Assembly: GCA_903861125.1 (NCBI GenBank)
Contig: CAIOTF010000054.1
Coordinates: 1 to 64,000, forward strand
Direction of reading: 5' to 3'
Length of the DNA: 64,000 bases
Origin: an uncultured Ignavibacteriota bacterium
Lineage (GTDB): Bacteria > Bacteroidota > Ignavibacteria > UBA10030 > UBA8401
Under the pieces are notes generated by a model. It was not told where the DNA came from and searched no databases. It was given only the letters and a program-made list of their open reading frames with translations. Positions 1 through 64,000 of the stretch are shown in pieces (positions within the stretch are counted from its first letter, which is position 1; every line of letters starts with the position of its first letter). Position numbers and translations under genes: made by a program.

Positions 1-631
1 CTCCGTGGTCTTTGTTTTTTTTCTTCGAAAATAAATAAGGACGGACTTCCGTCCGTCCCTACAAATATTCTCCGCGTGCTTTGCGTCTTCTGCGGTGAGT
101 CCCTACATATATTCTCTACGTTCTCCGCGGTGGCCCTTCGGCGCTGGCGCTAAAGCGCCATTGCTCAGGGTGAACATCTTTTTATATTTCTTTCGTATAC
201 CTTGCAAAGACTTTTTAAATATACTTCTGCGGTAAGACAAATCTTAACAAGGTTTTATGAATTCTTCTCTGTCTTCTCCGTGGTCTTTGTTTTTTTTTCT
301 TCTAAAATAAATAAGGACGGACTTCCGTCCGTCCCTACAAATATTCTCTGCGTGCTCTGCGTCTTCTGCGGTGAGTCCCTATATATATTCTCCGTGCTAT
401 CGGTGAACTCTGTGGTGTTTGCTTTTGCTGCCATTCTTTAAAATAATAAGGACGGACTTTCGTCCGTCCCTACTACATATATTCTCTGCGTGCTCCGCGA
501 CCTCTGCGGTGAGATAATTTTGCACGCTTACATGGGTTTTTTGCCTCTACAAAATGATGACTTTAAGATAACAGGGGCGGACTTCCGTCCGTCCCTACAT
601 ATATTCACTGCGTTCTCTGCGGTGAGCACTT
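1..631. repeat. Intergenic repeat island 1
   Basis: This stretch is built from interspersed repeats and holds no credible gene. Element A is a palindrome, GGACGGAC-TTCC-GTCCGTCC, at 39-58, 315-334, 450-469 (one change) and 575-594 (one change). Element B, which begins CCCTTCGGCGCTGG and ends CTCAGGGTGAACATC, lies near 134-180 and has an internal 7-bp stem TGGCGCT/AGCGCCA. Element C is a run of degenerate CTCTGCG, CTCCGTG and CTGCGGTGAG words that follows each A copy. A1, C, B, spacer and C' form a unit of about 276 bases before A2. Short open frames here lie entirely inside repeats and change with copy. The island ends at the stop codon of the next gene on the minus strand. Confidence 0.9.
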
Positions 632-3600
632 TTATTTCATTAGACTCATTTTTCTCACTTCATTGCGCGAGGCCGACCGCAATGCATAAAAATATGTGCC
701 GCTGGAAAGATTTTTACCGTCGAACTTGAGTGAATACAATTCGTTCGGATTGGCGATGCCATTAAAGAGCGTTGCTACGGACTGGCCAAGTGCATTATAC
801 ACCGTAACATTCACCTGCTCCGCTGTTTTCATTGCAAAGGTGATGGTGGTATTCGGATTGAACGGATTCGGATAATTCTGCGTCAGTTTAAAGTCCTCTG
901 CTGTTAAACCAACTTTTACTTCAACGGTATTGCTGTATTCAAATTTTCCGTCGCGGTCGATCTGTTTTAAGCGGTAGGATATAGTACCCGCAGCACTTGC
1001 ATCGTTATAAGAGTATGACTGCGGTGCATTGGTCGTGCCGTGTCCTTCAACGTAACCGATTTTAGTCCACGAGGCTGCTGATTGCTGATTGTTGACAACT
1101 GCTTTTTCTATTTCAAATCCCGCATTGTTCACTTCGGTTGCGGTTTTCCACGCTAACTCAACTCCGTGGCCTCCTGCCCCTTTGGGGGTGGTTATTGCGG
1201 TGAATGATGTGAGTTCGACGGGGAGAGGAGCATTGGTTACTAAATTAGTCTCGATATAAAAATCAGAGGCGTTATCACCACTATCCATACCATTGCCGTT
1301 GCCAAAAACATTTGTTCCCAAATTGCTTCTTCGCCTTACGCTTGATGTATTGCTTGGCGCTGAAGCAGGGCCCGTTCCTTCATAAGCATTTGCTGATGTA
1401 CCAAAACCTATAAAATCTACCACTGTTGCACCAGAGGGAGATTGAACGGCAAAAGCTGTGGTTGAATTGGATAATACTATTTTACCTGCTGATGCGCTCA
1501 TATTAATTGATCCTGTAACCCTCGAGGAAACTGGAAGTCCTACTCCATTAGCTGGGGTCGATGCTTCTTTGATTAGATAGTAACTATTTGCTGAAATACT
1601 ACCTGATAAATTTGTTGTTAGCCAAGATGTGGACGTAGCACTTGCGTATTGAACTGACCAACCTGTTAAATCAACAGAATTACCTGTTGGATTATATAAC
1701 ACAATATAATCATCTGTGTAAGGTGCACCTGTATTTCCGCCTCCGCCATATACCTCTGCAATTACTACATGAGTTGCAATAGGAACACTCAGACACGAAA
1801 TACTTGCTGAAACTGCATTCGTTAAACCGGAAGCAGATGCGGTAAAAGTAAATGTTTCCACATTGCTATAAACAACATCGGTCCAGGTATAACCGCCGTA
1901 GGATAATGATTGTGTAAGACCGGTTGACGAAGATAATGTCCCCGTTCCCGTTGTCCTCGTTAATGTTATTGAATGAACAGCATCAAGATCTAAGTTGCTG
2001 TTAGCATCAAATGATTTAACAACAACACCAAAAGAAGCACCAACGTAAACAGTTGAAGGTGGTTTATTTGCGCCATACATTAGTTTGGTTGCCGTTACTT
2101 CAATTCTGTTATTATCGCCCACTATAGAACTCACGGCACCTCCTGCGTTCGATGCAGAAAAAGCAGATCCGCTTAAATCGGCTGTTGCACTTGTAACAGA
2201 TAATTGAATTTGTTGATTATCGGTTACTGCCGTATTAAAACTTACTCTTACGCTAAAGTCTTTTGTGCCATCGTCGGTTGCCGATAATGTCAATCCTGAA
2301 AATGTTACAGAAGAAGCACCGGCAGTTTCTGTCCCAACTTCTGTTGCACCGTCATACAGCGCAATTCGTCGAATATTTGATGAATTTGTTATGCCAAATG
2401 TTATAGAGTTTAGTGTTGTACCAAAAGCATCCCCGTCCGCCGAACCGCTGCCATCACGTATGGTAAATGTTGCAATTTCAATATCACTGCTGCCACCGAT
2501 TATATCTGTGGCTTGATAATTTTGATATGCAATATTGGTTGGATATGTGAATCCCACTTTTTCAATAATATCGGAAGTGTTTGAATTTGTTCCGGTTCCA
2601 GATACAGCAACATTTTGTGTTGTCGCACCCGTGCTTGCATTTGCAATACTTACTGACTTAACGCCAGTGCTCAATGGTTTGAAACGAGCGTAAATAGTTG
2701 TCGTTGCAACACTACCACTAGATTGAGTTAACGTAATCGGATTTGTGGAAAATGACAATCCGCTTGTTTGCGATATTTCAAAATCCGTAGGAGGTGTTAT
2801 AACGATGTCGTTGGTAAGATTTGTGCCTGATACTGTGTAACTTTGTTCTGATGAACTTGAACCAACAAAAACATTGCCAAAGTTTGTTAGACTAGGCGTT
2901 GATAATGTTATTGTAGGCGTAACGGAAGGAGTAACAACGATTTTAACATTATCAAAAAAAACCGTCTGTGCTGCCGAGGTAGATCCTTGCCAATAAGCAC
3001 CTAAATAAGACATCGTAGTACTTGTTCCGGTACTGTTAGTACCAGAGCCAATTAAAGTGGGCGCACTTCCACTGGTAGGGTCAGCAAAAGCAGAAGAACC
3101 GTCATCTCTTGCATATAATTGCCAACCATTTGTTGATGGATCATACGTTGCCTTGATACTTAAATAATTATTTTTTGTGGCTGGTGCACCGCCAGAAGTG
3201 ATAATAGTAGTATTTGTCCCTTGGAGGCCATTAGTAAAATATATTAATCCTATTGTGTTACCCGTACCATAAATAACTACTGCATATCCACTACCAGTTG
3301 TATTTGGCGTATTTGATGTGGAAGCTAAAACCATCGCTGCGCCATAACTACTTGTGGTTGAAAATCCTGCAAGATCAGACCCTCTATTGGTCCTAAAATT
3401 AAATGTCCAGGTTATAATGCCTGTATTAGAAATTAATTTTGTATTGTATGGAGATATAAACGAACTCAATGTTGTATTGGCAAAAACCCAACCAGAAACA
3501 TTCCCAGTAATTCCTACGTCATTGGTTAATTCAAGTTGAGCGGGGGTGGTATTTCTTCTCCCCCCCCAATCCGCTCCAGAAACATTTACAGACCAAGCAC

Positions 3601-3745
3601 TTGCACCAATTACCCCAGATGCCGTATAAGATGCATTAGTATTGGTGCTAAAATCATCTGAGAAAACGGTCGTTTGTCCCATCACCGCCACACTCATCAT
3701 CATCACAACTACGACCGCAAAAAAAACGTATCGAACTATCTTCAT
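632..3745 (-). CDS. Secreted multidomain protein with lamin-tail domain and T9SS sorting tail
   Basis: This is a cell-surface or secreted protein of about 1037 residues with no enzymatic domain I can see. The start is placed at the ATG at 3745: it is preceded by GGAAGG and opens a signal peptide (MKIVRYVFFAVVVV...VMGQ), whereas the longer frame adds 32 unlikely residues. The first 270 residues look like a lectin-like or concanavalin-type beta domain. An Ig-like segment follows (NFGNVFVGSS onward), then low-complexity Ser/Thr/Gly-rich beta repeats, and a lamin-tail-like domain (VVIAEVYGGGG ... DLTGWSVQY) near residues 690-770. An LPVELTSFTA-like segment precedes the C-terminal NYPNPFNP tail, which ends in a basic patch typical of T9SS type A cargo. 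It probably acts in adhesion or surface structure. The tail is about three-quarters identical to that of the gene at 5585-7378. Confidence 0.85.
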   Translation of the reverse strand: MKIVRYVFFAVVVVMMMSVAVMGQTTVFSDDFSTNTNASYTASGVIGASAWSVNVSGADWGGRRNTTPAQLELTNDVGITGNVSGWVFANTTLSSFISPYNTKLISNTGIITWTFNFRTNRGSDLAGFSTTSSYGAAMVLASTSNTPNTTGSGYAVVIYGTGNTIGLIYFTNGLQGTNTTIITSGGAPATKNNYLSIKATYDPSTNGWQLYARDDGSSAFADPTSGSAPTLIGSGTNSTGTSTTMSYLGAYWQGSTSAAQTVFFDNVKIVVTPSVTPTITLSTPSLTNFGNVFVGSSSSEQSYTVSGTNLTNDIVITPPTDFEISQTSGLSFSTNPITLTQSSGSVATTTIYARFKPLSTGVKSVSIANASTGATTQNVAVSGTGTNSNTSDIIEKVGFTYPTNIAYQNYQATDIIGGSSDIEIATFTIRDGSGSADGDAFGTTLNSITFGITNSSNIRRIALYDGATEVGTETAGASSVTFSGLTLSATDDGTKDFSVRVSFNTAVTDNQQIQLSVTSATADLSGSAFSASNAGGAVSSIVGDNNRIEVTATKLMYGANKPPSTVYVGASFGVVVKSFDANSNLDLDAVHSITLTRTTGTGTLSSSTGLTQSLSYGGYTWTDVVYSNVETFTFTASASGLTNAVSASISCLSVPIATHVVIAEVYGGGGNTGAPYTDDYIVLYNPTGNSVDLTGWSVQYASATSTSWLTTNLSGSISANSYYLIKEASTPANGVGLPVSSRVTGSINMSASAGKIVLSNSTTAFAVQSPSGATVVDFIGFGTSANAYEGTGPASAPSNTSSVRRRSNLGTNVFGNGNGMDSGDNASDFYIETNLVTNAPLPVELTSFTAITTPKGAGGHGVELAWKTATEVNNAGFEIEKAVVNNQQSAASWTKIGYVEGHGTTNAPQSYSYNDASAAGTISYRLKQIDRDGKFEYSNTVEVKVGLTAEDFKLTQNYPNPFNPNTTITFAMKTAEQVNVTVYNALGQSVATLFNGIANPNELYSLKFDGKNLSSGTYFYALRSASRNEVRKMSLMK

Positions 3746-4361
3746 CGCTGCATCCTTCCATATAAATATTTTAAATGTGTTTTTTATTTTTAATACAAAA
3801 GTGACCATCCAAAAACAATTTGCCGGCGATAAGGTATGCATACATTACGAGCGCCAAGTAAAATCTTTATTATTAATGCGTAAACATTTTGTTGTCTTAG
3901 GAGTGCGTTCGTAGAATCAGTGTTTACCCCGACACGGCTGTTCTGCCAAGCCTAACTGGAACCCGCACTGCTGCGTCGCTTCGAAAATAAACCAAGGAAT
4001 AATATTTTTTTAAAGAATGTATGAGAGAGATGGAGCCGGGAAACATTCTGTTATAACATGTGTGAACGAAGGAAACCGCGTTCGTCTTTCCCTGGTAATC
4101 CAATAATGGTGCCAAAAAAACATCATGTTTTTTTTGAAAAATGAGCACTGTTTGTCTGCTTACATGAGCATGGTGTAAACGTTTGTGGATGGGTTGTCAA
4201 CAAACGGTGACGCCTTGAATGCGCCGGCCGCCGGTAAATATTTTGATGCAATCGTCCAGAAAAATATTGCGTAATGGTCTGGATCACAAATTTATTGTGT
4301 TGACCGATAAGGCCGCGCGTGGTAACAACTCACGCAATACTTTTGATTTAAAATCCTGCTA
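3746..4361. other. Intergenic stretch without recognisable gene
   Basis: This gap holds the putative promoter region of the minus-strand gene that starts at 3745. I found no protein-coding frame with family similarity, no RNA gene and no intact repeat copy. A 74-codon open frame at 3924-4148 on the minus strand has no ribosome site and no recognisable domain, so I do not call it. Confidence 0.6.
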
Positions 4362-4392
4362 AGTGACCGTCCCCTTCAAGGTGACGGTCACT
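4362..4392. repeat. Inverted repeat AGTGACCGTC / GACGGTCACT
   Basis: A perfect 10-bp inverted repeat (4362-4371 and 4383-4392) encloses an 11-base loop. It lies directly before repeat island 2. It resembles widespread short palindromic intergenic elements and has no T-run, so a terminator role is not supported. Confidence 0.7.
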
Positions 4393-4860
4393 CACGCTGT
4401 GTGTTCTGCGTTCTCTGCGGTGACCCTTCGGCGCTGGCGCTAAAGCGCCATTGCTCAGGGTGAACATCTTATTAAATTCTCTTGCAGATCTTACACAGGT
4501 TTTTCAAAAATATTTCTGTGATAAGGCAAGCCTTGACATGGTTTAATATTTTCTTCTCTGTAATCTCCGTGGTGTTTGCTTTTTTTCTTCGAAAATAAAT
4601 AAGGACGGACTTCCGTCCGTCCCTACATTTATTCTCTGCGTATTCTGCGCCCTCTGCGGTGAGCCCTATAAAAATTCTCCGTGAACTCCGTGGTAATTGC
4701 TTTTTTCTTCTGAAATAATAAGGACGGACTTCCGTCCGTCCCTACATATATTCTCTGCGCATTCTGCGCCCTCTGCGGTGAGTCCTATAAAAATTCTCCG
4801 TGGTGAATGGTTTTGCGGTAAGATAAGTTTGCATGCAACGTTGATTTTTACTCTGGCTTA
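4393..4860. repeat. Intergenic repeat island 2
   Basis: This is a second island of the composite repeat seen at 1-631. It contains element B at 4424-4470, then the diverged spacer and CTCCGTGG words, element A at 4603-4622 and 4722-4741, and CTCTGCG/CTGCGGTGAG words after each A copy. The order B-spacer-C'-A is the same as in island 1. It ends just before the small membrane-protein gene at 4879. Confidence 0.88.
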
Positions 4861-4878
4861 TCTGATATTGCATGCACT

Positions 4879-5241
4879 ATGAAAAAAATATTTGAACATC
4901 ACACCGAACCTCTGCTGCCGTTCCAGTCATTTATGCAGCGTTTTGTCCGGTCCGTAGCACTGGGCTTTATATTGATTATTGTTTCTCTTCTTACGGGAAT
5001 GGCGGGATATCATTTTCTGGAAGATCTGCCGTGGATCGATGCGTTCGTGAATGCATCGATGATCCTTTCGGGCATGGGTCCGCTGGCCGTGCCGCAGACG
5101 AATGCGGGGAAGATCTTTGCGGGATTATATGCGCTCTACAGCGGACTGGCGGTTCTTATTATTGCGGGAATAATGTTCGCTCCGGCCGTGCACCGGTTTC
5201 TACACCGGTTTCATTTGGAGTCGAAGAAGGATAATTCGTAA
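4879..5241 (+). CDS. Small two-helix membrane protein, ion-channel-like layout
   Basis: The protein has 120 residues. Two strongly hydrophobic segments (about residues 28-48 and 85-104) flank a re-entrant-like stretch (VNASMILSGMGPL) at the position where two-helix potassium channels carry their pore helix and filter. The canonical TVGYGD filter is absent, so conduction is not supported; the match is only in layout. The C-terminus is basic and cytoplasmic in character. The gene stands alone on the plus strand between repeat islands 2 and 3, and no clear ribosome site precedes the ATG. The coding pattern is convincing, but the function is unknown. Confidence 0.65.
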   Translation: MKKIFEHHTEPLLPFQSFMQRFVRSVALGFILIIVSLLTGMAGYHFLEDLPWIDAFVNASMILSGMGPLAVPQTNAGKIFAGLYALYSGLAVLIIAGIMFAPAVHRFLHRFHLESKKDNS

Positions 5242-5289
5242 AAAACATTATCGAAATCTTTTGCGGATTGGCATTGTGAATTTTTTAAA

Positions 5290-5580
5290 AATATATGGGA
5301 CGGACTTCCGTCCGTCCCTACATATATTCTCTGCGTGCTCCGCGGTGACCCTTCGGCGCTGGCGCTAAAGCGCCATTGCTCAGGGTGAACATCTTTTTTT
5401 TTGTAGACCCTGCAAAGTCTTTTAATAAATATTTCTACAGTAAGATAAACCTTAACAAGATTTTATAAATTCTTCTCTGCGTGCTCCCTGCCTGCGGCAG
5501 GCAGGTGCGATCTCTGCGGTGAGTGTTTTTATTCCTTTTGCGATCCCGCTAAAAAGCAGCGGGACTACTGCCAAAATAAA
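5290..5580. repeat. Intergenic repeat island 3
   Basis: Element A lies at 5298-5317, followed by CTCTGCGTGCTCCGCGGTGA words, element B at 5349-5395, the AT-rich spacer, and a terminal C element. That C element is interrupted by a 19-nt palindrome. The order of parts matches islands 1, 2 and 4. The island runs to within a few bases of the stop codon of the T9SS-tagged gene at 5585. Confidence 0.87.
5487..5505. repeat. Nested palindrome CCTGCCTGCGGCAGGCAGG
   Basis: This 19-nt element, whose two arms are CCTGCC and GGCAGG, sits inside the C-type repeat word GTGCTC|...|GCGATCTCTGCGG. Uninterrupted C copies elsewhere read straight through. An identical element lies at 8460-8478. Confidence 0.8.
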
Positions 5581-5584
5581 AAAA

Positions 5585-7378
5585 CTATTTTGTCAGTAGC
5601 ATCTTTTTCACCTCGTTGTGCGATGCCGAACGGAGTGCGTAGAAATATGTTCCGCTGGAATGATTCCTACCGTTGAAGTTAAGCGAATACACCCTACCCG
5701 CATCGGCAACACCGTTGTAGAGAGTCGTCACCGCTTGTCCAATAGCATTATAGACCGTAACATTCACTTGCTCCGTATTCTTCATTGCAAACGCTATTGT
5801 TGTATTCGGATTGAACGGATTGGGATAATTTTGATGCAAGAAAAAATTATTCGGCATCATCTCATTTTGCGCAACGCCAACGGTAATATTGGCCGGTGCG
5901 TAGGTTACGGAAAATATTCCATCAATCGTTGCAGGGAGCGTCAGCGTAAGATTTGTTGAATCGAAATTTGCGTACGGGATTCCATTTCGCGTAACCGATG
6001 CGATCTTCAAATAGCCGTCCGGAACGCCGATCGGTCTCATCCGCAGCTGCCGCAGCTGCTGAATCGGTGAGAAACTATAATAGAGCGTAGCCGGTTCCTT
6101 CTTCACCAGTAATTTCCCATACAGATAGGTATAATAACCGGTTTCAATGGAATGATATCCCGCCTTGCCTGTCCCTCCCTTTGTCGTTCCCCACCCTGCA
6201 ATCATTCCTCCGTATTTATTCATGTTTTCAAACACGTCTCCATAAACGTGGTCAACAAAGTATTTCATGAAGAAGTCGAGTGATCCATCTGCCATTGTAA
6301 TGTATTGCTCCTTCCCCGTCAATTGGTACAACATCAGTCCCGAAGTGATCGCCTGTTCCATCTGCCACCACGCTTTGGCGGTGTCGGAAATACCATACAT
6401 CATCATCACTCCGGTGGCGCGGTAGTAATCTTTATACGGTCCGCCGTTCTGGTGATCGTACCCTTTGTCCAGAACCATCTTTGCAAGATCTTCCGCAACG
6501 GAAAGATACTGCGGATTCTTTTCCAGTTGATAAATGCGCGCAAGACACCATGCAGTCTTCAGCACGTGACCCATGATGGTTCTTTTTTCATCTTCGGTGC
6601 CGCTTCTGATCTGCCACGAAGAAGTGTACCGTTCCGCAAAACCGATCTGCTGCGAGGCGGCAGAGGCAGCGAGGTGATAGATCATGTTATCCGCAAGTTC
6701 CAGCAGGCGGGTTTTATATTTTTGTTCTCCTGTCAGCAGATACAGGTGAAGCACGTGCGTTGTTATTGCATCGACCGTAGCGTTAAAACTTTTGTCCGTG
6801 GGTGCTGTTCCGTTCGCAGCCACATAATCATAATATCCGAAGTTCGCAATATTGGTATCCCACAGTTTCGCTTCGTTATAATCATACGATTTCATCAGCC
6901 AACTCCAATCCGTCGTGTCGCGTGTTGCTTCGAACGAAGCCGCAATACCGAGCGCCGCATAATGCTGGTAGAATGCTGTTTTTGTCGTCGTCGGACTGGT
7001 GGGTGTTCCCGTATTACCAATATCATTATACCAACCGCCGTTGGTTTTGTCCCATGAATTCTTATACATGAAATTCAACGCGTAGCGTGCATACCGCAGG
7101 TACGTCGTATCGCCGGTCATTTGAAATGCGCGGGTGAGTCCGTAGGCATCGCGCGACTGGTTGAGCGTATTTTTAATTGCGGAACCGGAAAGATTTCCCT
7201 GACGGTTAATATTGACGTTAAATCCGCCGTTCACCGGATCGTATGCTTTCATCCAGAACTTTGCGCAGCTGTCAACATACCCGAAGGTTTTTTCGGGCGT
7301 TTGCAGGTACGGTGATTTGAATGTGTATTGGGAGAAGAGCTGCTGACAGAGCAAAACAATAAATAGAATTTTTTTCAT
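5585..7378 (-). CDS. Secreted AGE-type epimerase-like protein with T9SS tail
   Basis: The 597-residue protein has a signal peptide (MKKILFIVLLCQQLFSQ) and an alpha/alpha-barrel domain of the N-acylglucosamine 2-epimerase / cellobiose epimerase superfamily over about residues 30-400. Supporting motifs include MGHVLKTAWCLAR, matching the family GHxxxTAW block with its histidine, and the later AWWQMEQAITSGL block. A beta region follows, then a T9SS type A tail (NYPNPFNPNTT ... SSGTYFYALRSAS). The family isomerises or processes sugars, but the substrate cannot be told from the sequence. Export by T9SS is unusual for an epimerase and points to an extracellular saccharide. The 3' end abuts repeat island 3. 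A small membrane-protein gene is divergent upstream. Confidence 0.8.
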   Translation of the reverse strand: MKKILFIVLLCQQLFSQYTFKSPYLQTPEKTFGYVDSCAKFWMKAYDPVNGGFNVNINRQGNLSGSAIKNTLNQSRDAYGLTRAFQMTGDTTYLRYARYALNFMYKNSWDKTNGGWYNDIGNTGTPTSPTTTKTAFYQHYAALGIAASFEATRDTTDWSWLMKSYDYNEAKLWDTNIANFGYYDYVAANGTAPTDKSFNATVDAITTHVLHLYLLTGEQKYKTRLLELADNMIYHLAASAASQQIGFAERYTSSWQIRSGTEDEKRTIMGHVLKTAWCLARIYQLEKNPQYLSVAEDLAKMVLDKGYDHQNGGPYKDYYRATGVMMMYGISDTAKAWWQMEQAITSGLMLYQLTGKEQYITMADGSLDFFMKYFVDHVYGDVFENMNKYGGMIAGWGTTKGGTGKAGYHSIETGYYTYLYGKLLVKKEPATLYYSFSPIQQLRQLRMRPIGVPDGYLKIASVTRNGIPYANFDSTNLTLTLPATIDGIFSVTYAPANITVGVAQNEMMPNNFFLHQNYPNPFNPNTTIAFAMKNTEQVNVTVYNAIGQAVTTLYNGVADAGRVYSLNFNGRNHSSGTYFYALRSASHNEVKKMLLTK

Positions 7379-7450
7379 GGACGTTCTTTCGGCAAGAAAA
7401 TTGCTTTTAGCATAATGATTGATGAAATTTACAAAAAGAAAGCGAATAAT

Positions 7451-7846
7451 ATGACTATAAATTCAAAGATCATTACCGGGGTGTATGTTGTGATCTGCTC
7501 AATCACCGTTCTTGTTATGCTGACAACGTCGTTTGAAATGTTCAATGAAAAATATTTTCCGTCGTTCATGCTGGCGCAAAAATACGCGCTTCCTTTAATC
7601 ATCACTGCGATGGCAATCGTCTTTCTTACCTTCTTTGAACCTGAGAGGTTATCGCAGAAGACCACGCTAACCGTTATGCGCAGTCTTATGGTGCTGACGT
7701 TTGCAATATTTACGTTTTATGTTACAACGCTGGATATGTCAAAGACTTCAACCGGAACACTCATCATCTTTATCCTTCAATGGATTGCAACATTGTTTGA
7801 AACGGTAAATTTTTTCCTCCTTAAAGAAAACGCAGCCGTTCGGTAA
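7451..7846 (+). CDS. Small four-helix membrane protein, unknown
   Basis: A predicted inner-membrane protein of about 131 residues has four hydrophobic segments (GVYVVICSITVLVML, LPLIITAMAIVFLTFF, LMVLTFAIFTFYV, TLIIFILQWIATLF). An in-frame ATG at 7415 would add 12 hydrophilic residues. I prefer 7451, which leaves more room for a promoter after the divergent start at 7378. Neither start has a strong ribosome site. I do not recognise the family. Confidence 0.6.
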   Translation: MTINSKIITGVYVVICSITVLVMLTTSFEMFNEKYFPSFMLAQKYALPLIITAMAIVFLTFFEPERLSQKTTLTVMRSLMVLTFAIFTFYVTTLDMSKTSTGTLIIFILQWIATLFETVNFFLLKENAAVR

Positions 7847-7895
7847 ACGATATTGGTCAATGTTTCATCCCGGTAATGTGATTTTAAATTAATAG

Positions 7896-8500
7896 GGATG
7901 GACTTCCGTCCATCTCGACATATATTCTCTACGTGTTCCATGATCTTTGCGGTGACCCTTCGGCGCTGGCGCTAAAGCGCCATTGCTCAGGGTGAATATC
8001 TTTTTATATTTCGCTTGTAGACCTTTCGTAGACTTTTTAAATATATTTCTGCAATAAGACAAACCTAAAGAAGGTTTTTAAATTCTTCTCTGTCTTCTCC
8101 GTGGTCTTTGCTTTTTTTCTTCTAAAACAAATAAGGACGGACTTCCGTCCGTACCTACATAAATTTTCTGAGTTTTCTGCGCCCTCTGCGTTGACCCTTC
8201 GGCGCTGGCGCTAAAGTGCCATTGCTCAGGGTGAATATCTTTTTATATTTCGCTTGTAGACCTTTCGTAGACTTTTTAAATATATTTCTACGGTAAGACA
8301 AACCTAAAGAAGGTTTTTAAATTCTTCTCTGTCTTCTCCGTGGTCTTTGCTTTTTTTCTTCTAAAACAAATAAGGACGGACTTCCGTCCGTCCCTACATA
8401 AATTCTCTGCGTGCTCTGCGACCCCTGCGGTGAGTCCTATATAAATTCTCCGTGTTCTCCCTGCCTGCGGCAGGCAGGTGTGAACTCTGTGGTGAAAGCT
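7896..8500. repeat. Intergenic repeat island 4 with a 239-bp tandem duplication
   Basis: Element A copies start at 7896 (diverged, GGATGG...), 8135 and 8374, exactly 239 bases apart. Element B copies start at 7956 and 8195, again 239 apart. So 7896-8134 and 8135-8373 are two tandem copies of one composite unit (A, C words, B, spacer, C'), followed by a third A and C words. The two copies are nearly identical, much closer to each other than to the units in islands 1-3, so the duplication is recent. The island ends at the stop of the T9SS-tagged gene at 8505. Confidence 0.9.
8460..8478. repeat. Nested palindrome CCTGCCTGCGGCAGGCAGG, second copy
   Basis: This copy is identical to the element at 5487-5505. 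It also splits a C-type repeat word (CGTGTTCT|...|TGTGAACTCTGTGG), and also lies just before the 3' end of a T9SS-tagged gene. Confidence 0.8.
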
Positions 8501-8504
8501 TTTC

Positions 8505-10037
8505 TTATTTTATCAACACCATCTTTTTCGTTTCAACTATATTTCCCGACCGCAGCTGATATAAATAGATGCCGCTCGTCAGCCGCGAGGCATTGAATGG
8601 AATGTCGTAATCCCCCGCGTCCATCTTCCCGTTCAGCAGGACCGCCGTTTCTTTTCCGAGGATATCAAAGATTCTCAACGACGTAAAATTTGCCGCGGGG
8701 ATCGTGAACGAAATATTCGTTGACGGGTTGAAAGGATTCGGATAGTTCTGATGCAGCACGAATTGAGAAGGAATTGCCTCCTCTTGTTTTACTCCCACGG
8801 TTTGCGTTAACAGTACCGCGCCCGTGGCAAGATCGCACAGAAAGAATTTTCCTCTCACCCATGAGCTTTGATTATTTGACACCTGATACTGCTGAGTGTA
8901 GGCGGCCGCCCAGTAGATCTTGCTGGTATCAAATCCTAACGGACCGAACCATCCGAACTTTTGATCGGCAATGGAAAGTTCGATGCGGAATACCAGCGTA
9001 TCGGGAATCGGCAGCCGCCGGAACGCCTTTCCGCCGGCATTCTCTGCGTTGGCTATCACAGTTGCGCTGGAGGCAACGGTTGAATAATTGGTGATCGGTT
9101 TTAACTGTTTAAGCCAATCAACGTACCCCAGATCCAGTATATTTGTTTTTGATCCGGACGATTGAACTGAAATTGACTGACCGGCAGAATTATTATTCAC
9201 TGTGTAAGCAAACTCCCAAGAACTCGATCTTCCCAGAGTATCAGCCTCCCATGCGGAGATTCTTCGGAGCACTTTATCCGCAGCAAGATTTTTTGCAAGA
9301 CTGTCGGCGATGGATATTGTTTCCGAAAAAATCTTCGGCGAAAAATTCATGAAGGTAAGATTGAGATTTGTTTTGGAACCATTGTCGATGACGATTGAGT
9401 CGCCGAACGCCACCACATCGATCCCTTTATCGGGATCAAGGCTGCCGTCATGATTAACATCCTTGACGGCGAGAGGCCAGTACGTTCCGTTGCTCACATT
9501 GGGGATCGTGTATGTTCCGTTACTGTTCACATTGGCCCAGGCGGCAAACGGAGGCGGACCATTCTTCCCCTCATCTTTCATTATGTTGACACGTGCAAGA
9601 CCAACGACCGATCCCTCCTGAGAAATTCCCGTCGATCCTGAAAGAACGGTTCCGCTCACCGAGTATGGTGCAAAATCAGCACCGGTTGTAAAATAATAGA
9701 CGACCGGCGTTGAAAGGATTGCACCGGATTTTGCTTTCATATAAATAAACGCAATGAAATACGAATGATCCGGTTTCAGCACAACATTGGCATACATCGT
9801 TTTTTGATCGGCACTGAACCCGGAGGATGTGACACTGTCGATATTAGCGAACGACATATTGTCCCCGTTCGCATTCGTTGCCACGGTGTCGATCGCCTCG
9901 CTGAAAGTAATGCTCACAGTCGTATTCAGCGAAACATTCTTTGCATTATTAGCAGGGACTGTTGACACAACGCTCATCTGAGCAAAGACAACGAAAGGAA
10001 AAAGAAGAAGAAAACCGAAATGCAGAGATTTTTTCAT
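8505..10037 (-). CDS. Secreted Ig-like-fold protein with T9SS tail
   Basis: The 510-residue protein has a signal peptide (MKKSLHFGFLLLFPFVVFAQ). A Big_5-type Ig-like domain follows (STVPANNAKNVSLNTTVSITF onward, about residues 23-115), then a carboxypeptidase-regulatory or CnaB-like beta-sandwich at about 125-215. That sandwich contains a calcium-loop-like DVNHDGSLDPDKG. The middle part is unassigned. The C-terminus is a T9SS type A tail (NYPNPFNPSTNISF ... SGIYLYQLRSG). The role is probably surface-exposed or adhesive, with no catalytic domain seen. This tail differs clearly from the two tails upstream. Confidence 0.82.
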   Translation of the reverse strand: MKKSLHFGFLLLFPFVVFAQMSVVSTVPANNAKNVSLNTTVSITFSEAIDTVATNANGDNMSFANIDSVTSSGFSADQKTMYANVVLKPDHSYFIAFIYMKAKSGAILSTPVVYYFTTGADFAPYSVSGTVLSGSTGISQEGSVVGLARVNIMKDEGKNGPPPFAAWANVNSNGTYTIPNVSNGTYWPLAVKDVNHDGSLDPDKGIDVVAFGDSIVIDNGSKTNLNLTFMNFSPKIFSETISIADSLAKNLAADKVLRRISAWEADTLGRSSSWEFAYTVNNNSAGQSISVQSSGSKTNILDLGYVDWLKQLKPITNYSTVASSATVIANAENAGGKAFRRLPIPDTLVFRIELSIADQKFGWFGPLGFDTSKIYWAAAYTQQYQVSNNQSSWVRGKFFLCDLATGAVLLTQTVGVKQEEAIPSQFVLHQNYPNPFNPSTNISFTIPAANFTSLRIFDILGKETAVLLNGKMDAGDYDIPFNASRLTSGIYLYQLRSGNIVETKKMVLIK

Positions 10038-10408
10038 AGCGACCCCGAAAGAAATATTTAATTGGAGAAAAGTATTTCAGATTTGCCAATATCAACACCT
10101 GTGTGCCATTAACCCGCCTGAAGTGCTGAAACAGCAAACACTGTCATGAGAGCTAACAAGGCCCGGGGGAGAAAATTTTTCCGGGGAGGAATGTTAGAGA
10201 GAGTCCTGATGAAAAGACTGCTCATATTTTCTATTTTAAATTATACCTTTTTCCCGGTGTTGTCAAGAAACGGCCGTCACATATGAGAGTGTTTGGTCTT
10301 GATTTAACGGGATTCGCGAATTTCAAAAAAACCTTTATTCTTCCCCCATTTTTTGTATATTCACGAAACAATTTTTATTCCCATTAACGTCAACTATTCA
10401 TTACAGTT
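10038..10408. promoter_or_regulatory. Divergent promoter region, with -10-like TATATT before dcd
   Basis: This 371-base gap separates the divergent genes at 10037 and 10409. On the plus strand, TTTTGTATATTCAC at 10351-10364 carries a TATATT at 10356-10361, giving a predicted leader of about 40 bases for dcd. The same TTTTYGTATMTTCA motif precedes the genes at 33699 and 52979. No gene or RNA was recognised in the rest of the gap. Confidence 0.4.
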
Positions 10409-10948
10409 ATGATTCTATCCGATAAAAAGATCCTCGCAGAAATGAAAAAAGGGACCATCGTCATCACACCGTTCAGCCGAAAATATCTCGGATCCAACAG
10501 CTACGATGTCCATCTCGGAAAAGATCTGGCAATGTATGAACATGAGATACTCGACGCAAAAGTGCACAATAAGGTCCGTCATTTTGAAATTCCGAAAGAA
10601 GGGCTGATACTTGTGCCAAGCAAATTATATCTGGGCGTTACCGAAGAATACACCGAATCGCATGCACATGTGCCGTTTCTGGAGGGGAAAAGTTCCATTG
10701 GCAGGTTGGGAATTGATATCCACGCCACCGCCGGAAAAGGGGATGTCGGATTCTGTAATACTTGGACCCTGGAAATATCCGTTCGTCAACCGGTAAAAGT
10801 GTATGCAGGAATGCCGATCGGGCAATTGATCTATTTCGTTGTCGACGGTGATATTGAAGTACTCTATAATAAGAAGAAGAATGCCAAATACAACAAGCGG
10901 ACAAACAGACCGGTAGAATCGATGATGTGGAAAAATTTCAAAAAATAA
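10409..10948 (+). CDS. dcd: dCTP deaminase
   Basis: The 179-residue protein matches dCTP deaminase over its full length and is cytosolic. The family deaminates dCTP to dUTP, which feeds dUMP for thymidylate synthesis. The N-terminal MILSDKKI block, the SYDVHLG strand and the GKSSIGRLGI active-site block are all present, along with a later ISVRQPVKVYAGMPIGQLIYF core strand. The length suits this beta-barrel trimer. The gene is monocistronic by spacing. Confidence 0.93.
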   Translation: MILSDKKILAEMKKGTIVITPFSRKYLGSNSYDVHLGKDLAMYEHEILDAKVHNKVRHFEIPKEGLILVPSKLYLGVTEEYTESHAHVPFLEGKSSIGRLGIDIHATAGKGDVGFCNTWTLEISVRQPVKVYAGMPIGQLIYFVVDGDIEVLYNKKKNAKYNKRTNRPVESMMWKNFKK

Positions 10949-11134
10949 TTTCTCTCTTCATGTAACTGCTGCATCGGAATTCCACGCGTTGTCAATCCGT
11001 CGTTGAAAAATAATACGGCGCCGCTATTTGTTGTACGAAAGTATTTTCGCCCATTTTTTATTTTTTGCCTATCACCTCTTTTTGCGTTACTTTCTCATAT
11101 CAATTCCTTCTCAACAACAACCCTTGAGGCTCCC

Positions 11135-13180
11135 ATGAAACGCATCTTTGCCCTGATTATTCTTTTGTTTTGCACGATCATCCTCACACAGTCACAAACC
11201 AGGCGGCCGCTTCAGCTGGAAGATATGTTCAGAATCCAGCGCGTCAGCGACGCTCAGTTATCACCCGACGGAAAAACTGTTGCCTACGTTGTCGGTGTAG
11301 TGGACAAAGAGGCAAATAGAACAAACACCGATATTTGGCTCATTCCAACTGCGGGCGGAGAAGCAAAGCAGTTGACGAACAGCCCTAAAGCGGACCGTCA
11401 TCCCCGCTGGTCTCCGGACGGAAAAACAATCGCCTTTGAATCAAACCGCGGCGGTTCAATGCAGATCTATACCATCAACACAGCATCGGGCGAGACCAAA
11501 CAGATCACCACTATCACTACCGAAGCCGGCGCAGCGATCTGGTCTCCGGACGGAAAAAAACTTGGATTCGTCTCAACCGTTTTTCCGGAATTTTCCGAAA
11601 GACCGTATGCCGAAGCCGATGCACTTAACAAACAAAAACAGGATGCGCGCGACAACAGCAAGGTGAAGGCACGCATTATGACGAAATTGCTCTACCGTCA
11701 CTGGGACAGTTGGGTGGATGATAAACGGCAGCATGTATTTATCGTTAATGCGGACGGAACCAATCCCCACAACGTAACACCGGGCGACCGTGATGCAACA
11801 CCACCTTCGTCAACATTTTCAACGGGGGATGATTTTAGTTTTTCTCCCGACGGAAAAGAAATTGCGATCACGGCTACGCCTGTTCCTGTACGGGAAGAAT
11901 CATGGAGCACCAATCACGACATCATCACCGTGAACCTTGAAACCGGCGCGAAAAAACAAATCACCGTTAATGCTGCGGCAGATGTCTATCCGCAATATTC
12001 TCCGGACGGTAAATACATTGCCTATCGTGCACAATCGCGTGCTGGATTCGAAGCCGACCGCTGGCAGCTGATGCTGTACGACCGCTCTGCGGGAACAACA
12101 AAAAGCCTCACGCCGAAATTCGATACCAATGTTGATGCATTCGCGTGGGCCGCCGACAACAAAACGCTGTACACTGCGGCAGAAGAAAAAGCGAATACGC
12201 CGTTGTGGTCTGTTGGAATTGACGGAACCGTGAAAAAAATATTCGATAATGCAAACAATGGCGATGTCAGTATTTCTGCGGATGGAAGTACGATCGTCTT
12301 CGCACATCAGACAATGTCGCGTCCGGTGGAACTGTGGACGGCGAGCAGCAGCGGTAAAGATGCAAAACAGCTGACGCATGTGAATGACGAACTCTTTTTG
12401 CATGTAGAATTTTCGGAACCGGAGTATGTGTGGTTTAAGGGAGCTAACGGAACACCGGTGCAGATGTGGATCGTTAAACCGCCGTTTTTCGACGGGACAA
12501 AAAAATATCCGCTCGTCTACTGGGTACACGGCGGACCGCAGGGAGCATTCGGCAATTCATGGTCCTACCGCTGGAACCAGCAGTTATGGGCAGCGCAGGG
12601 ATACGTGATCGCTCTTCCCAATCCGCGTGGCTCCACCGGATTCGGTCAGAAGTTCACCGATGAAATATCGCGGGACTGGGGCGGGAAAGTCTACACCGAT
12701 GTTATGAACGGCGTCGCCTACATGGAAAAACAGCCGTATGTGGATGTTACGCGGATGGCTGCCGCCGGTGCAAGTTACGGCGGATATATGATGAACTGGC
12801 TCAATGGGCATACCGATAAATTTAAAACACTGATCTGTCACGACGGCGTCTATAATTTTCATTCCATGTACGGGGTCACGGAAGAAACCTGGTTCGACGA
12901 ATGGGAGCACGGCATCCCGTGGGAAACGAAGGATTACGACAAATTCTCACCGCACAAATATGCGCAGAAATTCAAGACACCGACACTTATCATCCATAAT
13001 GAACTCGATTTCCGCGTGCCGGTCGGAGAAGGATTCTCGCTCTTCACCACTTTACAGCGGAAAGGGATTCCTTCCAAACTCCTCTACTTCCCGGACGAAG
13101 GACATTGGGTGTTGAAACCACTTAACTCGGAATTATGGCACACGACGATCTTCGGTTGGCTGAAAGATTATTTGAAATAG
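11135..13180 (+). CDS. Secreted S9-family prolyl oligopeptidase-type peptidase
   Basis: The start is put at the ATG at 11135, which begins a signal peptide (MKRIFALIILLFCTIILTQSQ); a TTG at 11003 would add 44 residues. The 681-residue protein has an N-terminal WD40-like beta-propeller with repeated SPDGK motifs and a C-terminal alpha/beta hydrolase domain. The triad is visible: Ser547 in GASYGGYM, Asp625 in NELDFRVP and His657 in DEGHWV. The family (acylaminoacyl or dipeptidyl peptidases) cleaves short peptides, and the signal peptide places this one in the periplasm or outside. An intrinsic terminator follows at 13272. Confidence 0.92.
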   Translation: MKRIFALIILLFCTIILTQSQTRRPLQLEDMFRIQRVSDAQLSPDGKTVAYVVGVVDKEANRTNTDIWLIPTAGGEAKQLTNSPKADRHPRWSPDGKTIAFESNRGGSMQIYTINTASGETKQITTITTEAGAAIWSPDGKKLGFVSTVFPEFSERPYAEADALNKQKQDARDNSKVKARIMTKLLYRHWDSWVDDKRQHVFIVNADGTNPHNVTPGDRDATPPSSTFSTGDDFSFSPDGKEIAITATPVPVREESWSTNHDIITVNLETGAKKQITVNAAADVYPQYSPDGKYIAYRAQSRAGFEADRWQLMLYDRSAGTTKSLTPKFDTNVDAFAWAADNKTLYTAAEEKANTPLWSVGIDGTVKKIFDNANNGDVSISADGSTIVFAHQTMSRPVELWTASSSGKDAKQLTHVNDELFLHVEFSEPEYVWFKGANGTPVQMWIVKPPFFDGTKKYPLVYWVHGGPQGAFGNSWSYRWNQQLWAAQGYVIALPNPRGSTGFGQKFTDEISRDWGGKVYTDVMNGVAYMEKQPYVDVTRMAAAGASYGGYMMNWLNGHTDKFKTLICHDGVYNFHSMYGVTEETWFDEWEHGIPWETKDYDKFSPHKYAQKFKTPTLIIHNELDFRVPVGEGFSLFTTLQRKGIPSKLLYFPDEGHWVLKPLNSELWHTTIFGWLKDYLK

Positions 13181-13271
13181 GAGATGATGATTTCACGATA
13201 CGAACATTGTTCAGCTGAACTGAGCGGTTCAAAATTATCTGCCTTTACAAACAATGTTTTTTTTCAAACAG

Positions 13272-13295
13272 ATGGCTCCTTTGGAGCCATTTTTT
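13272..13295 (+). terminator. Intrinsic terminator after the S9 peptidase gene
   Basis: The stem ATGGCTCC/GGAGCCAT has a TTT loop and is followed by a run of five T. It lies 91 bases after the stop codon. Confidence 0.85.
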
Positions 13296-13368
13296 ATTAC
13301 ATTTCGATCGTGTTGATTTGATAGCTTCATGATCGTAACTTAGTATACACTTAAAGAAAGAGATCATT

Positions 13369-14187
13369 ATGAGTTTTAACCGTAAAATTCAAACCATTCA
13401 GAAAAGATCCGATTCCCTTCTCTGCGTCGGCCTCGACACCGATGCGGCAAAACTTCCTCTTCACCTTCGATCGAAAAAGAACGGCATTCTGGAATTCAAC
13501 AAGCGGATCATCGAATCAACGAAAGATCTTGTCTGCGCGTATAAGATCAACTTCGCCTTCTATGAAGTGCTGGGAAAAGAAGGCTGGACGATTATTGAAA
13601 AAACTCTTGCCCTTATCCCCTCCGCCGTTCTTACAATCGCCGACGCAAAACGCGGAGATATCGGCAACACATCTTCGCAGTACGCACGAGCAATCTTTAA
13701 TGAAATGGGATTCGATTCCGTCACCGTTTCGCCGTATATGGGAATAGATTCCGTTCAGCCATTTCTTGAACAAAAAGATAAGGGAGTCTTTCTGCTCGCA
13801 CTGACATCGAACAAGGGTGCGTTTGATTTTCAGTATCGCAAGAGCGGGAAGAAACGGTTGTTCGAAGAGGTCGTAACAACAGCACAGAAATGGACTTCGC
13901 ACAATAATCTGGGATTCGTTGTGGGTGCTACGAAATCGACGGATATCCGGTCCGTCAGGAAACTTGCGCCGGATGCTCCGTTTCTCGTTCCGGGAATCGG
14001 TGCACAAGGGGGAAGTGTAGAAGAGGTTGTGAAATACGGCTGCACCAGCAACGGATCGGGCATTCTCATCAATGCCAGCCGGAGCATTCTGTATGCATCC
14101 TCCGAAAAGGATTTTGCAGGCGCAGCCCGGAGCGAAGCGCTGAAACTGAAGAATGAGATCAATTTTTTCCGGCATACTTTCTTTTAG
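13369..14187 (+). CDS. pyrF: Orotidine 5'-phosphate decarboxylase, type 2
   Basis: The 272-residue enzyme converts OMP to UMP, the last step of de novo pyrimidine synthesis. The active-site block DAKRGDIGNTS with its lysine is present, as is the N-terminal LCVGLDTD strand and a C-terminal phosphate-binding PGIGAQGG loop. The length and block spacing fit the longer type 2 subfamily rather than the roughly 230-residue type 1 enzymes. A short gap separates it from the DUF2851 gene downstream. Confidence 0.92.
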   Translation: MSFNRKIQTIQKRSDSLLCVGLDTDAAKLPLHLRSKKNGILEFNKRIIESTKDLVCAYKINFAFYEVLGKEGWTIIEKTLALIPSAVLTIADAKRGDIGNTSSQYARAIFNEMGFDSVTVSPYMGIDSVQPFLEQKDKGVFLLALTSNKGAFDFQYRKSGKKRLFEEVVTTAQKWTSHNNLGFVVGATKSTDIRSVRKLAPDAPFLVPGIGAQGGSVEEVVKYGCTSNGSGILINASRSILYASSEKDFAGAARSEALKLKNEINFFRHTFF

Positions 14188-14246
14188 CACGAACGCACTG
14201 AGTGAGATAGAATAATTTTTCTCCGCAACAATGTTTTCGGAAATCA

Positions 14247-15719
14247 ATGCACGAAGACTTCCTGCAACATATATGGGCAAAGCAATTGTTCAACTCGTCG
14301 AGCCTGACTACCACGGATGGGCGTTCCGTTCACATTGTTGAGCCGGGAACGCTTTCGCGCACAAGCGGACCAGATTTCCGAAATGCCATTGTGCGTATCG
14401 GAGAGATCACCTTTAGCGGCGATATTGAATTCCATCGCACGTTCGACGACTGGAATCTTCACCATCATCAAAACGATCCGCGTTATAACTCAGTAATCCT
14501 TCATGTTGTTCTGTCGGGAAAAGCACCGGACACCCCTTCTCAAAGCGGCCGCATCATTCCAACGATTGTTCTGCACCCTTTTTTGAACTCATCGATCGAA
14601 AGTATTGAAGACCATCTTTCACGGGAAGCATATTCGTCAAAAACCAATGCGCTCAGGTGCGCGTCTATAAACGGCGGCGCCGATGCGGCACTGTTGAACG
14701 GCTGGATACACACTCTCTTCCGTGAACGGCTGAAGGAGAAGGTGCTTCGTCTGCACGACCGGCTGTGCAGCATTATTCTTGAACAGCAGCGCATGACGAG
14801 GGAACCGCATCCGCAGTATCACGAGACCATCGGCGAGATACCTCTGCCCAATGCGTCGATCGACAAAGAACTGTTGAAACAAAAATTCGCATGGGAGCAA
14901 TTGCTGTATGAAGAAGTGATGGATTGTTTCGGTTACTCCAACAACCGCGATCCGATGAAGAAACTTGCCGGCGAGATCACGCTGATGAATTTGATCCCGG
15001 CTGCAGCGGGTTCAGAATTATCACCGCTTCAACTTGAAGCAATACTGTTCAAAGCATCGGGGCTTCTTCCGTCGATACATGAAACAAGCGATCAGGAATC
15101 AAAAGTACATATTCATTCCCTCACCTCGGCATGGAATGAAGTGCCGAAGAAATTTTCTTTTTCACCGATCCATCCTGCAGAGTGGATTTTTTCTCCAACG
15201 CGCCCGTCAAATTTCCCCACCATCAGGATCGCCGGGGCAAGCATGTTTTTGCATTCGTTGCTCTACCGGTCACTGTTCCGGTCTCTCATAACAACGGTGG
15301 ACGGAAAATATTCTTCGCCACAATCAAAGATCGAACAGACGGCGGCACTTTTTGCTTCCGGCGAACATTCGTTTTGGAATTATCACTATTCGTTTTCCGA
15401 ACCGGTTCCCAAAAAACATGCTCTTCTTGGTGAATCACGGATCTTCGACATTATTGTGAATGCCGTTGTTCCCTTTGTCTGTTTGTACGCACATGTATTC
15501 GGCAAGGAGGATCTCTTCGAACGCTGCGTGAGTATGGCGGCGGAACTGCCGTTGCTGGATGATAATTCCATTTTGCGGACGATGAACAAGCACTTAATAA
15601 AAAATAAAATCAAAATTCAATTTGCGTATCAGCAGCAGGGACTGATCCAACTGAACAAAAAATATTGTGCGGTCGAACGTTGCGGTGATTGTGAGGTCGG
15701 AAAGAAGATCGATCAATAG
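14247..15719 (+). CDS. DUF2851 family protein
   Basis: The 490-residue protein has no signal peptide. The N-terminus carries the family hallmark: EDFLQHIWAKQLF, GPDFRNAIVRIG and a GDIEFHRTFDDWNLHHH segment rich in acidic and histidine residues that could bind metal. A cysteine-rich end (CAVERCGDCEVG) may form a small zinc or redox site. DUF2851 is found mainly in Bacteroidota and relatives and has no established function that I know. The following gene begins about 45 bases later, so co-transcription is possible. Confidence 0.85.
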   Translation: MHEDFLQHIWAKQLFNSSSLTTTDGRSVHIVEPGTLSRTSGPDFRNAIVRIGEITFSGDIEFHRTFDDWNLHHHQNDPRYNSVILHVVLSGKAPDTPSQSGRIIPTIVLHPFLNSSIESIEDHLSREAYSSKTNALRCASINGGADAALLNGWIHTLFRERLKEKVLRLHDRLCSIILEQQRMTREPHPQYHETIGEIPLPNASIDKELLKQKFAWEQLLYEEVMDCFGYSNNRDPMKKLAGEITLMNLIPAAAGSELSPLQLEAILFKASGLLPSIHETSDQESKVHIHSLTSAWNEVPKKFSFSPIHPAEWIFSPTRPSNFPTIRIAGASMFLHSLLYRSLFRSLITTVDGKYSSPQSKIEQTAALFASGEHSFWNYHYSFSEPVPKKHALLGESRIFDIIVNAVVPFVCLYAHVFGKEDLFERCVSMAAELPLLDDNSILRTMNKHLIKNKIKIQFAYQQQGLIQLNKKYCAVERCGDCEVGKKIDQ

Positions 15720-15752
15720 ATACTTCTTCGCGTCTTTGCGTTGAATTTCAAG

Positions 15753-15758
15753 TATATT
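15753..15758 (+). promoter_or_regulatory. -10-like TATATT placed for leaderless transcription
   Basis: TATATT ends six bases before the ATG at 15764. A start about seven bases downstream of a -10 element would place the 5' end at the initiation codon. No ribosome site is present between the two. No good -35 hexamer was found. Confidence 0.35.
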
Positions 15759-15763
15759 ACTCC

Positions 15764-16078
15764 ATGAACTGGCTCATACAGATCGAAACCGAACTACAGC
15801 GCATTCGTCCGAATGAGAATCCGGGCCGCATCCGTACCACGGCCCGACGCGTCGCCGGTATTGCGATCCGGCATTATTATAATAATCCGTCGAATGATAT
15901 GCTTGCAATGCTTCACACCGCGGCAAACGATGTTGCGCTGCCGGAAGAAGTGCGCTTTGCCATCGAACGGCTTGTTGCGCGTCTGGATGCAAATTTCAAA
16001 TCACCGTCAGTCGATCCGATCGGCGACGCGGCGTATATTGTTTCGTTTGTGAAGAACAGTTTGAATGAGAATTCTTAA
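15764..16078 (+). CDS. Small helical protein, unknown
   Basis: This 104-residue protein is predicted to be all-helical and soluble (MNWLIQIETELQRIRPNENP, then an Arg-rich RIRTTARRVAGIAIRHYY helix and a C-terminal helix ending SFVKNSLNENS). No family is recognised. It lies just after the DUF2851 gene on the same strand and is convergent with the M28 peptidase gene. The absent ribosome site and the TATATT just upstream suggest a leaderless mRNA. Confidence 0.6.
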   Translation: MNWLIQIETELQRIRPNENPGRIRTTARRVAGIAIRHYYNNPSNDMLAMLHTAANDVALPEEVRFAIERLVARLDANFKSPSVDPIGDAAYIVSFVKNSLNENS

Positions 16079-16102
16079 TTGGTTGTGTAACCGTACACAC
16101 CA

Positions 16103-17725
16103 TTATTGCAACATGGATTTCTTTCGGACCGCTTCAAATTCACTGCCCGGGTTCCAGTACGGCATTTCAATGATATTCGCAATTCTCCATGCCAGACGGA
16201 TCACCAGTTCCGCCTGCTGCAAAGCCCCGTCATATTTCCAATCATTGCTGAACTCATCGTTCGGCTGATGATAACTCTTCCCTCCGCGTTCCCGTATCAT
16301 TCTCACGAATGCGGTATCAACACCGATTATATCACGTCCGCCACCCATGGACATTGCCGGAATTCCGGCCTTTGCAAAACTAAAATGATCACTGCGGTAA
16401 AAGCCCCCCTGTTCCGGCGCCTGATCCGGTTTTACGGTGAGGTTCATACCTTTGGCGATCTCGGCAAGATCGTTGCCAAGCGAAGAACGGTCGCTTCCCT
16501 GAAATGATATATCCGTTGTGCGGCCGATGATATTGATAACATCGGTGTTGATATTGGCGGCAATCTTCTGCGCAGGAACAGTCGGATGAGAGGCAAAATA
16601 TTTCGATCCGAGCAGGCCTTGTTCTTCTGCAGCAACGGCGGCGAACAGCATCGAGCGCCGCGGCCTGACATGCAGTGCGGAAAATGTTTCGGCAAGATTC
16701 AGCATCAGCGATGTTCCCGAAGCATTATCAAGCGCACCGTTATAGATTGAATCGCCGTCGATCGCTCTTCCGATTCCGAAATGATCGTAATGTGCGGAAA
16801 AAATAATGTACTGATCCTTTAATGCGGGATCGCTCCCTTCCACTTTTCCGATGATATTATTCGTGCGAATCCTTTTCACCGTGGATCGCATTGTTCCGTT
16901 CATTGTAAGGCCCAGCGGAACTGGCCGGAAGGAACTTTTTTGCGCCTTCGCGGTCAACGAATCAAGATCGAATCCGCTAAGCTGCATGCATTTTCTGACT
17001 GCATCTTCGGTCATCCAGCCTTTCATCCTCAGACCTTTCGAAGAAGAACTCTCGTCCAGATCGAACATTTCTCTGCTCCACGTATTGCGTATCACTTCGT
17101 ACCGGTATCCGGCCGACGGAGTTGTATGGATAACGATGGCGCCAAGCGCACCTTTTTCGGCGGCGATCTCGTATTTATAGGTCCAACGTCCGTAATATGT
17201 TCTTCCTTTCCCGGCAAATAAATTCGGATCATCGGTTGCAGGATCGTTGTTCATCATCACCAGTATTTTCCCGCGAACATCAACGTCTTTGTAGTCATCC
17301 CAATGCTGTTCCGGTGCGGCAATTCCAAAGCCGACAAATATCAATTCCGCGTCACGAAGTTCAACCAGTGGTTCGTATGTACCGGTTGTTACAACAAAAT
17401 CGGTGGAATATTCGCAGTCGATCTGCTGTTCGGCGGTGCCGATCCTTAACACGGTTGCCGGATCCACGGTCACTCCCACCACCGGAACATTTTGAATATA
17501 ACTCCCGTTTTCCCCGGCCGGCAGTAAACCGGATTTTTTGAACTGAGAAACAATATACGCCGTTGCTTTTCTATCTCCGGCAGAAGCGGGTCCGCGACCT
17601 TCAAGAGAATCGTGTGCAAGAACTGCAATGTGCGCACGGAGTTTTTCGGCCGTGATGAATTTCAGTGCATCGGAAGGCGGTGTGGTTTGGAACAGCAGTA
17701 ATGGAATAACAAAAAGAATATTCAT
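16103..17725 (-). CDS. Secreted M28-family aminopeptidase with PA domain
   Basis: The 540-residue protein starts with a hydrophobic signal (MNILFVIPLLLFQTTPPSD). A PA insert (about residues 110-250) precedes the M28 zinc peptidase core. Zinc-ligand blocks are present: SAHYDHFG, ALDNASGTS, the catalytic AAEEQGLLGS, NTDVI and a final YRSDHFSF. The family removes N-terminal residues from peptides using two zinc ions. It is convergent with the small gene at 15764. A DUF5686 gene lies upstream on the same strand, 78 bases away. Confidence 0.9.
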   Translation of the reverse strand: MNILFVIPLLLFQTTPPSDALKFITAEKLRAHIAVLAHDSLEGRGPASAGDRKATAYIVSQFKKSGLLPAGENGSYIQNVPVVGVTVDPATVLRIGTAEQQIDCEYSTDFVVTTGTYEPLVELRDAELIFVGFGIAAPEQHWDDYKDVDVRGKILVMMNNDPATDDPNLFAGKGRTYYGRWTYKYEIAAEKGALGAIVIHTTPSAGYRYEVIRNTWSREMFDLDESSSSKGLRMKGWMTEDAVRKCMQLSGFDLDSLTAKAQKSSFRPVPLGLTMNGTMRSTVKRIRTNNIIGKVEGSDPALKDQYIIFSAHYDHFGIGRAIDGDSIYNGALDNASGTSLMLNLAETFSALHVRPRRSMLFAAVAAEEQGLLGSKYFASHPTVPAQKIAANINTDVINIIGRTTDISFQGSDRSSLGNDLAEIAKGMNLTVKPDQAPEQGGFYRSDHFSFAKAGIPAMSMGGGRDIIGVDTAFVRMIRERGGKSYHQPNDEFSNDWKYDGALQQAELVIRLAWRIANIIEMPYWNPGSEFEAVRKKSMLQ

Positions 17726-17803
17726 AGGATTTTTTATTGGAGTGAGATTACAGTTTAGTTTGGAGCCGCTTGGTGAAAATTTTTATACCATACAAAATAG
17801 AAA

Positions 17804-20191
17804 TCACATTGACAACAATCCCATCAAAAAATCGGAAACCGTGAGTGTTGCGGACCAATCCGCCGGTGAAGAGAACCTTCGTGTAACATCGAATCTTAAG
17901 AGATCGAAGAGATTAGAAACGCCGATGCTTGCTTCATAATACCATCCGCGGGAATCCCGGGCGGGGAAAAAAGGAATGCGAATGGCGTTATGCGACAACC
18001 AGCTGCGCGCGGCGTTTGCTTCAACGATCACTTCAAGATTCGACTCCATCAACCATTGGATTCCCAGCGGCGCAAATAACAGACGGCGGAAATTATGATC
18101 CACGGTGAAGGCAAGATAACTGTCTCCGTAATACTGCCTGCGAGGCAATCCTTTCAGCGTTCCATATCCGGCAAATGTTTCAAATCGTGAATAGAGTTCT
18201 GCATATCGCTGCGGAGGAAGATGTCCGGTCGCTACCGCGCCGGCAATTTGGAATCCGAGCGTCGGCGGAAATACCGTTTCTTCCTTCACCATCGTGGCCA
18301 GTTTTACCCTTACTTTACCGGAGAAAATAGTGAAGTTAAAATCACTGCCGATGGCCTCAGACGAATGTTCCGTGGTTCCCGAAATAAGAAACGCATCCTT
18401 CGCCAGTCCGAAAATTCCCGTCGATCCTTTGTTGAAAGAAAGTTTTACAGAATTCATCCTGCCGTTGACGATTGACGGTTGAACCGCATAGGACGATCCC
18501 TTTTTCAGCAGTGAAAAGTTTGTTGTTTGATACACTGTCAGTTGCCGCTCGGTCATTGCGCTGAATATACAACGGGCTTTTCCGCTGAATGCAAACGCCA
18601 GCGATGCCGTCGACCCAATGGCGCGATAATAATCGTGAACATCATCCTTCAAGAGAAGAGCGGCAAAAGAATTCAGCAACCGGCCCCGCACTATCGGCAA
18701 AGGATAATAGATCTGTTTATCATAGAGATCAACGCTTACGGCATACTTTTTTTGAGACAGACTGACATTCGCAAATCCCGAACTTGTCGATGCGCTTTGT
18801 TCGTCACCGAAATAGAAGGTCCCTCCCGTTTCAATCGTCCACCGCTTTTCTGAAAATCCGTACCCGATCCCCCCGCGCAGATCGATATTCTCAATAACGT
18901 CGCGGAACGATCTGCTGATACCGAAATGGAATCCCTCGACTCTGTTAAACCACGCATCTATATAACCGAATGAATTTCCGCTCAGATCAAACAGCAGTGC
19001 GCCGGCACCCTTGGGAGCGAATTTTTTCTCAAGTGTCTGTGTGCTGTCCAGCGTTCTGTAGGCGCTGTCCTGCTCCTGCGTTAATGGAAGGATACCATTC
19101 GAAGACCAAAACACTGAATCATACCTTGTTGCCGATGAATCAACCGAAAATTTATTCAACAATCGTATGCTGTCCGCAAAGAGAGGATTGATCGTATAAT
19201 CATACACGACAACGTCACGTTCAATGCCGAACGCCGGAAATGTCAATCCCATCACTTGAATGTTGAATGATCCGTCAAACCGGAAGTTTGCGGGAAGCCA
19301 GAATTTGTTCTCGAACAACCGGAATGTCTGGCGATACCGCGCATCTTTTGTTTCAACAAACAATTGTGTGAACGCTTCGTTCGGACGCACTTCAACGTCC
19401 ATCACAGCATACGAACGCTCTGCGATAGAAATAATTCCTTTGAACAGCGGCATAATCTTCGAGCGCGGCAACAGTTCGATTTTGTACACTTCGTAATCGT
19501 CCATTTTCCGCGTCGACAGAAGTTTATAGTCATAGTAATCAAATGCATTCGGCGATGTCGGTCCGATAAATGTATAGCCGCCCTGTTTAATACGGTCATC
19601 GTTAAAATTGACGATCTCTCCAACGCGTGATGCCTGGAATGTTTTCGGCAGATTCCCCGTCTGTTTCTGCTGCGTGATCACTTCGCGAAGAGAGTCATCC
19701 CTGTTCCAATAAAGCGTTGAATATGCTTCGGTAATGGCCGCGATCGAACTGTCCGTCCGGATCTGCACACGATTGAACGCCTTCCCTTCAAATGTCTGTA
19801 ACTGCGTCATCCACCGTTTTTTGCTTTCGATAGCGCGGCGGATAATCTCGTATGCGGGATCTTCGTCGGTCACCGTCACTCCGGAAAGCTGTATCGCATT
19901 CGGCTGCAGTTTTGCTGCACGAAATTGATCGGCGTGCATTTCAACAACGGTCGTTTCGGATTGATACCCAAGATAACTTGCAGCAATACGGTATGTTCCT
20001 GACGGAAGAGAGAAACGGAATTGTCCGGCGGAATTTGTGATGGTTCCTTTGGATGTTCCGAGAATCCGAAGCGTTGCAGATGGAAGTGGCTGCATCGATT
20101 CAGCATCAAGAACAATACCCGACAATACATGCACCTGACCGAACAAAAACTGGAGAAAGAAAAGAGGAATAAAGAGAAGGATGTTTTTCAT
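17804..20191 (-). CDS. DUF5686 outer-membrane protein with carboxypeptidase-regulatory-like domain
   Basis: The 795-residue protein has a signal peptide (MKNILLFIPLFFLQFLFG) and a CarboxypepD_reg-like plug-type domain (SGIVLDAESMQPLPSATLRI onward, residues about 20-105). A long DUF5686 region follows, predicted as a beta-barrel rich in aromatic strands. This layout is common in Bacteroidota outer membranes and resembles TonB-linked architecture without a recognisable plug. The function is not established. It may be co-transcribed with the M28 peptidase downstream. Confidence 0.85.
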   Translation of the reverse strand: MKNILLFIPLFFLQFLFGQVHVLSGIVLDAESMQPLPSATLRILGTSKGTITNSAGQFRFSLPSGTYRIAASYLGYQSETTVVEMHADQFRAAKLQPNAIQLSGVTVTDEDPAYEIIRRAIESKKRWMTQLQTFEGKAFNRVQIRTDSSIAAITEAYSTLYWNRDDSLREVITQQKQTGNLPKTFQASRVGEIVNFNDDRIKQGGYTFIGPTSPNAFDYYDYKLLSTRKMDDYEVYKIELLPRSKIMPLFKGIISIAERSYAVMDVEVRPNEAFTQLFVETKDARYRQTFRLFENKFWLPANFRFDGSFNIQVMGLTFPAFGIERDVVVYDYTINPLFADSIRLLNKFSVDSSATRYDSVFWSSNGILPLTQEQDSAYRTLDSTQTLEKKFAPKGAGALLFDLSGNSFGYIDAWFNRVEGFHFGISRSFRDVIENIDLRGGIGYGFSEKRWTIETGGTFYFGDEQSASTSSGFANVSLSQKKYAVSVDLYDKQIYYPLPIVRGRLLNSFAALLLKDDVHDYYRAIGSTASLAFAFSGKARCIFSAMTERQLTVYQTTNFSLLKKGSSYAVQPSIVNGRMNSVKLSFNKGSTGIFGLAKDAFLISGTTEHSSEAIGSDFNFTIFSGKVRVKLATMVKEETVFPPTLGFQIAGAVATGHLPPQRYAELYSRFETFAGYGTLKGLPRRQYYGDSYLAFTVDHNFRRLLFAPLGIQWLMESNLEVIVEANAARSWLSHNAIRIPFFPARDSRGWYYEASIGVSNLFDLLRFDVTRRFSSPADWSATLTVSDFLMGLLSM

Positions 20192-20297
20192 TCGGTGAAC
20201 AAAGCCGATAGTGTGACGGTTACTGCCGAAGAACTTCGCTTATTGTAGATTCAGGAAATATGTGTACTTTACCTCGTAACCGCCGGACATTCACCCT

Positions 20298-20933
20298 ATG
20301 GTATCCATCATTCTTTGCACATACAACAGGGATTCGCTGCTTCCGAATGCCATTCGTTCCGTTCTGCATCAATCGTATCCGGACTGGGAGTTGATCATTA
20401 TCGACGACGGTAGCACGGATCATACGCGCTCGGTGGTTCAACAATTTCAGAGCAAGTATAAACGAATTTCCTATCATTTCCAAGCAAACGCCGGTCTGGC
20501 AAAAGCTCGGAATGCAGGACTGCGCAGAGCAAAAGGATCTTTTATCTGTTTCGTTGACTCGGACGATGAACTCTCCGCAGCCCATCTGGAAAAACGCGTG
20601 AGATTTCTGAACGAACATCCTTCCATAGATTTTCTCCACGGCGGAATGAAACTGATCGGACCGACAGAAAAACAGTACGTGGTTGATATGACGGATACAA
20701 CGAAAAAGATTCACCTCAGTAAATGTCACATCGGCGGAACGTTCTTCTTCCGGAAGAATATCCTAAAAAAAGTGAAGGGCTTTCAACCGATACCGTTTGG
20801 CGAGGATTTTGATTTTTATCTGCGCGTGAAAAAAATATTTTCGACACGGAAAGTCCGGTTCCCGACATACCGATATCATCTTGATTCTGAAAACAGATTG
20901 TGCGATATCTACACCGAATTGCTTTTAAAATAA
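20298..20933 (+). CDS. Family 2 glycosyltransferase
   Basis: The 211-residue protein is a compact GT-A domain with no membrane helix. The nucleotide-sugar site is visible in SIILCTYNRD near the N-terminus, then IIIDDGSTD, and the metal-binding FVDSDDE. It is shorter than most GT2 enzymes because it has little after the catalytic domain. Donor and acceptor cannot be inferred, and the gene is not in a polysaccharide cluster. No ribosome site precedes the ATG; a TACTTT at 20265-20270 is a possible -10. Confidence 0.88.
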   Translation: MVSIILCTYNRDSLLPNAIRSVLHQSYPDWELIIIDDGSTDHTRSVVQQFQSKYKRISYHFQANAGLAKARNAGLRRAKGSFICFVDSDDELSAAHLEKRVRFLNEHPSIDFLHGGMKLIGPTEKQYVVDMTDTTKKIHLSKCHIGGTFFFRKNILKKVKGFQPIPFGEDFDFYLRVKKIFSTRKVRFPTYRYHLDSENRLCDIYTELLLK

Positions 20934-20938
20934 AAAAA

Positions 20939-20966
20939 CCGTCAGAACGATGCGGAGCTCTGACGG
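20939..20966. terminator. Bidirectional terminator between convergent genes
   Basis: A perfect 8-bp stem, CCGTCAGA/TCTGACGG, encloses a 12-base loop. It is preceded by an A-run and followed by TGTTTTG, so it could serve the GT2 gene (plus) and the gene ending at 20995 (minus). Confidence 0.75.
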
Positions 20967-20994
20967 CTGTTTTGCAACTTTTTTTCTGAGAATG

Positions 20995-22089
20995 TTATTT
21001 TTTTACTTCTTTCCTCACCAGTGCCTCAAGCCGGAAATGTTCGTCGGCCGGAATACCAAGACTTTCCCGCAGCGCGGTAAGCATATCTGATTCTTCGGGT
21101 GTAACAACCCCGTCCGACCACACGCGGCGCAATGCATTGGTATATGCTTCATTCTTCGTTCCGACTTCCATCTCGCCGAATTTTGGTTCGGTCATTTCGA
21201 TCGCCCCTTTTAACAGCAGCAGCAGTGCCCGCTCATCGGTCGAAATAACTCCATCCTGCCACGCCTTGCTGAACATGTTCTTGATGATGGATTCGCCGTG
21301 CGCTTTCAGCGTTTCTTCGCTGGCTGATTTTTTTGCCGCTTCAAGTTCTTTTTGCAAAACGGCAGCCTGAGTCAGCATATCGGCTTTTGCAATCTCTTTT
21401 GCACTTTCGATCTCTTTGTGGTGTTTTGCTTTCAGCGTTTCTATCTCTTTTTTCAAAGCGGCTATTTCTTTATTCTCCGCACTGCCGGCATTCTGTTTTG
21501 CCGCCGCCAATTCTTGTGTTAACGTGCTGATCTGACCATTTAAATTCTTTTCGGTCGCTTCTTTCAGCGCTTGCGCTTCTTTTACCTGCATTGTCAACTG
21601 GGCAACTTCCCGCTGAAGTTTCGCCTGTGTGGCGGCAAATTCCTGCCGAAGTGATTCTACGCGCGCCGCAGATTCATCCTTTGACACTGCGGATGGTGCT
21701 GCAGTTTTTACTTCTTGTTTTAACGGTTCCGGCTTTTTTTCTTCCTTTTGCGGTTCTGCAATTGCTACAGCTTTGGGCGGCTCCGGCAATTTTGGCGGTT
21801 CAACTATTGCTTCTGCTTTTGGCGGTTCCGGCGGTTTCCCGCCCCCCTTCTTTTCTTCCGACAATTTTTTTACTTTTTCTTCTTCCGCTTTTTTCTTCTC
21901 TTCACCGAGCGATATGTTGATCCGGTCTTTATAGGCCATTGCATACATATTGTTCGGCTCAATTGCCAACGCCTTGCCCACTTCATCGAGCGCTTTGGTC
22001 CAATCGGCAGTTTTAATGTAACGGTCCGCTGCTTTCAGCAGTTCGCCGATCATTTTTTTCTGCGAATCTTTGTCTTCCCCGATTACCAT
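20995..22089 (-). CDS. TPR, coiled-coil and TerB-like helical protein
   Basis: This 364-residue protein has no signal peptide. The N-terminus (about 10-60) contains a tetratricopeptide pair (DWTKALDEVGKALAIEPNN). A Pro/Ala/Glu-rich linker follows (PPEPPKAEAIVEPPKLPEPP), then a long coiled coil (about 145-260). The C-terminal helical domain holds two repeats of a W-x-DGVhxxxE motif (AWQDGVISTDE and VWSDGVVTPEE), as in TerB-like folds. It is probably a cytoplasmic scaffold or stress-related protein. The function is unknown and the TerB assignment is by motif only. Confidence 0.7.
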   Translation of the reverse strand: MVIGEDKDSQKKMIGELLKAADRYIKTADWTKALDEVGKALAIEPNNMYAMAYKDRINISLGEEKKKAEEEKVKKLSEEKKGGGKPPEPPKAEAIVEPPKLPEPPKAVAIAEPQKEEKKPEPLKQEVKTAAPSAVSKDESAARVESLRQEFAATQAKLQREVAQLTMQVKEAQALKEATEKNLNGQISTLTQELAAAKQNAGSAENKEIAALKKEIETLKAKHHKEIESAKEIAKADMLTQAAVLQKELEAAKKSASEETLKAHGESIIKNMFSKAWQDGVISTDERALLLLLKGAIEMTEPKFGEMEVGTKNEAYTNALRRVWSDGVVTPEESDMLTALRESLGIPADEHFRLEALVRKEVKK

Positions 22090-22277
22090 ATGCGGTCTGT
22101 TTTTTCCATTTTAGTACTCGAATATACCCAACAAGTGCTTGAATATCAATGTTTTAACCGTGTAATTGAATCAAGAAACGATGAGATTTTCAGTCCGAAT
22201 GCTGAGTTTCCGGCACGACATCGGCACAAAAACACAATGAAGTGCTGAACCCTGATTTTCTTTAAAAAATATTTTCG

Positions 22278-24392
22278 TTACCGTATCCCCATTTCATTCA
22301 AAAGGAAACCCGCCTCTCCGACCTTTTCAACATTCCAGAGAACGTAACGGATATCCACGGCAATGGAACGGCTGTAGCTCTCGTTCCAAGCATAGTCATT
22401 AATCGTCGCTTCAAATGTCCGGTCAAAATTCACACCGATCAATTCTCCCTTCGCATTCAATACCGGGCTCCCCGAGTTTCCGCCGGTGGTATCCATATCG
22501 TACAGGATTGCTACAGGAACATCGTTCAGTTTCTTATGTTTGTACCGGCCGAAATCTTTTTTTGCATACAGTTCGCGGATCTTTTTCGGTGTATTGTATT
22601 CCGGTTCATTCGATGATTTTTCCATTACCCCTTTCAACGTTGAGATAGGGGAAAAATATGTTGCATCGGACGGAATATATCCGCGGATCGTTCCGAATGT
22701 CATCCGCAGAGTGGAATTTGCATCGGGAATGAAATCTGTCTTTTTCCATTCCTGTTTAATATCAACAAGTTTGGCGGAGAGACGGTTCAGTTCTCCCGTC
22801 CGTTTACGGTTAACGGTATTCTGCAGTTCGATCTCGGGAGAAAGCGCGCGGGCAAATTCAATGATCGGATCGTTCGTTTGTTTCAATTGCACGATCGTCA
22901 TCGTAAATGCTTTTTCAACGAACGCGGTATCGGTAAGACGCGGGGCTGCAAACACCGAATCGACAAATTGCCGGATATTCTTTATTGAATTCACCGCTGT
23001 AATGGACTGCGAAGCCGGAAGGTCCGAAGCATTACGGAGGATGTCGTACAGAAACAACATATCGATCGTACGGTTGTAACTTCGCAGGGAAGAAAGAAGA
23101 TTCTGTTTCAACGCAACAAGATTTTTCTCCATATACGCTGACTGCCGTTCGGCGTCCGGTTTTTGCCGCTCTTCGGCAAGTTTCATCAATGTATTTCCGA
23201 TCGTCAGAAGCGTAGAGCTGCCAATGATGTTCGTAAGAACATTCGCCCGCTGGGCATCACTGCGCACTTCTTCATAGACGGATTTTATCCCGGTCAGAAC
23301 ATCACCATACTTCTTCTTCCGCGCTTCTCCGGCATTGATGAATGCGGTCAGTTCCTCTTCTTCTTTTTGTTTGTTCTGAATGATCGGCAGATGATCGAAT
23401 CCTTTTAGTTTTCCGCGGTAGTTCTTCTCAACGTTGGCCAGGGATTTTATCCGGGCTGACAATGCAAGAGCAACCTCGGGATCGTTCTTACCGGCCGCTT
23501 CCATCTGTGCGATCATCCACGCATTCCGTTTTTGCGTGAACGGCAGACGTATGTCCCGTTCATATTCCAGATAGTACGACGTTTGATGGCGGAATGTTCT
23601 TCCAGGATATCCGAGAATGAAGACGAGGTCGTTCTCATCAACACCGTTCGGATTCACGATAAAATGTTTTTTCGGTCTGAAGGGTTTGTTCGATGCTGAA
23701 TACTCTGCCGTATTTCCGTCCGGACCGACATAGGCGCGGATGAATGAAAAATCTCCGGTGTGCCTCGGCCATACCCAGTTATCGTTTTCTCCGCCGAATT
23801 CCCCCACAGAGCGCGGGGGAACATACACAAGCCGGATATCTTTCAACGTTTTATGGATGAACAGAATATATGTCTTTCCGGCAAACATTTCGGCTACACT
23901 TGCCGTCATACCGGGCTGTTTTTTTTCCGCTTCGGCAACAATTGATTTTGAATTCTTTTCAATAATCTTTGTCCGTTCAACGGGATCTGTTGTATCGGAT
24001 ATCCCGGCAAGAATTTCTTTTGATACGTCGCGGTATGAATCAATGATGCGGGCGGTAAGTCCTTTGGCCGGAATTTCCTGTTCGCGTGTCCGGGCGATGA
24101 AACCGTTCGTTACATAATCATTCTGCACGGTACTTACCTGCTGGACCGTTCCAAAGACACAGTGATGGTTGGTGATGATCAATCCTTCATCCGAAACGAA
24201 CGATGCACTGCAGCCGCCGACATTTACGCTGGCATCAACCAAACTTATTCCGTTGGGATTATAAATATCTTTTGCGTTGATTTTGAATCCTTTCGCTTTC
24301 AAGTTCAATTTGTGAATCTCGGAAAGCGGGTACATTCCCTCATCGGCACGAAGGAATGAAAGCATGCATAATAACAGAATGATCTTTTTCAT
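22278..24392 (-). CDS. Secreted S46-family dipeptidyl peptidase (DPP7/DPP11 type)
   Basis: The 704-residue protein has a signal peptide (MKKIILLLCMLSFLRA) and a clear AAGGACC ribosome site. A chymotrypsin-like fold carries the family blocks: GGCSASFVSDEGLIITNHHC with the catalytic His, and GNSGSPVLNAKGELIGVNFD with the catalytic Ser; a large helical insert separates them. S46 enzymes act in the periplasm of asaccharolytic Bacteroidota and release dipeptides from peptides. Whether it prefers acidic or hydrophobic P1 residues depends on a residue I did not assign. It is divergent from the next gene. Confidence 0.93.
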   Translation of the reverse strand: MKKIILLLCMLSFLRADEGMYPLSEIHKLNLKAKGFKINAKDIYNPNGISLVDASVNVGGCSASFVSDEGLIITNHHCVFGTVQQVSTVQNDYVTNGFIARTREQEIPAKGLTARIIDSYRDVSKEILAGISDTTDPVERTKIIEKNSKSIVAEAEKKQPGMTASVAEMFAGKTYILFIHKTLKDIRLVYVPPRSVGEFGGENDNWVWPRHTGDFSFIRAYVGPDGNTAEYSASNKPFRPKKHFIVNPNGVDENDLVFILGYPGRTFRHQTSYYLEYERDIRLPFTQKRNAWMIAQMEAAGKNDPEVALALSARIKSLANVEKNYRGKLKGFDHLPIIQNKQKEEEELTAFINAGEARKKKYGDVLTGIKSVYEEVRSDAQRANVLTNIIGSSTLLTIGNTLMKLAEERQKPDAERQSAYMEKNLVALKQNLLSSLRSYNRTIDMLFLYDILRNASDLPASQSITAVNSIKNIRQFVDSVFAAPRLTDTAFVEKAFTMTIVQLKQTNDPIIEFARALSPEIELQNTVNRKRTGELNRLSAKLVDIKQEWKKTDFIPDANSTLRMTFGTIRGYIPSDATYFSPISTLKGVMEKSSNEPEYNTPKKIRELYAKKDFGRYKHKKLNDVPVAILYDMDTTGGNSGSPVLNAKGELIGVNFDRTFEATINDYAWNESYSRSIAVDIRYVLWNVEKVGEAGFLLNEMGIR

Positions 24393-24493
24393 GATGGTCC
24401 TTTTTTGTTGATAGAAGATACTACGAGTTGCAAAAGGAAGTCAAAGAAAATATTTCCTTTCTCTTTTTTAGAAAAAATTTTTTGAGTATTATC

Positions 24494-25882
24494 ATGGTGA
24501 TGAAATCAGACCGTTCATTCTTGTTGCTTATCATCCTTATCGTTATCTCGCGTCTGCCGCTGCTTTTCGGCGGATTCGGCACCGACGGTGACGCATGGCG
24601 AATAGCCAAATCCGCAATGGTGCTATGGGACGAAGGAATATATCACGTATCCCGTTTCCCCGGTTTCCCGGTCTACGAACTTCTTCAGACGCCGATCATC
24701 GCTCTGGGCGGATCAATGGCGTCCAACAGTGCATCGCTTATCATTTTCATTTTTTCCGTTATTGTATTTCGCAGCATACTCCGGCGTTCCAACGTTCCGC
24801 ATCCCGATCTGCTGCTGATCTCTTACTCATTTCTCCCTATTCTCTGGAAAAATTCCGCCGTGACGATGGATTACGTTTGGGGACTGTTTGGGTTACTTGC
24901 ATCGTTCTCCTGTATCCTGCGGAAAAAAAACATGGCCGCCGGGATCATTCTTGGTCTGGCTGCAGGAACGCGCCTCTCGCATATCGCATTCATCTTCCCT
25001 TTTTTCTTTCTCTTCGAAAAAGATGAACGGAAACAATGGCTGGCACTTTCGGTGTGCACTATTGTGACAACAATCGTTTGTTACCTTCCCGTTATTCGTT
25101 CGGAGGAATTTCTGCTCGTCGCTAAGGAATTTATTAACGATGCCGGCGGTTATTCGCCGTTTAAGAGACTTGCCGTTTTCAGTTATCGTATTATTTATTC
25201 CATCGGTAGCATCGGATGGCTGACCATTTTCGCCGTACTGTTTGCGGGAAGACGAAACATCCCGGCTGTTTTTCAATCGCCGCTTGCGGTGACATCAGTT
25301 GCTATGTGTTTAACGGGACTCGCCGTCTTTGCAATACTTCCCGATGAGAAGGAATATCTGATCCCGGTATTTCCGTTCTTTCTTTTACTTCTCTCACATA
25401 TCGCGAACCGAAAACAGTTTGCCGTAATTACTGCTGCATTGCTTTCGTATGGGTTTGTTTCTTTTGATCTCATAGAACACAGCGTTGAGCATCCCCGGGT
25501 GGGTCTGAACATACAGCGCGGTTATGTTATAAAGGAATATATGGGACGACAGGAGATCAACGAAAAGAGATCGCAACTTGCCCGGACAAATATTCGGGAC
25601 TCATCATTCGTGATGATCGGTTTGGGACCAATGTTCTGGCTTGAGAATCCTTTGGTACGATGGGATAGGGCAAACGAAAAAAAATTCCGCAGTGATTGCG
25701 CAGTCTCATTGAATGGACGCGAAGTCCATTTCATCTATGCTTTGTATAAGCCGCAGCTGGACGAACTCCGACGCCGCGGATATACAATCTACTATTGGAA
25801 CGACATGAAAGAATATCTCCAAACCTTTGTCGGATACGATCTGGACAATGAGTCGGTGCAGCCGGTTAACACTTCCCGCTAG
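24494..25882 (+). CDS. Multispanning GT-C-type glycosyltransferase
   Basis: About 462 residues; ATGs at 24494 and 24500 are equally plausible, and a TTG at 24428 would add 22 residues. Some eight to ten hydrophobic helices follow an N-terminal luminal loop with FGTDGDAWR, which fits the acidic motif of GT-C enzymes that use lipid-linked sugars. A soluble C-terminal domain (from about 320) ends in YYWNDMKEYLQTFVGY. The acceptor is unknown. The stop overlaps the stop of the convergent gene through a shared CTAG at 25879-25882. Confidence 0.65.
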   Translation: MVMKSDRSFLLLIILIVISRLPLLFGGFGTDGDAWRIAKSAMVLWDEGIYHVSRFPGFPVYELLQTPIIALGGSMASNSASLIIFIFSVIVFRSILRRSNVPHPDLLLISYSFLPILWKNSAVTMDYVWGLFGLLASFSCILRKKNMAAGIILGLAAGTRLSHIAFIFPFFFLFEKDERKQWLALSVCTIVTTIVCYLPVIRSEEFLLVAKEFINDAGGYSPFKRLAVFSYRIIYSIGSIGWLTIFAVLFAGRRNIPAVFQSPLAVTSVAMCLTGLAVFAILPDEKEYLIPVFPFFLLLLSHIANRKQFAVITAALLSYGFVSFDLIEHSVEHPRVGLNIQRGYVIKEYMGRQEINEKRSQLARTNIRDSSFVMIGLGPMFWLENPLVRWDRANEKKFRSDCAVSLNGREVHFIYALYKPQLDELRRRGYTIYYWNDMKEYLQTFVGYDLDNESVQPVNTSR

Positions 25883-27408
25883 CCGTTGTTTGATGCCGTA
25901 ACCAGATCCCTCACCAAATTCGTCACCGAACGGAAATCAATCTTACCTGTTCCCATTTGCGGCAGATCCTGGATCACAACAAATTGTTTCGGCAGTGCAA
26001 TATTCGGCAGATGTTCGCTCATTTTTTTAAGGACTTCTTTTTCATCAATCACGTGAGTAACGGCCGCTACGATCTTTGCACCTTTTTTCTGGTCAGGAAT
26101 TTCAACAACGCAGCACTTCGTCTCCGGAGGAAGCAATTTTTCAAGAACGTCTTCCACTTTGATAAGCGAAATCATTTCTCCGCCGATCTTCACAAAACGT
26201 TTCAGTCTGCCAACGTGCCACAGATAACCCTCTTCATCCTGCCAGCCCATATCTCCCGTATCGTAGTAGCCATGCCGGAACGCAAGTGAGGTATTCTCAA
26301 AATCATCAAAGTATCCTTTCATGATGTTGTCACCCTTAACCAGTATCTTTCCCGTTTCCCTGGGTCCGACCTCTTCGCCGGTTTCGTGGTTCTCAATTCG
26401 AAGGGATACGCCCGGTAGCATTCTGCCGACACTTCCGGGACGATTATGGCTTGGAGTGTTCAACGCAAGACCGGGTGCTGTTTCCGTGCAGCCGTATGCT
26501 TCAAGGATTACCTTGTTATGTTTTTCCATAAATGCTTTGCGCAGCGCATCCGGACATTTATCCGCGCCGGCGAGAATGATCCTGCAGGTGTCATAATCTC
26601 CCGGATTTGATTTGCTTACATACCCCCAGAAGAAGCTCGGCGTTCCGGCAAATATAGTCACTTTTTCTTCGCGTACGGCATCGTTGACCCCCTTAAAATC
26701 CAGCGGATTAGCGTACGTTACGACCGTCATTCCGCACCAGATTGGAAGCCAAAGGTGTGCCGTCTGTCCGAACGAATGGAACATCGGAAGGTTTCCGAGC
26801 ATAATGTCTTTGTCGCTGACCTGAAGGACCTGTTCTAAACTCCGTAAATTTGCCGAAATGTTCTTATGCGATAACTGTACCGCTTTGGGTTCTTTTTCAC
26901 TTCCGCTGGTGAAAAGAATCACCAGGTTGTCGTCATCTTCTCCTTGTGCGGTTGTTTTCGTTAACATACCAATAGGAAGCTTTGAACGAACGGCGGCATG
27001 CAGTTTGTCCAGAATGGAGATGCTGTCCATAATATCTTCAAGAAAGACCATTCCCGGAACAACCGGACATTGGATCTTTTCTAATAATGCTTTCGAGGTA
27101 ATGATCGTCTTAAAAGCACATTTTCTCTGCGCGAACTCGCAATTCTTTGCTGCCATGGTGGAATAGTTGATCATCACCGGCACTCTTCCGCTCATCAGCG
27201 CACCGAGCGCTGCAAGAATGCATCCCGCCGATGTCGGCACCATAACACCAATAAATCCCTTATCATACTTCTGAAATTTTTCAGAAAGTATCAACGAAGC
27301 AATCAGCGCTTTTGAATAGGTTATTCTCCTATTCGTTGTACGATCAACGATGTACATTTTTTCGCCCTGTTTTTTTGCCGTTTCGATGAACTTATGGTGC
27401 AATAGCAT
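25879..27408 (-). CDS. AMP-binding fatty-acyl ligase (acyl-CoA or acyl-ACP synthetase)
   Basis: The ATG at 27408 is chosen because GGAG lies eight bases upstream; a longer frame to 27456 has none. The 510-residue protein has all adenylate-forming motifs: FTSGSEKEPKAVQLSHKN (phosphate loop), YGCTETAPG, YDTGDMGW, GRLKRFVKIGGEMI, and a late GTGKIDFR lysine block. The family activates a carboxylate with ATP to acyl-AMP and then transfers it to CoA or ACP. The P-loop resembles the acyl-ACP synthetase domain of Aas, so fatty-acid recycling is likely. The gene is convergent with the GT-C gene. Confidence 0.88.
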   Translation of the reverse strand: MLLHHKFIETAKKQGEKMYIVDRTTNRRITYSKALIASLILSEKFQKYDKGFIGVMVPTSAGCILAALGALMSGRVPVMINYSTMAAKNCEFAQRKCAFKTIITSKALLEKIQCPVVPGMVFLEDIMDSISILDKLHAAVRSKLPIGMLTKTTAQGEDDDNLVILFTSGSEKEPKAVQLSHKNISANLRSLEQVLQVSDKDIMLGNLPMFHSFGQTAHLWLPIWCGMTVVTYANPLDFKGVNDAVREEKVTIFAGTPSFFWGYVSKSNPGDYDTCRIILAGADKCPDALRKAFMEKHNKVILEAYGCTETAPGLALNTPSHNRPGSVGRMLPGVSLRIENHETGEEVGPRETGKILVKGDNIMKGYFDDFENTSLAFRHGYYDTGDMGWQDEEGYLWHVGRLKRFVKIGGEMISLIKVEDVLEKLLPPETKCCVVEIPDQKKGAKIVAAVTHVIDEKEVLKKMSEHLPNIALPKQFVVIQDLPQMGTGKIDFRSVTNLVRDLVTASNNG

Positions 27409-27486
27409 AAAGAATACTCCTTTATATATGAACTGTGGTCGGAAAATGTAGTGCATACGGCATCAAAAAGCAATGCACTAATTTTT

Positions 27487-27538
27487 CGGGTGGGTTTTTG
27501 CATTTTTTTCTTGACAACGCGACTTATTTTATTATCTT
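27487..27538 (+). promoter_or_regulatory. Candidate promoters of the porin-amt-glnK unit
   Basis: Two alternatives are visible. TTGACA at 27511-27516 with TATCTT at 27533-27538 gives a sigma-70-like promoter with a 16-base spacer. A weaker -24/-12 alignment also exists: GG at 27488-27489 and TTGCA at 27498-27502, with the twelve-base GG-to-GC spacing of sigma-54 promoters. Only the -12 half of that matches well. The sigma-54 idea is attractive because amt and glnK are often so controlled, but it rests on poor -24 identity. Confidence 0.4.
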
Positions 27539-27550
27539 AATACTGTTAAT

Positions 27551-27655
27551 ACCTTAATTAATAAGGTTATTAATATGATTGACTTAAATTATTAATACAA
27601 ATCGGCAACAATACAATTTATTGCCGATTTGCCGGCAGCACCACCTCCGCTGCCG
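27551..27655 (+). promoter_or_regulatory. Structured leader with an operator-like repeat and two hairpins
   Basis: The segment contains an ACCTTA/TAAGGT inverted repeat at 27551-27567, then a perfect 10-bp hairpin AAATCGGCAA/TTGCCGATTT (27599-27608 with 27621-27630), then CGGCAGC/GCTGCCG (27633-27639 with 27649-27655) followed by CTTTTG. The two hairpins lie back to back about 100-160 bases before the porin start and could form a leader attenuator or protein-binding site. The short T-run makes a terminator role uncertain. Confidence 0.55.
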
Positions 27656-27760
27656 CTTTTGTGTTCCGCCGGTGTTTTTCCACAAGAAACTGCCGCTGGT
27701 TTGCCTCTGGTTCAAAATATCAGATCCCGTATTCTCTCTACCCACTATGGAGGTTGTTCG

Positions 27761-28822
27761 ATGAAATATTGTCCGCGTTCTCTCTTCTTACTTACTTTTT
27801 TGATTGTTTTTTTGAAACCAACAAAACTGATCTCTCAAGATACCGCTGCTTCGTCTGCCGTAACATACAGCGGATTCTTTGATGCCTATTTCGTTAAAAA
27901 TATTGCAAGCCCTCTCGCCGGCGTTAATAAAGTCCGTGTCTTCGAACCGACCGACAATGAGTTTAATCTGGCGCTCGGTGAAATTGACTTTGTTAAGAAA
28001 GCGGAACCGGTCGGATTCAGGCTTGACATAGGAGCAGGAAGAGTTGCTGGCCTGGCTATGACCGGCTTGATCCAACAAGCATATGTTTCGGTGGTTGTCC
28101 CTGTCGGCAGCGGTATAACGGTGGATGTCGGCCAATTTGTTACTCACATGGGATACGAAGTGATCGAATCAAAGGATAACTGGAATTATTCCCGTTCAAT
28201 ATTGTTCGGCTGGGCAATTCCGTTCTATCATACCGGAGCCCGTTTTTCGTATCCGGTCTTGACCAATCTGTCCGCAACACTTCACGTATTGAACGGATGG
28301 AACCAGGTTTCCGACAACAATACCTATAAAACCTTGGGATTAACGCTTAACTATGCAATGTTTCCGACCACCGCTATAATAGTAAACGCCATTAGCGGTG
28401 TTGAAGCATCGGCCCCTATTTACGGGAAAAGGAGTGTCTTTGATCTTATCGTCACACAGCAACTGACCGATGCGTTTTCCGTCGCCATTAACGCGGATTA
28501 TGGGGAAGAACGGCTGGGGGCAGGACTTGCAACCTGGAAAGGAGGGGCGGGATATGCCAAATATACTTTTAATGCTGTATCATCCGCAGCCGTACGGTAT
28601 GAACTATATAACGATGGCGGTAATTTTTCACCATTGAGTACGGGTGCTTCAAAGCTCTCCGAAATAACCGCTACGTATGAATACAAGCCTTACGATAATT
28701 TAATAGTACGTAGTGAAGTAAGGAATGACATGTCCGATACACCGTTCTTTGACGGGAAAAAAGCGCCGGCCACAGAAAAGTCGCAGGTAACGCTGCTTGT
28801 TGGCGCAATTATTACATTTTGA
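27761..28822 (+). CDS. Outer-membrane beta-barrel porin, BBP2-type
   Basis: The start at 27761 follows GGAGG and opens a signal peptide (MKYCPRSLFLLTFLIVF... LISQ); an open frame back to 27629 adds 44 residues of hairpin-encoded sequence. The mature protein of about 330 residues shows alternating beta-strands (SGFFDAYFVKN, VGFRLDIGAGR) and ends in a phenylalanine (VGAIITF), as expected for an outer-membrane barrel. It resembles the putative porin-2 (OmpL-like) family. Adjacency to amt and glnK suggests it admits ammonium or small nitrogen compounds, by context only. The amt start lies 40 bases downstream. Confidence 0.8.
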   Translation: MKYCPRSLFLLTFLIVFLKPTKLISQDTAASSAVTYSGFFDAYFVKNIASPLAGVNKVRVFEPTDNEFNLALGEIDFVKKAEPVGFRLDIGAGRVAGLAMTGLIQQAYVSVVVPVGSGITVDVGQFVTHMGYEVIESKDNWNYSRSILFGWAIPFYHTGARFSYPVLTNLSATLHVLNGWNQVSDNNTYKTLGLTLNYAMFPTTAIIVNAISGVEASAPIYGKRSVFDLIVTQQLTDAFSVAINADYGEERLGAGLATWKGGAGYAKYTFNAVSSAAVRYELYNDGGNFSPLSTGASKLSEITATYEYKPYDNLIVRSEVRNDMSDTPFFDGKKAPATEKSQVTLLVGAIITF

Positions 28823-28862
28823 ATTCAACCAATATCACATCATCATTTAGAAGGAAATACGT

Positions 28863-30380
28863 ATGAAACTGTTCTTTAAGAAAAAATTGTTGCTGATGTT
28901 CTGCGGATTGGCAATAGTATTTGTTCTCTCATCTACTCTTTCATTCGCCGGCGAACCCGATCCCTCGGGAACGAAGACCGGTACAATCGCCGATGTTCCG
29001 GCGGCAAAACCAGGTGAACCAACATTGGCGGAACTTGGAGACGCCGTCGGTCATTCGCGTATCGCCATAAATTTCATCTGGACACTGATCGCGGGATTTT
29101 TGGTCATGTTCATGCAGACGGGTTTCGCTATGGTCGAAACCGGCTTCACTCGGGCAAAGAATGTTGCTCACACCATGGGAATGAATTTTCTTGTCTACGC
29201 AATCGGCATGCTCGGATTCTGGATCTGCGGATTTGCAGTAATGTTCGGCGGCGTAGGAACTGTCGGTGCGTTAGGGGGCACGCCGGGATTGACCGGTGAA
29301 TTCACCATCAGTCTTTTTGGAAAAGCGTTTGGTCTGTTCGGAACGAACGGTTTTTTTCTTGGAAACTCGGTGTATGATGTCGGCGTGTTCACGTTGTTCC
29401 TGTTCCAGATGGTGTTCATGGATACAACAGCAACGATCCCCACCGGTTCGATGGCTGAGCGATGGAAATTCAGTTCGTTTATTGCCTTTGCATTTTTTAT
29501 TTCGATGGTAGTATATCCTTTATACGGAAATTGGGTCTGGGGTGGCGGATGGCTGGCGATGCTTGGCCAGAATTTCGGCCTCGGACACGGCCATGTTGAT
29601 TTTGCGGGTTCATCGGTTGTTCATTTAGTCGGCGGCGTTACGGCTCTTGCCGGCGCTATTGTACTCGGACCCCGTATCGGAAAATATAACAAGGATGGTA
29701 CATCAAACGCGATCCCCGGACACAATCTTCCGATGGCAATTATTGGCACATTTATTCTCGCGTTCGGATGGTTCGGTTTCAATGCAGGCTCTTCGCTTGC
29801 AGGAAACGATCTCCGTATCTCCGTTGCGGCAGTGAACACTATGCTTGCCTCGGCAGCCGGCGCACTTTCTGCAACGATCTATATGTGGATACGTTACAAA
29901 AAACCTGATCCCAGTATGATGGCCAACGGAATGCTTGCGGGTCTTGTTGCAATCACCGCGCCGTGTGCATTTGTTACGGCACCTGTCGCCGTATTCATTG
30001 GAGCCGTATCCGGCGTGCTGGTTATTCTTGCCGTCTTCTTCATCGATCAGAAACTCCGGATCGACGATCCGGTCGGAGCCGTTGCTGTTCACGGTGTCAA
30101 TGGATTGTGGGGCGTTCTTGCCTTGGGTCTCTTTGCCGATGGAACATACGGTGACGGATGGAACGGTGTTGCCGGAACGGTGACAGGATTATTTTATGGA
30201 GATACCCATCAATTTGTTGCGCAGGTGATCGGTGCTGCCACCTGTATCATCTTTGTTTTTCCGGTAACGTATGGTTTCTTTAAATTGACGGACAAGTTAA
30301 TCGGAAACCGTGTCTCGGCAAAAGATGAGGTTGATGGCTTAGACATACCGGAAATGGGAATCAAAGGATATGAGGGATAA
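28863..30380 (+). CDS. amt: Ammonium channel of the Amt family
   Basis: The 505-residue inner-membrane protein begins with a cleavable-type hydrophobic leader (MKLFFKKKLLLMFCGLAIVF...SFAG). A long N-terminal stretch precedes the eleven-helix Amt core. Family landmarks are present: the twin histidines that line the pore in the VDFAGSSVVHLVGG and VHGVNGLWG blocks, and the GGGWLA region before the first. The channel lets ammonium enter down a gradient. The PII protein encoded next plugs it from the cytoplasm. The ribosome site is GAAGGAA. It is the middle gene of a porin-amt-glnK unit. Confidence 0.94.
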   Translation: MKLFFKKKLLLMFCGLAIVFVLSSTLSFAGEPDPSGTKTGTIADVPAAKPGEPTLAELGDAVGHSRIAINFIWTLIAGFLVMFMQTGFAMVETGFTRAKNVAHTMGMNFLVYAIGMLGFWICGFAVMFGGVGTVGALGGTPGLTGEFTISLFGKAFGLFGTNGFFLGNSVYDVGVFTLFLFQMVFMDTTATIPTGSMAERWKFSSFIAFAFFISMVVYPLYGNWVWGGGWLAMLGQNFGLGHGHVDFAGSSVVHLVGGVTALAGAIVLGPRIGKYNKDGTSNAIPGHNLPMAIIGTFILAFGWFGFNAGSSLAGNDLRISVAAVNTMLASAAGALSATIYMWIRYKKPDPSMMANGMLAGLVAITAPCAFVTAPVAVFIGAVSGVLVILAVFFIDQKLRIDDPVGAVAVHGVNGLWGVLALGLFADGTYGDGWNGVAGTVTGLFYGDTHQFVAQVIGAATCIIFVFPVTYGFFKLTDKLIGNRVSAKDEVDGLDIPEMGIKGYEG

Positions 30381-30503
30381 CGGTATTCTCCAGCAGATAG
30401 TTTTTTTAAGAAAGCGTTCAGAATGAATTTGATTCTCATCTAACCTTTGAGTAGAATCTATGACGTATATATGCTATGACAATGAAACAGTAATCTCTAA
30501 TAA

Positions 30504-30860
<357 letters not shown>

Positions 30861-30936
30861 AAGGCAAAAAACATAGTTGTTTTTACAAAATTCGCAGGTT
30901 TTCAGTAGCACGCAAAAAAATGTACTTGCGTCTAAA

Positions 30937-31166
30937 TTGTAAACCCTCTATTTTTGATTTGCAATTAACAGTAACACCGTTGATGCACTTGAAATGCCCT
31001 CGTATTCAAAATGCGGGGTTGTTCTGCGCTCCTGATGCTCAGAAAAATCTTCACGAACAAACTGAGGATCGGCACACACAAAATTCCGGTCACTGCGACC
31101 GGAATGCAATGAAGTGGCACCATGCCGGTGGTACCCTCACCGACAAAAATTCTGTGAGGTTTTTTT
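30937..31166 (+). ncRNA. Structured RNA or leader ending in an intrinsic terminator before the cold-shock gene
   Basis: A weak promoter (TTGTAA at 30937-30942, TGCAAT at 30960-30965, spacer 17) could start a transcript near 30972. Three hairpins follow. The first pairs CTGATgCTCAG with CTGAGgATCGG (31034-31044 with 31064-31074, one mismatch). The second is a perfect 9-bp ATTCCGGTC/GACCGGAAT (31083-31091 with 31097-31105). The third is CCTCAC/GTGAGG (31135-31140 with 31154-31159) with seven T after it, an intrinsic terminator. GGTG at 31127-31130 can pair with CACC at either 31118-31121 or 31138-31141, a possible switch. It could be a free small RNA or an attenuated leader. The boundaries are inferred. 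Confidence 0.55.
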
Positions 31167-31189
31167 GAAACTACATAGAGGAGCACCCT

Positions 31190-31390
31190 ATGGAAACAGG
31201 TACCGTGAAATGGTTCAACAACGCTAAAGGGTACGGATTCATCTCCCGTGAAAACGGCGAAGATGTTTTCGTACATTATAAATCGGTTGTTGGCGACGGT
31301 TATAAAACGCTGAACCAGGGCGACAAGGTTCAATTTGAAGTTGAAAAAGGACCCAAGGGCTTGCAGGCGGCGAAAGTCTCCAAAGCGTAA
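31190..31390 (+). CDS. Cold-shock protein (CspA family)
   Basis: The 66-residue protein is a single cold-shock domain: [18 protein letters not shown] and DVFVHY hold the RNP1 and RNP2 motifs with the exposed aromatic residues. The family binds single-stranded nucleic acid and melts RNA structure, and some members act as transcription antiterminators. The ribosome site is GAGGAG at 31178. The gene stands alone, with a terminator in front (31135-31166) and one behind (31411). Confidence 0.93.
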
Positions 31391-31410
31391 CAACGCTATT
31401 ACTGTCAAAA

Positions 31411-31446
31411 AAATACCCCCGTACGCAAGCGGGGGTATTTTTATTT
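31411..31446 (+). terminator. Intrinsic terminator after the cold-shock gene
   Basis: Stem AAATACCCCC/GGGGGTATTT (31411-31420 with 31431-31440) encloses a ten-base loop, and the T-rich tail includes TTTTTATTTT. Confidence 0.9.
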
Positions 31447-31526
31447 TAAATTCGTGAACCATTCTGAACGATTGAACGTTATATTGTAAAATATTTTTCA
31501 ACTACACGTATCATACCGGAGATCAC

Positions 31527-32378
31527 ATGAACATGAAAACCTTTATCGCTGTTATACTGGCATTGCATCCATTCATATACGCACAAACGGACTCTACCGA
31601 ACAGAAGTCGCTCTGGAAGCATACGCTTGTAACAGGAGTGACGATCACACAAGTTTCGTATACCGATTGGGCGCAAGGGGGTGAAAATGCACTCGCCTAT
31701 ACGATAAGCGTTGACGGTAAATCTGTTCAGGACCGTACGGAAACCAACTGGAGCAACTCGTACAAATTTGCTTATGGACAAACGAGGCTCGGTTCAAAAG
31801 GATTGCGGAAAACCGACGATAAGATTGAACTGGAAAGCGTGCTCACATATAAATTGGGCGCTACTATCAACCCGTACGCATCGGCAACATTTAAATCTCA
31901 GTTCGCCGACGGATATAAATATTTTGATGCCGCAGGAACAAAAACAAAAATATCAACGGCACTCGATCCTATGTATCTCACTCAGGCAGTCGGTGCCGGA
32001 TATCAGCCAATGACGCAACTGAAAACGCGTCTTGGCGCAGCGTTACGCGAAGTGCGTAGCGACCGGCTGTATGGATTTGCCGACGATGGAACCACGCCTG
32101 CGATTGAAGAATCAAAAATTGAAGGCGGACTTGAATCGGTCACCGATGTTGAAATAAAGATAGAGGAAAATACACTCTTCACTGCAAAACTGGAAATGTT
32201 CGCTCCGTTCAACAACATTGATGTTGTTGTTATCAGAAGCGACAATACGATCTCATCAAAACTGAATAAATATTTTTCCGTCGTGTTCAACGTGCAAATA
32301 ATCAATGACCGAAGCATGACGGCGCGAACACAGATCAAAGAAGGATTGGCGCTGGGAATTTCTTACGCGTTTTTATAA
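31527..32378 (+). CDS. DUF3078 outer-membrane protein
   Basis: The 283-residue protein has a signal peptide (MNMKTFIAVILALHPFIYAQ) and a GGAG ribosome site. The DUF3078 signature is visible near the start of the mature chain (SYTDWAQGGENALAYTISVDG, and NSYKFAYGQTRLG a little later). The rest is amphipathic beta sequence ending in AYAFL-like hydrophobic residues, typical of a beta-barrel. DUF3078 proteins are common in Bacteroidota envelopes and their role is unestablished. The gene stands between terminators and a convergent epimerase. Confidence 0.85.
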   Translation: MNMKTFIAVILALHPFIYAQTDSTEQKSLWKHTLVTGVTITQVSYTDWAQGGENALAYTISVDGKSVQDRTETNWSNSYKFAYGQTRLGSKGLRKTDDKIELESVLTYKLGATINPYASATFKSQFADGYKYFDAAGTKTKISTALDPMYLTQAVGAGYQPMTQLKTRLGAALREVRSDRLYGFADDGTTPAIEESKIEGGLESVTDVEIKIEENTLFTAKLEMFAPFNNIDVVVIRSDNTISSKLNKYFSVVFNVQIINDRSMTARTQIKEGLALGISYAFL

Positions 32379-32526
32379 AATCCGCAAAGAGGAAATGCTG
32401 CGGGAAGAGAATGTCTGATCCACCGGCACATATCGGTGATGACCGGACGCATTATCGTTGGATAATTGTTTATACACCTACTGAGTACCTCTGGTTTGAC
32501 CCTTGTTTTTTCAGACAAGCAGAATA

Positions 32527-33468
32527 TTAATGTAATTTTCGGTGTTGAAACCAATGAACGGTATCGCGAATAGCATCGGTAATGGGTGTTGCCGACACTC
32601 CGAACTTTTTTTCAAATTTCGCTGAATCAACAATAAACGGTTTTTCATACTCATACATCATTTCAACGGTTTCGCGGGCCGCCGGAATAAAGAGTCCGCC
32701 TATCTGCATCATGGTTTTTCCCATACTGTTGTATGCGGGTTCTTTTTTTAATTCTTTGAACACCTGAATAATAAACTCTCTCTGGGTCAACGGTGCGGCA
32801 TTGGGAATGTGCCATGCTTCACCGTAACTTTCTTCATGTTCTGCCAATATTACAAGCGCCTTCCCAAAATCATTAATGTATGTAAACGAATGCGGAAGGT
32901 CGATATTTCCAACAAGCGAAGCTTTTTTTCCCTGAAGTGCAAACCCTATCTGACGCTCTCCCATTGCGGATGCGGTCACACGGGGGCCAAAGAAATCCGA
33001 TCCACGGCCTATTGTCACGCGTACATTTCCATCCCGATGTGCCTGTAACGCATCCAGCGCCATCTGAGCGCGGACTTTTCCTTTTCTTGAATCTGCATTG
33101 TACGCAAGATCCTCGGTCAACGGCAACCCATTGGTGTCACCGTACATATAGACGTTTTCACCGATAACCAGTCTTGCTCCAGTTTTTGCGGCAGCCTCAA
33201 GAATATTTTTTTGCATTGCGGGAAATTGTTCCGGCCATTTGTCGTACGGCGGATTGACACACTGATACACGACCGAAGCACCCTCAGCAGATTCCGGAAC
33301 ATTGCTCCCTTTCAACACATCTGCTTGCCAAACTTCGATCTCTTTAGGAACATCTGCTGAGCCGGATCGATTGACCATTCTGACGGAATATCCCTTGTTC
33401 AGAAGTGCATGCATAACGGAAAGACCGAGAGGTCCTGTACCAAAAATAACGTGCAATGAATTTTTCAT
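32527..33468 (-). CDS. NAD-dependent epimerase/dehydratase-family protein
   Basis: The 313-residue protein has an N-terminal Rossmann fold with a variant dinucleotide loop (VIFGTGPLGLSVM) in place of the usual TGxxGxxG. VYQCVNPPYDKWPEQFP and VYMYG segments follow, with tyrosine in the middle region of the extended short-chain dehydrogenase core. The altered loop and missing classical YxxxK suggest an NAD(P)-binding isomerase or an atypical reductase. The substrate is unknown. It is the only gene on the minus strand in this stretch and is divergent from rqcH. Confidence 0.78.
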   Translation of the reverse strand: MKNSLHVIFGTGPLGLSVMHALLNKGYSVRMVNRSGSADVPKEIEVWQADVLKGSNVPESAEGASVVYQCVNPPYDKWPEQFPAMQKNILEAAAKTGARLVIGENVYMYGDTNGLPLTEDLAYNADSRKGKVRAQMALDALQAHRDGNVRVTIGRGSDFFGPRVTASAMGERQIGFALQGKKASLVGNIDLPHSFTYINDFGKALVILAEHEESYGEAWHIPNAAPLTQREFIIQVFKELKKEPAYNSMGKTMMQIGGLFIPAARETVEMMYEYEKPFIVDSAKFEKKFGVSATPITDAIRDTVHWFQHRKLH

Positions 33469-33687
33469 GGATTATTTCTCCGGAATATTTTTAATGTATT
33501 TAACGTACAGTCACTGGAATCTAAGGGCAACTTGATGAATCTCCTGAGATTTATTAAAATAATCAATGGAATAATTCCGGGCCATTCATGCCACCAAAAA
33601 ATAAACTGCAGAAACCTTTTTTCGGATCATCCAAAAAGAAAAAGGCAGTGTGATAAACCAATCTAAGCAATTTCCTCCCCCTTTTCG

Positions 33688-33693
33688 TATCTT
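33688..33693 (+). promoter_or_regulatory. -10-like TATCTT placed for leaderless transcription of rqcH
   Basis: TTTTCGTATCTTCATCC runs directly into the ATG at 33699. TATCTT ends five bases before it, so transcription would begin at or next to the start codon. The core TTTTCGTATMTTCATCC recurs before the gene at 52979. No ribosome site is present. Confidence 0.4.
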
Positions 33694-33698
33694 CATCC

Positions 33699-35384
33699 AT
33701 GCTTTCCAATTATTTCACATTGATGCATTGTGCAAAACTGCTGAATCAGCGCTATGCACGAACGGTAATCGCCGAAGTTTATTCGCAGGAAAAGAACACC
33801 CTTTCCATTCTGCTTTATGCACCTGAACCACATACAATAACGATCTCATGCAATCCGCGAGAGAACTATATTTTCGCAAAAAAGGCGGATGCAAGAATGC
33901 GGAACAATACTGTCAATCTTTTTCCTCTGCTTGTTGATAAACATATAGAATCCGTCTACATGAGTGCGGCCGACAGAATCATCTACATACGGATTTCCGG
34001 GAATCTTGTGCTCTGCCTGGAAATGTTCGCATCCAAAGCAAACGTTGTCTTGTGCGATGATCAAGGCACTGTTATTGATGCATTCTTGAACAAGAAAGAA
34101 TTACAGTCGGCAACAAGAGAACTGCAATGCGAACCGAAGGAAATATCGGCGGTCAATATCATTCCGTCAAAAGCAGCGTTCATAACGGCATTATCCGTGG
34201 AGGGTGAGCCATTAAAGTTGTTAAAAAATGCGGTCCCAAAATTGGGGACGCTGTTGGCGGAAGAAATTCTGTACCGCTGTTCATCGGTACTTTCCTCTGC
34301 AAACGATCCGGTGGCGCGCGAACATGCCGGCGAGACAATGGTTGAAGCAACATTAAATCTGTTGCAGATACTTTTGTCAACACAGGATATTACACCATAT
34401 ATATATATTGAAGAACAGTCTCCAATCTGTTTTACGCTGATTCCCATGGAACACCTGTCGTCATACCGGCAGGAACGGTATGACGATCTCTTTGCGGGTA
34501 TTCAAAAGTTCATCAGTTTTGAGCGTTCAACAACGTCGTATCTGCAGAAAAAAAGAGAAATAACTTCGTGGATTACAAAAGAGAAAAATAAGGCTGAACG
34601 AACAATCCGTGCGGTCGAATCGGAACTGGCGGAATCATCCCGTTCCGATCAGTATGAATTGTTTGCCAATCTTATCATGACGCATCTTCAGGCTATCGAA
34701 AAAGGGTCCCGCTCTGTTCAACTGGAGAATCCTTTCTCTGCGAATGAAATTGTGGCGGTTCCTCTCGATGCTGCGCTCTCACCACAAAAAAATGCCGAAA
34801 AATATTACGAAAAGGCTAAAAAATCAAAGATTGGCAGGGAAGAATCACAGCAACGGCTTGTAGTGCTGCATCGGCGGTTGAATTCAATGAACGAGCTTTT
34901 AGAAAAAACTAACCAGATCAGAGACGGTTTTTCATTGAAAAATTTCTTACACTTATATACGGATATAGTAAAAGAACTCGGGTATATGACAGAAAAAGAA
35001 CAAGAAGAACTCCCGCCATTCAAGATTTTTGCCGTTGAAGGCGGGTTTGCTGTGTATGCAGGCAAAAACAGTGCGAATAACGACCTTTTGACATTCAGAT
35101 TTGCCAAACCGAACGACCTGTGGTTTCATGCGCGGGGTTCGAGCGGTTCACATGTTGTTCTCAAGATGGGAAGCGCACAGGGAACGCCAACAAAAAAAGC
35201 GATAGAACAAGCGGCCTCAATTGCGGCATATTACAGTAAAATGAAAAATGCAAAGCACGTGCCGGTGGCAATGACGGAACGCAAATTTATCCATAAACCA
35301 AAAGGCGCTCCGCCCGGTACAGTTGCTCTTGACAAAGAAAAAGTTATATTTGTTCAACCTGTACTGCCCGGAAAAGAATCATAA
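33699..35384 (+). CDS. rqcH: NFACT-family ribosome-quality-control protein RqcH
   Basis: The 561-residue protein has the full bacterial NFACT layout: an NFACT-N domain (with Asp92-Arg93 in ADRIIYIRI, the DR pair needed for tailing), a helical coiled-coil middle (about 270-430), and a C-terminal NFACT-R/DUF814 domain around DLWFHARGSSGSHVVL (Asp473 onward). RqcH binds split large ribosomal subunits carrying stalled peptidyl-tRNA and adds alanine tails that mark the product for proteolysis. Older names such as fibronectin-binding protein are misleading. The next gene starts two bases after the stop, so the pair is probably one operon. Confidence 0.9.
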   Translation: MLSNYFTLMHCAKLLNQRYARTVIAEVYSQEKNTLSILLYAPEPHTITISCNPRENYIFAKKADARMRNNTVNLFPLLVDKHIESVYMSAADRIIYIRISGNLVLCLEMFASKANVVLCDDQGTVIDAFLNKKELQSATRELQCEPKEISAVNIIPSKAAFITALSVEGEPLKLLKNAVPKLGTLLAEEILYRCSSVLSSANDPVAREHAGETMVEATLNLLQILLSTQDITPYIYIEEQSPICFTLIPMEHLSSYRQERYDDLFAGIQKFISFERSTTSYLQKKREITSWITKEKNKAERTIRAVESELAESSRSDQYELFANLIMTHLQAIEKGSRSVQLENPFSANEIVAVPLDAALSPQKNAEKYYEKAKKSKIGREESQQRLVVLHRRLNSMNELLEKTNQIRDGFSLKNFLHLYTDIVKELGYMTEKEQEELPPFKIFAVEGGFAVYAGKNSANNDLLTFRFAKPNDLWFHARGSSGSHVVLKMGSAQGTPTKKAIEQAASIAAYYSKMKNAKHVPVAMTERKFIHKPKGAPPGTVALDKEKVIFVQPVLPGKES

Positions 35385-35386
35385 TT

Positions 35387-36055
35387 ATGGCTATTAAAAT
35401 ACTTGTTGTTGATGACGACAATTATATCCGCTCGTTCCTCCAAAAACGTTTGGTTGCTTTAGGCTATGATGTTCATCTTGCGGAAAACGGCGAACAGGGC
35501 CTACAGGTTGCCGAAGAGGAACGTCCGCACCTAATCATCTCCGACTGGATGATGCCGAAAATGGATGGGACGGAATTCTGCCGTCGCATCAAGAATCATC
35601 CCGACCTGAAGTACGCCTACTTCATACTTCTCACTGCGCGCGACACTGCCGAAGACAAGATTGAAGGAATGGAACAGGGGGCGGATGACTTCATGACCAA
35701 ACCGTTCAACGATAAAGAACTGGTGGCCCGTGTTAAAGTCGGACTTCGTATCACCGCGCTGCAGCAGGAATTATCTAAATTTCAGCACCAAAAAGCAGTC
35801 ACCGAACTTGCTATTACCGTCGGGCATGAGATCAATAATCCGCTGGGGATCATTATGCTTACATTGCAGGTAATGAAGAAGAAGATCGGCACACCGCGTG
35901 AAGGCGAACTGAAACAGGATATCGACACAATGATGGCGAACGGCCACCGGCTTTCCGATATCGTTAAAAAACTCTCATCTCTGGAAGATCCGCAATTCAA
36001 GCCGTATTTAAAAAATTCCGATACGCACATGATCGACCTCACAGGAAAGCCGTAG
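35387..36055 (+). CDS. Receiver domain fused to a DHp helix domain, no kinase catalytic domain
   Basis: The 222-residue protein starts with a CheY-like receiver. Its acidic triad is at the N-terminus (VVDDDN), with phosphoacceptor Asp53 in ISDWMMPKMDG and Lys105 in FMTKPF. A short helical linker is followed by a histidine-kinase dimerisation segment with H-box His147 in GHEINNPLG and a second helix (HRLSDIVKKLSSLEDP). No ATP-binding N, G1 or G2 boxes follow; the frame ends about 75 residues after the histidine. The DHp part may act as a phosphotransfer or dimerisation module or be a relic. It is downstream of rqcH with a two-base gap. Confidence 0.82.
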   Translation: MAIKILVVDDDNYIRSFLQKRLVALGYDVHLAENGEQGLQVAEEERPHLIISDWMMPKMDGTEFCRRIKNHPDLKYAYFILLTARDTAEDKIEGMEQGADDFMTKPFNDKELVARVKVGLRITALQQELSKFQHQKAVTELAITVGHEINNPLGIIMLTLQVMKKKIGTPREGELKQDIDTMMANGHRLSDIVKKLSSLEDPQFKPYLKNSDTHMIDLTGKP

Positions 36056-36223
36056 AATTTTTTCCTATTCCTGTTTTCAATTAATAGATGACAAACGTAT
36101 CTTAGTACAAGAGGCATCTGAAGAATGTTTCTTGAATGGTGCCGTTCCGCGGAAAGCCTCTCCGGAATGAAATGGTTTTAGATATTTCTACAATCAATTA
36201 TTGAATTGTTACGATCGGTACGA

Positions 36224-37303
36224 ATGAGATATTGGAAACTCTTAGTGATGTTTGTTCTCGCCAGCAGGATTGTTCTTTCCCAAGAGCATTATTATTTTTA
36301 TTCGGGAAAAGATTTCGGTTCCGAGTCTCTCATCAATCCCGGCTCTCTGATCGTAAATGCAGGATTTGATATACTGCAGGCAACACCGCATACACGAAAA
36401 TTCGCCGATATTAAATTCGGCACCGGCGCGCGCAATGTGTACAACAATCTGACCGATCCATTTACACAGATCAAAAAATTCGGGTGGAACAGATTTCTCG
36501 GACAGGAAGTATTCCCGACAAGTCTGAGTCTTGATAAAGCACAGTGGTTCCCCAATTATTCTCTTCATCTTCTTGGGGGTGGATTGGATGCCCGCATGAT
36601 GTATGAATGGTACGCTTTTCACGGCACTCCGTACCCCGCATTGTTCGCGGGACTGACTGTTGCAACATATCATTTCGTCAACGAAGCGGTCGAGAATGCT
36701 CAGTACCTCGGTCCTAATGTTGATCCAATCGCCGATATTTATCTGTTCGATATTGGCGGAGCACTGTTGTTCACCTCCGATGCTGTGGCGGAATTTTTCA
36801 GCACTACATTACATATGACAACGTGGTCGGGACAACCCGCCTGGAATCCGGAATTCAATACCCTGGAAAATCACGGACAATATTATGTTATGAAATACAG
36901 GTTGCCGTTCGCCCCAACAACAAGCTTGTTCTACCATTTCGGCGACAATGGCCTGGTCGGACTCTCATTTCTCCGACCGAACAATGAAAGCATCACATTT
37001 TCGGTCGGCGCTACACAAAAGCAACTCCGCACGGTGGATGTCACCAACGGAGCGCGGACGGTTTCCGTTACGCTTGGATGGATGGCGGGTATTTTCTATG
37101 ACCGCGACAATTCCCTTCTTGCTTCACTGATCGCATCGAACCGTATCAATGAAAAATTGCGACTGAATGTATACCCCGGCGCGATCGATCTCTGGGGTTT
37201 CTCGCCCGGACTGTTCGCCTCGATAGGAAATAACAATCAGTATATAGCAGGATTTTCAATCCGATATTCGCCGCTGGGGCTGGCATATCGGAATAAACTG
37301 TAA
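36224..37303 (+). CDS. Secreted protein of unknown family
   Basis: The ATG at 36224 is preferred to a TTG 18 bases upstream; it begins a signal peptide (MRYWKLLVMFVLASRIVLSQ). The 359-residue protein has aromatic-rich beta-type sequence (YHFVNEAVENAQYLG, SLFYHFGDNGLVGLSFL) that would suit an outer-membrane or periplasmic beta-structure. I do not recognise a family. It is monocistronic by spacing and precedes the short-chain dehydrogenase by 34 bases. Confidence 0.6.
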   Translation: MRYWKLLVMFVLASRIVLSQEHYYFYSGKDFGSESLINPGSLIVNAGFDILQATPHTRKFADIKFGTGARNVYNNLTDPFTQIKKFGWNRFLGQEVFPTSLSLDKAQWFPNYSLHLLGGGLDARMMYEWYAFHGTPYPALFAGLTVATYHFVNEAVENAQYLGPNVDPIADIYLFDIGGALLFTSDAVAEFFSTTLHMTTWSGQPAWNPEFNTLENHGQYYVMKYRLPFAPTTSLFYHFGDNGLVGLSFLRPNNESITFSVGATQKQLRTVDVTNGARTVSVTLGWMAGIFYDRDNSLLASLIASNRINEKLRLNVYPGAIDLWGFSPGLFASIGNNNQYIAGFSIRYSPLGLAYRNKL

Positions 37304-37337
37304 TAGTCTCTTTACATACATTTCTAAGGGTTAACCT

Positions 37338-38108
37338 ATGATCTCACTGAAGGACAAAATCGTTTTGGTAACGGGGGCATCCTCCGGAATCGGAAAAGCA
37401 ACTGCAACTCAATTCGCTGCACTTGGTGCACACATCATTATTTGTGCACGGCGCAACGAAAAGGTTCTCACGCTTGCAGAAGATCTGCGTAAAAAATTCA
37501 ACGTCAGAACTTATGCGTTTCAACTTGATGTTCGGAATCAAAAAGAGGTGGAACAATCGTTGAACACTCTTCCTGCAGAATGGAAAAATATCTCTATCCT
37601 TGTCAATAACGCAGGGCTCTCCCGCGGACTGGACAACATTCAGGATGCCAAGATCGAGGATTGGGACGAAATGATCGACACCAATGTAAAAGGACTTCTT
37701 TATGTTACACGCGCCGTCCTTCCGGGAATGGTTGAGCGTAATGAAGGACATATTATCAATATCGGCTCTGTGGCCGGACATTGGATGTATGCCAAAGGAA
37801 ATGTTTATGCCGCAACAAAATTTGCCGTGAATGCTCTTTCACAAGGAATTAAAATGGATCTTCTCGGCACGCCGATCCGCGTAACATCCATTGATCCCGG
37901 ACTTGTGGAAACAGAATTCAGCGTCGTCCGTTTCCGCGGCGATGAAGACCGGGCAAAGAAAGTGTATGAAGGCTTAACGCCTCTTACACCCGATGACATA
38001 GCCGACTCAATCGTGTGGGCGGCAACGCGACCTGCGCATATGAACGTGAACAACATTATTTTAATGGCTACGGACCAATCCGCACCGACGATGGTCCATC
38101 GAAAATAA
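37338..38108 (+). CDS. Short-chain dehydrogenase/reductase (YdfG-like)
   Basis: The 256-residue protein is a classical SDR. The NAD(P)-binding TGASSGIG motif, the NNAG stabilising motif and the catalytic YAATK (Tyr, Lys) are all present, with a serine in IGSVAG. Similarity is to the NADP-dependent 3-hydroxy-acid / serine dehydrogenase subgroup, but the substrate is not certain. The next gene starts 29 bases after the stop and the two may be transcribed together. Confidence 0.88.
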   Translation: MISLKDKIVLVTGASSGIGKATATQFAALGAHIIICARRNEKVLTLAEDLRKKFNVRTYAFQLDVRNQKEVEQSLNTLPAEWKNISILVNNAGLSRGLDNIQDAKIEDWDEMIDTNVKGLLYVTRAVLPGMVERNEGHIINIGSVAGHWMYAKGNVYAATKFAVNALSQGIKMDLLGTPIRVTSIDPGLVETEFSVVRFRGDEDRAKKVYEGLTPLTPDDIADSIVWAATRPAHMNVNNIILMATDQSAPTMVHRK

Positions 38109-38137
38109 TTCCGGTCAACAAACATCGGGAGACAACA

Positions 38138-39430
38138 ATGAAAATTTTGTTCTGCATATTCATCGTCGCAATGGTATCATTCTCTCAAAAACGAAACCGC
38201 ACAATAACCATGGACGGCATTGCCGAACAATACGTGCGTCTGATTCTCGACATCGGTCAGCATGATCCGGACTATGTTGATGCCTACTACGGCCCCAAAG
38301 AGTGGCAGGACGCATCGAAAAAAGTGAAACAGCAACTCACAGCGCTTGAGGACAGAACCGAGGCGGTTACGGCGCGATTGAAACGCATCCGTGTTCCGAA
38401 AAGCAATACCTCCCTCACTCTCCGGAAAACATATCTGCAAAAACAGCTTTCCGCTGCCTCTGTGAAGATCGCCATGCTGACCGGTACTAAATATACGTTC
38501 GACGACGAAGCAAAAAAATTATACGATGCTTCACCACCAGTCTATTCTGAATCACATTTTGCAGAGATCCTTTCCGAGCTCGGAACGCTCCTTCCCGATG
38601 GACCGGGAACAACAACCGAACGCTATCAACAATTCAGAAACCGGTTTATCATCCCGAAAGAAAAACTGGACACAGTCTTTCAAACTGCCATCAAAGAGTG
38701 CCGCAGACGGACAAAAGAACATATCGCTCTTCCGGACAATGAAAGTTTTGTTGTTGAATATGTGAACAACAAACCATGGAGCGGTTACAATTGGTACAAG
38801 GGGGAAGCACACAGCGTAATTCAGGTAAACACAGATCTTCCCATCTTTATCGACCGTGCAGTGGACCTCGCCGCACACGAAGGGTATCCCGGACATCATG
38901 TCTATAATGTTTTACTTGAATCTGAACTTTTAAAAAAGAAAGGATGGATAGAATTCTCTGTCTATCCTCTCTTCAGTCCGCAATCATTGATCGCCGAAGG
39001 GAGCGCCAACTACGGCATTGATGTTGTCTTGCCGGGTGCAGAGCGAATGGCTTTCGAGAAAAATGTTCTCTTTCCTCTTGCCGGACTCGATCCGGAACAG
39101 GTTGAACACTATTATAAGGTGCAATCACTGTTCGGAAAACTTGCGTATGCCGGCAATGAAGCGGCCCGCGGTTATTTGAATGGAACATTGAACAAGGAAC
39201 AGGCTCTACATTGGCTGACGGCATATGCATTATTCGATTCTGCACGGGCAGAACAGAGGATTAAATTCATTGAAAAATACCGCAGCTATGTTATCAATTA
39301 CAATCTCGGACAGGATCTGGTGCGAGCATATATTGAGAAACAATCCGGGAAAAATTTCAGTGCCGAAAAACGATGGTCAGTTTTTTACGGATTGATTTCA
39401 TCCCCGCGGTTGCCGGGAGGACTGAAGTAA
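38138..39430 (+). CDS. DUF885-like zinc metallopeptidase
   Basis: The ATG at 38138 has GGGAGA before it and opens a short signal-like segment (MKILFCIFIVAMVSFSQ); an open frame back to 38015 overlaps the SDR and is not used. The 430-residue protein contains HEGYPGHH, matching the DUF885 pattern HExxPGHH, and later a LIAEGSANYG block resembling the family third-ligand region. These fit a single-zinc peptidase. DUF885 function is poorly known. Presence of a signal suggests periplasmic peptide turnover. Confidence 0.75.
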   Translation: MKILFCIFIVAMVSFSQKRNRTITMDGIAEQYVRLILDIGQHDPDYVDAYYGPKEWQDASKKVKQQLTALEDRTEAVTARLKRIRVPKSNTSLTLRKTYLQKQLSAASVKIAMLTGTKYTFDDEAKKLYDASPPVYSESHFAEILSELGTLLPDGPGTTTERYQQFRNRFIIPKEKLDTVFQTAIKECRRRTKEHIALPDNESFVVEYVNNKPWSGYNWYKGEAHSVIQVNTDLPIFIDRAVDLAAHEGYPGHHVYNVLLESELLKKKGWIEFSVYPLFSPQSLIAEGSANYGIDVVLPGAERMAFEKNVLFPLAGLDPEQVEHYYKVQSLFGKLAYAGNEAARGYLNGTLNKEQALHWLTAYALFDSARAEQRIKFIEKYRSYVINYNLGQDLVRAYIEKQSGKNFSAEKRWSVFYGLISSPRLPGGLK

Positions 39431-39627
39431 CAATTCCATAGGGAAATGATGAAATTGGGGCAGACTTTTTTATCTGTTATTGTTTTGCGTTCTTGCATGC
39501 TAATTCTTTACCGAGTACTTTGTACTCAATAAATTTCATTTCATCATAGCTCAGTGAGGTTTCTGATGCCGCAGCCCATAACAACCTTCGCCCGCGTTCA
39601 TTTCTGAATGTTCTTCTTTCAATCAAC

Positions 39628-39646
39628 CGTTGAGATATCCTCAACG
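39628..39646 (+). promoter_or_regulatory. Operator-like inverted repeat CGTTGAG-N5-CTCAACG
   Basis: A perfect 7-bp inverted repeat with a five-base centre (ATATC) lies 34 bases before the GTG start of the cystathionine-synthase-like gene. Size and spacing fit a repressor site overlapping the promoter or leader. No known regulator motif is matched. Confidence 0.4.
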
Positions 39647-39680
39647 TATTATGCATTTTAAATATTGAAAGGAAACAACC

Positions 39681-40985
39681 GTGAACGACAAAAAATTACA
39701 TCCCGAAAGTCTCATGATGTCCTACGGATACAATCCGGAATGGTCAGAAGGAGCGATCAAATGTCCAATTTTTCAAACATCCACATTCGTCTTTAAGACT
39801 GCAGAAGAAGGAAAAGCGTTCTTTGAAGTGGCATACGGAAAACGCGAACAACGGCCGAATGAAAAACTTGGACTCATCTACAGCCGCATCAATAATCCCG
39901 ATCTGGAAATCCTTGAAAACCGTCTGACACTGTGGGACGGTGCAGAGGATTGTGCCGTATTCGAAAGCGGTATGTCCGCAATTTCAACCGTTATGCTTGA
40001 ATTCCTAAAGCCCGGTGATTCGATCCTCTATAGTTCACCGTTGTACGGCGGCACGGAGCATTTTCTTCAGCATGTTCTAACGCAATTCGGAATCAACATC
40101 ATACGGTTTAAGACCGGACAATCGCGCGATGAAATTATCGGGATCATAAATAAAAGCGGACATGCCGACCATCTGAAAATGATCTATATCGAAACTCCTG
40201 CAAATCCCACGCTTGATCTTATCGATATCTCGTGCTGCAAAGAGATTGCGAATCATTTTTCCACCAAGGGTAAAGAAGTAGTTCTTGCGGTCGACAACAC
40301 ATATTTTGGTCCTCTGTGGCAGCATCCTTTGGACCACGGCGCGGATATCATTCTGTATTCCGCCACAAAATATATCGGCGGACACAGCGACGTTATTGCC
40401 GGTGCCGTTTTGGGATCTTCGGCGGTCATTAAAAGGATAAAGACTCTCAGAACATTTTTGGGAAATATGGCGGGACCGTGGACCGGCTGGCTGCTGCTGA
40501 GAAGTCTGGAGACACTAAAGCCGCGTATGGAAACGCAGGCACGTAATGCAAAACACGTGGCGGAATTTCTGGCACATCATCCGAAAATCGAGCGGGTGAA
40601 TTATCTCGGATTTTTGAGTGAAAAAGATCCGGTTCAGTTCAATGTCTACAAAAAACAATGTCTCTCTCCCGGCGCGATGCTGTCGTTCGAAGTGATCGGA
40701 GGAGAAAAGGAAGCGTTCCTGTTTCTGAATAATTTGAAACTGATCAAACTGGCGGTCAGTTTAGGAAGTACGGAAAGTCTCGCAGAACATCCGGCGACAA
40801 TGACGCATGTTGATATCGACGAAGCGGAAAAAATAGAACTTCATATCACCAGTAAATTGGTGCGCCTTTCCATCGGCGTTGAACATTATGAGGATCTTAT
40901 TGCGGATATCGCTCAGGCGTTGGAGCACATTCAAATCGAAACGGATATCTTCGACCTGACATCAGAAGAGATCGAAGCATTGTAA
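39681..40985 (+). CDS. Cystathionine gamma-synthase family PLP enzyme
   Basis: The 434-residue protein starts with GTG after AAAGGAAA. It has the fold-type I Cys/Met-metabolism layout: SSPLYGGTEHF (PLP ring stacking), DNTYFGPLW, and the PLP lysine Lys230 in YSATKYIGGHSD. The length (434) exceeds the usual 380-400. The family covers cystathionine synthases and lyases, methionine gamma-lyase and O-acetylhomoserine sulfhydrylase; I cannot assign one. A terminator follows. The gene is alone, with an operator-like repeat at 39628. Confidence 0.88.
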   Translation: MNDKKLHPESLMMSYGYNPEWSEGAIKCPIFQTSTFVFKTAEEGKAFFEVAYGKREQRPNEKLGLIYSRINNPDLEILENRLTLWDGAEDCAVFESGMSAISTVMLEFLKPGDSILYSSPLYGGTEHFLQHVLTQFGINIIRFKTGQSRDEIIGIINKSGHADHLKMIYIETPANPTLDLIDISCCKEIANHFSTKGKEVVLAVDNTYFGPLWQHPLDHGADIILYSATKYIGGHSDVIAGAVLGSSAVIKRIKTLRTFLGNMAGPWTGWLLLRSLETLKPRMETQARNAKHVAEFLAHHPKIERVNYLGFLSEKDPVQFNVYKKQCLSPGAMLSFEVIGGEKEAFLFLNNLKLIKLAVSLGSTESLAEHPATMTHVDIDEAEKIELHITSKLVRLSIGVEHYEDLIADIAQALEHIQIETDIFDLTSEEIEAL

Positions 40986-41011
40986 AAGAATTTTCTCTGT
41001 AGAACATCGTG

Positions 41012-41066
41012 ATCCCCGAAGTCCGCGCCGTTATTCATAACGCCGGATAACGGGGATTTTCATTTT
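41012..41066 (+). terminator. Branched intrinsic terminator after the PLP enzyme gene
   Basis: The outer stem ATCCCCG/CGGGGAT (41012-41018 with 41051-41057) encloses an inner CGTTAT-TC-ATAACG hairpin and is followed by a T-rich tail. Confidence 0.7.
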
Positions 41067-41111
41067 TTTCCCTTACTCACAACACATGTACTGCTGGTTC
41101 CGACGGATTGA

Positions 41112-42542
41112 TCATTTCAACGGTTGATTGCCGATCCCCTTTTTCTTCATCAATGTTTCAATCTCCGTAGTTTCTCTCGGTGCTCCGGCAGAGAGGTTTT
41201 CACTCCCGGTTTCCGTCACCAGAATCACATCTTCGATACGAATACCGATATTAAAATATTTCGGGTCAATCCCCTCCCTTTTTTCCGGAATATATATCCC
41301 CGGCTCAACGGTATAGAGCATTCCTGCGGCCAGTGTTGCTTGTCCGACATCGTGCACATTCAGCCCAACCGGATGACCGAGACCATGATTGAAATATTTT
41401 TTGAATCCCACTCCCTCTTTTTGTTTGATGATGCCGAGCGAAAATAATCCGGAGGCAATGACGGAATCAGCGGCCGCGGAGACTTCGCTCCACAAAACAC
41501 CCGGTCTTATCTTTGCGATGGCCGCCTTCTGGGCGTTCAGCACGATCTGGTAAATGTCTTTCTGCTCTTTGGTGAACTTGCCGTTTGCAGGGTACGACCG
41601 CGTTACATCGCTTGAGTAACCGCGGTATTCTGCCGCACAATCAGATAGCAGAATATCGCCGTTGCCAATCTTCTTTCTGTTTGTATTGTAATGCAAGATC
41701 ACGGAATTTTCCGCCGCACCGTTGATGCAGGGATACCCGTAAAATTCCGCTCCCTGCCGCTGAAACGCATATTCGTATAATGCCTGCAATTCGTATTCAA
41801 ACATGCCCGGTTCCACGGAGGCCATTGCCTGCTGATGCGCAATTGCGCTGATCTCGGATGCTTTCCTTACCATCTCAATCTCCTGTTTCGATTTGATGAT
41901 GCGCATGGTATGAACCATCGCATTCGGATCGCGGAGTTCGATCTTAGAATTGTTTCGTTTAACATTGTCAACATACGATACCATCGGCGAAAGCAGTTCC
42001 CGCATCTGTCCGGTCACATCGGATGTGACCGGTTGAGCGTAGAGGTATTTTATCCCCGAAAACAAAGCTTGCTGAAAACCATTCTTGAATTTATCGTTTG
42101 TCAGAGCTGTTTGGAATCCGAGAATTGTAATGGCGCCTTCTGTTCCGTATCGGCGTCCTGTCCACGTTTCCGCCATCTGGTTCGGAGTCTGAACAAATAA
42201 TATTTCATTGGCGGTCACAGTGGTAGAATCGTTACTCTTAACGCGGATTCCTTTGGGGGAAAGTATCAACATCGAATTTGGTTCCGTAAATCCCGTCAGA
42301 TAATAAAAATTATCCGCCTGACGATACCGATAGTCAACATCACCGTTACGCATCCGCTCCGGCGCCGAATAAAAAACCGCTGCCGCTTCCGGACCGATCA
42401 TTTTCATTACGGAATCCCTGCGCATTCTGTATTCAGACGGCGTAATAACGTCGGCATCATATTGGATGTATTTCAATCGATCATTTTCTTGCGCAAACGC
42501 CGGGGACATCAGACTTAAAATAACAAACAGTGCCAATCTCAT
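41112..42542 (-). CDS. Secreted Xaa-Pro aminopeptidase, M24B
   Basis: The ATG at 42542 is chosen: it has GGAGAG before it and begins a signal peptide (MRLALFVILSLMSPAFAQ); the longer open frame overlaps the upstream gene. The 476-residue protein has the AMP_N and M24 pita-bread domains. Metal ligands appear in LLSDCAAEY and SSDVTRSYP (Asp, Asp), GLGHPVGLNVHD (His), TVEPGIYIPE (Glu) and the late RIEDVILVTE (Glu). The enzyme removes an N-terminal residue next to proline. It may act in peptide scavenging with the S9, M28 and S46 enzymes of this window. Confidence 0.92.
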   Translation of the reverse strand: MRLALFVILSLMSPAFAQENDRLKYIQYDADVITPSEYRMRRDSVMKMIGPEAAAVFYSAPERMRNGDVDYRYRQADNFYYLTGFTEPNSMLILSPKGIRVKSNDSTTVTANEILFVQTPNQMAETWTGRRYGTEGAITILGFQTALTNDKFKNGFQQALFSGIKYLYAQPVTSDVTGQMRELLSPMVSYVDNVKRNNSKIELRDPNAMVHTMRIIKSKQEIEMVRKASEISAIAHQQAMASVEPGMFEYELQALYEYAFQRQGAEFYGYPCINGAAENSVILHYNTNRKKIGNGDILLSDCAAEYRGYSSDVTRSYPANGKFTKEQKDIYQIVLNAQKAAIAKIRPGVLWSEVSAAADSVIASGLFSLGIIKQKEGVGFKKYFNHGLGHPVGLNVHDVGQATLAAGMLYTVEPGIYIPEKREGIDPKYFNIGIRIEDVILVTETGSENLSAGAPRETTEIETLMKKKGIGNQPLK

Positions 42543-42669
42543 TTTCTCTCCGATTATTTTAGGAACAATATACAATGAAAAATATGATGCGGGAACAGGA
42601 AAGGATATTATTGCGACAATCATCAATATTATTGCTTTGCTGGTGTACTGAAGATGTATATTACCGCAT

Positions 42670-43512
42670 TCACTTAATAGCCGCCGAGCTGTCATAGAAC
42701 GGCTTTACCAGCACCGTATCGCTGATGAGTGAATGAAATGCTGAATCCTGCAAAATGTCAGTCAACGAAATATCGGCTCCGTTGATCTTACCGGTTCTCT
42801 GCACTAATCGTATCCCGTGGCTGTAGTCTGCATATGTTTCGCCATGACCGTTGTACGTCGGTTGGATTGGAACGCCGTTTATTTGGTGCCAGCCATAGAT
42901 CACGACTGGTTTGGGAACGGCGGCTTTGAGCCGGGAACGGACCTTAATATCTATCACTACATCTTTTTTTGTGCCGCCGACAAGTGAGCCCAGAGGAAAT
43001 TCTGAAAGTAGTGGAACACGCAGTGTCTTTACGGAATCGTTGTGCTGAATAAAACGCGGTACTTTGTCCATGTCCGCATCCGGCGGGATCGGCTGCGGAC
43101 GAAGCTTTACGTTTGCCGCAGCATAGATCTGGTCCACCATTGTTGCGGTCGGCAGAATGCAATTCGTTCCGTCTGCAATCTTCTGAGCAAGGAGCGGCGT
43201 CATCGGCATAAAAACGTAATCACTGTCATGTCCGACGGCAAGATAATCCGGCGTAACAAAATACTGAAGCGTGTATGTTGTCCCGCTGATTGTTTTTGTT
43301 GTTGTAACAGGGACCATCCGGCGAAGAAAATCCGGAATATTTCCGCTTGAAATCTGATTCAACAACGTGTCCTCTCGCGCACTTCTGGAAAGAGAGACAA
43401 GAGCTGCGCAGAGCCGGCTTCCGACCGGTGCGGCAGCATTTCGCGGCGGCAAAGGGAGTATTTGCGCCTCTGCTGAAACGGTCAGGAATAAAAGAAGGAA
43501 GATGTTTTTCAT
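42670..43512 (-). CDS. Secreted protein of unknown family
   Basis: The 280-residue protein has a signal peptide (MKNIFLLLFLTVSAEAQ). A conserved-looking core includes TFQYFVTPDYL-like strands, PTATMVDQIYAAA, VVIYGWHQINGVPIQP and HGETYADYSHGIRLV. The latter, with its histidines and Asp/Tyr residues, looks like an active or metal site, but I know no family with these blocks. The gene is 128 bases before the M24 gene, on the same strand. A terminator lies between it and the lipoprotein gene upstream. Confidence 0.65.
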   Translation of the reverse strand: MKNIFLLLFLTVSAEAQILPLPPRNAAAPVGSRLCAALVSLSRSAREDTLLNQISSGNIPDFLRRMVPVTTTKTISGTTYTLQYFVTPDYLAVGHDSDYVFMPMTPLLAQKIADGTNCILPTATMVDQIYAAANVKLRPQPIPPDADMDKVPRFIQHNDSVKTLRVPLLSEFPLGSLVGGTKKDVVIDIKVRSRLKAAVPKPVVIYGWHQINGVPIQPTYNGHGETYADYSHGIRLVQRTGKINGADISLTDILQDSAFHSLISDTVLVKPFYDSSAAIK

Positions 43513-43521
43513 GATGGAACA

Positions 43522-43552
43522 TAAAAAAAGGCAAACATAAATGCTTGCCTTT
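43522..43552 (-). terminator. Intrinsic terminator of the lipoprotein gene
   Basis: Read on the minus strand, AAGGCAAGCA/TGTTTGCCTT forms a stem with one G-T pair and is followed by TTTTTTT. It lies 25 bases after the stop at 43577 and 10 bases before the next start. Confidence 0.8.
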
Positions 43553-43576
43553 TGGTATACATTTTTTGCGTCTATA

Positions 43577-44458
43577 TTATTTTCGTTGTCCGTCGAGCAT
43601 GCCTACAATAAATTTCCCTCCGCCATTGATCGTCAACGAACCTTCTCCTTCGCCAACAGTGATGGTGAAATCACGGTTGATCGAACGTTCCTTATACGCA
43701 TCACCGCGCTGGAATGTGATCAATGCGGTATAGTTCCCGCTGATCGTTCCGCTGATAGCGCGATGAAAATTGCTGCGCCATGAAATGTATGACAACGGAC
43801 GGAAGCGCGGCGCTTTGATGTTGACTCCGGTGAGCGTCATGGTGCCGGTATGTGTGCGAAGCATGTTCCGCGTTGTGATGGTGTCGGTACCCGAACGTAC
43901 ATAAACACTATCCAGGGTGATCGTCACTGTATCTTTATTGATGTTGGTCGATGTCCACGCACCTTTGAGCTGCGTCAGATAGTGCGAGACTCTTGCATTG
44001 TGAAGATGACCTGTACCGCTAACAATTTTAAATTTAAGCGTTGTTGCAGTATCGGTCCCCGTCATAAAGTTCTTCTGCACAATTCCGTTCTTTTGGAATT
44101 GATACCGGTATTCTCTTGTAATAGAGCGTTGTACCAGAGCTGATTCAAATGAGCGGTTCACCGATACGGACCAATATCCTGTCAGTGAATCGTAGACCGG
44201 AATTCCCGCCGTAACGAGATCGGCACCATCTATCTGCGGAATGACTGCTCCGAATGATCCGACTCCGCTTGCAATCATCACATCGGCAAGATTCTCTGTA
44301 GCGCCACCGCTTTCATCTCCGACCGCTGCCGAGATCGATTCTGCTGCGTCTTCGTATAAAATGCTGTTATTCGCCGGCGGATCCGTACTCTTGTCGCAGC
44401 CCGCAACGAACAATCCTCCGATTAACAAAACCGGAAAAAAATATTTTGTTGTTTTCAT
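43577..44458 (-). CDS. Lipoprotein of unknown function
   Basis: The 293-residue protein has a lipoprotein signal ending in the lipobox LFVAGC at residues 16-21, so Cys21 would be acylated. The mature region is beta-rich with several SGT/TDT segments and ends in FTITVGEGEGSLTINGGGKF, like the strands of a surface or periplasmic beta-sandwich. There is an AGGAG ribosome site. I do not recognise a family. The Spy-like gene lies just upstream on the same strand, so the pair may be one transcript. Confidence 0.68.
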   Translation of the reverse strand: MKTTKYFFPVLLIGGLFVAGCDKSTDPPANNSILYEDAAESISAAVGDESGGATENLADVMIASGVGSFGAVIPQIDGADLVTAGIPVYDSLTGYWSVSVNRSFESALVQRSITREYRYQFQKNGIVQKNFMTGTDTATTLKFKIVSGTGHLHNARVSHYLTQLKGAWTSTNINKDTVTITLDSVYVRSGTDTITTRNMLRTHTGTMTLTGVNIKAPRFRPLSYISWRSNFHRAISGTISGNYTALITFQRGDAYKERSINRDFTITVGEGEGSLTINGGGKFIVGMLDGQRK

Positions 44459-44489
44459 TATTGCTCCTAAATAATGTGAAGGTACGAGT

Positions 44490-44870
44490 TTATTGCCGCT
44501 CTTTCATCCGTTCCTGCATTTCCTGCTGACGTTCTTTCTTATATTCTTCGTATTTCGGCTTCTGAACTTTCGTTAAAAGTTTTACAATATCGGCGTCGGT
44601 TTTTTCCATTCTTTTTTTCATGGACTCGCGCATTGCATCGCGATCACCATCGCTGTTTTCAAACTCTGCACGCGCTTCTTCACGCGATTTTTGAAGAATG
44701 TCTTTTACCTTCGCCGTCTGCTCATCGGTGAGTCCTACTTTCTCTTTGATTCGTTTTACTTGCGCTTCGCCTCTTTTTTCTCCTCTTTCACCCATTCTGG
44801 GCTGGGCAACAACTCCGAATGAAAAAGTGAGAGCGAGGACCGCAACCATACATAGTGTTCGAAATTTCAT
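44490..44870 (-). CDS. Spy/CpxP-like periplasmic helical protein
   Basis: The start at 44870 follows GGAG and opens a signal peptide (MKFRTLCMVAVLALTFSFGVVAQ). The 126-residue protein is then almost entirely charged helix. It contains a VGLTDEQTAKVKDI motif, matching the LTxxQ repeat of Spy/CpxP proteins, and a second weaker repeat. Such proteins act as envelope chaperones or stress sensors. High Glu/Lys/Arg content and an Arg/Gln-rich tail are consistent. It precedes the lipoprotein gene by 31 bases. Confidence 0.75.
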   Translation of the reverse strand: MKFRTLCMVAVLALTFSFGVVAQPRMGERGEKRGEAQVKRIKEKVGLTDEQTAKVKDILQKSREEARAEFENSDGDRDAMRESMKKRMEKTDADIVKLLTKVQKPKYEEYKKERQQEMQERMKERQ

Positions 44871-45181
44871 TGTTATCTCCATAAGAAAGTTGGTGTTTCA
44901 AACCGTGCCGTAATGAACATTTTTGACAATTCGGCGGGTATAAAGTTTAAGCATTTTTTTGGGCAAATATTGGTAATACTGATAAAACAGCTAAAAATTG
45001 CGTATTTTCAATGTAAGAAATATTTCTGTTTTCCCCCAGCCTTGTCCCCTACGGTGCGATGGTCCGGGAAACCCGCAATACCGAAACGGTCCGGCGGTAA
45101 CATACGGTTACAAAAACAACCTGCCTGTTGTATTCGGCCGAATAAAAAAATGGATCTTTTCACGAAGTTCACACACGTGTT
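44871..45181. other. Intergenic stretch without recognisable gene
   Basis: This region lies between the divergent Spy-like and Nudix genes. It should contain both promoters but no strong pair of hexamers stands out. I saw no RNA gene or repeat here. Confidence 0.5.
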
Positions 45182-45751
45182 ATGGGCAATATAACAAAAC
45201 AACATATTCGGACAAAACTTTCACAGCACACACGAATAACGCTTTCTCGCGAAGATGATCAAAAAGCCTGCGTCCTGGTAACACTCGTAAATATGGAAGA
45301 ACGGCTGCACCTTTTGCTGACCAAACGCACAGAGTCCGTTGAACACCATAAGGGACAGATCTCATTTCCCGGCGGAATGGTTGATGAAGGTGATGAATCC
45401 GAAACGGCAACAGCGCTTCGTGAAATTGAAGAAGAGGTCGGCATTCCACCGGCTACGATTGATATTCTTGGCGTGCTGGATGACATACGTATTCCGAGCG
45501 GATTTATTGTTACACCAATCGTTGGTTACATCAATTCTCTTTCGGAAATTCGAACAAGCATAGATGAGGTTGCCGAAGTGTTATTCATTCCGCTGGAAAA
45601 ATTCCTCGACCCATCCTTGCGCAGGCTGGAAACCCGCGAATTGAAAGGAATCAATCGACAGGTATATATTTACGATGTCTGGAAAGAACCGGTATGGGGC
45701 GCTACCGCTCATATCATCAAGCAGTTCACCGATATTATTTCGTCCCGCTAA
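45182..45751 (+). CDS. CoA-type Nudix hydrolase
   Basis: The 189-residue protein has the CoA-pyrophosphatase signature (LLTKRTESVEHHKGQISFPGG) just before a full Nudix box (GGMVDEGDESETATALREIEEEVGI, positions approximately residues 60-84). The family hydrolyses CoA and its derivatives to 4'-phosphopantetheine and 3',5'-ADP. The glutamates for metal binding are all present. No ribosome site is clear before the ATG. The gene is isolated on the plus strand. Confidence 0.85.
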   Translation: MGNITKQHIRTKLSQHTRITLSREDDQKACVLVTLVNMEERLHLLLTKRTESVEHHKGQISFPGGMVDEGDESETATALREIEEEVGIPPATIDILGVLDDIRIPSGFIVTPIVGYINSLSEIRTSIDEVAEVLFIPLEKFLDPSLRRLETRELKGINRQVYIYDVWKEPVWGATAHIIKQFTDIISSR

Positions 45752-45960
45752 AGAAAGTGAATACGAATACAGCATACCATCGCCGTACAGCACTTTGCCC
45801 TACGATACTCCCGCCAAAACAAACAACCGTTTGATATACGAAAAAGTCTTTCCTGTTTTTTGCAGGAAAATGCTGCAGAAGTTTTCCTCGCCGTGAAAAA
45901 ATAGTTTTCTGCCATTTGTAAATTTTTACGCAAAGTTGTCAGCAGGGATCGAACAAACAA

Positions 45961-46104
45961 TGGAACATATCCTTGAGCTGATCGGCCGGCAGGATGCCGT
46001 CGATCAAAATACTGATCAACTTAAACGGCATGAATATATTCAAGAGACATCTGGAAAAGTCATTGCGAGGAGCGAAGCGACGAAGCAATCTACTTCAATT
46101 TAAC
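45961..46104 (+). pseudogene. 47-codon open frame whose 3' part is a REP-like element
   Basis: The frame starts MEHILELIGRQDAVDQNTDQ and ends KVIARSEATKQSTSI. The latter is the translation of the GTCATTGCGAGG... repeat that begins at 46059. The first 33 residues look like real helical protein sequence, but no family is recognised. It reads as the 5' remnant of a gene whose end has been replaced by the repeat, or as chance. It lies in the 485-base gap between the Nudix and DinB genes. Confidence 0.35.
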
Positions 46105-46146
46105 AAAAAAACGAGATTGCTTCGACAAAAAACGTCTCGCAATGAC
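46059..46146. repeat. REP-like inverted repeat GTCATTGCGAGG ... CTCGCAATGAC
   Basis: The arms GTCATTGCGAGG and CTCGCAATGAC, and an inner AAGCAATCT/AGATTGCTT pair, make a long imperfect palindrome of 88 bases. This sequence type is a common short palindromic repeat in many bacteria. One copy is visible in the window, inserted so that its 5' arm extends the open frame at 45961. Confidence 0.85.
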
Positions 46147-46236
46147 ATTGAACGAGAGTTTTTTTAGATGTTTCTTCAATTTATTATTTTCTTTTTTGTT
46201 TGTCCGGCATACTCTAAAGCGAGCGGCATAGATTAT

Positions 46237-46749
46237 TCAGAGCGGCGCTTTTCCGGTCTGTCCCAGATCTCCATAAAGTTCCCTGGAAGTTACCTTCACC
46301 CCCATCAATTTCAAGTACATGAAAAGTTCCGCTTTGTGGTTCAGATGATGTTCAAGTGCAAACAAAGACATTCGCCACTTTTGAGCCCTTCCTAATTGCA
46401 GCGTATCAAGTTCCCCTGTTTGAAATTCTTCGTTGCTCATCGCCGAAAATATCCCGAGAAAGAACATGCTATTCTCTCTGTAAAGATTCACACACTCTTC
46501 CACGGATGCGCTTGGTGTTTTTCTGTTGGAAACGAACACATGACGCAGCGACGGAAGGGCCCATTCATTCTTCAGTATCCCGTTTCCGTTAAACCGTAAG
46601 GCGTATGCCATATGGTACATCAATTGTCCCGCCGTGAATGATTCTTCGGTCGGCTTCCAGTCTTTTTTGTCGGATGGTACAAGCAGAAATAACGGTTCGG
46701 TCGGTGCCATTTGCCTTTCGGCGTAATCGCGAAATTGTAAGGGGGTCAT
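46237..46749 (-). CDS. DinB-family metal-binding protein
   Basis: The start at 46749 is preferred over one at 46872 because it has AAGGAAA just before it and gives the normal DinB length of 170 residues. The four-helix bundle has the three-histidine site, seen in QLMYHMAYALRFN and ALEHHLNHKAELF. DinB-type proteins include bacillithiol-type transferases and damage-inducible proteins; the thiol and substrate used here are unknown. The gene is divergent from the PPIase operon. Confidence 0.82.
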   Translation of the reverse strand: MTPLQFRDYAERQMAPTEPLFLLVPSDKKDWKPTEESFTAGQLMYHMAYALRFNGNGILKNEWALPSLRHVFVSNRKTPSASVEECVNLYRENSMFFLGIFSAMSNEEFQTGELDTLQLGRAQKWRMSLFALEHHLNHKAELFMYLKLMGVKVTSRELYGDLGQTGKAPL

Positions 46750-46977
46750 TGTTATTTCCTTCAAATTTTTGTTCGTTGTTGGCCGGCCGTATATGCGGAT
46801 CTCCGGCTGTAAGGAATAATTCGCCGCCGGCGTTTGCCCCACCGTAGGATAAGAGTGTGGAAATACCGTCACTGTTCCAGCGTCATTATAGAGAAGTTGT
46901 CATAGAAAAACCACACGGGAACAATGATATTTTAGCAGCGTCTAACAAAGGCTGACCGTGCAAGAATGTTCAAAACA

Positions 46978-47006
46978 TTGCTTATCTGCCCTAATTTCAG
47001 TATTTT
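46978..47006 (+). promoter_or_regulatory. Candidate promoter of the PPIase operon
   Basis: TTGCTT (46978-46983) and TATTTT (47001-47006) are separated by exactly 17 bases, four of six matches each. A start near 47013 would give a leader of about 53 bases before the AGGAG site and ATG at 47066. Confidence 0.45.
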
Positions 47007-47065
47007 TATAAACTTATAGCGTTTTTTTTAATAACCTTTTAACCAAAAAGAGGAGTTTTTTAGGT

Positions 47066-49165
47066 ATGTATTTGAAAAAAGTAATGATGACCACTCTTGT
47101 TTTCGCATTATTTACAGGGATCGCCGGCTGCGGCGGAGCTTTTGTTGCAGATATTGCCGGCGATAAGATCTCCGTTGAAGATTTTGAGCAGGTATATGCA
47201 AAGAATAACGGCGGCTGGGACGCTGCGGCAAAAACGTCTGTTGACGATCGTCAAAAATTCCTGGACCTATATGTAAAATTCCGGTTAAAAGTAAAAGAAG
47301 CATATGCGCTTGGGTATGATAAAGACAAGGAATTGCATAATGAACTAAGTGATTACCGCAAAAATCTGGCCGTTTCGTATATGCTGGAAAAAGAGATCAC
47401 TCAGCCTGCCCTGGAAAAGATGTACCAGCGCAAATTGAAGAGCATCCGCGCAAGCCATATCCTTGTGGGAACTCCTTCGTCGAATCCTGTTGATACCCTG
47501 ATGGGTTATAATACGGCAATGCTTATCATCGATTCGTTAAAACTCGGAATTCCATTTGAACAATTGGCGGTGAACAACTCGCTGGACCCGTCGGTCCGCA
47601 CTAACAAAGGCGATCTGTACTATTTCAGCACGGGACAATTGGTGCCGGAATTTGAAGATGTTGCGTACAGTCTTAAGGTCGGCGAAGTAACACAAGCACC
47701 GGTGAAGACACAGTTCGGATATCACATTATTAAAGTGACCGATATAAAAGATAATCAGGGACCCGTAAAAGCAAGCCATATTATGAAGCGGCTTATGCGC
47801 GGTGCCAGCGCAGCAGATTCATTGAAAGCATACACCGAAATAAAAGTGATCGCAGATTCCCTAAAAGGCGGAAAAGATTTTGCTGAAATCGCAAAAAATA
47901 CTTCCGATGATACGTACAGCGCGGAACGAGGCGGCGATCTGGGCTTCATCGAACGCGGAAGAACAGTGCGCGAATTCGACGAGGTCCTGTTCAACCTGAA
48001 GGATGGGGAACTATCGGGAATAGTGCGGACCCAGTTCGGTTTTCATATTGTAAAACGCGATAAAGCACAGGGGGTCGCACCGTTCAAGGAAATGGAACAG
48101 CAGTTGAAAACGGAATACCAAAACTACCGGTTCCAATACGACTACAACAAAATGGTGAGCAAGATCAGTTCTTTGTATTCCTACAAAGAGATCGACAGCA
48201 CCGAAAAAGCATTCGCCGCATCTGTTGATACCTCTAAAACAACAAATGACGCCAAATGGGACAGTACAGTATCCGCAAAGACCCGTGCGATGATCATCTA
48301 CACATTTGCCGACAAGAAGATTACCGTTGACGAACTGATCGAAGCGGCAAAAGCGAATCAGGAATTGAAGAATTTAGCGTTAAACTCAAGCGCTAATATC
48401 CGGACGATCATTACAAAAGTCGGTACGGGAATGATCGCAGAGCATCATGCACGTCAGCTGGAGAGCAATTTTACTGACTTCGGCCGTACGATGAAAGAGT
48501 ACGAAGAAGGCATTCTGCTCTTCAAGGCGGAACAAGAGAATGTATGGAACAAAGTGCAGCCGACAGATTCAGTCTTGCGCATATTCCATAAAGGACGGAG
48601 TGCAAATTATACCTGGCCGGACAGAGTTAATGCCCAGGAGATTTTTGTGCCAACGGACAGTGTTGCAAAACTTGTTCAGAAATCGATGGCGGGCTATACC
48701 GTTGATTCTCTCGTTGCAAAAAAATCGAAATCAAGGAACAAAAAGGTAACATATGATACCGTAAAGATTGCCATTGCGCCGATCAGTTTCGATTCTGCCA
48801 CAGTACGTTTCAACACTCGCGGTACATCGCTCGGCACCCGCGGCGTATTGGGCATGCAGCCGGTCTCGACAAATACCGTTACACAACGTGCATGGGGAAT
48901 ACCGGAAAAAGACACTACAACATACTTCCCCAATGAAAACGGATTCTCCTTTGTTAAGGCATTGAAAAAGGATGCGGCCCGTGATAAGACCTTTGAAGAA
49001 GCACAATCTGAGGTTTCGGGTGCTTTTCAGGAATTTGAGACAAAGCGGCTGAGCGATGAATGGTATCAATCTCTGCTTCAGAAATATCCCGTTGTCTACG
49101 TTAAGGATGCATTGACAAAAACGTTTACGGCACCGCATCCGGCCGCCGTAAAAGAAAAACAATGA
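47066..49165 (+). CDS. Lipoprotein with two PpiC peptidyl-prolyl isomerase domains
   Basis: The 699-residue protein has a lipobox (TGIAGC, Cys22) and an AGGAG ribosome site. A SurA-like N-terminal helical part (about 25-130) is followed by two PpiC rotamase domains (IRASHILVG ... FGYHIIKV, and KASHIMKRL ... FGFHIVKR), each with the GGDLxxxxxG and QFGxHI blocks. The C-terminal 350 residues are helical and unassigned. It is likely a periplasmic or outer-membrane folding chaperone for beta-barrels or T9SS cargo, by analogy with SurA/PpiD. The next gene starts at its stop with an ATGA overlap. Confidence 0.88.
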   Translation: MYLKKVMMTTLVFALFTGIAGCGGAFVADIAGDKISVEDFEQVYAKNNGGWDAAAKTSVDDRQKFLDLYVKFRLKVKEAYALGYDKDKELHNELSDYRKNLAVSYMLEKEITQPALEKMYQRKLKSIRASHILVGTPSSNPVDTLMGYNTAMLIIDSLKLGIPFEQLAVNNSLDPSVRTNKGDLYYFSTGQLVPEFEDVAYSLKVGEVTQAPVKTQFGYHIIKVTDIKDNQGPVKASHIMKRLMRGASAADSLKAYTEIKVIADSLKGGKDFAEIAKNTSDDTYSAERGGDLGFIERGRTVREFDEVLFNLKDGELSGIVRTQFGFHIVKRDKAQGVAPFKEMEQQLKTEYQNYRFQYDYNKMVSKISSLYSYKEIDSTEKAFAASVDTSKTTNDAKWDSTVSAKTRAMIIYTFADKKITVDELIEAAKANQELKNLALNSSANIRTIITKVGTGMIAEHHARQLESNFTDFGRTMKEYEEGILLFKAEQENVWNKVQPTDSVLRIFHKGRSANYTWPDRVNAQEIFVPTDSVAKLVQKSMAGYTVDSLVAKKSKSRNKKVTYDTVKIAIAPISFDSATVRFNTRGTSLGTRGVLGMQPVSTNTVTQRAWGIPEKDTTTYFPNENGFSFVKALKKDAARDKTFEEAQSEVSGAFQEFETKRLSDEWYQSLLQKYPVVYVKDALTKTFTAPHPAAVKEKQ

Positions 49166-50046
49166 CGTATTGCCCTTGTTATATGGAGGAAAGCGTACGC
49201 CGCTTTCCTCTTTTCTTTTTTGTGTTAATGCTGTTGGTGTATACCGGCTGCGCCGAACCGGAGCAGAACGGCACTGTTATTGCCAGAGTGGATAATCAAA
49301 CCTTGACCATGGAAATGATCAGGAATAATTTCGATACTTCCCAAACACTCACGCAGAACGACATACAACAATACGCACACCATTGGGTGACCAATGAACT
49401 ATTGTTCCAGGAAGCGCAGCAGCGCGGTTACGATATTTCGGAACCGATCAAGCAAAAACTAGTCGATGCCCGGAAGCAGTTCAGCATTGCAGAGCTGCTG
49501 GAAAAAGAGGTCTATGCTCTTGCGTCGAACGACGTCCGGAAGGAAGAGATTGCGTTATACTTTCAAAATCACAAGGAAGAATTCGTTCTTCGTGAAATGC
49601 TGATCCGTCTTTCGGTGGTAATCTTTGCCGAGTTCGAACCGGCAAATCAATTCCGCACAACAGTGTTGAGCGCCGGTGAGTGGGAAAAAACGATTGATCG
49701 ATTCCGCAACGACCCGGCAAAGGGGCTGACATCATATTCCGATTCCATTTTTTACAATAGGTCTTCTCTCTATCCCCTCGATCTATGGAAGGTTGCCGGT
49801 GCGCTTGGAACATCGGAGGTTTCGTTCCCGATAAAGACCAGTGTCGGATATATCGTTCTTCGTTCACTGGGACAATACAAAGAGAACACCGTTGCGCCGC
49901 TGCAGTACGTGGAAGTTGAAATACAAAATCGGCTAGCAATGGAGCATCGCCAGAAGAAATATCAGCAGTTTTTACAGGAACTGCGGAGCAAACACACTGT
50001 GACAATGATGATAACCGGTTCAGATACTACCGGAAGATTGGAATAA
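49162..50046 (+). CDS. SurA_N-like lipoprotein with degenerate rotamase region
   Basis: The 294-residue protein overlaps the previous gene by ATGA. An alternative ATG at 49183 lies seven codons later and would leave a shorter signal. A lipobox (VYTGC) is present, with a SurA N-domain-like helical region (MIRNNFDTSQTLTQ, then QEAQQRGYDISEPIK) near residues 40-130. The C-terminal half looks like a PpiC fold (STSVGYIVLRSLGQY), but the conserved GGDLG block is missing, so isomerase activity is doubtful. It may be a chaperone-only partner of its two neighbours. Confidence 0.75.
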   Translation: MTYCPCYMEESVRRFPLFFFVLMLLVYTGCAEPEQNGTVIARVDNQTLTMEMIRNNFDTSQTLTQNDIQQYAHHWVTNELLFQEAQQRGYDISEPIKQKLVDARKQFSIAELLEKEVYALASNDVRKEEIALYFQNHKEEFVLREMLIRLSVVIFAEFEPANQFRTTVLSAGEWEKTIDRFRNDPAKGLTSYSDSIFYNRSSLYPLDLWKVAGALGTSEVSFPIKTSVGYIVLRSLGQYKENTVAPLQYVEVEIQNRLAMEHRQKKYQQFLQELRSKHTVTMMITGSDTTGRLE

Positions 50047-50049
50047 ACA

Positions 50050-51318
50050 ATGTACTTCAAACAGATAGTTTCTTTTGCGCTGCTCTTCAGCTGCGCTTTC
50101 GGGCAACAGTCCCTTGATAAGATCATTGCCGTTGTCGATAAGGAAGTCATCACCGAATCCGATCTTAATTTTACCGTACAGCAGCTTGCCGTGCAGAACC
50201 GACTCGATCCAAAATCGAAGGAATTGCGTGACCGCGTGCTGGATGGTATGATCAATGATAAGCTTGTGCTTGCACAGGCGATTGAGGACAGTGTTATTGT
50301 TACCGACGAAGAGGTGACCGAGCGGCTGGAACAACAGATACAACGAATGACGTATCAGGTGGGCGGTCAGCAGAAATTGGAAGAAGTGTACGGCATGACG
50401 GTGAACAGAATGAAACGCGATTTTCAATTCCGCGAACTCATCAGAAAACAGATGCTTGTACAAAAGATCCAACAGCAAAGGCAAACTCAAATGTCCGTAT
50501 CGCGGCGCGAGGTGGAGGAATTTTTTGCCGTCTACAAAGACAGTATTCCGAAAGTGCCAACCGAGTTTGAATTAAGCCATATCTATATCGAACCAAAACC
50601 GGATTCAACCGTTTTAAAAACACTTTTTAACAGGGTGCAGAAAATCGCCGACAGCATTAAAGCCGGCGGGGATTTTGCTGACTTTGCAAAACGCTATTCG
50701 TCGGACGGTTCGGCAACTCAGGGCGGCGACCTTGGATTTGCCAGGCGCGGTTCGTTTGTAAAAGAATTTGAAGAGGTTGCGTTCACCCTTTCGCAAAACG
50801 AGATCTCGAAACCGGTCAGGTCACAGTTCGGATTTCACATCATCCAACTGGTTGACCGCAGGGGCGATGCCGTGCGAACACGGCACATTCTCTTTCCGGT
50901 GGAAATGTCGCAAACAAATGATGACTCTGCCATTGTTCAGCTGAAACGGATACGCGCATCGGCACAGAGCGGCGAAAGCTTCGGATTACTGGCACGCAAA
51001 TTCTCCGAAGATAATGACACAAAAGATGTCGGAGGGGATCTCGGGAAAGTTGCCATGGACCAGCTCGATCCATCGTACGAGGATTTTGTGAAAGCGGCAA
51101 AAGCCGGAGATATCAGCGAACCGCGAAAACTCACGGTACAGAGTAAATACGGATATCATATCATCTTCGTCCGGTCTATTACCGGCGAACACATGATCAA
51201 CTTGAATGACGATTTTAAGCGGCTGGAACAGCTGGCATTACAATTTAAGCTGAGCAACAAATATGAACAGTGGGTGGATGAATTGCGGAAAACAATCTAC
51301 TGGGAAAAGAAATTGTAA
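50050..51318 (+). CDS. surA: SurA-type periplasmic chaperone/peptidyl-prolyl isomerase
   Basis: The 422-residue protein has a signal peptide (MYFKQIVSFALLFSCAFGQ), a SurA N-terminal helical domain (DKIIAVVDKEVITESDLNF onward) to about 160, then two PpiC domains with GGDLGFARRG and GGDLGKVAMD blocks and QFGFHIIQL / KYGYHIIFV ends. The order suits SurA. It escorts unfolded outer-membrane proteins to the BAM complex. It starts three bases after the stop of the preceding gene, so the three chaperones are clearly one operon. Confidence 0.88.
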   Translation: MYFKQIVSFALLFSCAFGQQSLDKIIAVVDKEVITESDLNFTVQQLAVQNRLDPKSKELRDRVLDGMINDKLVLAQAIEDSVIVTDEEVTERLEQQIQRMTYQVGGQQKLEEVYGMTVNRMKRDFQFRELIRKQMLVQKIQQQRQTQMSVSRREVEEFFAVYKDSIPKVPTEFELSHIYIEPKPDSTVLKTLFNRVQKIADSIKAGGDFADFAKRYSSDGSATQGGDLGFARRGSFVKEFEEVAFTLSQNEISKPVRSQFGFHIIQLVDRRGDAVRTRHILFPVEMSQTNDDSAIVQLKRIRASAQSGESFGLLARKFSEDNDTKDVGGDLGKVAMDQLDPSYEDFVKAAKAGDISEPRKLTVQSKYGYHIIFVRSITGEHMINLNDDFKRLEQLALQFKLSNKYEQWVDELRKTIYWEKKL

Positions 51319-51380
51319 CTCGATCGAATTTTAATTATACTAACACACTTATTTCATTGATATAAACCAGGAGAGACACA

Positions 51381-51635
51381 ATGGCACAGCACAAATCGGC
51401 GGTAAAACGAATCCGCTCAACAGAACGCCGCACAAAGCGGAATGTTGCGGAAAAGTCAACCATGAAGACCATGTTGAAGAAAGTTCGTTCGACGGAAACT
51501 AAAGATGCCGCACAGGCAATCTTGAAGGATACGGTTTCGTTCCTTGATAAACTTGCGGGCAAAAAAGTCATTCATGCCAACAAGGCCTCGAACCTGAAGT
51601 CGAAGTTAACGAAGCATGTCAATAAATTGAAATAA
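51381..51635 (+). CDS. rpsT: 30S ribosomal protein S20
   Basis: The 84-residue basic protein matches S20 throughout (MAQHKSAVKRIRSTERRTKR, and a late VIHANKASNLKSKLTKHVNK). It binds 16S rRNA early in 30S assembly. A GGAGAG site precedes the ATG, and a strong terminator follows. The three preceding chaperone genes end 62 bases before, so read-through is possible. Confidence 0.97.
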   Translation: MAQHKSAVKRIRSTERRTKRNVAEKSTMKTMLKKVRSTETKDAAQAILKDTVSFLDKLAGKKVIHANKASNLKSKLTKHVNKLK

Positions 51636-51652
51636 AACCAGACACCATAAAT

Positions 51653-51680
51653 AAAAAACCCCGCTTCTGCGGGGTTTTTT
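51653..51680. terminator. Bidirectional terminator after rpsT
   Basis: The perfect 12-bp stem AAAAAACCCCGC/GCGGGGTTTTTT encloses a TTCT loop, with T-runs on both strands. It serves rpsT and the convergent TPR gene. Confidence 0.95.
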
Positions 51681-51682
51681 AT

Positions 51683-52831
51683 TTAGACAAGTCCATCTTT
51701 TTCCATTTGCTTTTGCTGCAGTTCCCTGATCCGCTGCAGATACTCTCCACCTTTAACGGGCTGCGAGAACATTAAAATTTCGTAGGCCTGTATAGCCGCC
51801 TTGTATTCGCCTTGCGATGCATAGATCTCCGCCAGTGTTTCCGTTACTGCATCCGTTTCATATGCCTCTTCTTCGGGAATTTCCGGCGGCACAGGATGCT
51901 GCGGCTGATAGTTCTCCTGCGGAATAATCTTTTCTGCGCTCTGTAATTTTTCCGCCAGTGCGTCAATGTTGGTGGATGACTGCGAATCTACCGATGCAGA
52001 TTCTTCATTCATTGCATTCAATTCGGCAAACAGCTGAGCTTGCTCCGGAGAAGCAAAGACAGGTTCCGGTTCAATGTGAATATCCATACCCGTTACAGAT
52101 TCTGCGACCTCTGCAGAATCATTCACAAAGGTGTGTGCGTTGTTTTCTTCGCTCGTCACACTCTCCTGCGCCGTCAGGTCGCCGCGGAGATAGTCATCAA
52201 GCGACTCCGGGGATTGCGTATTGATACGAGATTGATTCTGTGTATAATAATCATCGTATGAGGGAAATGCATTACCGGCTGTACTGACGTCGTCGGTTAC
52301 TGTCTCAAATAATGATTCATGAATGTACGGCTGTTCAACAGATGAACCGGACAATCCCTCCGGTTGTGCGGTGAGTCCTAATTCTTCAACGGCTGCTGTT
52401 TCAAACGGATTGTGCAAAGAATTTTCTTGCACCGGATCCTGTGAATATGATTGCTGTCCGGCGGAATATGTATCGGTTTGTGCCGGCGCAAAATAATTTT
52501 CATCCGTGGTGCGTGTCGACTCATCCGGTTTGTTCGGAACAGAGATAAGAAGTTGTGCGGCAGTTTGATTGAACGGCGACAATTCCAATGCCTTTTCAAA
52601 TGCAGCCTGAGCCCTGGTATATTCTTTCAGTGCCAGATGTGCTTTGCCGAGAACGATGTAGCCGGCATAATAACCGGGATAACTTTTTAACCCTTCGTTC
52701 AACAGCTTCATCGCTTCGGCTGCCTGTTCTTTGCCTACATACAGATCGGCAAGACGCGCAAAGAGAGGTGATTGGGGGTTTTCCGCCAATTTTTGCGCAA
52801 GAAACTCTATGTCGAATTCTTCAAATTCCAT
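51683..52831 (-). CDS. Tetratricopeptide-repeat protein
   Basis: The 382-residue protein has no signal peptide. Two to three N-terminal TPRs (SPLFARLADLYVGKEQ, YIVLGKAHLALKEY, AFEKALELSPFNQ) cover about residues 15-100. An acidic, Ser/Gln/Glu-rich disordered linker (about 105-320) follows, then a further TPR at about 325-375 (LAEIYASQGEYKAAIQAYE). It is probably a scaffold. No pathway is suggested by context. Confidence 0.8.
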   Translation of the reverse strand: MEFEEFDIEFLAQKLAENPQSPLFARLADLYVGKEQAAEAMKLLNEGLKSYPGYYAGYIVLGKAHLALKEYTRAQAAFEKALELSPFNQTAAQLLISVPNKPDESTRTTDENYFAPAQTDTYSAGQQSYSQDPVQENSLHNPFETAAVEELGLTAQPEGLSGSSVEQPYIHESLFETVTDDVSTAGNAFPSYDDYYTQNQSRINTQSPESLDDYLRGDLTAQESVTSEENNAHTFVNDSAEVAESVTGMDIHIEPEPVFASPEQAQLFAELNAMNEESASVDSQSSTNIDALAEKLQSAEKIIPQENYQPQHPVPPEIPEEEAYETDAVTETLAEIYASQGEYKAAIQAYEILMFSQPVKGGEYLQRIRELQQKQMEKDGLV

Positions 52832-52939
52832 AAAAGACGGACGGCGGTTGACAATTGATTACCTTAAAATAGGTAACATTGTGTTGAATTGCAAAACCGT
52901 TGTATCGCTCATTTCCGGCAACAGATTCAATAATTTTCG

Positions 52940-52945
52940 TATATT
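52940..52945 (+). promoter_or_regulatory. -10-like TATATT before the asparagine-synthase-like gene
   Basis: AATTTTCGTATATTCATCC matches the motif before rqcH at 33681-33698 except for one base. TATATT at 52940-52945 predicts a start near 52952, 27 bases before the ATG at 52979. Confidence 0.4.
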
Positions 52946-52978
52946 CATCCATTATACAAATAGAGAATTACAATACCT

Positions 52979-54708
52979 ATGAGCTGGTTGTTCGGTATTA
53001 TCGGTCCACACGTTCGAAACGGAGATCTTCAACGTTATAGGTCCGTCCACGATACACAGATCCACGAGAACATAAAAGAAGGGAGCCATTATTTCGCCGG
53101 CGGCGGCAATATACAAACATGCTTTGCCGGGAATACTACATTTGATGATTCGTTTTGGATGGGACTCGGGATCATCATCCAAAATAAAGACGCCGGATGT
53201 AAAATATTTTCTTCGGAAGAATGGGCCGGCATCGCCCGTAATACTGAAATGCTCAACAGCCAAAACGGCCACTATATTTTTCTGACGTATGCCGATAACG
53301 CATTTACCATACGAACCGATACACTGGGATTGCGTACAATCTACTGGGATCAAAGAGAGAATGAAATTGTCGTCAGCACAAGAATCGACTGGATTGCAAA
53401 ATATCGTGGCGGATTAACAATTGATTACCGCAATACCGGATCCCGTTGGTTGTTGTTCAATCAATTATCCTACCGTTCATTGGTAAAAGAAACAAACCGT
53501 CTGGGTCCCAATGGCACACTCATTATCCGCAACAACCGCGTGACATTCTCCGGCAATCCATTTACCCCCCCCAATTTTCGAACAGCGGTTCAATAGAAGA
53601 TGGGATAGAATGTCTTCAAGCGTTTGTTCTGCCGTCGTTACATGGACAGCAGATATCGCTGGGATTGTCCGGCGGGCTTGATTCCCGAGTGCTTCTTTCC
53701 TTGATACTGAGATCGGGAAGAAAAGATTTCCAGACCCATACTTTTGGAAATATTCTTGACCCGGATATTTCCATACCAAAAACAATAGCGGAAAAAGAAC
53801 GATTTGCAAATATCACGTATGATACTTTGCTAACCGATCCTCGGGAACTCTATCCAATACTGCAAAGCTATGCCGCAGAAACAAATCTTATCGAACCAAT
53901 TTCTACTGCCCTACGATTAAAAAATATTTCCTCGCTTGATTCAAGACGGTTCATTCTTATGGACGGCGGCTTCGGTGAAATTGCGCGAAGACAGTATTTA
54001 AACAAACTCGCCCTCTACGGCAAACGGCCTTTCCGTGAACACAATATTGAACTCATCCTTAATAATCTCAGGGTGCGGAGAGGGAATTTTTTGTCCACCG
54101 ACATTATCCGCCAAATGGAAGAAGGTGTGCGTGCCGAAATATCGGGAATGATGCAGGCGATGCCTGCGGTAGACGATATCGGATTGGGAAATTATCTGGA
54201 CCTATGGTCCATTCGGGCGCGGTTTCCAAATTTTGGAAGCGATGAACAGGCGAGGCTGGACAAGCAGATACTCAATTATATGCCGTTTGCGCAGTTGCGT
54301 TTTGTGAATCTGGTCTTCTCGATGCCCATTTCTCTCCGGAAGAACGGCGCATTTTTTCGGAATATTATACGATCGCGCTATGCTCCATTGTCACAATTTC
54401 CGCTGGTAAAAGGGGGAACAACGTATCCATTTTCTTTCTCAACCAAAGCGGCATGGCTTTATGTAAAAATAAAATCGATGGCGGGAAAACGTTTCAATGA
54501 AAATCATATCGATCCGTTCCTGGTAATAATGAGAGAATATATCTTTGACCTTCTTTTGTCAAAAGGAGTGCAGGAAAATCCTGCGTACAATTATCCTCAT
54601 ATCCGGTCTTCAATAGAAAACTATTATCGCGGCGATGTGACAAATAAAAGCGAACTGATTTGGTGGTTGACGTTCGAACTTTGGAGAAGGGCCATCGAGC
54701 AGAAATAA
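52979..54708 (+). pseudogene. Asparagine-synthase-like protein, frame broken at a C8 tract
   Basis: Two frames make one protein. The first (52979-53596, 205 codons) has a glutaminase-like N-domain; it begins MSWLFGIIG, with Phe where the catalytic Cys of the CGIxG motif should be. The second frame (open from 53446 to 54708) carries a PP-loop (LGLSGGLDSRVLLSL) with an ATP-pyrophosphatase fold. The first frame runs out shortly after the tract ACCCCCCCCAA at 53564-53572 (eight C). One extra C would join the frames as FTPPQFSNSGSIEDG, about 575 residues. In this family the C-domain activates a carboxylate with ATP for amide formation. The break could be a sequencing error, a mutation or slippage. 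Confidence 0.75.
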
Positions 54709-54735
54709 AGAACGCCGGTAAATTACCGGCGTTCT
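54709..54735. terminator. Bidirectional terminator after the asparagine-synthase-like gene
   Basis: The stem AGAACGCCGGT/ACCGGCGTTCT (54709-54719 with 54725-54735) encloses AAATT. It starts immediately after the stop codon and lies before the convergent GT2 stop. Confidence 0.85.
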
Positions 54736-54758
54736 GTTGTACTTCGATATTTATATTT

Positions 54759-56258
54759 TTATACGGCCAGCGGTTCCACAACCAGGTTCAGCTGCGCCAA
54801 TTTCATACGGCGGGCTTCGAGAGCCTGCTGAACGGAAAGCAATGCAACAAATCCATAACCGCAGGTAAACAACAATTGGAACGGCACGGCTGCAATTTCA
54901 AGATAGTATAAGGATGAAAGAACGCCGAAGAAACAATACAGTGCAAGAGCAATTTCAATCAGCACTGTCCAGCTGAATTTTACCGGAACATATTTCTTAT
55001 CGTTCCACGACTGTTTTTTCCCTTCAATGCCGTATTTCGGTGTGCGAACGAATTCGCTCTTCCGTTTGAACAAACCTTCCAGAACTGCCTTGCTATTGTT
55101 CACGGCAAAACCCATGCTGCCCGCCATGAAGACCGGGAACAGCATAATCCGTTTACGCCAATCGGCATAGATGTCTTTCTGCGAATACAGATAGAACAGG
55201 AATGAACCGATGAATGCCAGTACAAAGACCGACATGAAATCAAAATATGCGTCGAACCTGCCGCCGTGTTTAATGAACGTGAGCGGCACATTCAGAATGC
55301 TCGCGAGAATGATAAACGGAAAAACAATATTGTTCGTTAAATGGAACGTGCTGTGGAATTTTATGCGGAACGGAATGTCGGATTTCCATACCATAGGGAG
55401 AAGTTTCCGAGCTGTCTCGATCGCACCTTTTGTCCAGCGGAACTGCTGCGATTTTAACGCGTTGATTTCTGCCGGAAGTTCTGCCGGTGAGGTTACATCG
55501 CGCAGAAATTTGAATTTCCATCCGCGGAGCTGCGCACGATAGCTCAGATCGAGATCTTCTGTGAGTGTATCGCTCTGCCAGTTGCCGGCATCGATGATCG
55601 TTTCTTTTCTCCAAACGCCGCCGGTTCCGTTAAAGTTGATGAAATATCCCGCTTTGTTGCGGATATTCTGTTCGATGACGAAATGACCATCCAACGCCAT
55701 TGCCTGCGTGCGTGTCATTAGAGAATAATCGCCGTTCAAATGCTCCCATCGTGTCTGCACCATGCCGATATTCTTATTGGCAAAGAAATATGGGATTGTC
55801 TTTTGCAGGAACTCCGGTTTCGGAATAAAGTCTGCATCGAAGATCGCAACAAAATCCCCTTTTGCCGTTTTCAAACCCTCTTTCAATGCACCAGCTTTGA
55901 AACCTTGCCGGTTTGTGCGGTGAGCGTGGATGATGTTAAACCCTTTCGCCTGTTTTTCGCGGACGATGCTTGCAACAAGGTCGACTGTTTCATCGGTCGA
56001 ATCATCGAGAACCTGAATTTCGATCCTGTCCCTGGGATAATCAATGCTGCACGATGCGTCGATCAGGCGGCGCACAACGTACATTTCGTTATACAACGGA
56101 AGCTGGATAGTCACCATCGGTGTTTCCGTTAGCGGAAGGTCCCCTTCCACCTCGTTCCGGTGTTTATAGTAATGATAGATCATGACGAATCCGTGGGCGC
56201 CAAAGACAAACAGGATGCTCAGGCAGATGATGTACGAAATCAGTATGAATTGTTCCAT
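54759..56258 (-). CDS. Processive membrane glycosyltransferase, cellulose-synthase-like GT2
   Basis: The 499-residue protein has an N-terminal membrane helix (ILISYIICLSILFVFGAHGF), a GT-A domain and several C-terminal helices. Processive GT2 motifs are present: DDSTDETVDLV, FDADF, TEDLDLSYRAQ and QQFRWTKG. The last matches the Q(Q/R)xRW acceptor motif. Such enzymes synthesise a polymer and extrude it, or transfer a sugar to a lipid. No PilZ domain or BcsB partner is seen nearby, so the product is unknown. Confidence 0.88.
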   Translation of the reverse strand: MEQFILISYIICLSILFVFGAHGFVMIYHYYKHRNEVEGDLPLTETPMVTIQLPLYNEMYVVRRLIDASCSIDYPRDRIEIQVLDDSTDETVDLVASIVREKQAKGFNIIHAHRTNRQGFKAGALKEGLKTAKGDFVAIFDADFIPKPEFLQKTIPYFFANKNIGMVQTRWEHLNGDYSLMTRTQAMALDGHFVIEQNIRNKAGYFINFNGTGGVWRKETIIDAGNWQSDTLTEDLDLSYRAQLRGWKFKFLRDVTSPAELPAEINALKSQQFRWTKGAIETARKLLPMVWKSDIPFRIKFHSTFHLTNNIVFPFIILASILNVPLTFIKHGGRFDAYFDFMSVFVLAFIGSFLFYLYSQKDIYADWRKRIMLFPVFMAGSMGFAVNNSKAVLEGLFKRKSEFVRTPKYGIEGKKQSWNDKKYVPVKFSWTVLIEIALALYCFFGVLSSLYYLEIAAVPFQLLFTCGYGFVALLSVQQALEARRMKLAQLNLVVEPLAV

Positions 56259-56306
56259 AGTAGTATCTGTTAAATGAATGAAAGATTATGTGTTATAAAC
56301 TTGTTC

Positions 56307-56798
56307 TTACCAGCCCGAAACGGTTTCGAGCAGAATATCCTCGGCTACTTTGTTGACCGCATCGTTCAGCGCAACATCGCGCGTCTGCTGTCCCTGCGTA
56401 TATTCCCCCCAGTTGGAAAAATCTTTTTCCCATATTTTTTTCCGGAATTTCATGTCGGTGTACGACGCGTGGACAGTCACTGTTACTCTGCGCGTGCGCA
56501 CGATATCGTTACCGCCGATGACCGACGGCGCATCGATGACCGTTGAGATCGTTCCTTCAATAATCGAATCAGCCGTCAGCCGTTCGCCGAGCTCGAGATT
56601 GTTATCATTGCGGAACTGCTCGATCACTTTCTGCGTGAACTTCTCACGCAATCCCGGTTCGCCGAATCCGCTCACATCCTCGAACAGCGGTATAGCCACC
56701 GTTTTCAAATGCGGTGCAACCGAAGCGCCGGTGAACGAATAGCAGCCGCCGAACAGCAGCGCGCAAATACCGGCAAGAAGAATGACTGACGTTTTCAT
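56307..56798 (-). CDS. lptE: LptE-type LPS-assembly lipoprotein
   Basis: The 163-residue protein has a lipobox (LLFGGC, Cys19). The mature chain has the LptE pattern: YSFTGASVAPHLKTVAIPLFED, then two long helices and strands (RRVTVTVHASYTDM, IWEKDFSNWGEY). LptE sits inside the LptD barrel and helps insert LPS in the outer leaflet. It overlaps the preceding activator gene by ATGA, so the two are translationally coupled. Confidence 0.85.
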   Translation of the reverse strand: MKTSVILLAGICALLFGGCYSFTGASVAPHLKTVAIPLFEDVSGFGEPGLREKFTQKVIEQFRNDNNLELGERLTADSIIEGTISTVIDAPSVIGGNDIVRTRRVTVTVHASYTDMKFRKKIWEKDFSNWGEYTQGQQTRDVALNDAVNKVAEDILLETVSGW

Positions 56799-57922
56799 AG
56801 ACCGTATTCTTTAATTTTTCTGTAGAGTGTCCGCTCCGATATCTGCAGTTCATCGGCAGCAAGACGGCGATTGTTATGAAATTTTTTCAGTGCTGTTTCT
56901 ATCATTCTCCGCTCCATCTCGCCCAGCGAAAGATTCTCCTGAACGGCGTTGCTCTGATTTCCACCCGGCGTACCGCTGCCGCCAAGCACACCTTTCACAA
57001 GATTCTTCACTTCCAGCATATCATTCTTCAATTCGATCAGTGCGCGGTAAAGCAGTTCGCGCTCGTCAAAATCATTCGGTTTGGAAACGACCATGGGAAG
57101 ATTACGTTCTTCCGACGGCAGCCGGAGATATTTTCTAATGTCATCGGCATCCAGCTTCCGTCCGCGCTCGAGCACCAGCATGCTTTCAACTACATTCCGT
57201 AACTCGCGCACATTCCCGTTCCAATAATACTGCTGCATCAACTCGACCGCTGCAGGTGTCATTCCGCCGAATTTGATGCCGTTCTTCGCAGAAAACTCCT
57301 CAACAAATTTTTCAAAGAGCAGCGGGATATCCTCTTTCCGTTCCCGCAGCGCCGGAATGCGAACATTCACGGAACGCAGCCGGTAGAAAAGATCCTGGCG
57401 GAAGTGTCCGTTCCGTACTTCCTGTTCCAGATCCTTATTCGTTGCCGCTATCACTCTTACATCAACTTTTCGCGCAACCGATGAACCAACGCGCAGAAAT
57501 TCTCCGTTCTCAAGGATGCGTAAAAATTTTACCTGTGTTCCAAGCGGAAGTTCGCCGATCTCATCCAAAAAAATTGTGCCGCCATCAGCCAGTTCAAAAT
57601 ATCCCTTTCGCTCGCTGCTCGCTCCGGTGAACGATCCTTTTTCGTGTCCGAACAGTTCCGATTCTATGATCCCTTCCGGGATGGCGCCGCAGTTCACGGT
57701 AACCATCGTTCTTTTTGCACGCTTGCTCGCACCATGTATGGCATGAGCGATCACTTCCTTGCCGACACCGCTTTCTCCGGTGATCAGAACAGTAATATCG
57801 GTCGGAGCAACATGCTGCAGCACCTGCACAAGTTCCTGCATCTCGAGCGATTCGCCGACGATGCCGAACTGACGTTGAAATTCTTTCCTGTCCAATGTCT
57901 GTTCCACGCGTTCTCCGTTCAC
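56795..57922 (-). CDS. Sigma-54-dependent activator lacking a sensor domain
   Basis: The 375-residue protein consists of a short N-terminus, an AAA+ sigma-54 interaction domain (about 20-250) and a C-terminal Fis-type HTH (NRRLAADELQISERTLYRKI). Walker A (GESGVGKE), the sigma-54 contact loop as GSFTGA instead of GAFTGA, and Walker B (GTIFLDEIGELP) are present. The DNA-binding helix matches Fis proteins. There is no receiver or GAF domain, so control is probably by expression level or a partner. It overlaps its neighbours on both sides by ATGA. Its presence implies sigma-54 in this organism. Confidence 0.9.
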   Translation of the reverse strand: MNGERVEQTLDRKEFQRQFGIVGESLEMQELVQVLQHVAPTDITVLITGESGVGKEVIAHAIHGASKRAKRTMVTVNCGAIPEGIIESELFGHEKGSFTGASSERKGYFELADGGTIFLDEIGELPLGTQVKFLRILENGEFLRVGSSVARKVDVRVIAATNKDLEQEVRNGHFRQDLFYRLRSVNVRIPALRERKEDIPLLFEKFVEEFSAKNGIKFGGMTPAAVELMQQYYWNGNVRELRNVVESMLVLERGRKLDADDIRKYLRLPSEERNLPMVVSKPNDFDERELLYRALIELKNDMLEVKNLVKGVLGGSGTPGGNQSNAVQENLSLGEMERRMIETALKKFHNNRRLAADELQISERTLYRKIKEYGL

Positions 57923-58662
57923 CGTTTCACCACAAACCAGTCCAGATTGAATTTTGTTTTCAATTCGGCACCGAATAACCGTGCCGACTGATCATCTGCA
58001 AATCCTTCAAATGCCACTGCATAGACGGTCTTACTTCCGCTTTGCTTTGCGAATACCGTTGCCTTTTTTCCCACAACCGATGTAATATTAGTTGCCTGCT
58101 GCTGCGCGATAGATTCCTGTGAATAAACACCAACCTGCACTGCAATTCTTCCAACTGCGGGGGCCGGAATGTTTGTTTCTTTTTTCTCTTCGGCGGCCAA
58201 TGGCTGTGCACTTTGCTGCTGCTCAGGCCGCGCGGCCGGCCGGATCTCTACTTTTAGCGGCTCTTGTACGCTACGTTTTGCATAGATGGAATTGGGATAT
58301 TGTTCGTTCAATTGAGCAAATTTTGCTTCGGCCGTTTTGTATAGACCGACTGCATAATAATATTGATAGACCTTATAGAGTGCGTCGTCCGCCCATACGC
58401 TTTGGGGAAAATTATCGACATAGGTCTGATATTTTTTCACCGCCTGATCGCCGTTTTCCGTAACATACGCGTCGAGGTATCTCGCTCCCGGATCGTTCGG
58501 CTGCTGCTGCAATAACGAGGCAATCTCTGTACGCACCTGGCCGATTTTTCCGGAGTGGATCAGATCGAGGCGTTTACGGACATCCTGTTCGTCAAGCTGA
58601 GCAAAGAGCGACGCCGTCAACACAATAACTGCCGATAACATGAGGAACGTATATTTTTTCAT
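57919..58662 (-). CDS. Periplasmic SPOR-domain protein with TPR-like repeats
   Basis: The start at 58662 is chosen because AAGGAG precedes it by seven bases and it begins a signal peptide (MKKYTFLMLSAVIVLTASLFAQ). The 247-residue protein has a YbgF-type TPR region (about 30-135, LFKVYQYYYAVGLY-like helices), a Pro/Gln-rich linker and a C-terminal SPOR domain (RIAVQVGVYSQESIAQQQA onward). SPOR domains bind denuded peptidoglycan at division sites. It overlaps the activator gene by ATGA. Confidence 0.82.
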   Translation of the reverse strand: MKKYTFLMLSAVIVLTASLFAQLDEQDVRKRLDLIHSGKIGQVRTEIASLLQQQPNDPGARYLDAYVTENGDQAVKKYQTYVDNFPQSVWADDALYKVYQYYYAVGLYKTAEAKFAQLNEQYPNSIYAKRSVQEPLKVEIRPAARPEQQQSAQPLAAEEKKETNIPAPAVGRIAVQVGVYSQESIAQQQATNITSVVGKKATVFAKQSGSKTVYAVAFEGFADDQSARLFGAELKTKFNLDWFVVKR

Positions 58663-58695
58663 TGTAGTCTCCTTGTTTCGTGTCATGAATCGTCA

Positions 58696-60018
58696 TCAAT
58701 TCATGCTTGGAACAAGCGTACCAAACAGTGTCTGTGCATTTGCCCGTTCGATCTTTACTGACCGTATCTCGCCAACCGCACCATTTTCCCTGGGGAACAA
58801 TGTTTTTTTATTGGTGTCCGTGCGCCCAAGAAGATCGTCGGCAGAGCGCGAACTGTCGCGTTCGATCAGCACTTCAACTTCTTTTCCGATAAGCGTCTGA
58901 TTGATGTCAAACGCAATGCCATTCTGTAACTCGATGATCTCATTCAGCCGTTCAACTTTCAACTCTTCGGTAACATCATCTCCCATGTCCCATGCTTTTG
59001 TGCTCTCGCGCGGAGAATATTTGAACATGAATGCGCCGTCGAACCTCACTTCTTTCAGGATCTCAAGAGTCATTGCGTGGTCTTCATTTGTTTCCGTCGG
59101 AAAACCTGCCATGATATCGGTCGAAAAACTCGCTTCGGGAATTGCCTGTTTGATCTTCTGCATCAAGCCGAGATAATGTTCCACGGTGTAGGTACGATTC
59201 ATCAGTTTCAATATTCTGTTGGAACCCGACTGGACCGGAAGATGAACATACTTGCAGATATTTTTATGCACGGCGATCGTTTCAATCAGTTTATCGCTCA
59301 TATCCTGCGGATGGGATGTCATGTATCGGATGCGCATCGTGCTGTCTGCTTCAGCCGCGGACCGGAGCAAATCGGCAAAATCATATTCGCCGTCGTGATA
59401 CGAATTTACATTTTGTCCGAGCAATGTTACTTCTTTGAAACCCTGCGCGCTGAGTTTATGAACTTCTTCGATTACGCTTTTCAGACTTCTACTCCGTTCA
59501 CGACCGCGGGTAAAAGGCACAACGCAGAATGTGCAGAACTTGTCGCAGCCCCGCATTACAGAAAGCCAGGCGCTTATTCCTTCGGTACGAAGCGGGGTGA
59601 TATCATCATAATTTTCAACACGGGAAAGCTTCACGGCTATGCCGCGCTGACCGGCGTAGGCATCTTCAATCAATTTGGGGAGTTTGCGATATTCGTCCGG
59701 ACCGACAACGAGATCAACAAGATTGTTTTTCTCTACTAACGTCGTCCGCAATCGCTCTGCCATACAACCAAGGATGCCAATCAATACTTCAGGATTTCTG
59801 CGCTTATGTTCTTTCAGTTCGGAGACTCGCTGATGGGCACGCAACTCTGCATTATCACGGACACTGCATGTATTCACTAAAATCAGGTCGGCGTTTGCTG
59901 CTTCTTTTGTGGGAGTATAACCAATTTCGTTTAAAACGCTGAGTACAACCTCGGTGTCTGCCACATTCATTTGGCAGCCGTAGGTTTCAACATAGATTTT
60001 TTTGGATTTTGTTTCCAT
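58696..60018 (-). CDS. miaB: tRNA-2-methylthio-N6-dimethylallyladenosine synthase
   Basis: The 440-residue protein is a methylthiotransferase of the radical-SAM class. The N-terminal UPF0004 domain (VETYGCQMNVADTE) holds one cluster cysteine; the radical-SAM domain has RGCDKFCTFCVVPF with the CxxxCxxC motif; a TRAM domain closes the protein. It adds the methylthio group to i6A37 of tRNAs reading codons that start with U. The SPOR gene follows. A miaB / sigma-54 regulator / lptE order is familiar to me from Bacteroidota genomes. Confidence 0.95.
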   Translation of the reverse strand: METKSKKIYVETYGCQMNVADTEVVLSVLNEIGYTPTKEAANADLILVNTCSVRDNAELRAHQRVSELKEHKRRNPEVLIGILGCMAERLRTTLVEKNNLVDLVVGPDEYRKLPKLIEDAYAGQRGIAVKLSRVENYDDITPLRTEGISAWLSVMRGCDKFCTFCVVPFTRGRERSRSLKSVIEEVHKLSAQGFKEVTLLGQNVNSYHDGEYDFADLLRSAAEADSTMRIRYMTSHPQDMSDKLIETIAVHKNICKYVHLPVQSGSNRILKLMNRTYTVEHYLGLMQKIKQAIPEASFSTDIMAGFPTETNEDHAMTLEILKEVRFDGAFMFKYSPRESTKAWDMGDDVTEELKVERLNEIIELQNGIAFDINQTLIGKEVEVLIERDSSRSADDLLGRTDTNKKTLFPRENGAVGEIRSVKIERANAQTLFGTLVPSMN

Positions 60019-60401
60019 TTTGCTCTACAAATATACCTTGCTTCTGACATTTGGACAATTGAAACTCTTTATATTAATGAAATTTAATTCAATACATTGA
60101 ATATTAAGCGATTTTAAGAAATGGGATGTTTGCCTTTTTGTCAGTATAATTTTAACGGGGGGAAAAGTAGGTGTAATTATCAAAATAAGTTATCCACACA
60201 TTAAGAACAGCGCATGGTGGTGTGCGTATTGGTTTTTTCGCAAAATTGACCCCTCGTATTAATTTTCGGCAACAATTCGAAAATCCAATAATTTGTTCTG
60301 CCATTTAAGCCTGTTTTTTGTACTTAAATTGGCATAACTTTTGGACTACAATTAGCGCTACTATTCACTAGATCTGCTTTCTCACTCAAACCAAAATTAT
60401 T
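60019..60401. promoter_or_regulatory. Divergent promoter region of miaB and pta, with a sigma-54-like site
   Basis: This 383-base gap contains TGGCATAACTTTTGGA at 60330-60345, which aligns with the sigma-54 consensus TGGCAC-N5-TTGCW in the -24 part and with one mismatch in the -12 part (GG for GC), at the correct spacing. It lies 57 bases before the pta start. No RNA gene or repeat was found in the rest. Confidence 0.35.
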
Positions 60402-61388
60402 ATGAACCCGCAAAATTTTATTACAGATGTCAGAAATAAAGCCAAACAATTAAAGAAGACCATTGTTCTTCCGGATGCGATCGATCCCCGCGCCATGAAG
60501 GCGGCCCGTATTATTACGGACGAGGGGATTGCAACACCGGTCCTGATCGGAAATGAAAGCGCCATCCGTGCTAAGGCAACAGAAGAGAATGTTTCCCTGG
60601 CAGGAATAACGATCATCGATCCGGAGAAGTCTGAACTTCTGAAATCCTTTTCAGAAAAATTTTTTGAACTGCGCAAAACAAAAGGGATCCAACTTGCGGA
60701 AGCGACCGAAACAATGAAGAAGCCGCTCTTCTTCGGCGCCATGATGGTCCGCGAAGGATTGGCCGACGGAAGCGTTGCCGGATCATTCTCCACGACCGGA
60801 GATGTGATGCGGGCAGGTATTCAGGTGATCGGAGTAAAGGAAGGAATCAGTGTTGTCTCGAGTTTCTTTGTGATGGTGTTTCCGAACCAATTGTTCTCAT
60901 TTGCTGATTGCGCGGTCGTTCCGGATCCGACAGCGGAACAACTTGCCGACATTGCGTTAACAACGGCAGAGAATCATGCAAAACTTACCGGAGAAGAAGC
61001 GCGTGTTGCCATGCTTTCCTTCTCTACCAAAGGAAGTGCAACTCATCCCCATGTTGAGAAAGTTGTGAAAGCAGCCGCATTGGCAAAACAGAAAAATCCG
61101 AACGTAAAGCTCGATGGTGAAATGCAGTTAGACGCAGCGATCGTACCAAAAGTTGGTGCTTCGAAAGCGCCCGGAAGCAATGTTGCCGGTACCGCAAACG
61201 TTCTTGTCTTCCCTGATCTTGATGCCGGAAATATCGGATACAAACTTGCCCAACGGCTCGGCGGCGCGGAAGCAATCGGACCGATCGTGCAGGGATTGAA
61301 AAAACCGGCATTCGATCTATCGCGCGGCTGTTCCGTTGACGATATCGTGAATACAACTGCGATCAATGCGGTGATAGGAGCAGTGTAG
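60402..61388 (+). CDS. pta: Phosphate acetyltransferase
   Basis: The 328-residue cytosolic protein is the compact Pta of the PTA_PTB family. The N-terminus is [16 protein letters not shown], and the ligand-binding [10 protein letters not shown] and [23 protein letters not shown] blocks are intact. It interconverts acetyl-CoA and acetyl phosphate. No acetate kinase gene is nearby. The cupin gene begins four bases after its stop and may be co-transcribed. Confidence 0.93.
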
Positions 61389-61392
61389 AGCA

Positions 61393-61893
61393 ATGAAAAG
61401 TAACGATTGGATTTCCCGTTTAGATTTACTGCCTCATCCTGAAGGTGGATACTTCAAAGAAATCTATCGGGCAGAAGGCATTATTTCACAGCCTAATCTG
61501 CCAATGCGGTATAATGGAGGACGTTCCTATTCAACATCCATTTATTACCTGTTGGAAAGCAATAATTTCTCTTCGTTACACCGGTTGAATTCCGATGAAC
61601 AGTGGTTTCATATCGACGGTTCGGCACTTACCATTCACTCAATTTTGCCGGACGGATCATACACGCAACATCATATCGGAAAAAATTTAGACAAGAGCGA
61701 ATCACCCTATGCTGTTGTTCCGCGCGGATGCTGGTTCGGTGGAACGGTTGATGAAAAAAACTCATTTTCACTTGTGGGATGTATCGTAGCGCCGGGATTT
61801 GATTTTGATGATTTTGAACTGGCACAACGGGGTGATTTACTGATGCAGTATCCACAGCACAAAAGTCTCATCGAAAAACTCACCAGAACGTAG
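61393..61893 (+). CDS. DUF985 cupin-like protein
   Basis: The 166-residue protein begins WISRLDLLPHPEGGYFKEIY, the DUF985 hallmark, and continues with SIYYLLESNNFSSLHRLNSDE and a later LVGCIVAPGFDFDDFELA. The fold is a single cupin barrel, probably metal-binding through its histidines and glutamate. The family has no proven function. It starts four bases after pta. Confidence 0.88.
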   Translation: MKSNDWISRLDLLPHPEGGYFKEIYRAEGIISQPNLPMRYNGGRSYSTSIYYLLESNNFSSLHRLNSDEQWFHIDGSALTIHSILPDGSYTQHHIGKNLDKSESPYAVVPRGCWFGGTVDEKNSFSLVGCIVAPGFDFDDFELAQRGDLLMQYPQHKSLIEKLTRT

Positions 61894-61923
61894 CATACAT
61901 TCATCGTGATGGATGTATGCTAC
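61890..61923. terminator. Sixteen-base hairpin spanning the stop codons of convergent genes
   Basis: GTAGCATACATTCATC (61890-61905) pairs with GATGGATGTATGCTAC (61908-61923) around a two-base loop, with one G-T pair. It contains the cupin stop (61891-61893) and the end of the membrane-protein gene (61920). It has no T-run, so it may be a bidirectional RNA end or a barrier hairpin rather than a classic terminator. Confidence 0.6.
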
Positions 61924-62240
61924 AGCATTTCGATCAACGGCATCACAATATAGCTTAACGCAAACGCGTCGATAACTTCCACGGCAAACGGAATGCCGAT
62001 GCCGTCGGGATAGATATCGGCGTCGGCATTCTTCACGATAAAGAAACCGGCAACAACTATCGTTAATGCAAAATGGATCATCGGGGGAAATATTGAAACG
62101 TACCCCGCCAGCATCGATGCGCCGGCACACAGCGCGCAGGTAATAAGTCTCGCTTCCAGTTTCCGGAATTTGAGAGCGGCATAATAGAGAATTCCCTTCA
62201 GCACCAGATCGATCAGCGGTATGAAGAGTTCGATCTTCAT
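61920..62240 (-). CDS. Small membrane protein of unknown family
   Basis: The 106-residue protein has three to four hydrophobic helices (IDLVLKGILYYAALKF, ALCAGASMLAGYVSIF, FALTIVVAGFFIV, AFALSYIVMPLI). An acidic ADADIYPDG loop follows the third. No family is recognised. It overlaps the QueF-like gene by ATGA and belongs to a three-gene unit on the minus strand with the QueF-like gene and the hydrolase gene. Confidence 0.65.
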   Translation of the reverse strand: MKIELFIPLIDLVLKGILYYAALKFRKLEARLITCALCAGASMLAGYVSIFPPMIHFALTIVVAGFFIVKNADADIYPDGIGIPFAVEVIDAFALSYIVMPLIEML

Positions 62241-62650
62241 TTTTTCCGGTGATATTCCGTTTCAACCGTTATTGCGATCCCGCCGCGGACAGCATATGCA
62301 GCCGTCACTTTACAGCGGCGCGGCTTCAGCACCGCGACAAGATCATCAAGAATAACATTTACAACATGTTCGTAGAACGTCTCTTCGTTACGGAATGCTT
62401 GGAGATATAATTTCAGTGATTTCGATTCGATAATGAAGGTATCAGGGACATATTCGATCTGTAGTGTAGCAAAATCGGGCTGACGGTTCACAGGACCAAG
62501 CGTTGTGAATTCGTCTGTTGTGAGCGTAATAGTATAATTCCGCCCGGCATGATGATTCGGAAATATCTCCAGATTCTTCTGAGGTTCAGAATCCCTGCCA
62601 AGAAGCGACAGAGATTGCAGATCTTTTTTTGATGTTCGTTTTTTTATCAT
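62237..62650 (-). CDS. QueF-like protein lacking the catalytic cysteine
   Basis: The start at 62650 gives 137 residues, the usual short QueF length. The fold signature is strong: RQPDFATLQIEYVPD, ESKSLKLYLQAFRNEETFYEH, and a final VRGGIAITVETEY. In QueF the motif CPxTGQPDF supplies the cysteine that attacks the nitrile of preQ0; here it reads LGPVNRQPDF, with Gly52 in the cysteine position and Asn55-Arg56 for Thr-Gly. Asp59 (of QPDF) is kept. So classical nitrile reductase chemistry is not expected. It may bind a pteridine or deazaguanine in another role. No other queuosine gene is near. Confidence 0.85.
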   Translation of the reverse strand: MIKKRTSKKDLQSLSLLGRDSEPQKNLEIFPNHHAGRNYTITLTTDEFTTLGPVNRQPDFATLQIEYVPDTFIIESKSLKLYLQAFRNEETFYEHVVNVILDDLVAVLKPRRCKVTAAYAVRGGIAITVETEYHRKK

Positions 62651-62678
62651 CGAAACAGTACCCCCGGTAGTACAATGA

Positions 62679-63572
62679 TTAATGGATATTCTGCAATTTG
62701 CTCGAAATAAGATAGTCGCGGAATTGACGTCGAACGGCAAGAACATCATTATGCGTCAATTCGGTATGGATGAAGATCAGACGGTTGTTTTTCAGGTCGT
62801 TTAACGACAGATCTTTTTCTTCTTTGGCACAAAACGTTTTTCCCCATCCTTTCAGATCTGCCATCAGGCTTTCGGATTCATTCTTTGTTCCGCCGCTGTC
62901 GGTGTAAATATTTACGAATCGGCCTTTATAGTTATCAATCCAATATGCAAATTTTTCCGTTTGTCCGTATAGCGCGTCAAACAGAATCACATCGGAAATA
63001 TTTTTTGTGACACCCCCGCGCATAAGAGCATACGATATCACACGGTACGCGCCACTGTGTCCGGCCAGAATAATCTTTCCCATATTCGTCGATCTGATTC
63101 TCTTCTTTTTTTTCAAAAACATCAAGACATCATTCACAAGATTTTTTAATCCACCGGTCTCTTCCACGCGTCCGCCGAATGAATCGGGGGAATCTTTCGG
63201 CCCTTCAGGAAAAACAAAGAGTGCGTTCTTTTTTGATTCGGCAAACTGTTCGATCAATTTGAATTGTGCACAGGCGCTGTCGAGATTATTGTACCATCCG
63301 TGGAAATAGACAACAATGTCAATATTTGCGGTTGGCTTGAATCCTTTTGGAATAAAAATAGCAACACTACTATCGGTGTAATGCTCTCGTGCGGAGAATG
63401 TCTGATTATTATAGAGCCTGCCTTGTGCGCGATCCGGATGCGGAAACGGAGAAGACGATAATTGCGGAACAAACATTTCCCCAAGATGTGAATACCGTTC
63501 GGTAAGCGGCTGGGCTGAAATGATGCGGTTGATCATAACACAAGCTGCGATAAGAATGAATGTTTTCTTCAT
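62679..63572 (-). CDS. Secreted alpha/beta-hydrolase
   Basis: The 297-residue protein has a signal peptide (MKKTFILIAACVMINRIISAQ). An alpha/beta-hydrolase core follows: VVYFHGWYNN (oxyanion region), FVFPEGPKDSPDS, and the nucleophile elbow in ILAGHSGAYRVISYALM. The C-terminal His of the triad is probably in FIHTELTHNDVLAV. The closest type is feruloyl or polyhydroxybutyrate esterase-like proteins, but the substrate is unknown. Its stop lies 28 bases before the QueF-like start. It is divergent from the gene at 63681. Confidence 0.78.
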   Translation of the reverse strand: MKKTFILIAACVMINRIISAQPLTERYSHLGEMFVPQLSSSPFPHPDRAQGRLYNNQTFSAREHYTDSSVAIFIPKGFKPTANIDIVVYFHGWYNNLDSACAQFKLIEQFAESKKNALFVFPEGPKDSPDSFGGRVEETGGLKNLVNDVLMFLKKKKRIRSTNMGKIILAGHSGAYRVISYALMRGGVTKNISDVILFDALYGQTEKFAYWIDNYKGRFVNIYTDSGGTKNESESLMADLKGWGKTFCAKEEKDLSLNDLKNNRLIFIHTELTHNDVLAVRRQFRDYLISSKLQNIH

Positions 63573-63680
63573 ATATGTCCTTATGTGAGAATCGAAATAA
63601 AATACAAAATCTTTTATTGTCTTTTCATCCTTATATCAATATGTTTCAGCAATTCTCACTGCTCTCCTATAAGGAAATGT

Positions 63681-64000
63681 ATGAAAATCCTCTCTCTATG
63701 TATATCTTTTTTCATTATCGCAATGTTATCACCTTTGCAAGCGCAGAAAAAGAGTGTTGCAACATCCGACCTGCAGCGTATCAGCAATGATGCATCGTAC
63801 GAATTCTCAAACATAAAAATGTATAAAGATGAAGGATCGTGGCGAGGCAGAACGGTTGCATTCAGCGGTATCATCCAAAAAACTCCGGTCATCGCAAAGA
63901 CCAAAGGGGAATATCTGCAAATTGCCGGACAAACAGCAAATGGAGCTGTTAATATGGTGGTCTTTTTGGATTCACCGATCCCAACCATCGACAATTATGG
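63681..64000 (+). CDS. Secreted protein, cut by the window end
   Basis: An open frame starts at the ATG at 63681, after AAGGAAA, and continues to the last base. The 106 visible residues begin with a signal peptide (MKILSLCISFFIIAMLSPLQAQ). The mature part (SDLQRISNDASYEFSNIKMY, and later WRGRTVAFSGIIQKTPVI) looks like a small OB- or beta-type domain, but the family is not recognised from this fragment. The end of the gene lies outside the window. Confidence 0.65.
   Translation, partial: MKILSLCISFFIIAMLSPLQAQKKSVATSDLQRISNDASYEFSNIKMYKDEGSWRGRTVAFSGIIQKTPVIAKTKGEYLQIAGQTANGAVNMVVFLDSPIPTIDNY

Follow-up and report, generated by a model that had tools for sequence, protein, structure and literature searches.

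REPs are miniature elements that REP-associated (Y1, HUH) transposases are thought to mobilise in single-stranded form, and they often form inverted pairs. Mosaics of REPs with other motifs are known as BIMEs, and the small dispersed repeats of cyanobacteria are very short palindromes found inside other repeats. GTAG-tagged REPs are hairpins of 20-40 bases that bear GTAG at one end, show complementary changes in the stem and lie mainly 3' of genes and where two genes converge; copies of the repeat frequently flank a transposase gene, though such a gene may be missing (Di Nocera et al. 2013, PMC3733652). As hosts of GTAG repeats that survey lists Proteobacteria, Cyanobacteria, Chloroflexi and the PVC group, and not Bacteroidetes or Chlorobi (PMC3733652). 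TnpA-REP (RAYT) subclasses are described from Bacteroidetes, with subclass 2.4 reported to be abundant in Cyanobacteria and Bacteroidetes together with canonical REPs (PMC6006769, PMC8266576); such systems are therefore known in or near the lineage of the uncultured Ignavibacteriota bacterium studied here.

The window, that is the whole stretch of 64,000 nucleotides analysed (on contig C54 of a 4.19 Mb genome), carries four clusters of short repeats (Table 1). Together they hold ten copies of a palindrome A (up to three mismatches; 0.01 expected from shuffles) and five of a palindrome B. The first-pass annotation had described a unit of 240-280 bases, in the order A, C words, B, spacer and C', as occurring at least five times before 8.5 kb and being absent from the next 55 kb. 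The repeats are real and clustered, but the complete order is found only three times (26-300, 7883-8121 and 8122-8360, with a spacing of 239 or 276). Two further units bearing B are incomplete, one near 4397-4589 lacking A and the other, at 5285-5530, having C words and a palindrome D in place of C'; B is missing after six of the ten A copies. The absence from the following 55 kb holds for both A and B, with a single C-word match at 52100 and the other 16 of the 17 matches in the window below 8.5 kb (up to two mismatches; 0.07 expected). Palindrome D, lodged within words at 5487 and 8460, did not figure in the earlier description of the unit.

Table 1. Repeats, repeat clusters and T9SS-tagged genes located in the window.
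Feature	Position	Strand	Remarks
Repeat cluster 1	1..631	.	C' (cut by contig end), A, C, B, spacer, C', A, C, C', A, C, A, C; adjoins T9SS gene end at 632
Repeat cluster 2	4380..4860	.	C, B, spacer, C', A, C, C', A, C, C'; flanked by divergent genes
Repeat cluster 3	5285..5584	.	A, C, B, spacer, C words with D, further palindrome ~5541-5571; convergent gene ends both sides
Repeat cluster 4	7883..8504	.	Two tandem 239-base units, then A, C, C' with D; convergent gene ends both sides
Tandem pair of 239-base units	7886..8363	.	215/239 identical; B-to-C' part 98%, A-C part 70%
A palindrome with GTAG tag	39..62	-	A match and tag
A palindrome with GTAG tag	315..338	-	A match and tag
A palindrome with GTAG tag, one loop change	450..473	-	A match and tag
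A palindrome with GTAG tag, one stem change; not terminator-like in terminator scan	575..598	-	
A palindrome with GTAG tag	4603..4626	-	A match and tag
A palindrome with GTAG tag	4722..4745	-	A match and tag
A palindrome with GTAG tag	5298..5321	-	A match and tag
Diverged A palindrome, compensatory pair change, tag altered to GTCG	7896..7919	-	
A palindrome with GTAG tag, one stem change	8135..8158	-	
A palindrome with GTAG tag (palindrome match 8374-8393, last in window)	8374..8397	-	
B palindrome	134..173	.	Other window copies 4424-4463, 5349-5388, 7956-7995, 8195-8234
C-word array, 9-base period (example)	346..371	.	Others near 70, 484, 4634, 4753, 8405
D palindrome, 19 bases, within C words	5487..5505	.	
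D palindrome, 19 bases, within C' words	8460..8478	.	Missing at like place in G004
T9SS-tagged protein, lamin tail domain PF00932	632..3841	-	
T9SS-tagged GlcNAc 2-epimerase-like protein	5585..7378	-	
T9SS-tagged protein with Ig-like domain	8505..10037	-	Orthologues in 6/7 genus relatives

By its anatomy A looks like a GTAG-tagged REP. A stem of 8-12 pairs encloses a loop of four bases, and the piece 30-66 of the minus strand gives folding z values of -6.3 as RNA and -4.8 as DNA. A search with the stem alone in 98 genomes of the order returned 18 sites, all confined to one genus; GTAG stands on only one side at 16 of these (10/10 in this genome, 1/1 in the relative G004, 5/6 in G007 and 0/1 in G006), the exceptions being GCAG at G007:C477 and the G006 site without a tag. 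The tag was judged on this stem-only search alone, because most of the relatives' rows in the stem alignment had been selected visually, using a motif that already included the tag. In that alignment of 34 rows (G003:C370, G006:C176 and G006:C153 out of register; C8, with a shorter hairpin, omitted) compensatory changes occur at five of the eight pairs and 250 of 272 cells are paired. Judged from these sequence features, A looks like an additional REP family, found in one genus among the 98 genomes and in a T9SS-bearing lineage; the kind is already known, since REP transposases are reported from Bacteroidetes (PMC6006769).

Set against the description of GTAG-tagged REPs, A has the same hairpin with GTAG at one end, the stem covariation and the 3' or convergent placement, and differs in its low copy number, its same-way arrays in the window and in that no transposase gene was found beside A among the loci examined. 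Within two mismatches it occurs at 18 sites in the 4.19 Mb genome, which is low for a REP, high copy number being a usual trait of REPs that was not taken as defining. The alternating or inverted orientation used to recognise REPINs and BIMEs is not seen in the window, where all ten A copies point the same way. An inverted doublet of A-type hairpins is present at C15:230958, with the same order at C7:72555; these doublets are like REPINs (Bertels and Rainey 2011, PMC3116915), whereas no such pairing is seen among the window copies. The window clusters resemble BIMEs in having several interleaved types of intergenic repeat and differ from them in that the REPs do not alternate. To our knowledge, the word arrays and the palindromes B and D are unfamiliar as BIME motifs. 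D is similar to the cyanobacterial small dispersed repeats in lodging inside words, and dissimilar in having only three copies here. No paper was found linking such repeats to T9SS, or dealing with strings of the words or of A.

The genus resembles the TnpA-REP (RAYT) systems in having Y1 genes with arrays of GTAG hairpins; the difference lies in the A family, for which no partner was identified, none of the 30 genus Y1 loci examined (of 43 matches; loci L162 and L167 overlap) having a Y1 gene flanked by A. Eight copies of a GTAG-type hairpin, of which two have an altered tag, come after the single Y1 gene of this genome at a spacing of exactly 74 bases; this array differs from A. Around the 30 loci, 24 GTAG hairpins were counted in 86,151 bases, against six in 400,000 bases of this genome; they were present at 12 of the loci, ten of them in a single locus. 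This excess speaks for a REP and is matched in part by the control tetranucleotide GATG, with counts of 20 and 45, respectively, although GATG is also common away from Y1 genes.

The first-pass annotation had proposed a count of the unit in the full genome, and this located the composite at only three places: the window, C12:69929-70367 and C16:30620-30863, the C16 copy being without the spacer. Lone A copies (up to two mismatches) number one each on C7 and C8 and two on C15, and the A-C pair had no match in 20 sampled stretches of this genome. The genome has seven B sites, of which five are within the window and all of those below 8.3 kb, and A stands without B in G007 as well as in the window. 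C words are also present in other genera, and a C-word cluster without A lies upstream of a tRNA-Asp gene (C42). A C-word 20-mer was matched in 12 viral-contig stretches, none with A alongside as judged by eye; C words are widespread and uninformative on origin. The three D copies in this genome share one word register (after CTC, before TG), which a D-like palindrome at G007:C186 keeps, while another D at G007:C100 has different flanks. G004 lacks D at the like place and carries it within another word copy, a pattern that could have come about by insertion of D or by its duplication as part of a larger segment.

A foreign donor was sought with a 20-base pattern spanning the C and B junction, which gave five matches in genome_contigs, none in a composite, a number close to the roughly two expected by chance on our own estimate; exact A had no match in viral contigs. 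An integron-type cassette array was rejected because the genes run - + - + - and not mostly in one direction.

The composite is probably a REP island that has grown by tandem duplication and recombination, with B, C/C' and D as repeats separate from A. Several kinds of short hairpin-forming repeat would have settled in intergenic DNA, side by side and nested, and mostly in 3' spaces, where insertion would do the least harm; A itself may move, or may have moved, as single-stranded DNA by means of a REP-associated (Y1, HUH) transposase. Once assembled, the repeats would have multiplied locally by tandem duplication and swapped segments by homologous recombination, near-identical A stretches being the likely crossover points. 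The step of multiplication and exchange in place is proposed because of the tandem pair in the window and the chimeric copy on C12. The latter matches one window cluster and then another, and its 69 informative sites fall into 14 runs, a clustering equalled in none of 10,000 shuffles; the main switch lies between 70167 and 70204, an interval that contains an A copy. The uneven filling of the orthologous space among the relatives, described below, and the lack of A-C matches in the sampled stretches also favour the island reading. The chimera is situated at a contig end, which counts against this reading.

All ten A clusters of this genome flank a T9SS gene, compared with nine of 147 background spaces (10.5% by length), the spaces being defined with a simple purpose-made gene caller and a motif rule for T9SS tails. 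All ten are intergenic, and eight adjoin a 3' end by our own gene calls, the others being the cluster at 4380-4860 and the C12 copy, which is cut by the contig end. The repeat had been said to abut the 3' ends of all three T9SS-tagged genes of the stretch, whose tails are backed by PF18962 and TIGR04183. Three clusters do adjoin these ends, at 632, 8505 and 5585, the last at a distance of 54 bases with another palindrome in between, and the cluster at 4380-4860 abuts no 3' end because its two neighbour genes diverge.

The association could mean that the repeats are crossover points by which T9SS cargo is swapped between loci, kept there by selection. Besides the association itself and the recombination of clusters with a switch around A, this is favoured by C7 and C15:230958, where an A-type hairpin pair lies between a whole T9SS tail and the relic of another, and by the genes at 632 and 4879, which have no match in the compared loci of relatives, gene order on the right side being for the most part conserved. 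It is nevertheless unlikely: the genome has at least 150 T9SS genes (150 of 232 candidates scored), most of them without an A copy, against ten A clusters, which in our judgement reduce to about four independent origins; the A-C pair was not recovered from the sampled stretches; and only two of 11 examined A sites in G007 flank a T9SS gene (sites chosen from a longer list including weak matches, those on C78, C382, C477 and C547 having one flank cut by a contig end). No swapped cargo gene was caught in the comparisons made. As a target for exchange, suggested in the first-pass annotation, the repeat is thus upheld for recombination between its copies, while exchange of cargo genes is hinted at by G006, where conservation of gene order stops at the position corresponding to the cluster at 5.3-5.6 kb. 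Its supposed bias to T9SS genes stands for this genome and is weakened by the small number of independent events, the G007 sites, the many T9SS genes without a copy and the C-word cluster before tRNA-Asp.

We also consider it doubtful that the REP islands are recombination junctions that shuffle genes for T9SS surface proteins and mark an actively exchanging secreted repertoire. A REP such as A and the many similar T9SS tails would together form a set of crossover points, so that the repeats would mark exchanging genes. The chimera, the hairpin pairs between whole and relic tails and the ten-of-ten association fit such junctions.

Selection for a functional RNA or terminator array at the ends of secreted-protein transcripts appears improbable. 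In its favour, nine of the ten A hairpins are predicted to be terminator-like on the strand that encodes the T9SS genes, as against none on the opposite strand. The stretch 1-10100 has 26 terminator-like sites where shuffles give 10.2, pieces of the minus strand have better folding than shuffled sequence (z -2.9 to -6.3) and the stem changes are compensatory. However, the A copy at 575, the closest to the gene end at 632, is not terminator-like, good folding is also seen for the plus strand of 8361-8504 (z -3.5), both neighbour genes of cluster 2 have it on their upstream side and G007 copies run in either direction relative to the upstream gene. The orthologous space, filled in this genome and G004 and holding other repeats in G007, has only a short unrelated hairpin, seen by eye, in G003, G005 and G006. 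A search for known RNA families with cmscan in 1-10000 (E up to 1) gave as its sole match the snoRNA family sR35, inside a gene and far below the gathering score. The earlier suggestion of a spread of RNA 3' ends would fit the nine hairpins predicted to be terminator-like, the exception being the one nearest the gene end at 632.

Insertion of a single MITE-like element of 240-280 bases as a whole, to which the much alike order of pieces at C12, C16 and the window might point, is very improbable, because the pieces occur separately (A without B, C words in other genera) and a repeat search of 1-10000 revealed no terminal inverted repeats around the unit, the copies moreover being head-to-tail and the C16 copy lacking the spacer. 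In the relatives the flanks, in which a target-site duplication would lie, are strongly diverged. A non-autonomous element, as first proposed, is thus plausible for A with its REP anatomy and not for the whole unit.

With the REP island as the preferred reading, the composite is likely not a T9SS-specific element and is rather a by-product of genome dynamics with a possible additional role in transcript termination, the A hairpin being a putative terminator for T9SS genes. The T9SS bias in this genome would most likely reflect descent and not a T9SS-specific function, a few founding sites having lain in variable, T9SS-rich regions and some having spread with T9SS gene ends. The link exceeds the background here, and plain drift into 3' spaces leaves such strength unexplained.

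A single genome gives a view here of the possible growth of REP islands, in which duplication, the nesting of further palindromes and recombination that switches around the REP would each have a part. If the association with T9SS genes held across strains, the repeats would offer a handle on the exchange of genes for secreted surface proteins.

The repeat pieces, which form four clusters within the first 8.5 kb of the window, are described in the table below; the composite unit (240-280 bases) has the order A, C, B, spacer, C'.

Repeat pieces, and positions of the repeat clusters and T9SS-tagged genes in the window
Feature	Position	Description
A		palindrome, 20 bases
C and C'		9-base word in arrays
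B		nested palindrome, 40 bases
Spacer		A+T-rich
D		palindrome, 19 bases
Cluster 1	1-631	
Cluster 2	4380-4860	
Cluster 3	5285-5584	
Cluster 4	7883-8504	
T9SS-tagged genes	632-3841; 5585-7378; 8505-10037	minus strand

Ten copies of A were found in the window with up to three mismatches (0.01 expected), and 17 matches to the C-word pattern (0.07 expected), of which all but one, at 52100, lie below 8.5 kb. A genome-wide count of the unit, as proposed in the first-pass annotation, placed the composite at three locations in 4.19 Mb (54 contigs), namely on contig C54 (the window), on C16 and at the end of C12. All three genomic copies of D lie within these composites. Further copies of A with two mismatches are present on C7, C8 and C15 (twice). 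No match to an A-C profile at E-values up to 1 was obtained in 20 sampled stretches of this genome, the control search on reversed sequence giving three weak matches (best E 0.1). Adjoining cluster 2, some 540 non-coding bases (about 3842-4379) carry several small hairpins.

A carries the marks described for GTAG-tagged REPs (PMC3733652). A stem-only search recovered 18 sites in four of the 98 genomes of the order, all of one genus (ten in this genome, six in the relative G007 and one each in G004 and G006), and at 16 of them the hairpin is flanked by GTAG on a single side, the exceptions being a G007 site with GCAG and the G006 site, which has no tag. Because this genome's ten sites are copies related to one another, G007, where the tag is kept at five of six sites, provides the better test. 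In a comparison of 34 copies of the stem, which includes three rows out of register, 250 of 272 cells are paired and compensatory changes occur at five of the eight pairs. Two A-type hairpins at C15:230958 are opposed with their tags outward, which is the REPIN arrangement, and the C7 copy reads likewise with one base altered in the first tag. These observations show a REP anatomy for A, with a stem that is restricted, across the 98 genomes of the search, to a single genus, and on its sequence A is best regarded as a new GTAG-tagged REP family, of a kind already known, with local islands.

REP transposases recognise the tag and the hairpin in vitro, to a degree that varies by group (PMC8266576), and a subclass with canonical REPs has been reported in Bacteroidetes (PMC6006769). 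A was probably moved by a transposase. The one Y1 match in this genome, on C23, scores 25.4 against Pfam Y1_Tnp (cut-off 23) and 68.6 bits against the NCBIfam REP-associated tyrosine transposase, under the cut-off of 80; it is followed by eight GTAG-type hairpins, distinct from A, at a spacing of exactly 74 bases, two of them with an altered tag. This transposase-like gene (stretch L006, G000:C23:453948-457202) adjoins, by eye, an apparent DNA polymerase IV gene. The 86,151 bases surrounding 30 Y1 loci of the genus hold 24 GTAG hairpins (12 of the 30 loci positive, 10 of the 24 hairpins in one locus), compared with 6 in 400,000 bases of this genome. Counts for six control tetranucleotides ranged from 1 to 20 near the Y1 genes and from 14 to 45 in the 400,000 bases, the strongest being GATG (20 and 45, respectively). 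A was absent beside all 30 Y1 loci examined, of 43 Y1 matches.

Six of the seven genus relatives carry an orthologue of the T9SS gene at 8505, one orthologue being truncated where its contig stops. In this genome 658 bases, mostly composite, separate the gene from the convergent gene at 7415. G004, whose protein is 87% identical, has an A-C-C' piece with D at the corresponding gene end, truncated there by the end of the contig. The equivalent space comprises 383 bases with other repeats in G007, and 35, 65 and 121 bases in the relatives G003, G005 and G006, respectively, with a plain hairpin in each by eye. As the orthologous spaces differ in this manner, the cluster is lineage-specific. Gene order is mostly kept in G007 from 5585 to about 21.7 kb; left of the 5585 orthologue are different genes in G006 and a contig end in G007, and no counterpart of the gene at 632 or of that at 4879 was seen in the compared loci of the relatives, a small part of their genomes.

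The island has grown in tandem, the units at 7886 and 8125 being 98% identical in their B-to-C' parts and 70% in their A-C parts. The C12 copy is a mosaic, its left half tracking cluster 1 and its right half cluster 2; the 69 informative sites form 14 runs, a degree of clustering that 10,000 shuffles did not reach. It changes over mainly between 70167 and 70204, where a copy of A is located, with isolated sites of the opposite type on either side. Because C12 differs from both clusters at several sites, it is more than a simple patching of them. The mosaic may be an assembly error, as the contig ends there; a genuine mosaic would probably have arisen by crossover at A.

C words were detected in 11 of 395 phylum genomes (L019-L048, L130-L141), several with one weak match, and in 12 viral-contig stretches; in some phylum genomes they form, by eye, hairpins of inverted repeats, and the literature yielded no name for them. 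An array precedes a tRNA-Asp gene both in this genome (L035, G000:C42, 13.5 kb) and in G004 (L066, G004:C208), and is therefore apparently conserved in place within the genus; the C42 cluster lacks A and no T9SS neighbour was seen. In two same-family genomes (L009, L010), B-like palindromes lie within elements with the inverted ends TATCTCAAAAA.

The earlier suggestion that the unit is a spread of RNA 3' ends fits nine of the ten A hairpins, which are terminator-like on the minus strand, where all three T9SS genes lie, but not the copy at 575, which is the closest to the 632 gene end; on the plus strand no A hairpin is terminator-like. The span 1-10100 contains 26 terminator-like sites, compared with 10.2 (sd 4.3) after shuffling. 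For five pieces the minus strand gives a stronger fold than shuffled sequence (z -2.9 to -6.3), and for one of these the plus strand does so as well (z -3.5). As DNA, B is unexceptional (z -1.8). On these results the repeat may end transcripts as a by-product.

With 150 of 232 candidates scored, T9SS tails in this genome number at least 150. Each of the ten A clusters flanks a T9SS gene, eight at its 3' end and two upstream, against a background, drawn from the 20 sampled stretches and the window above 10 kb, of 9 in 147 spaces at least 60 bases long (10.5% by length). Assuming about four independent origins (C54 with C12; C16; C8; C7 with C15), a background of 10.5% gives, by our own arithmetic, a probability of about 1 in 8,000. 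The bias to T9SS genes proposed from the first reading is thus present in this genome, although the events are few, most T9SS genes lie outside it, and in G007 a T9SS gene adjoins 2 of the 11 A sites examined. At C15:230980 (L004, about 4981-5130) a complete T9SS gene is followed by an A-type hairpin pair and an in-frame T9SS-tail relic, and at C7:72580 (L003, about 4581-4760) by such a pair and a relic with stops, which gives the impression of two gene ends fused at the REP. The T9SS tail at about C15:230840 (L004, about 4840) has about eight extra residues relative to that at C15:237228, the DNA there being palindromic in appearance by eye. Descent is the probable cause of the association of A with T9SS genes in this genome.
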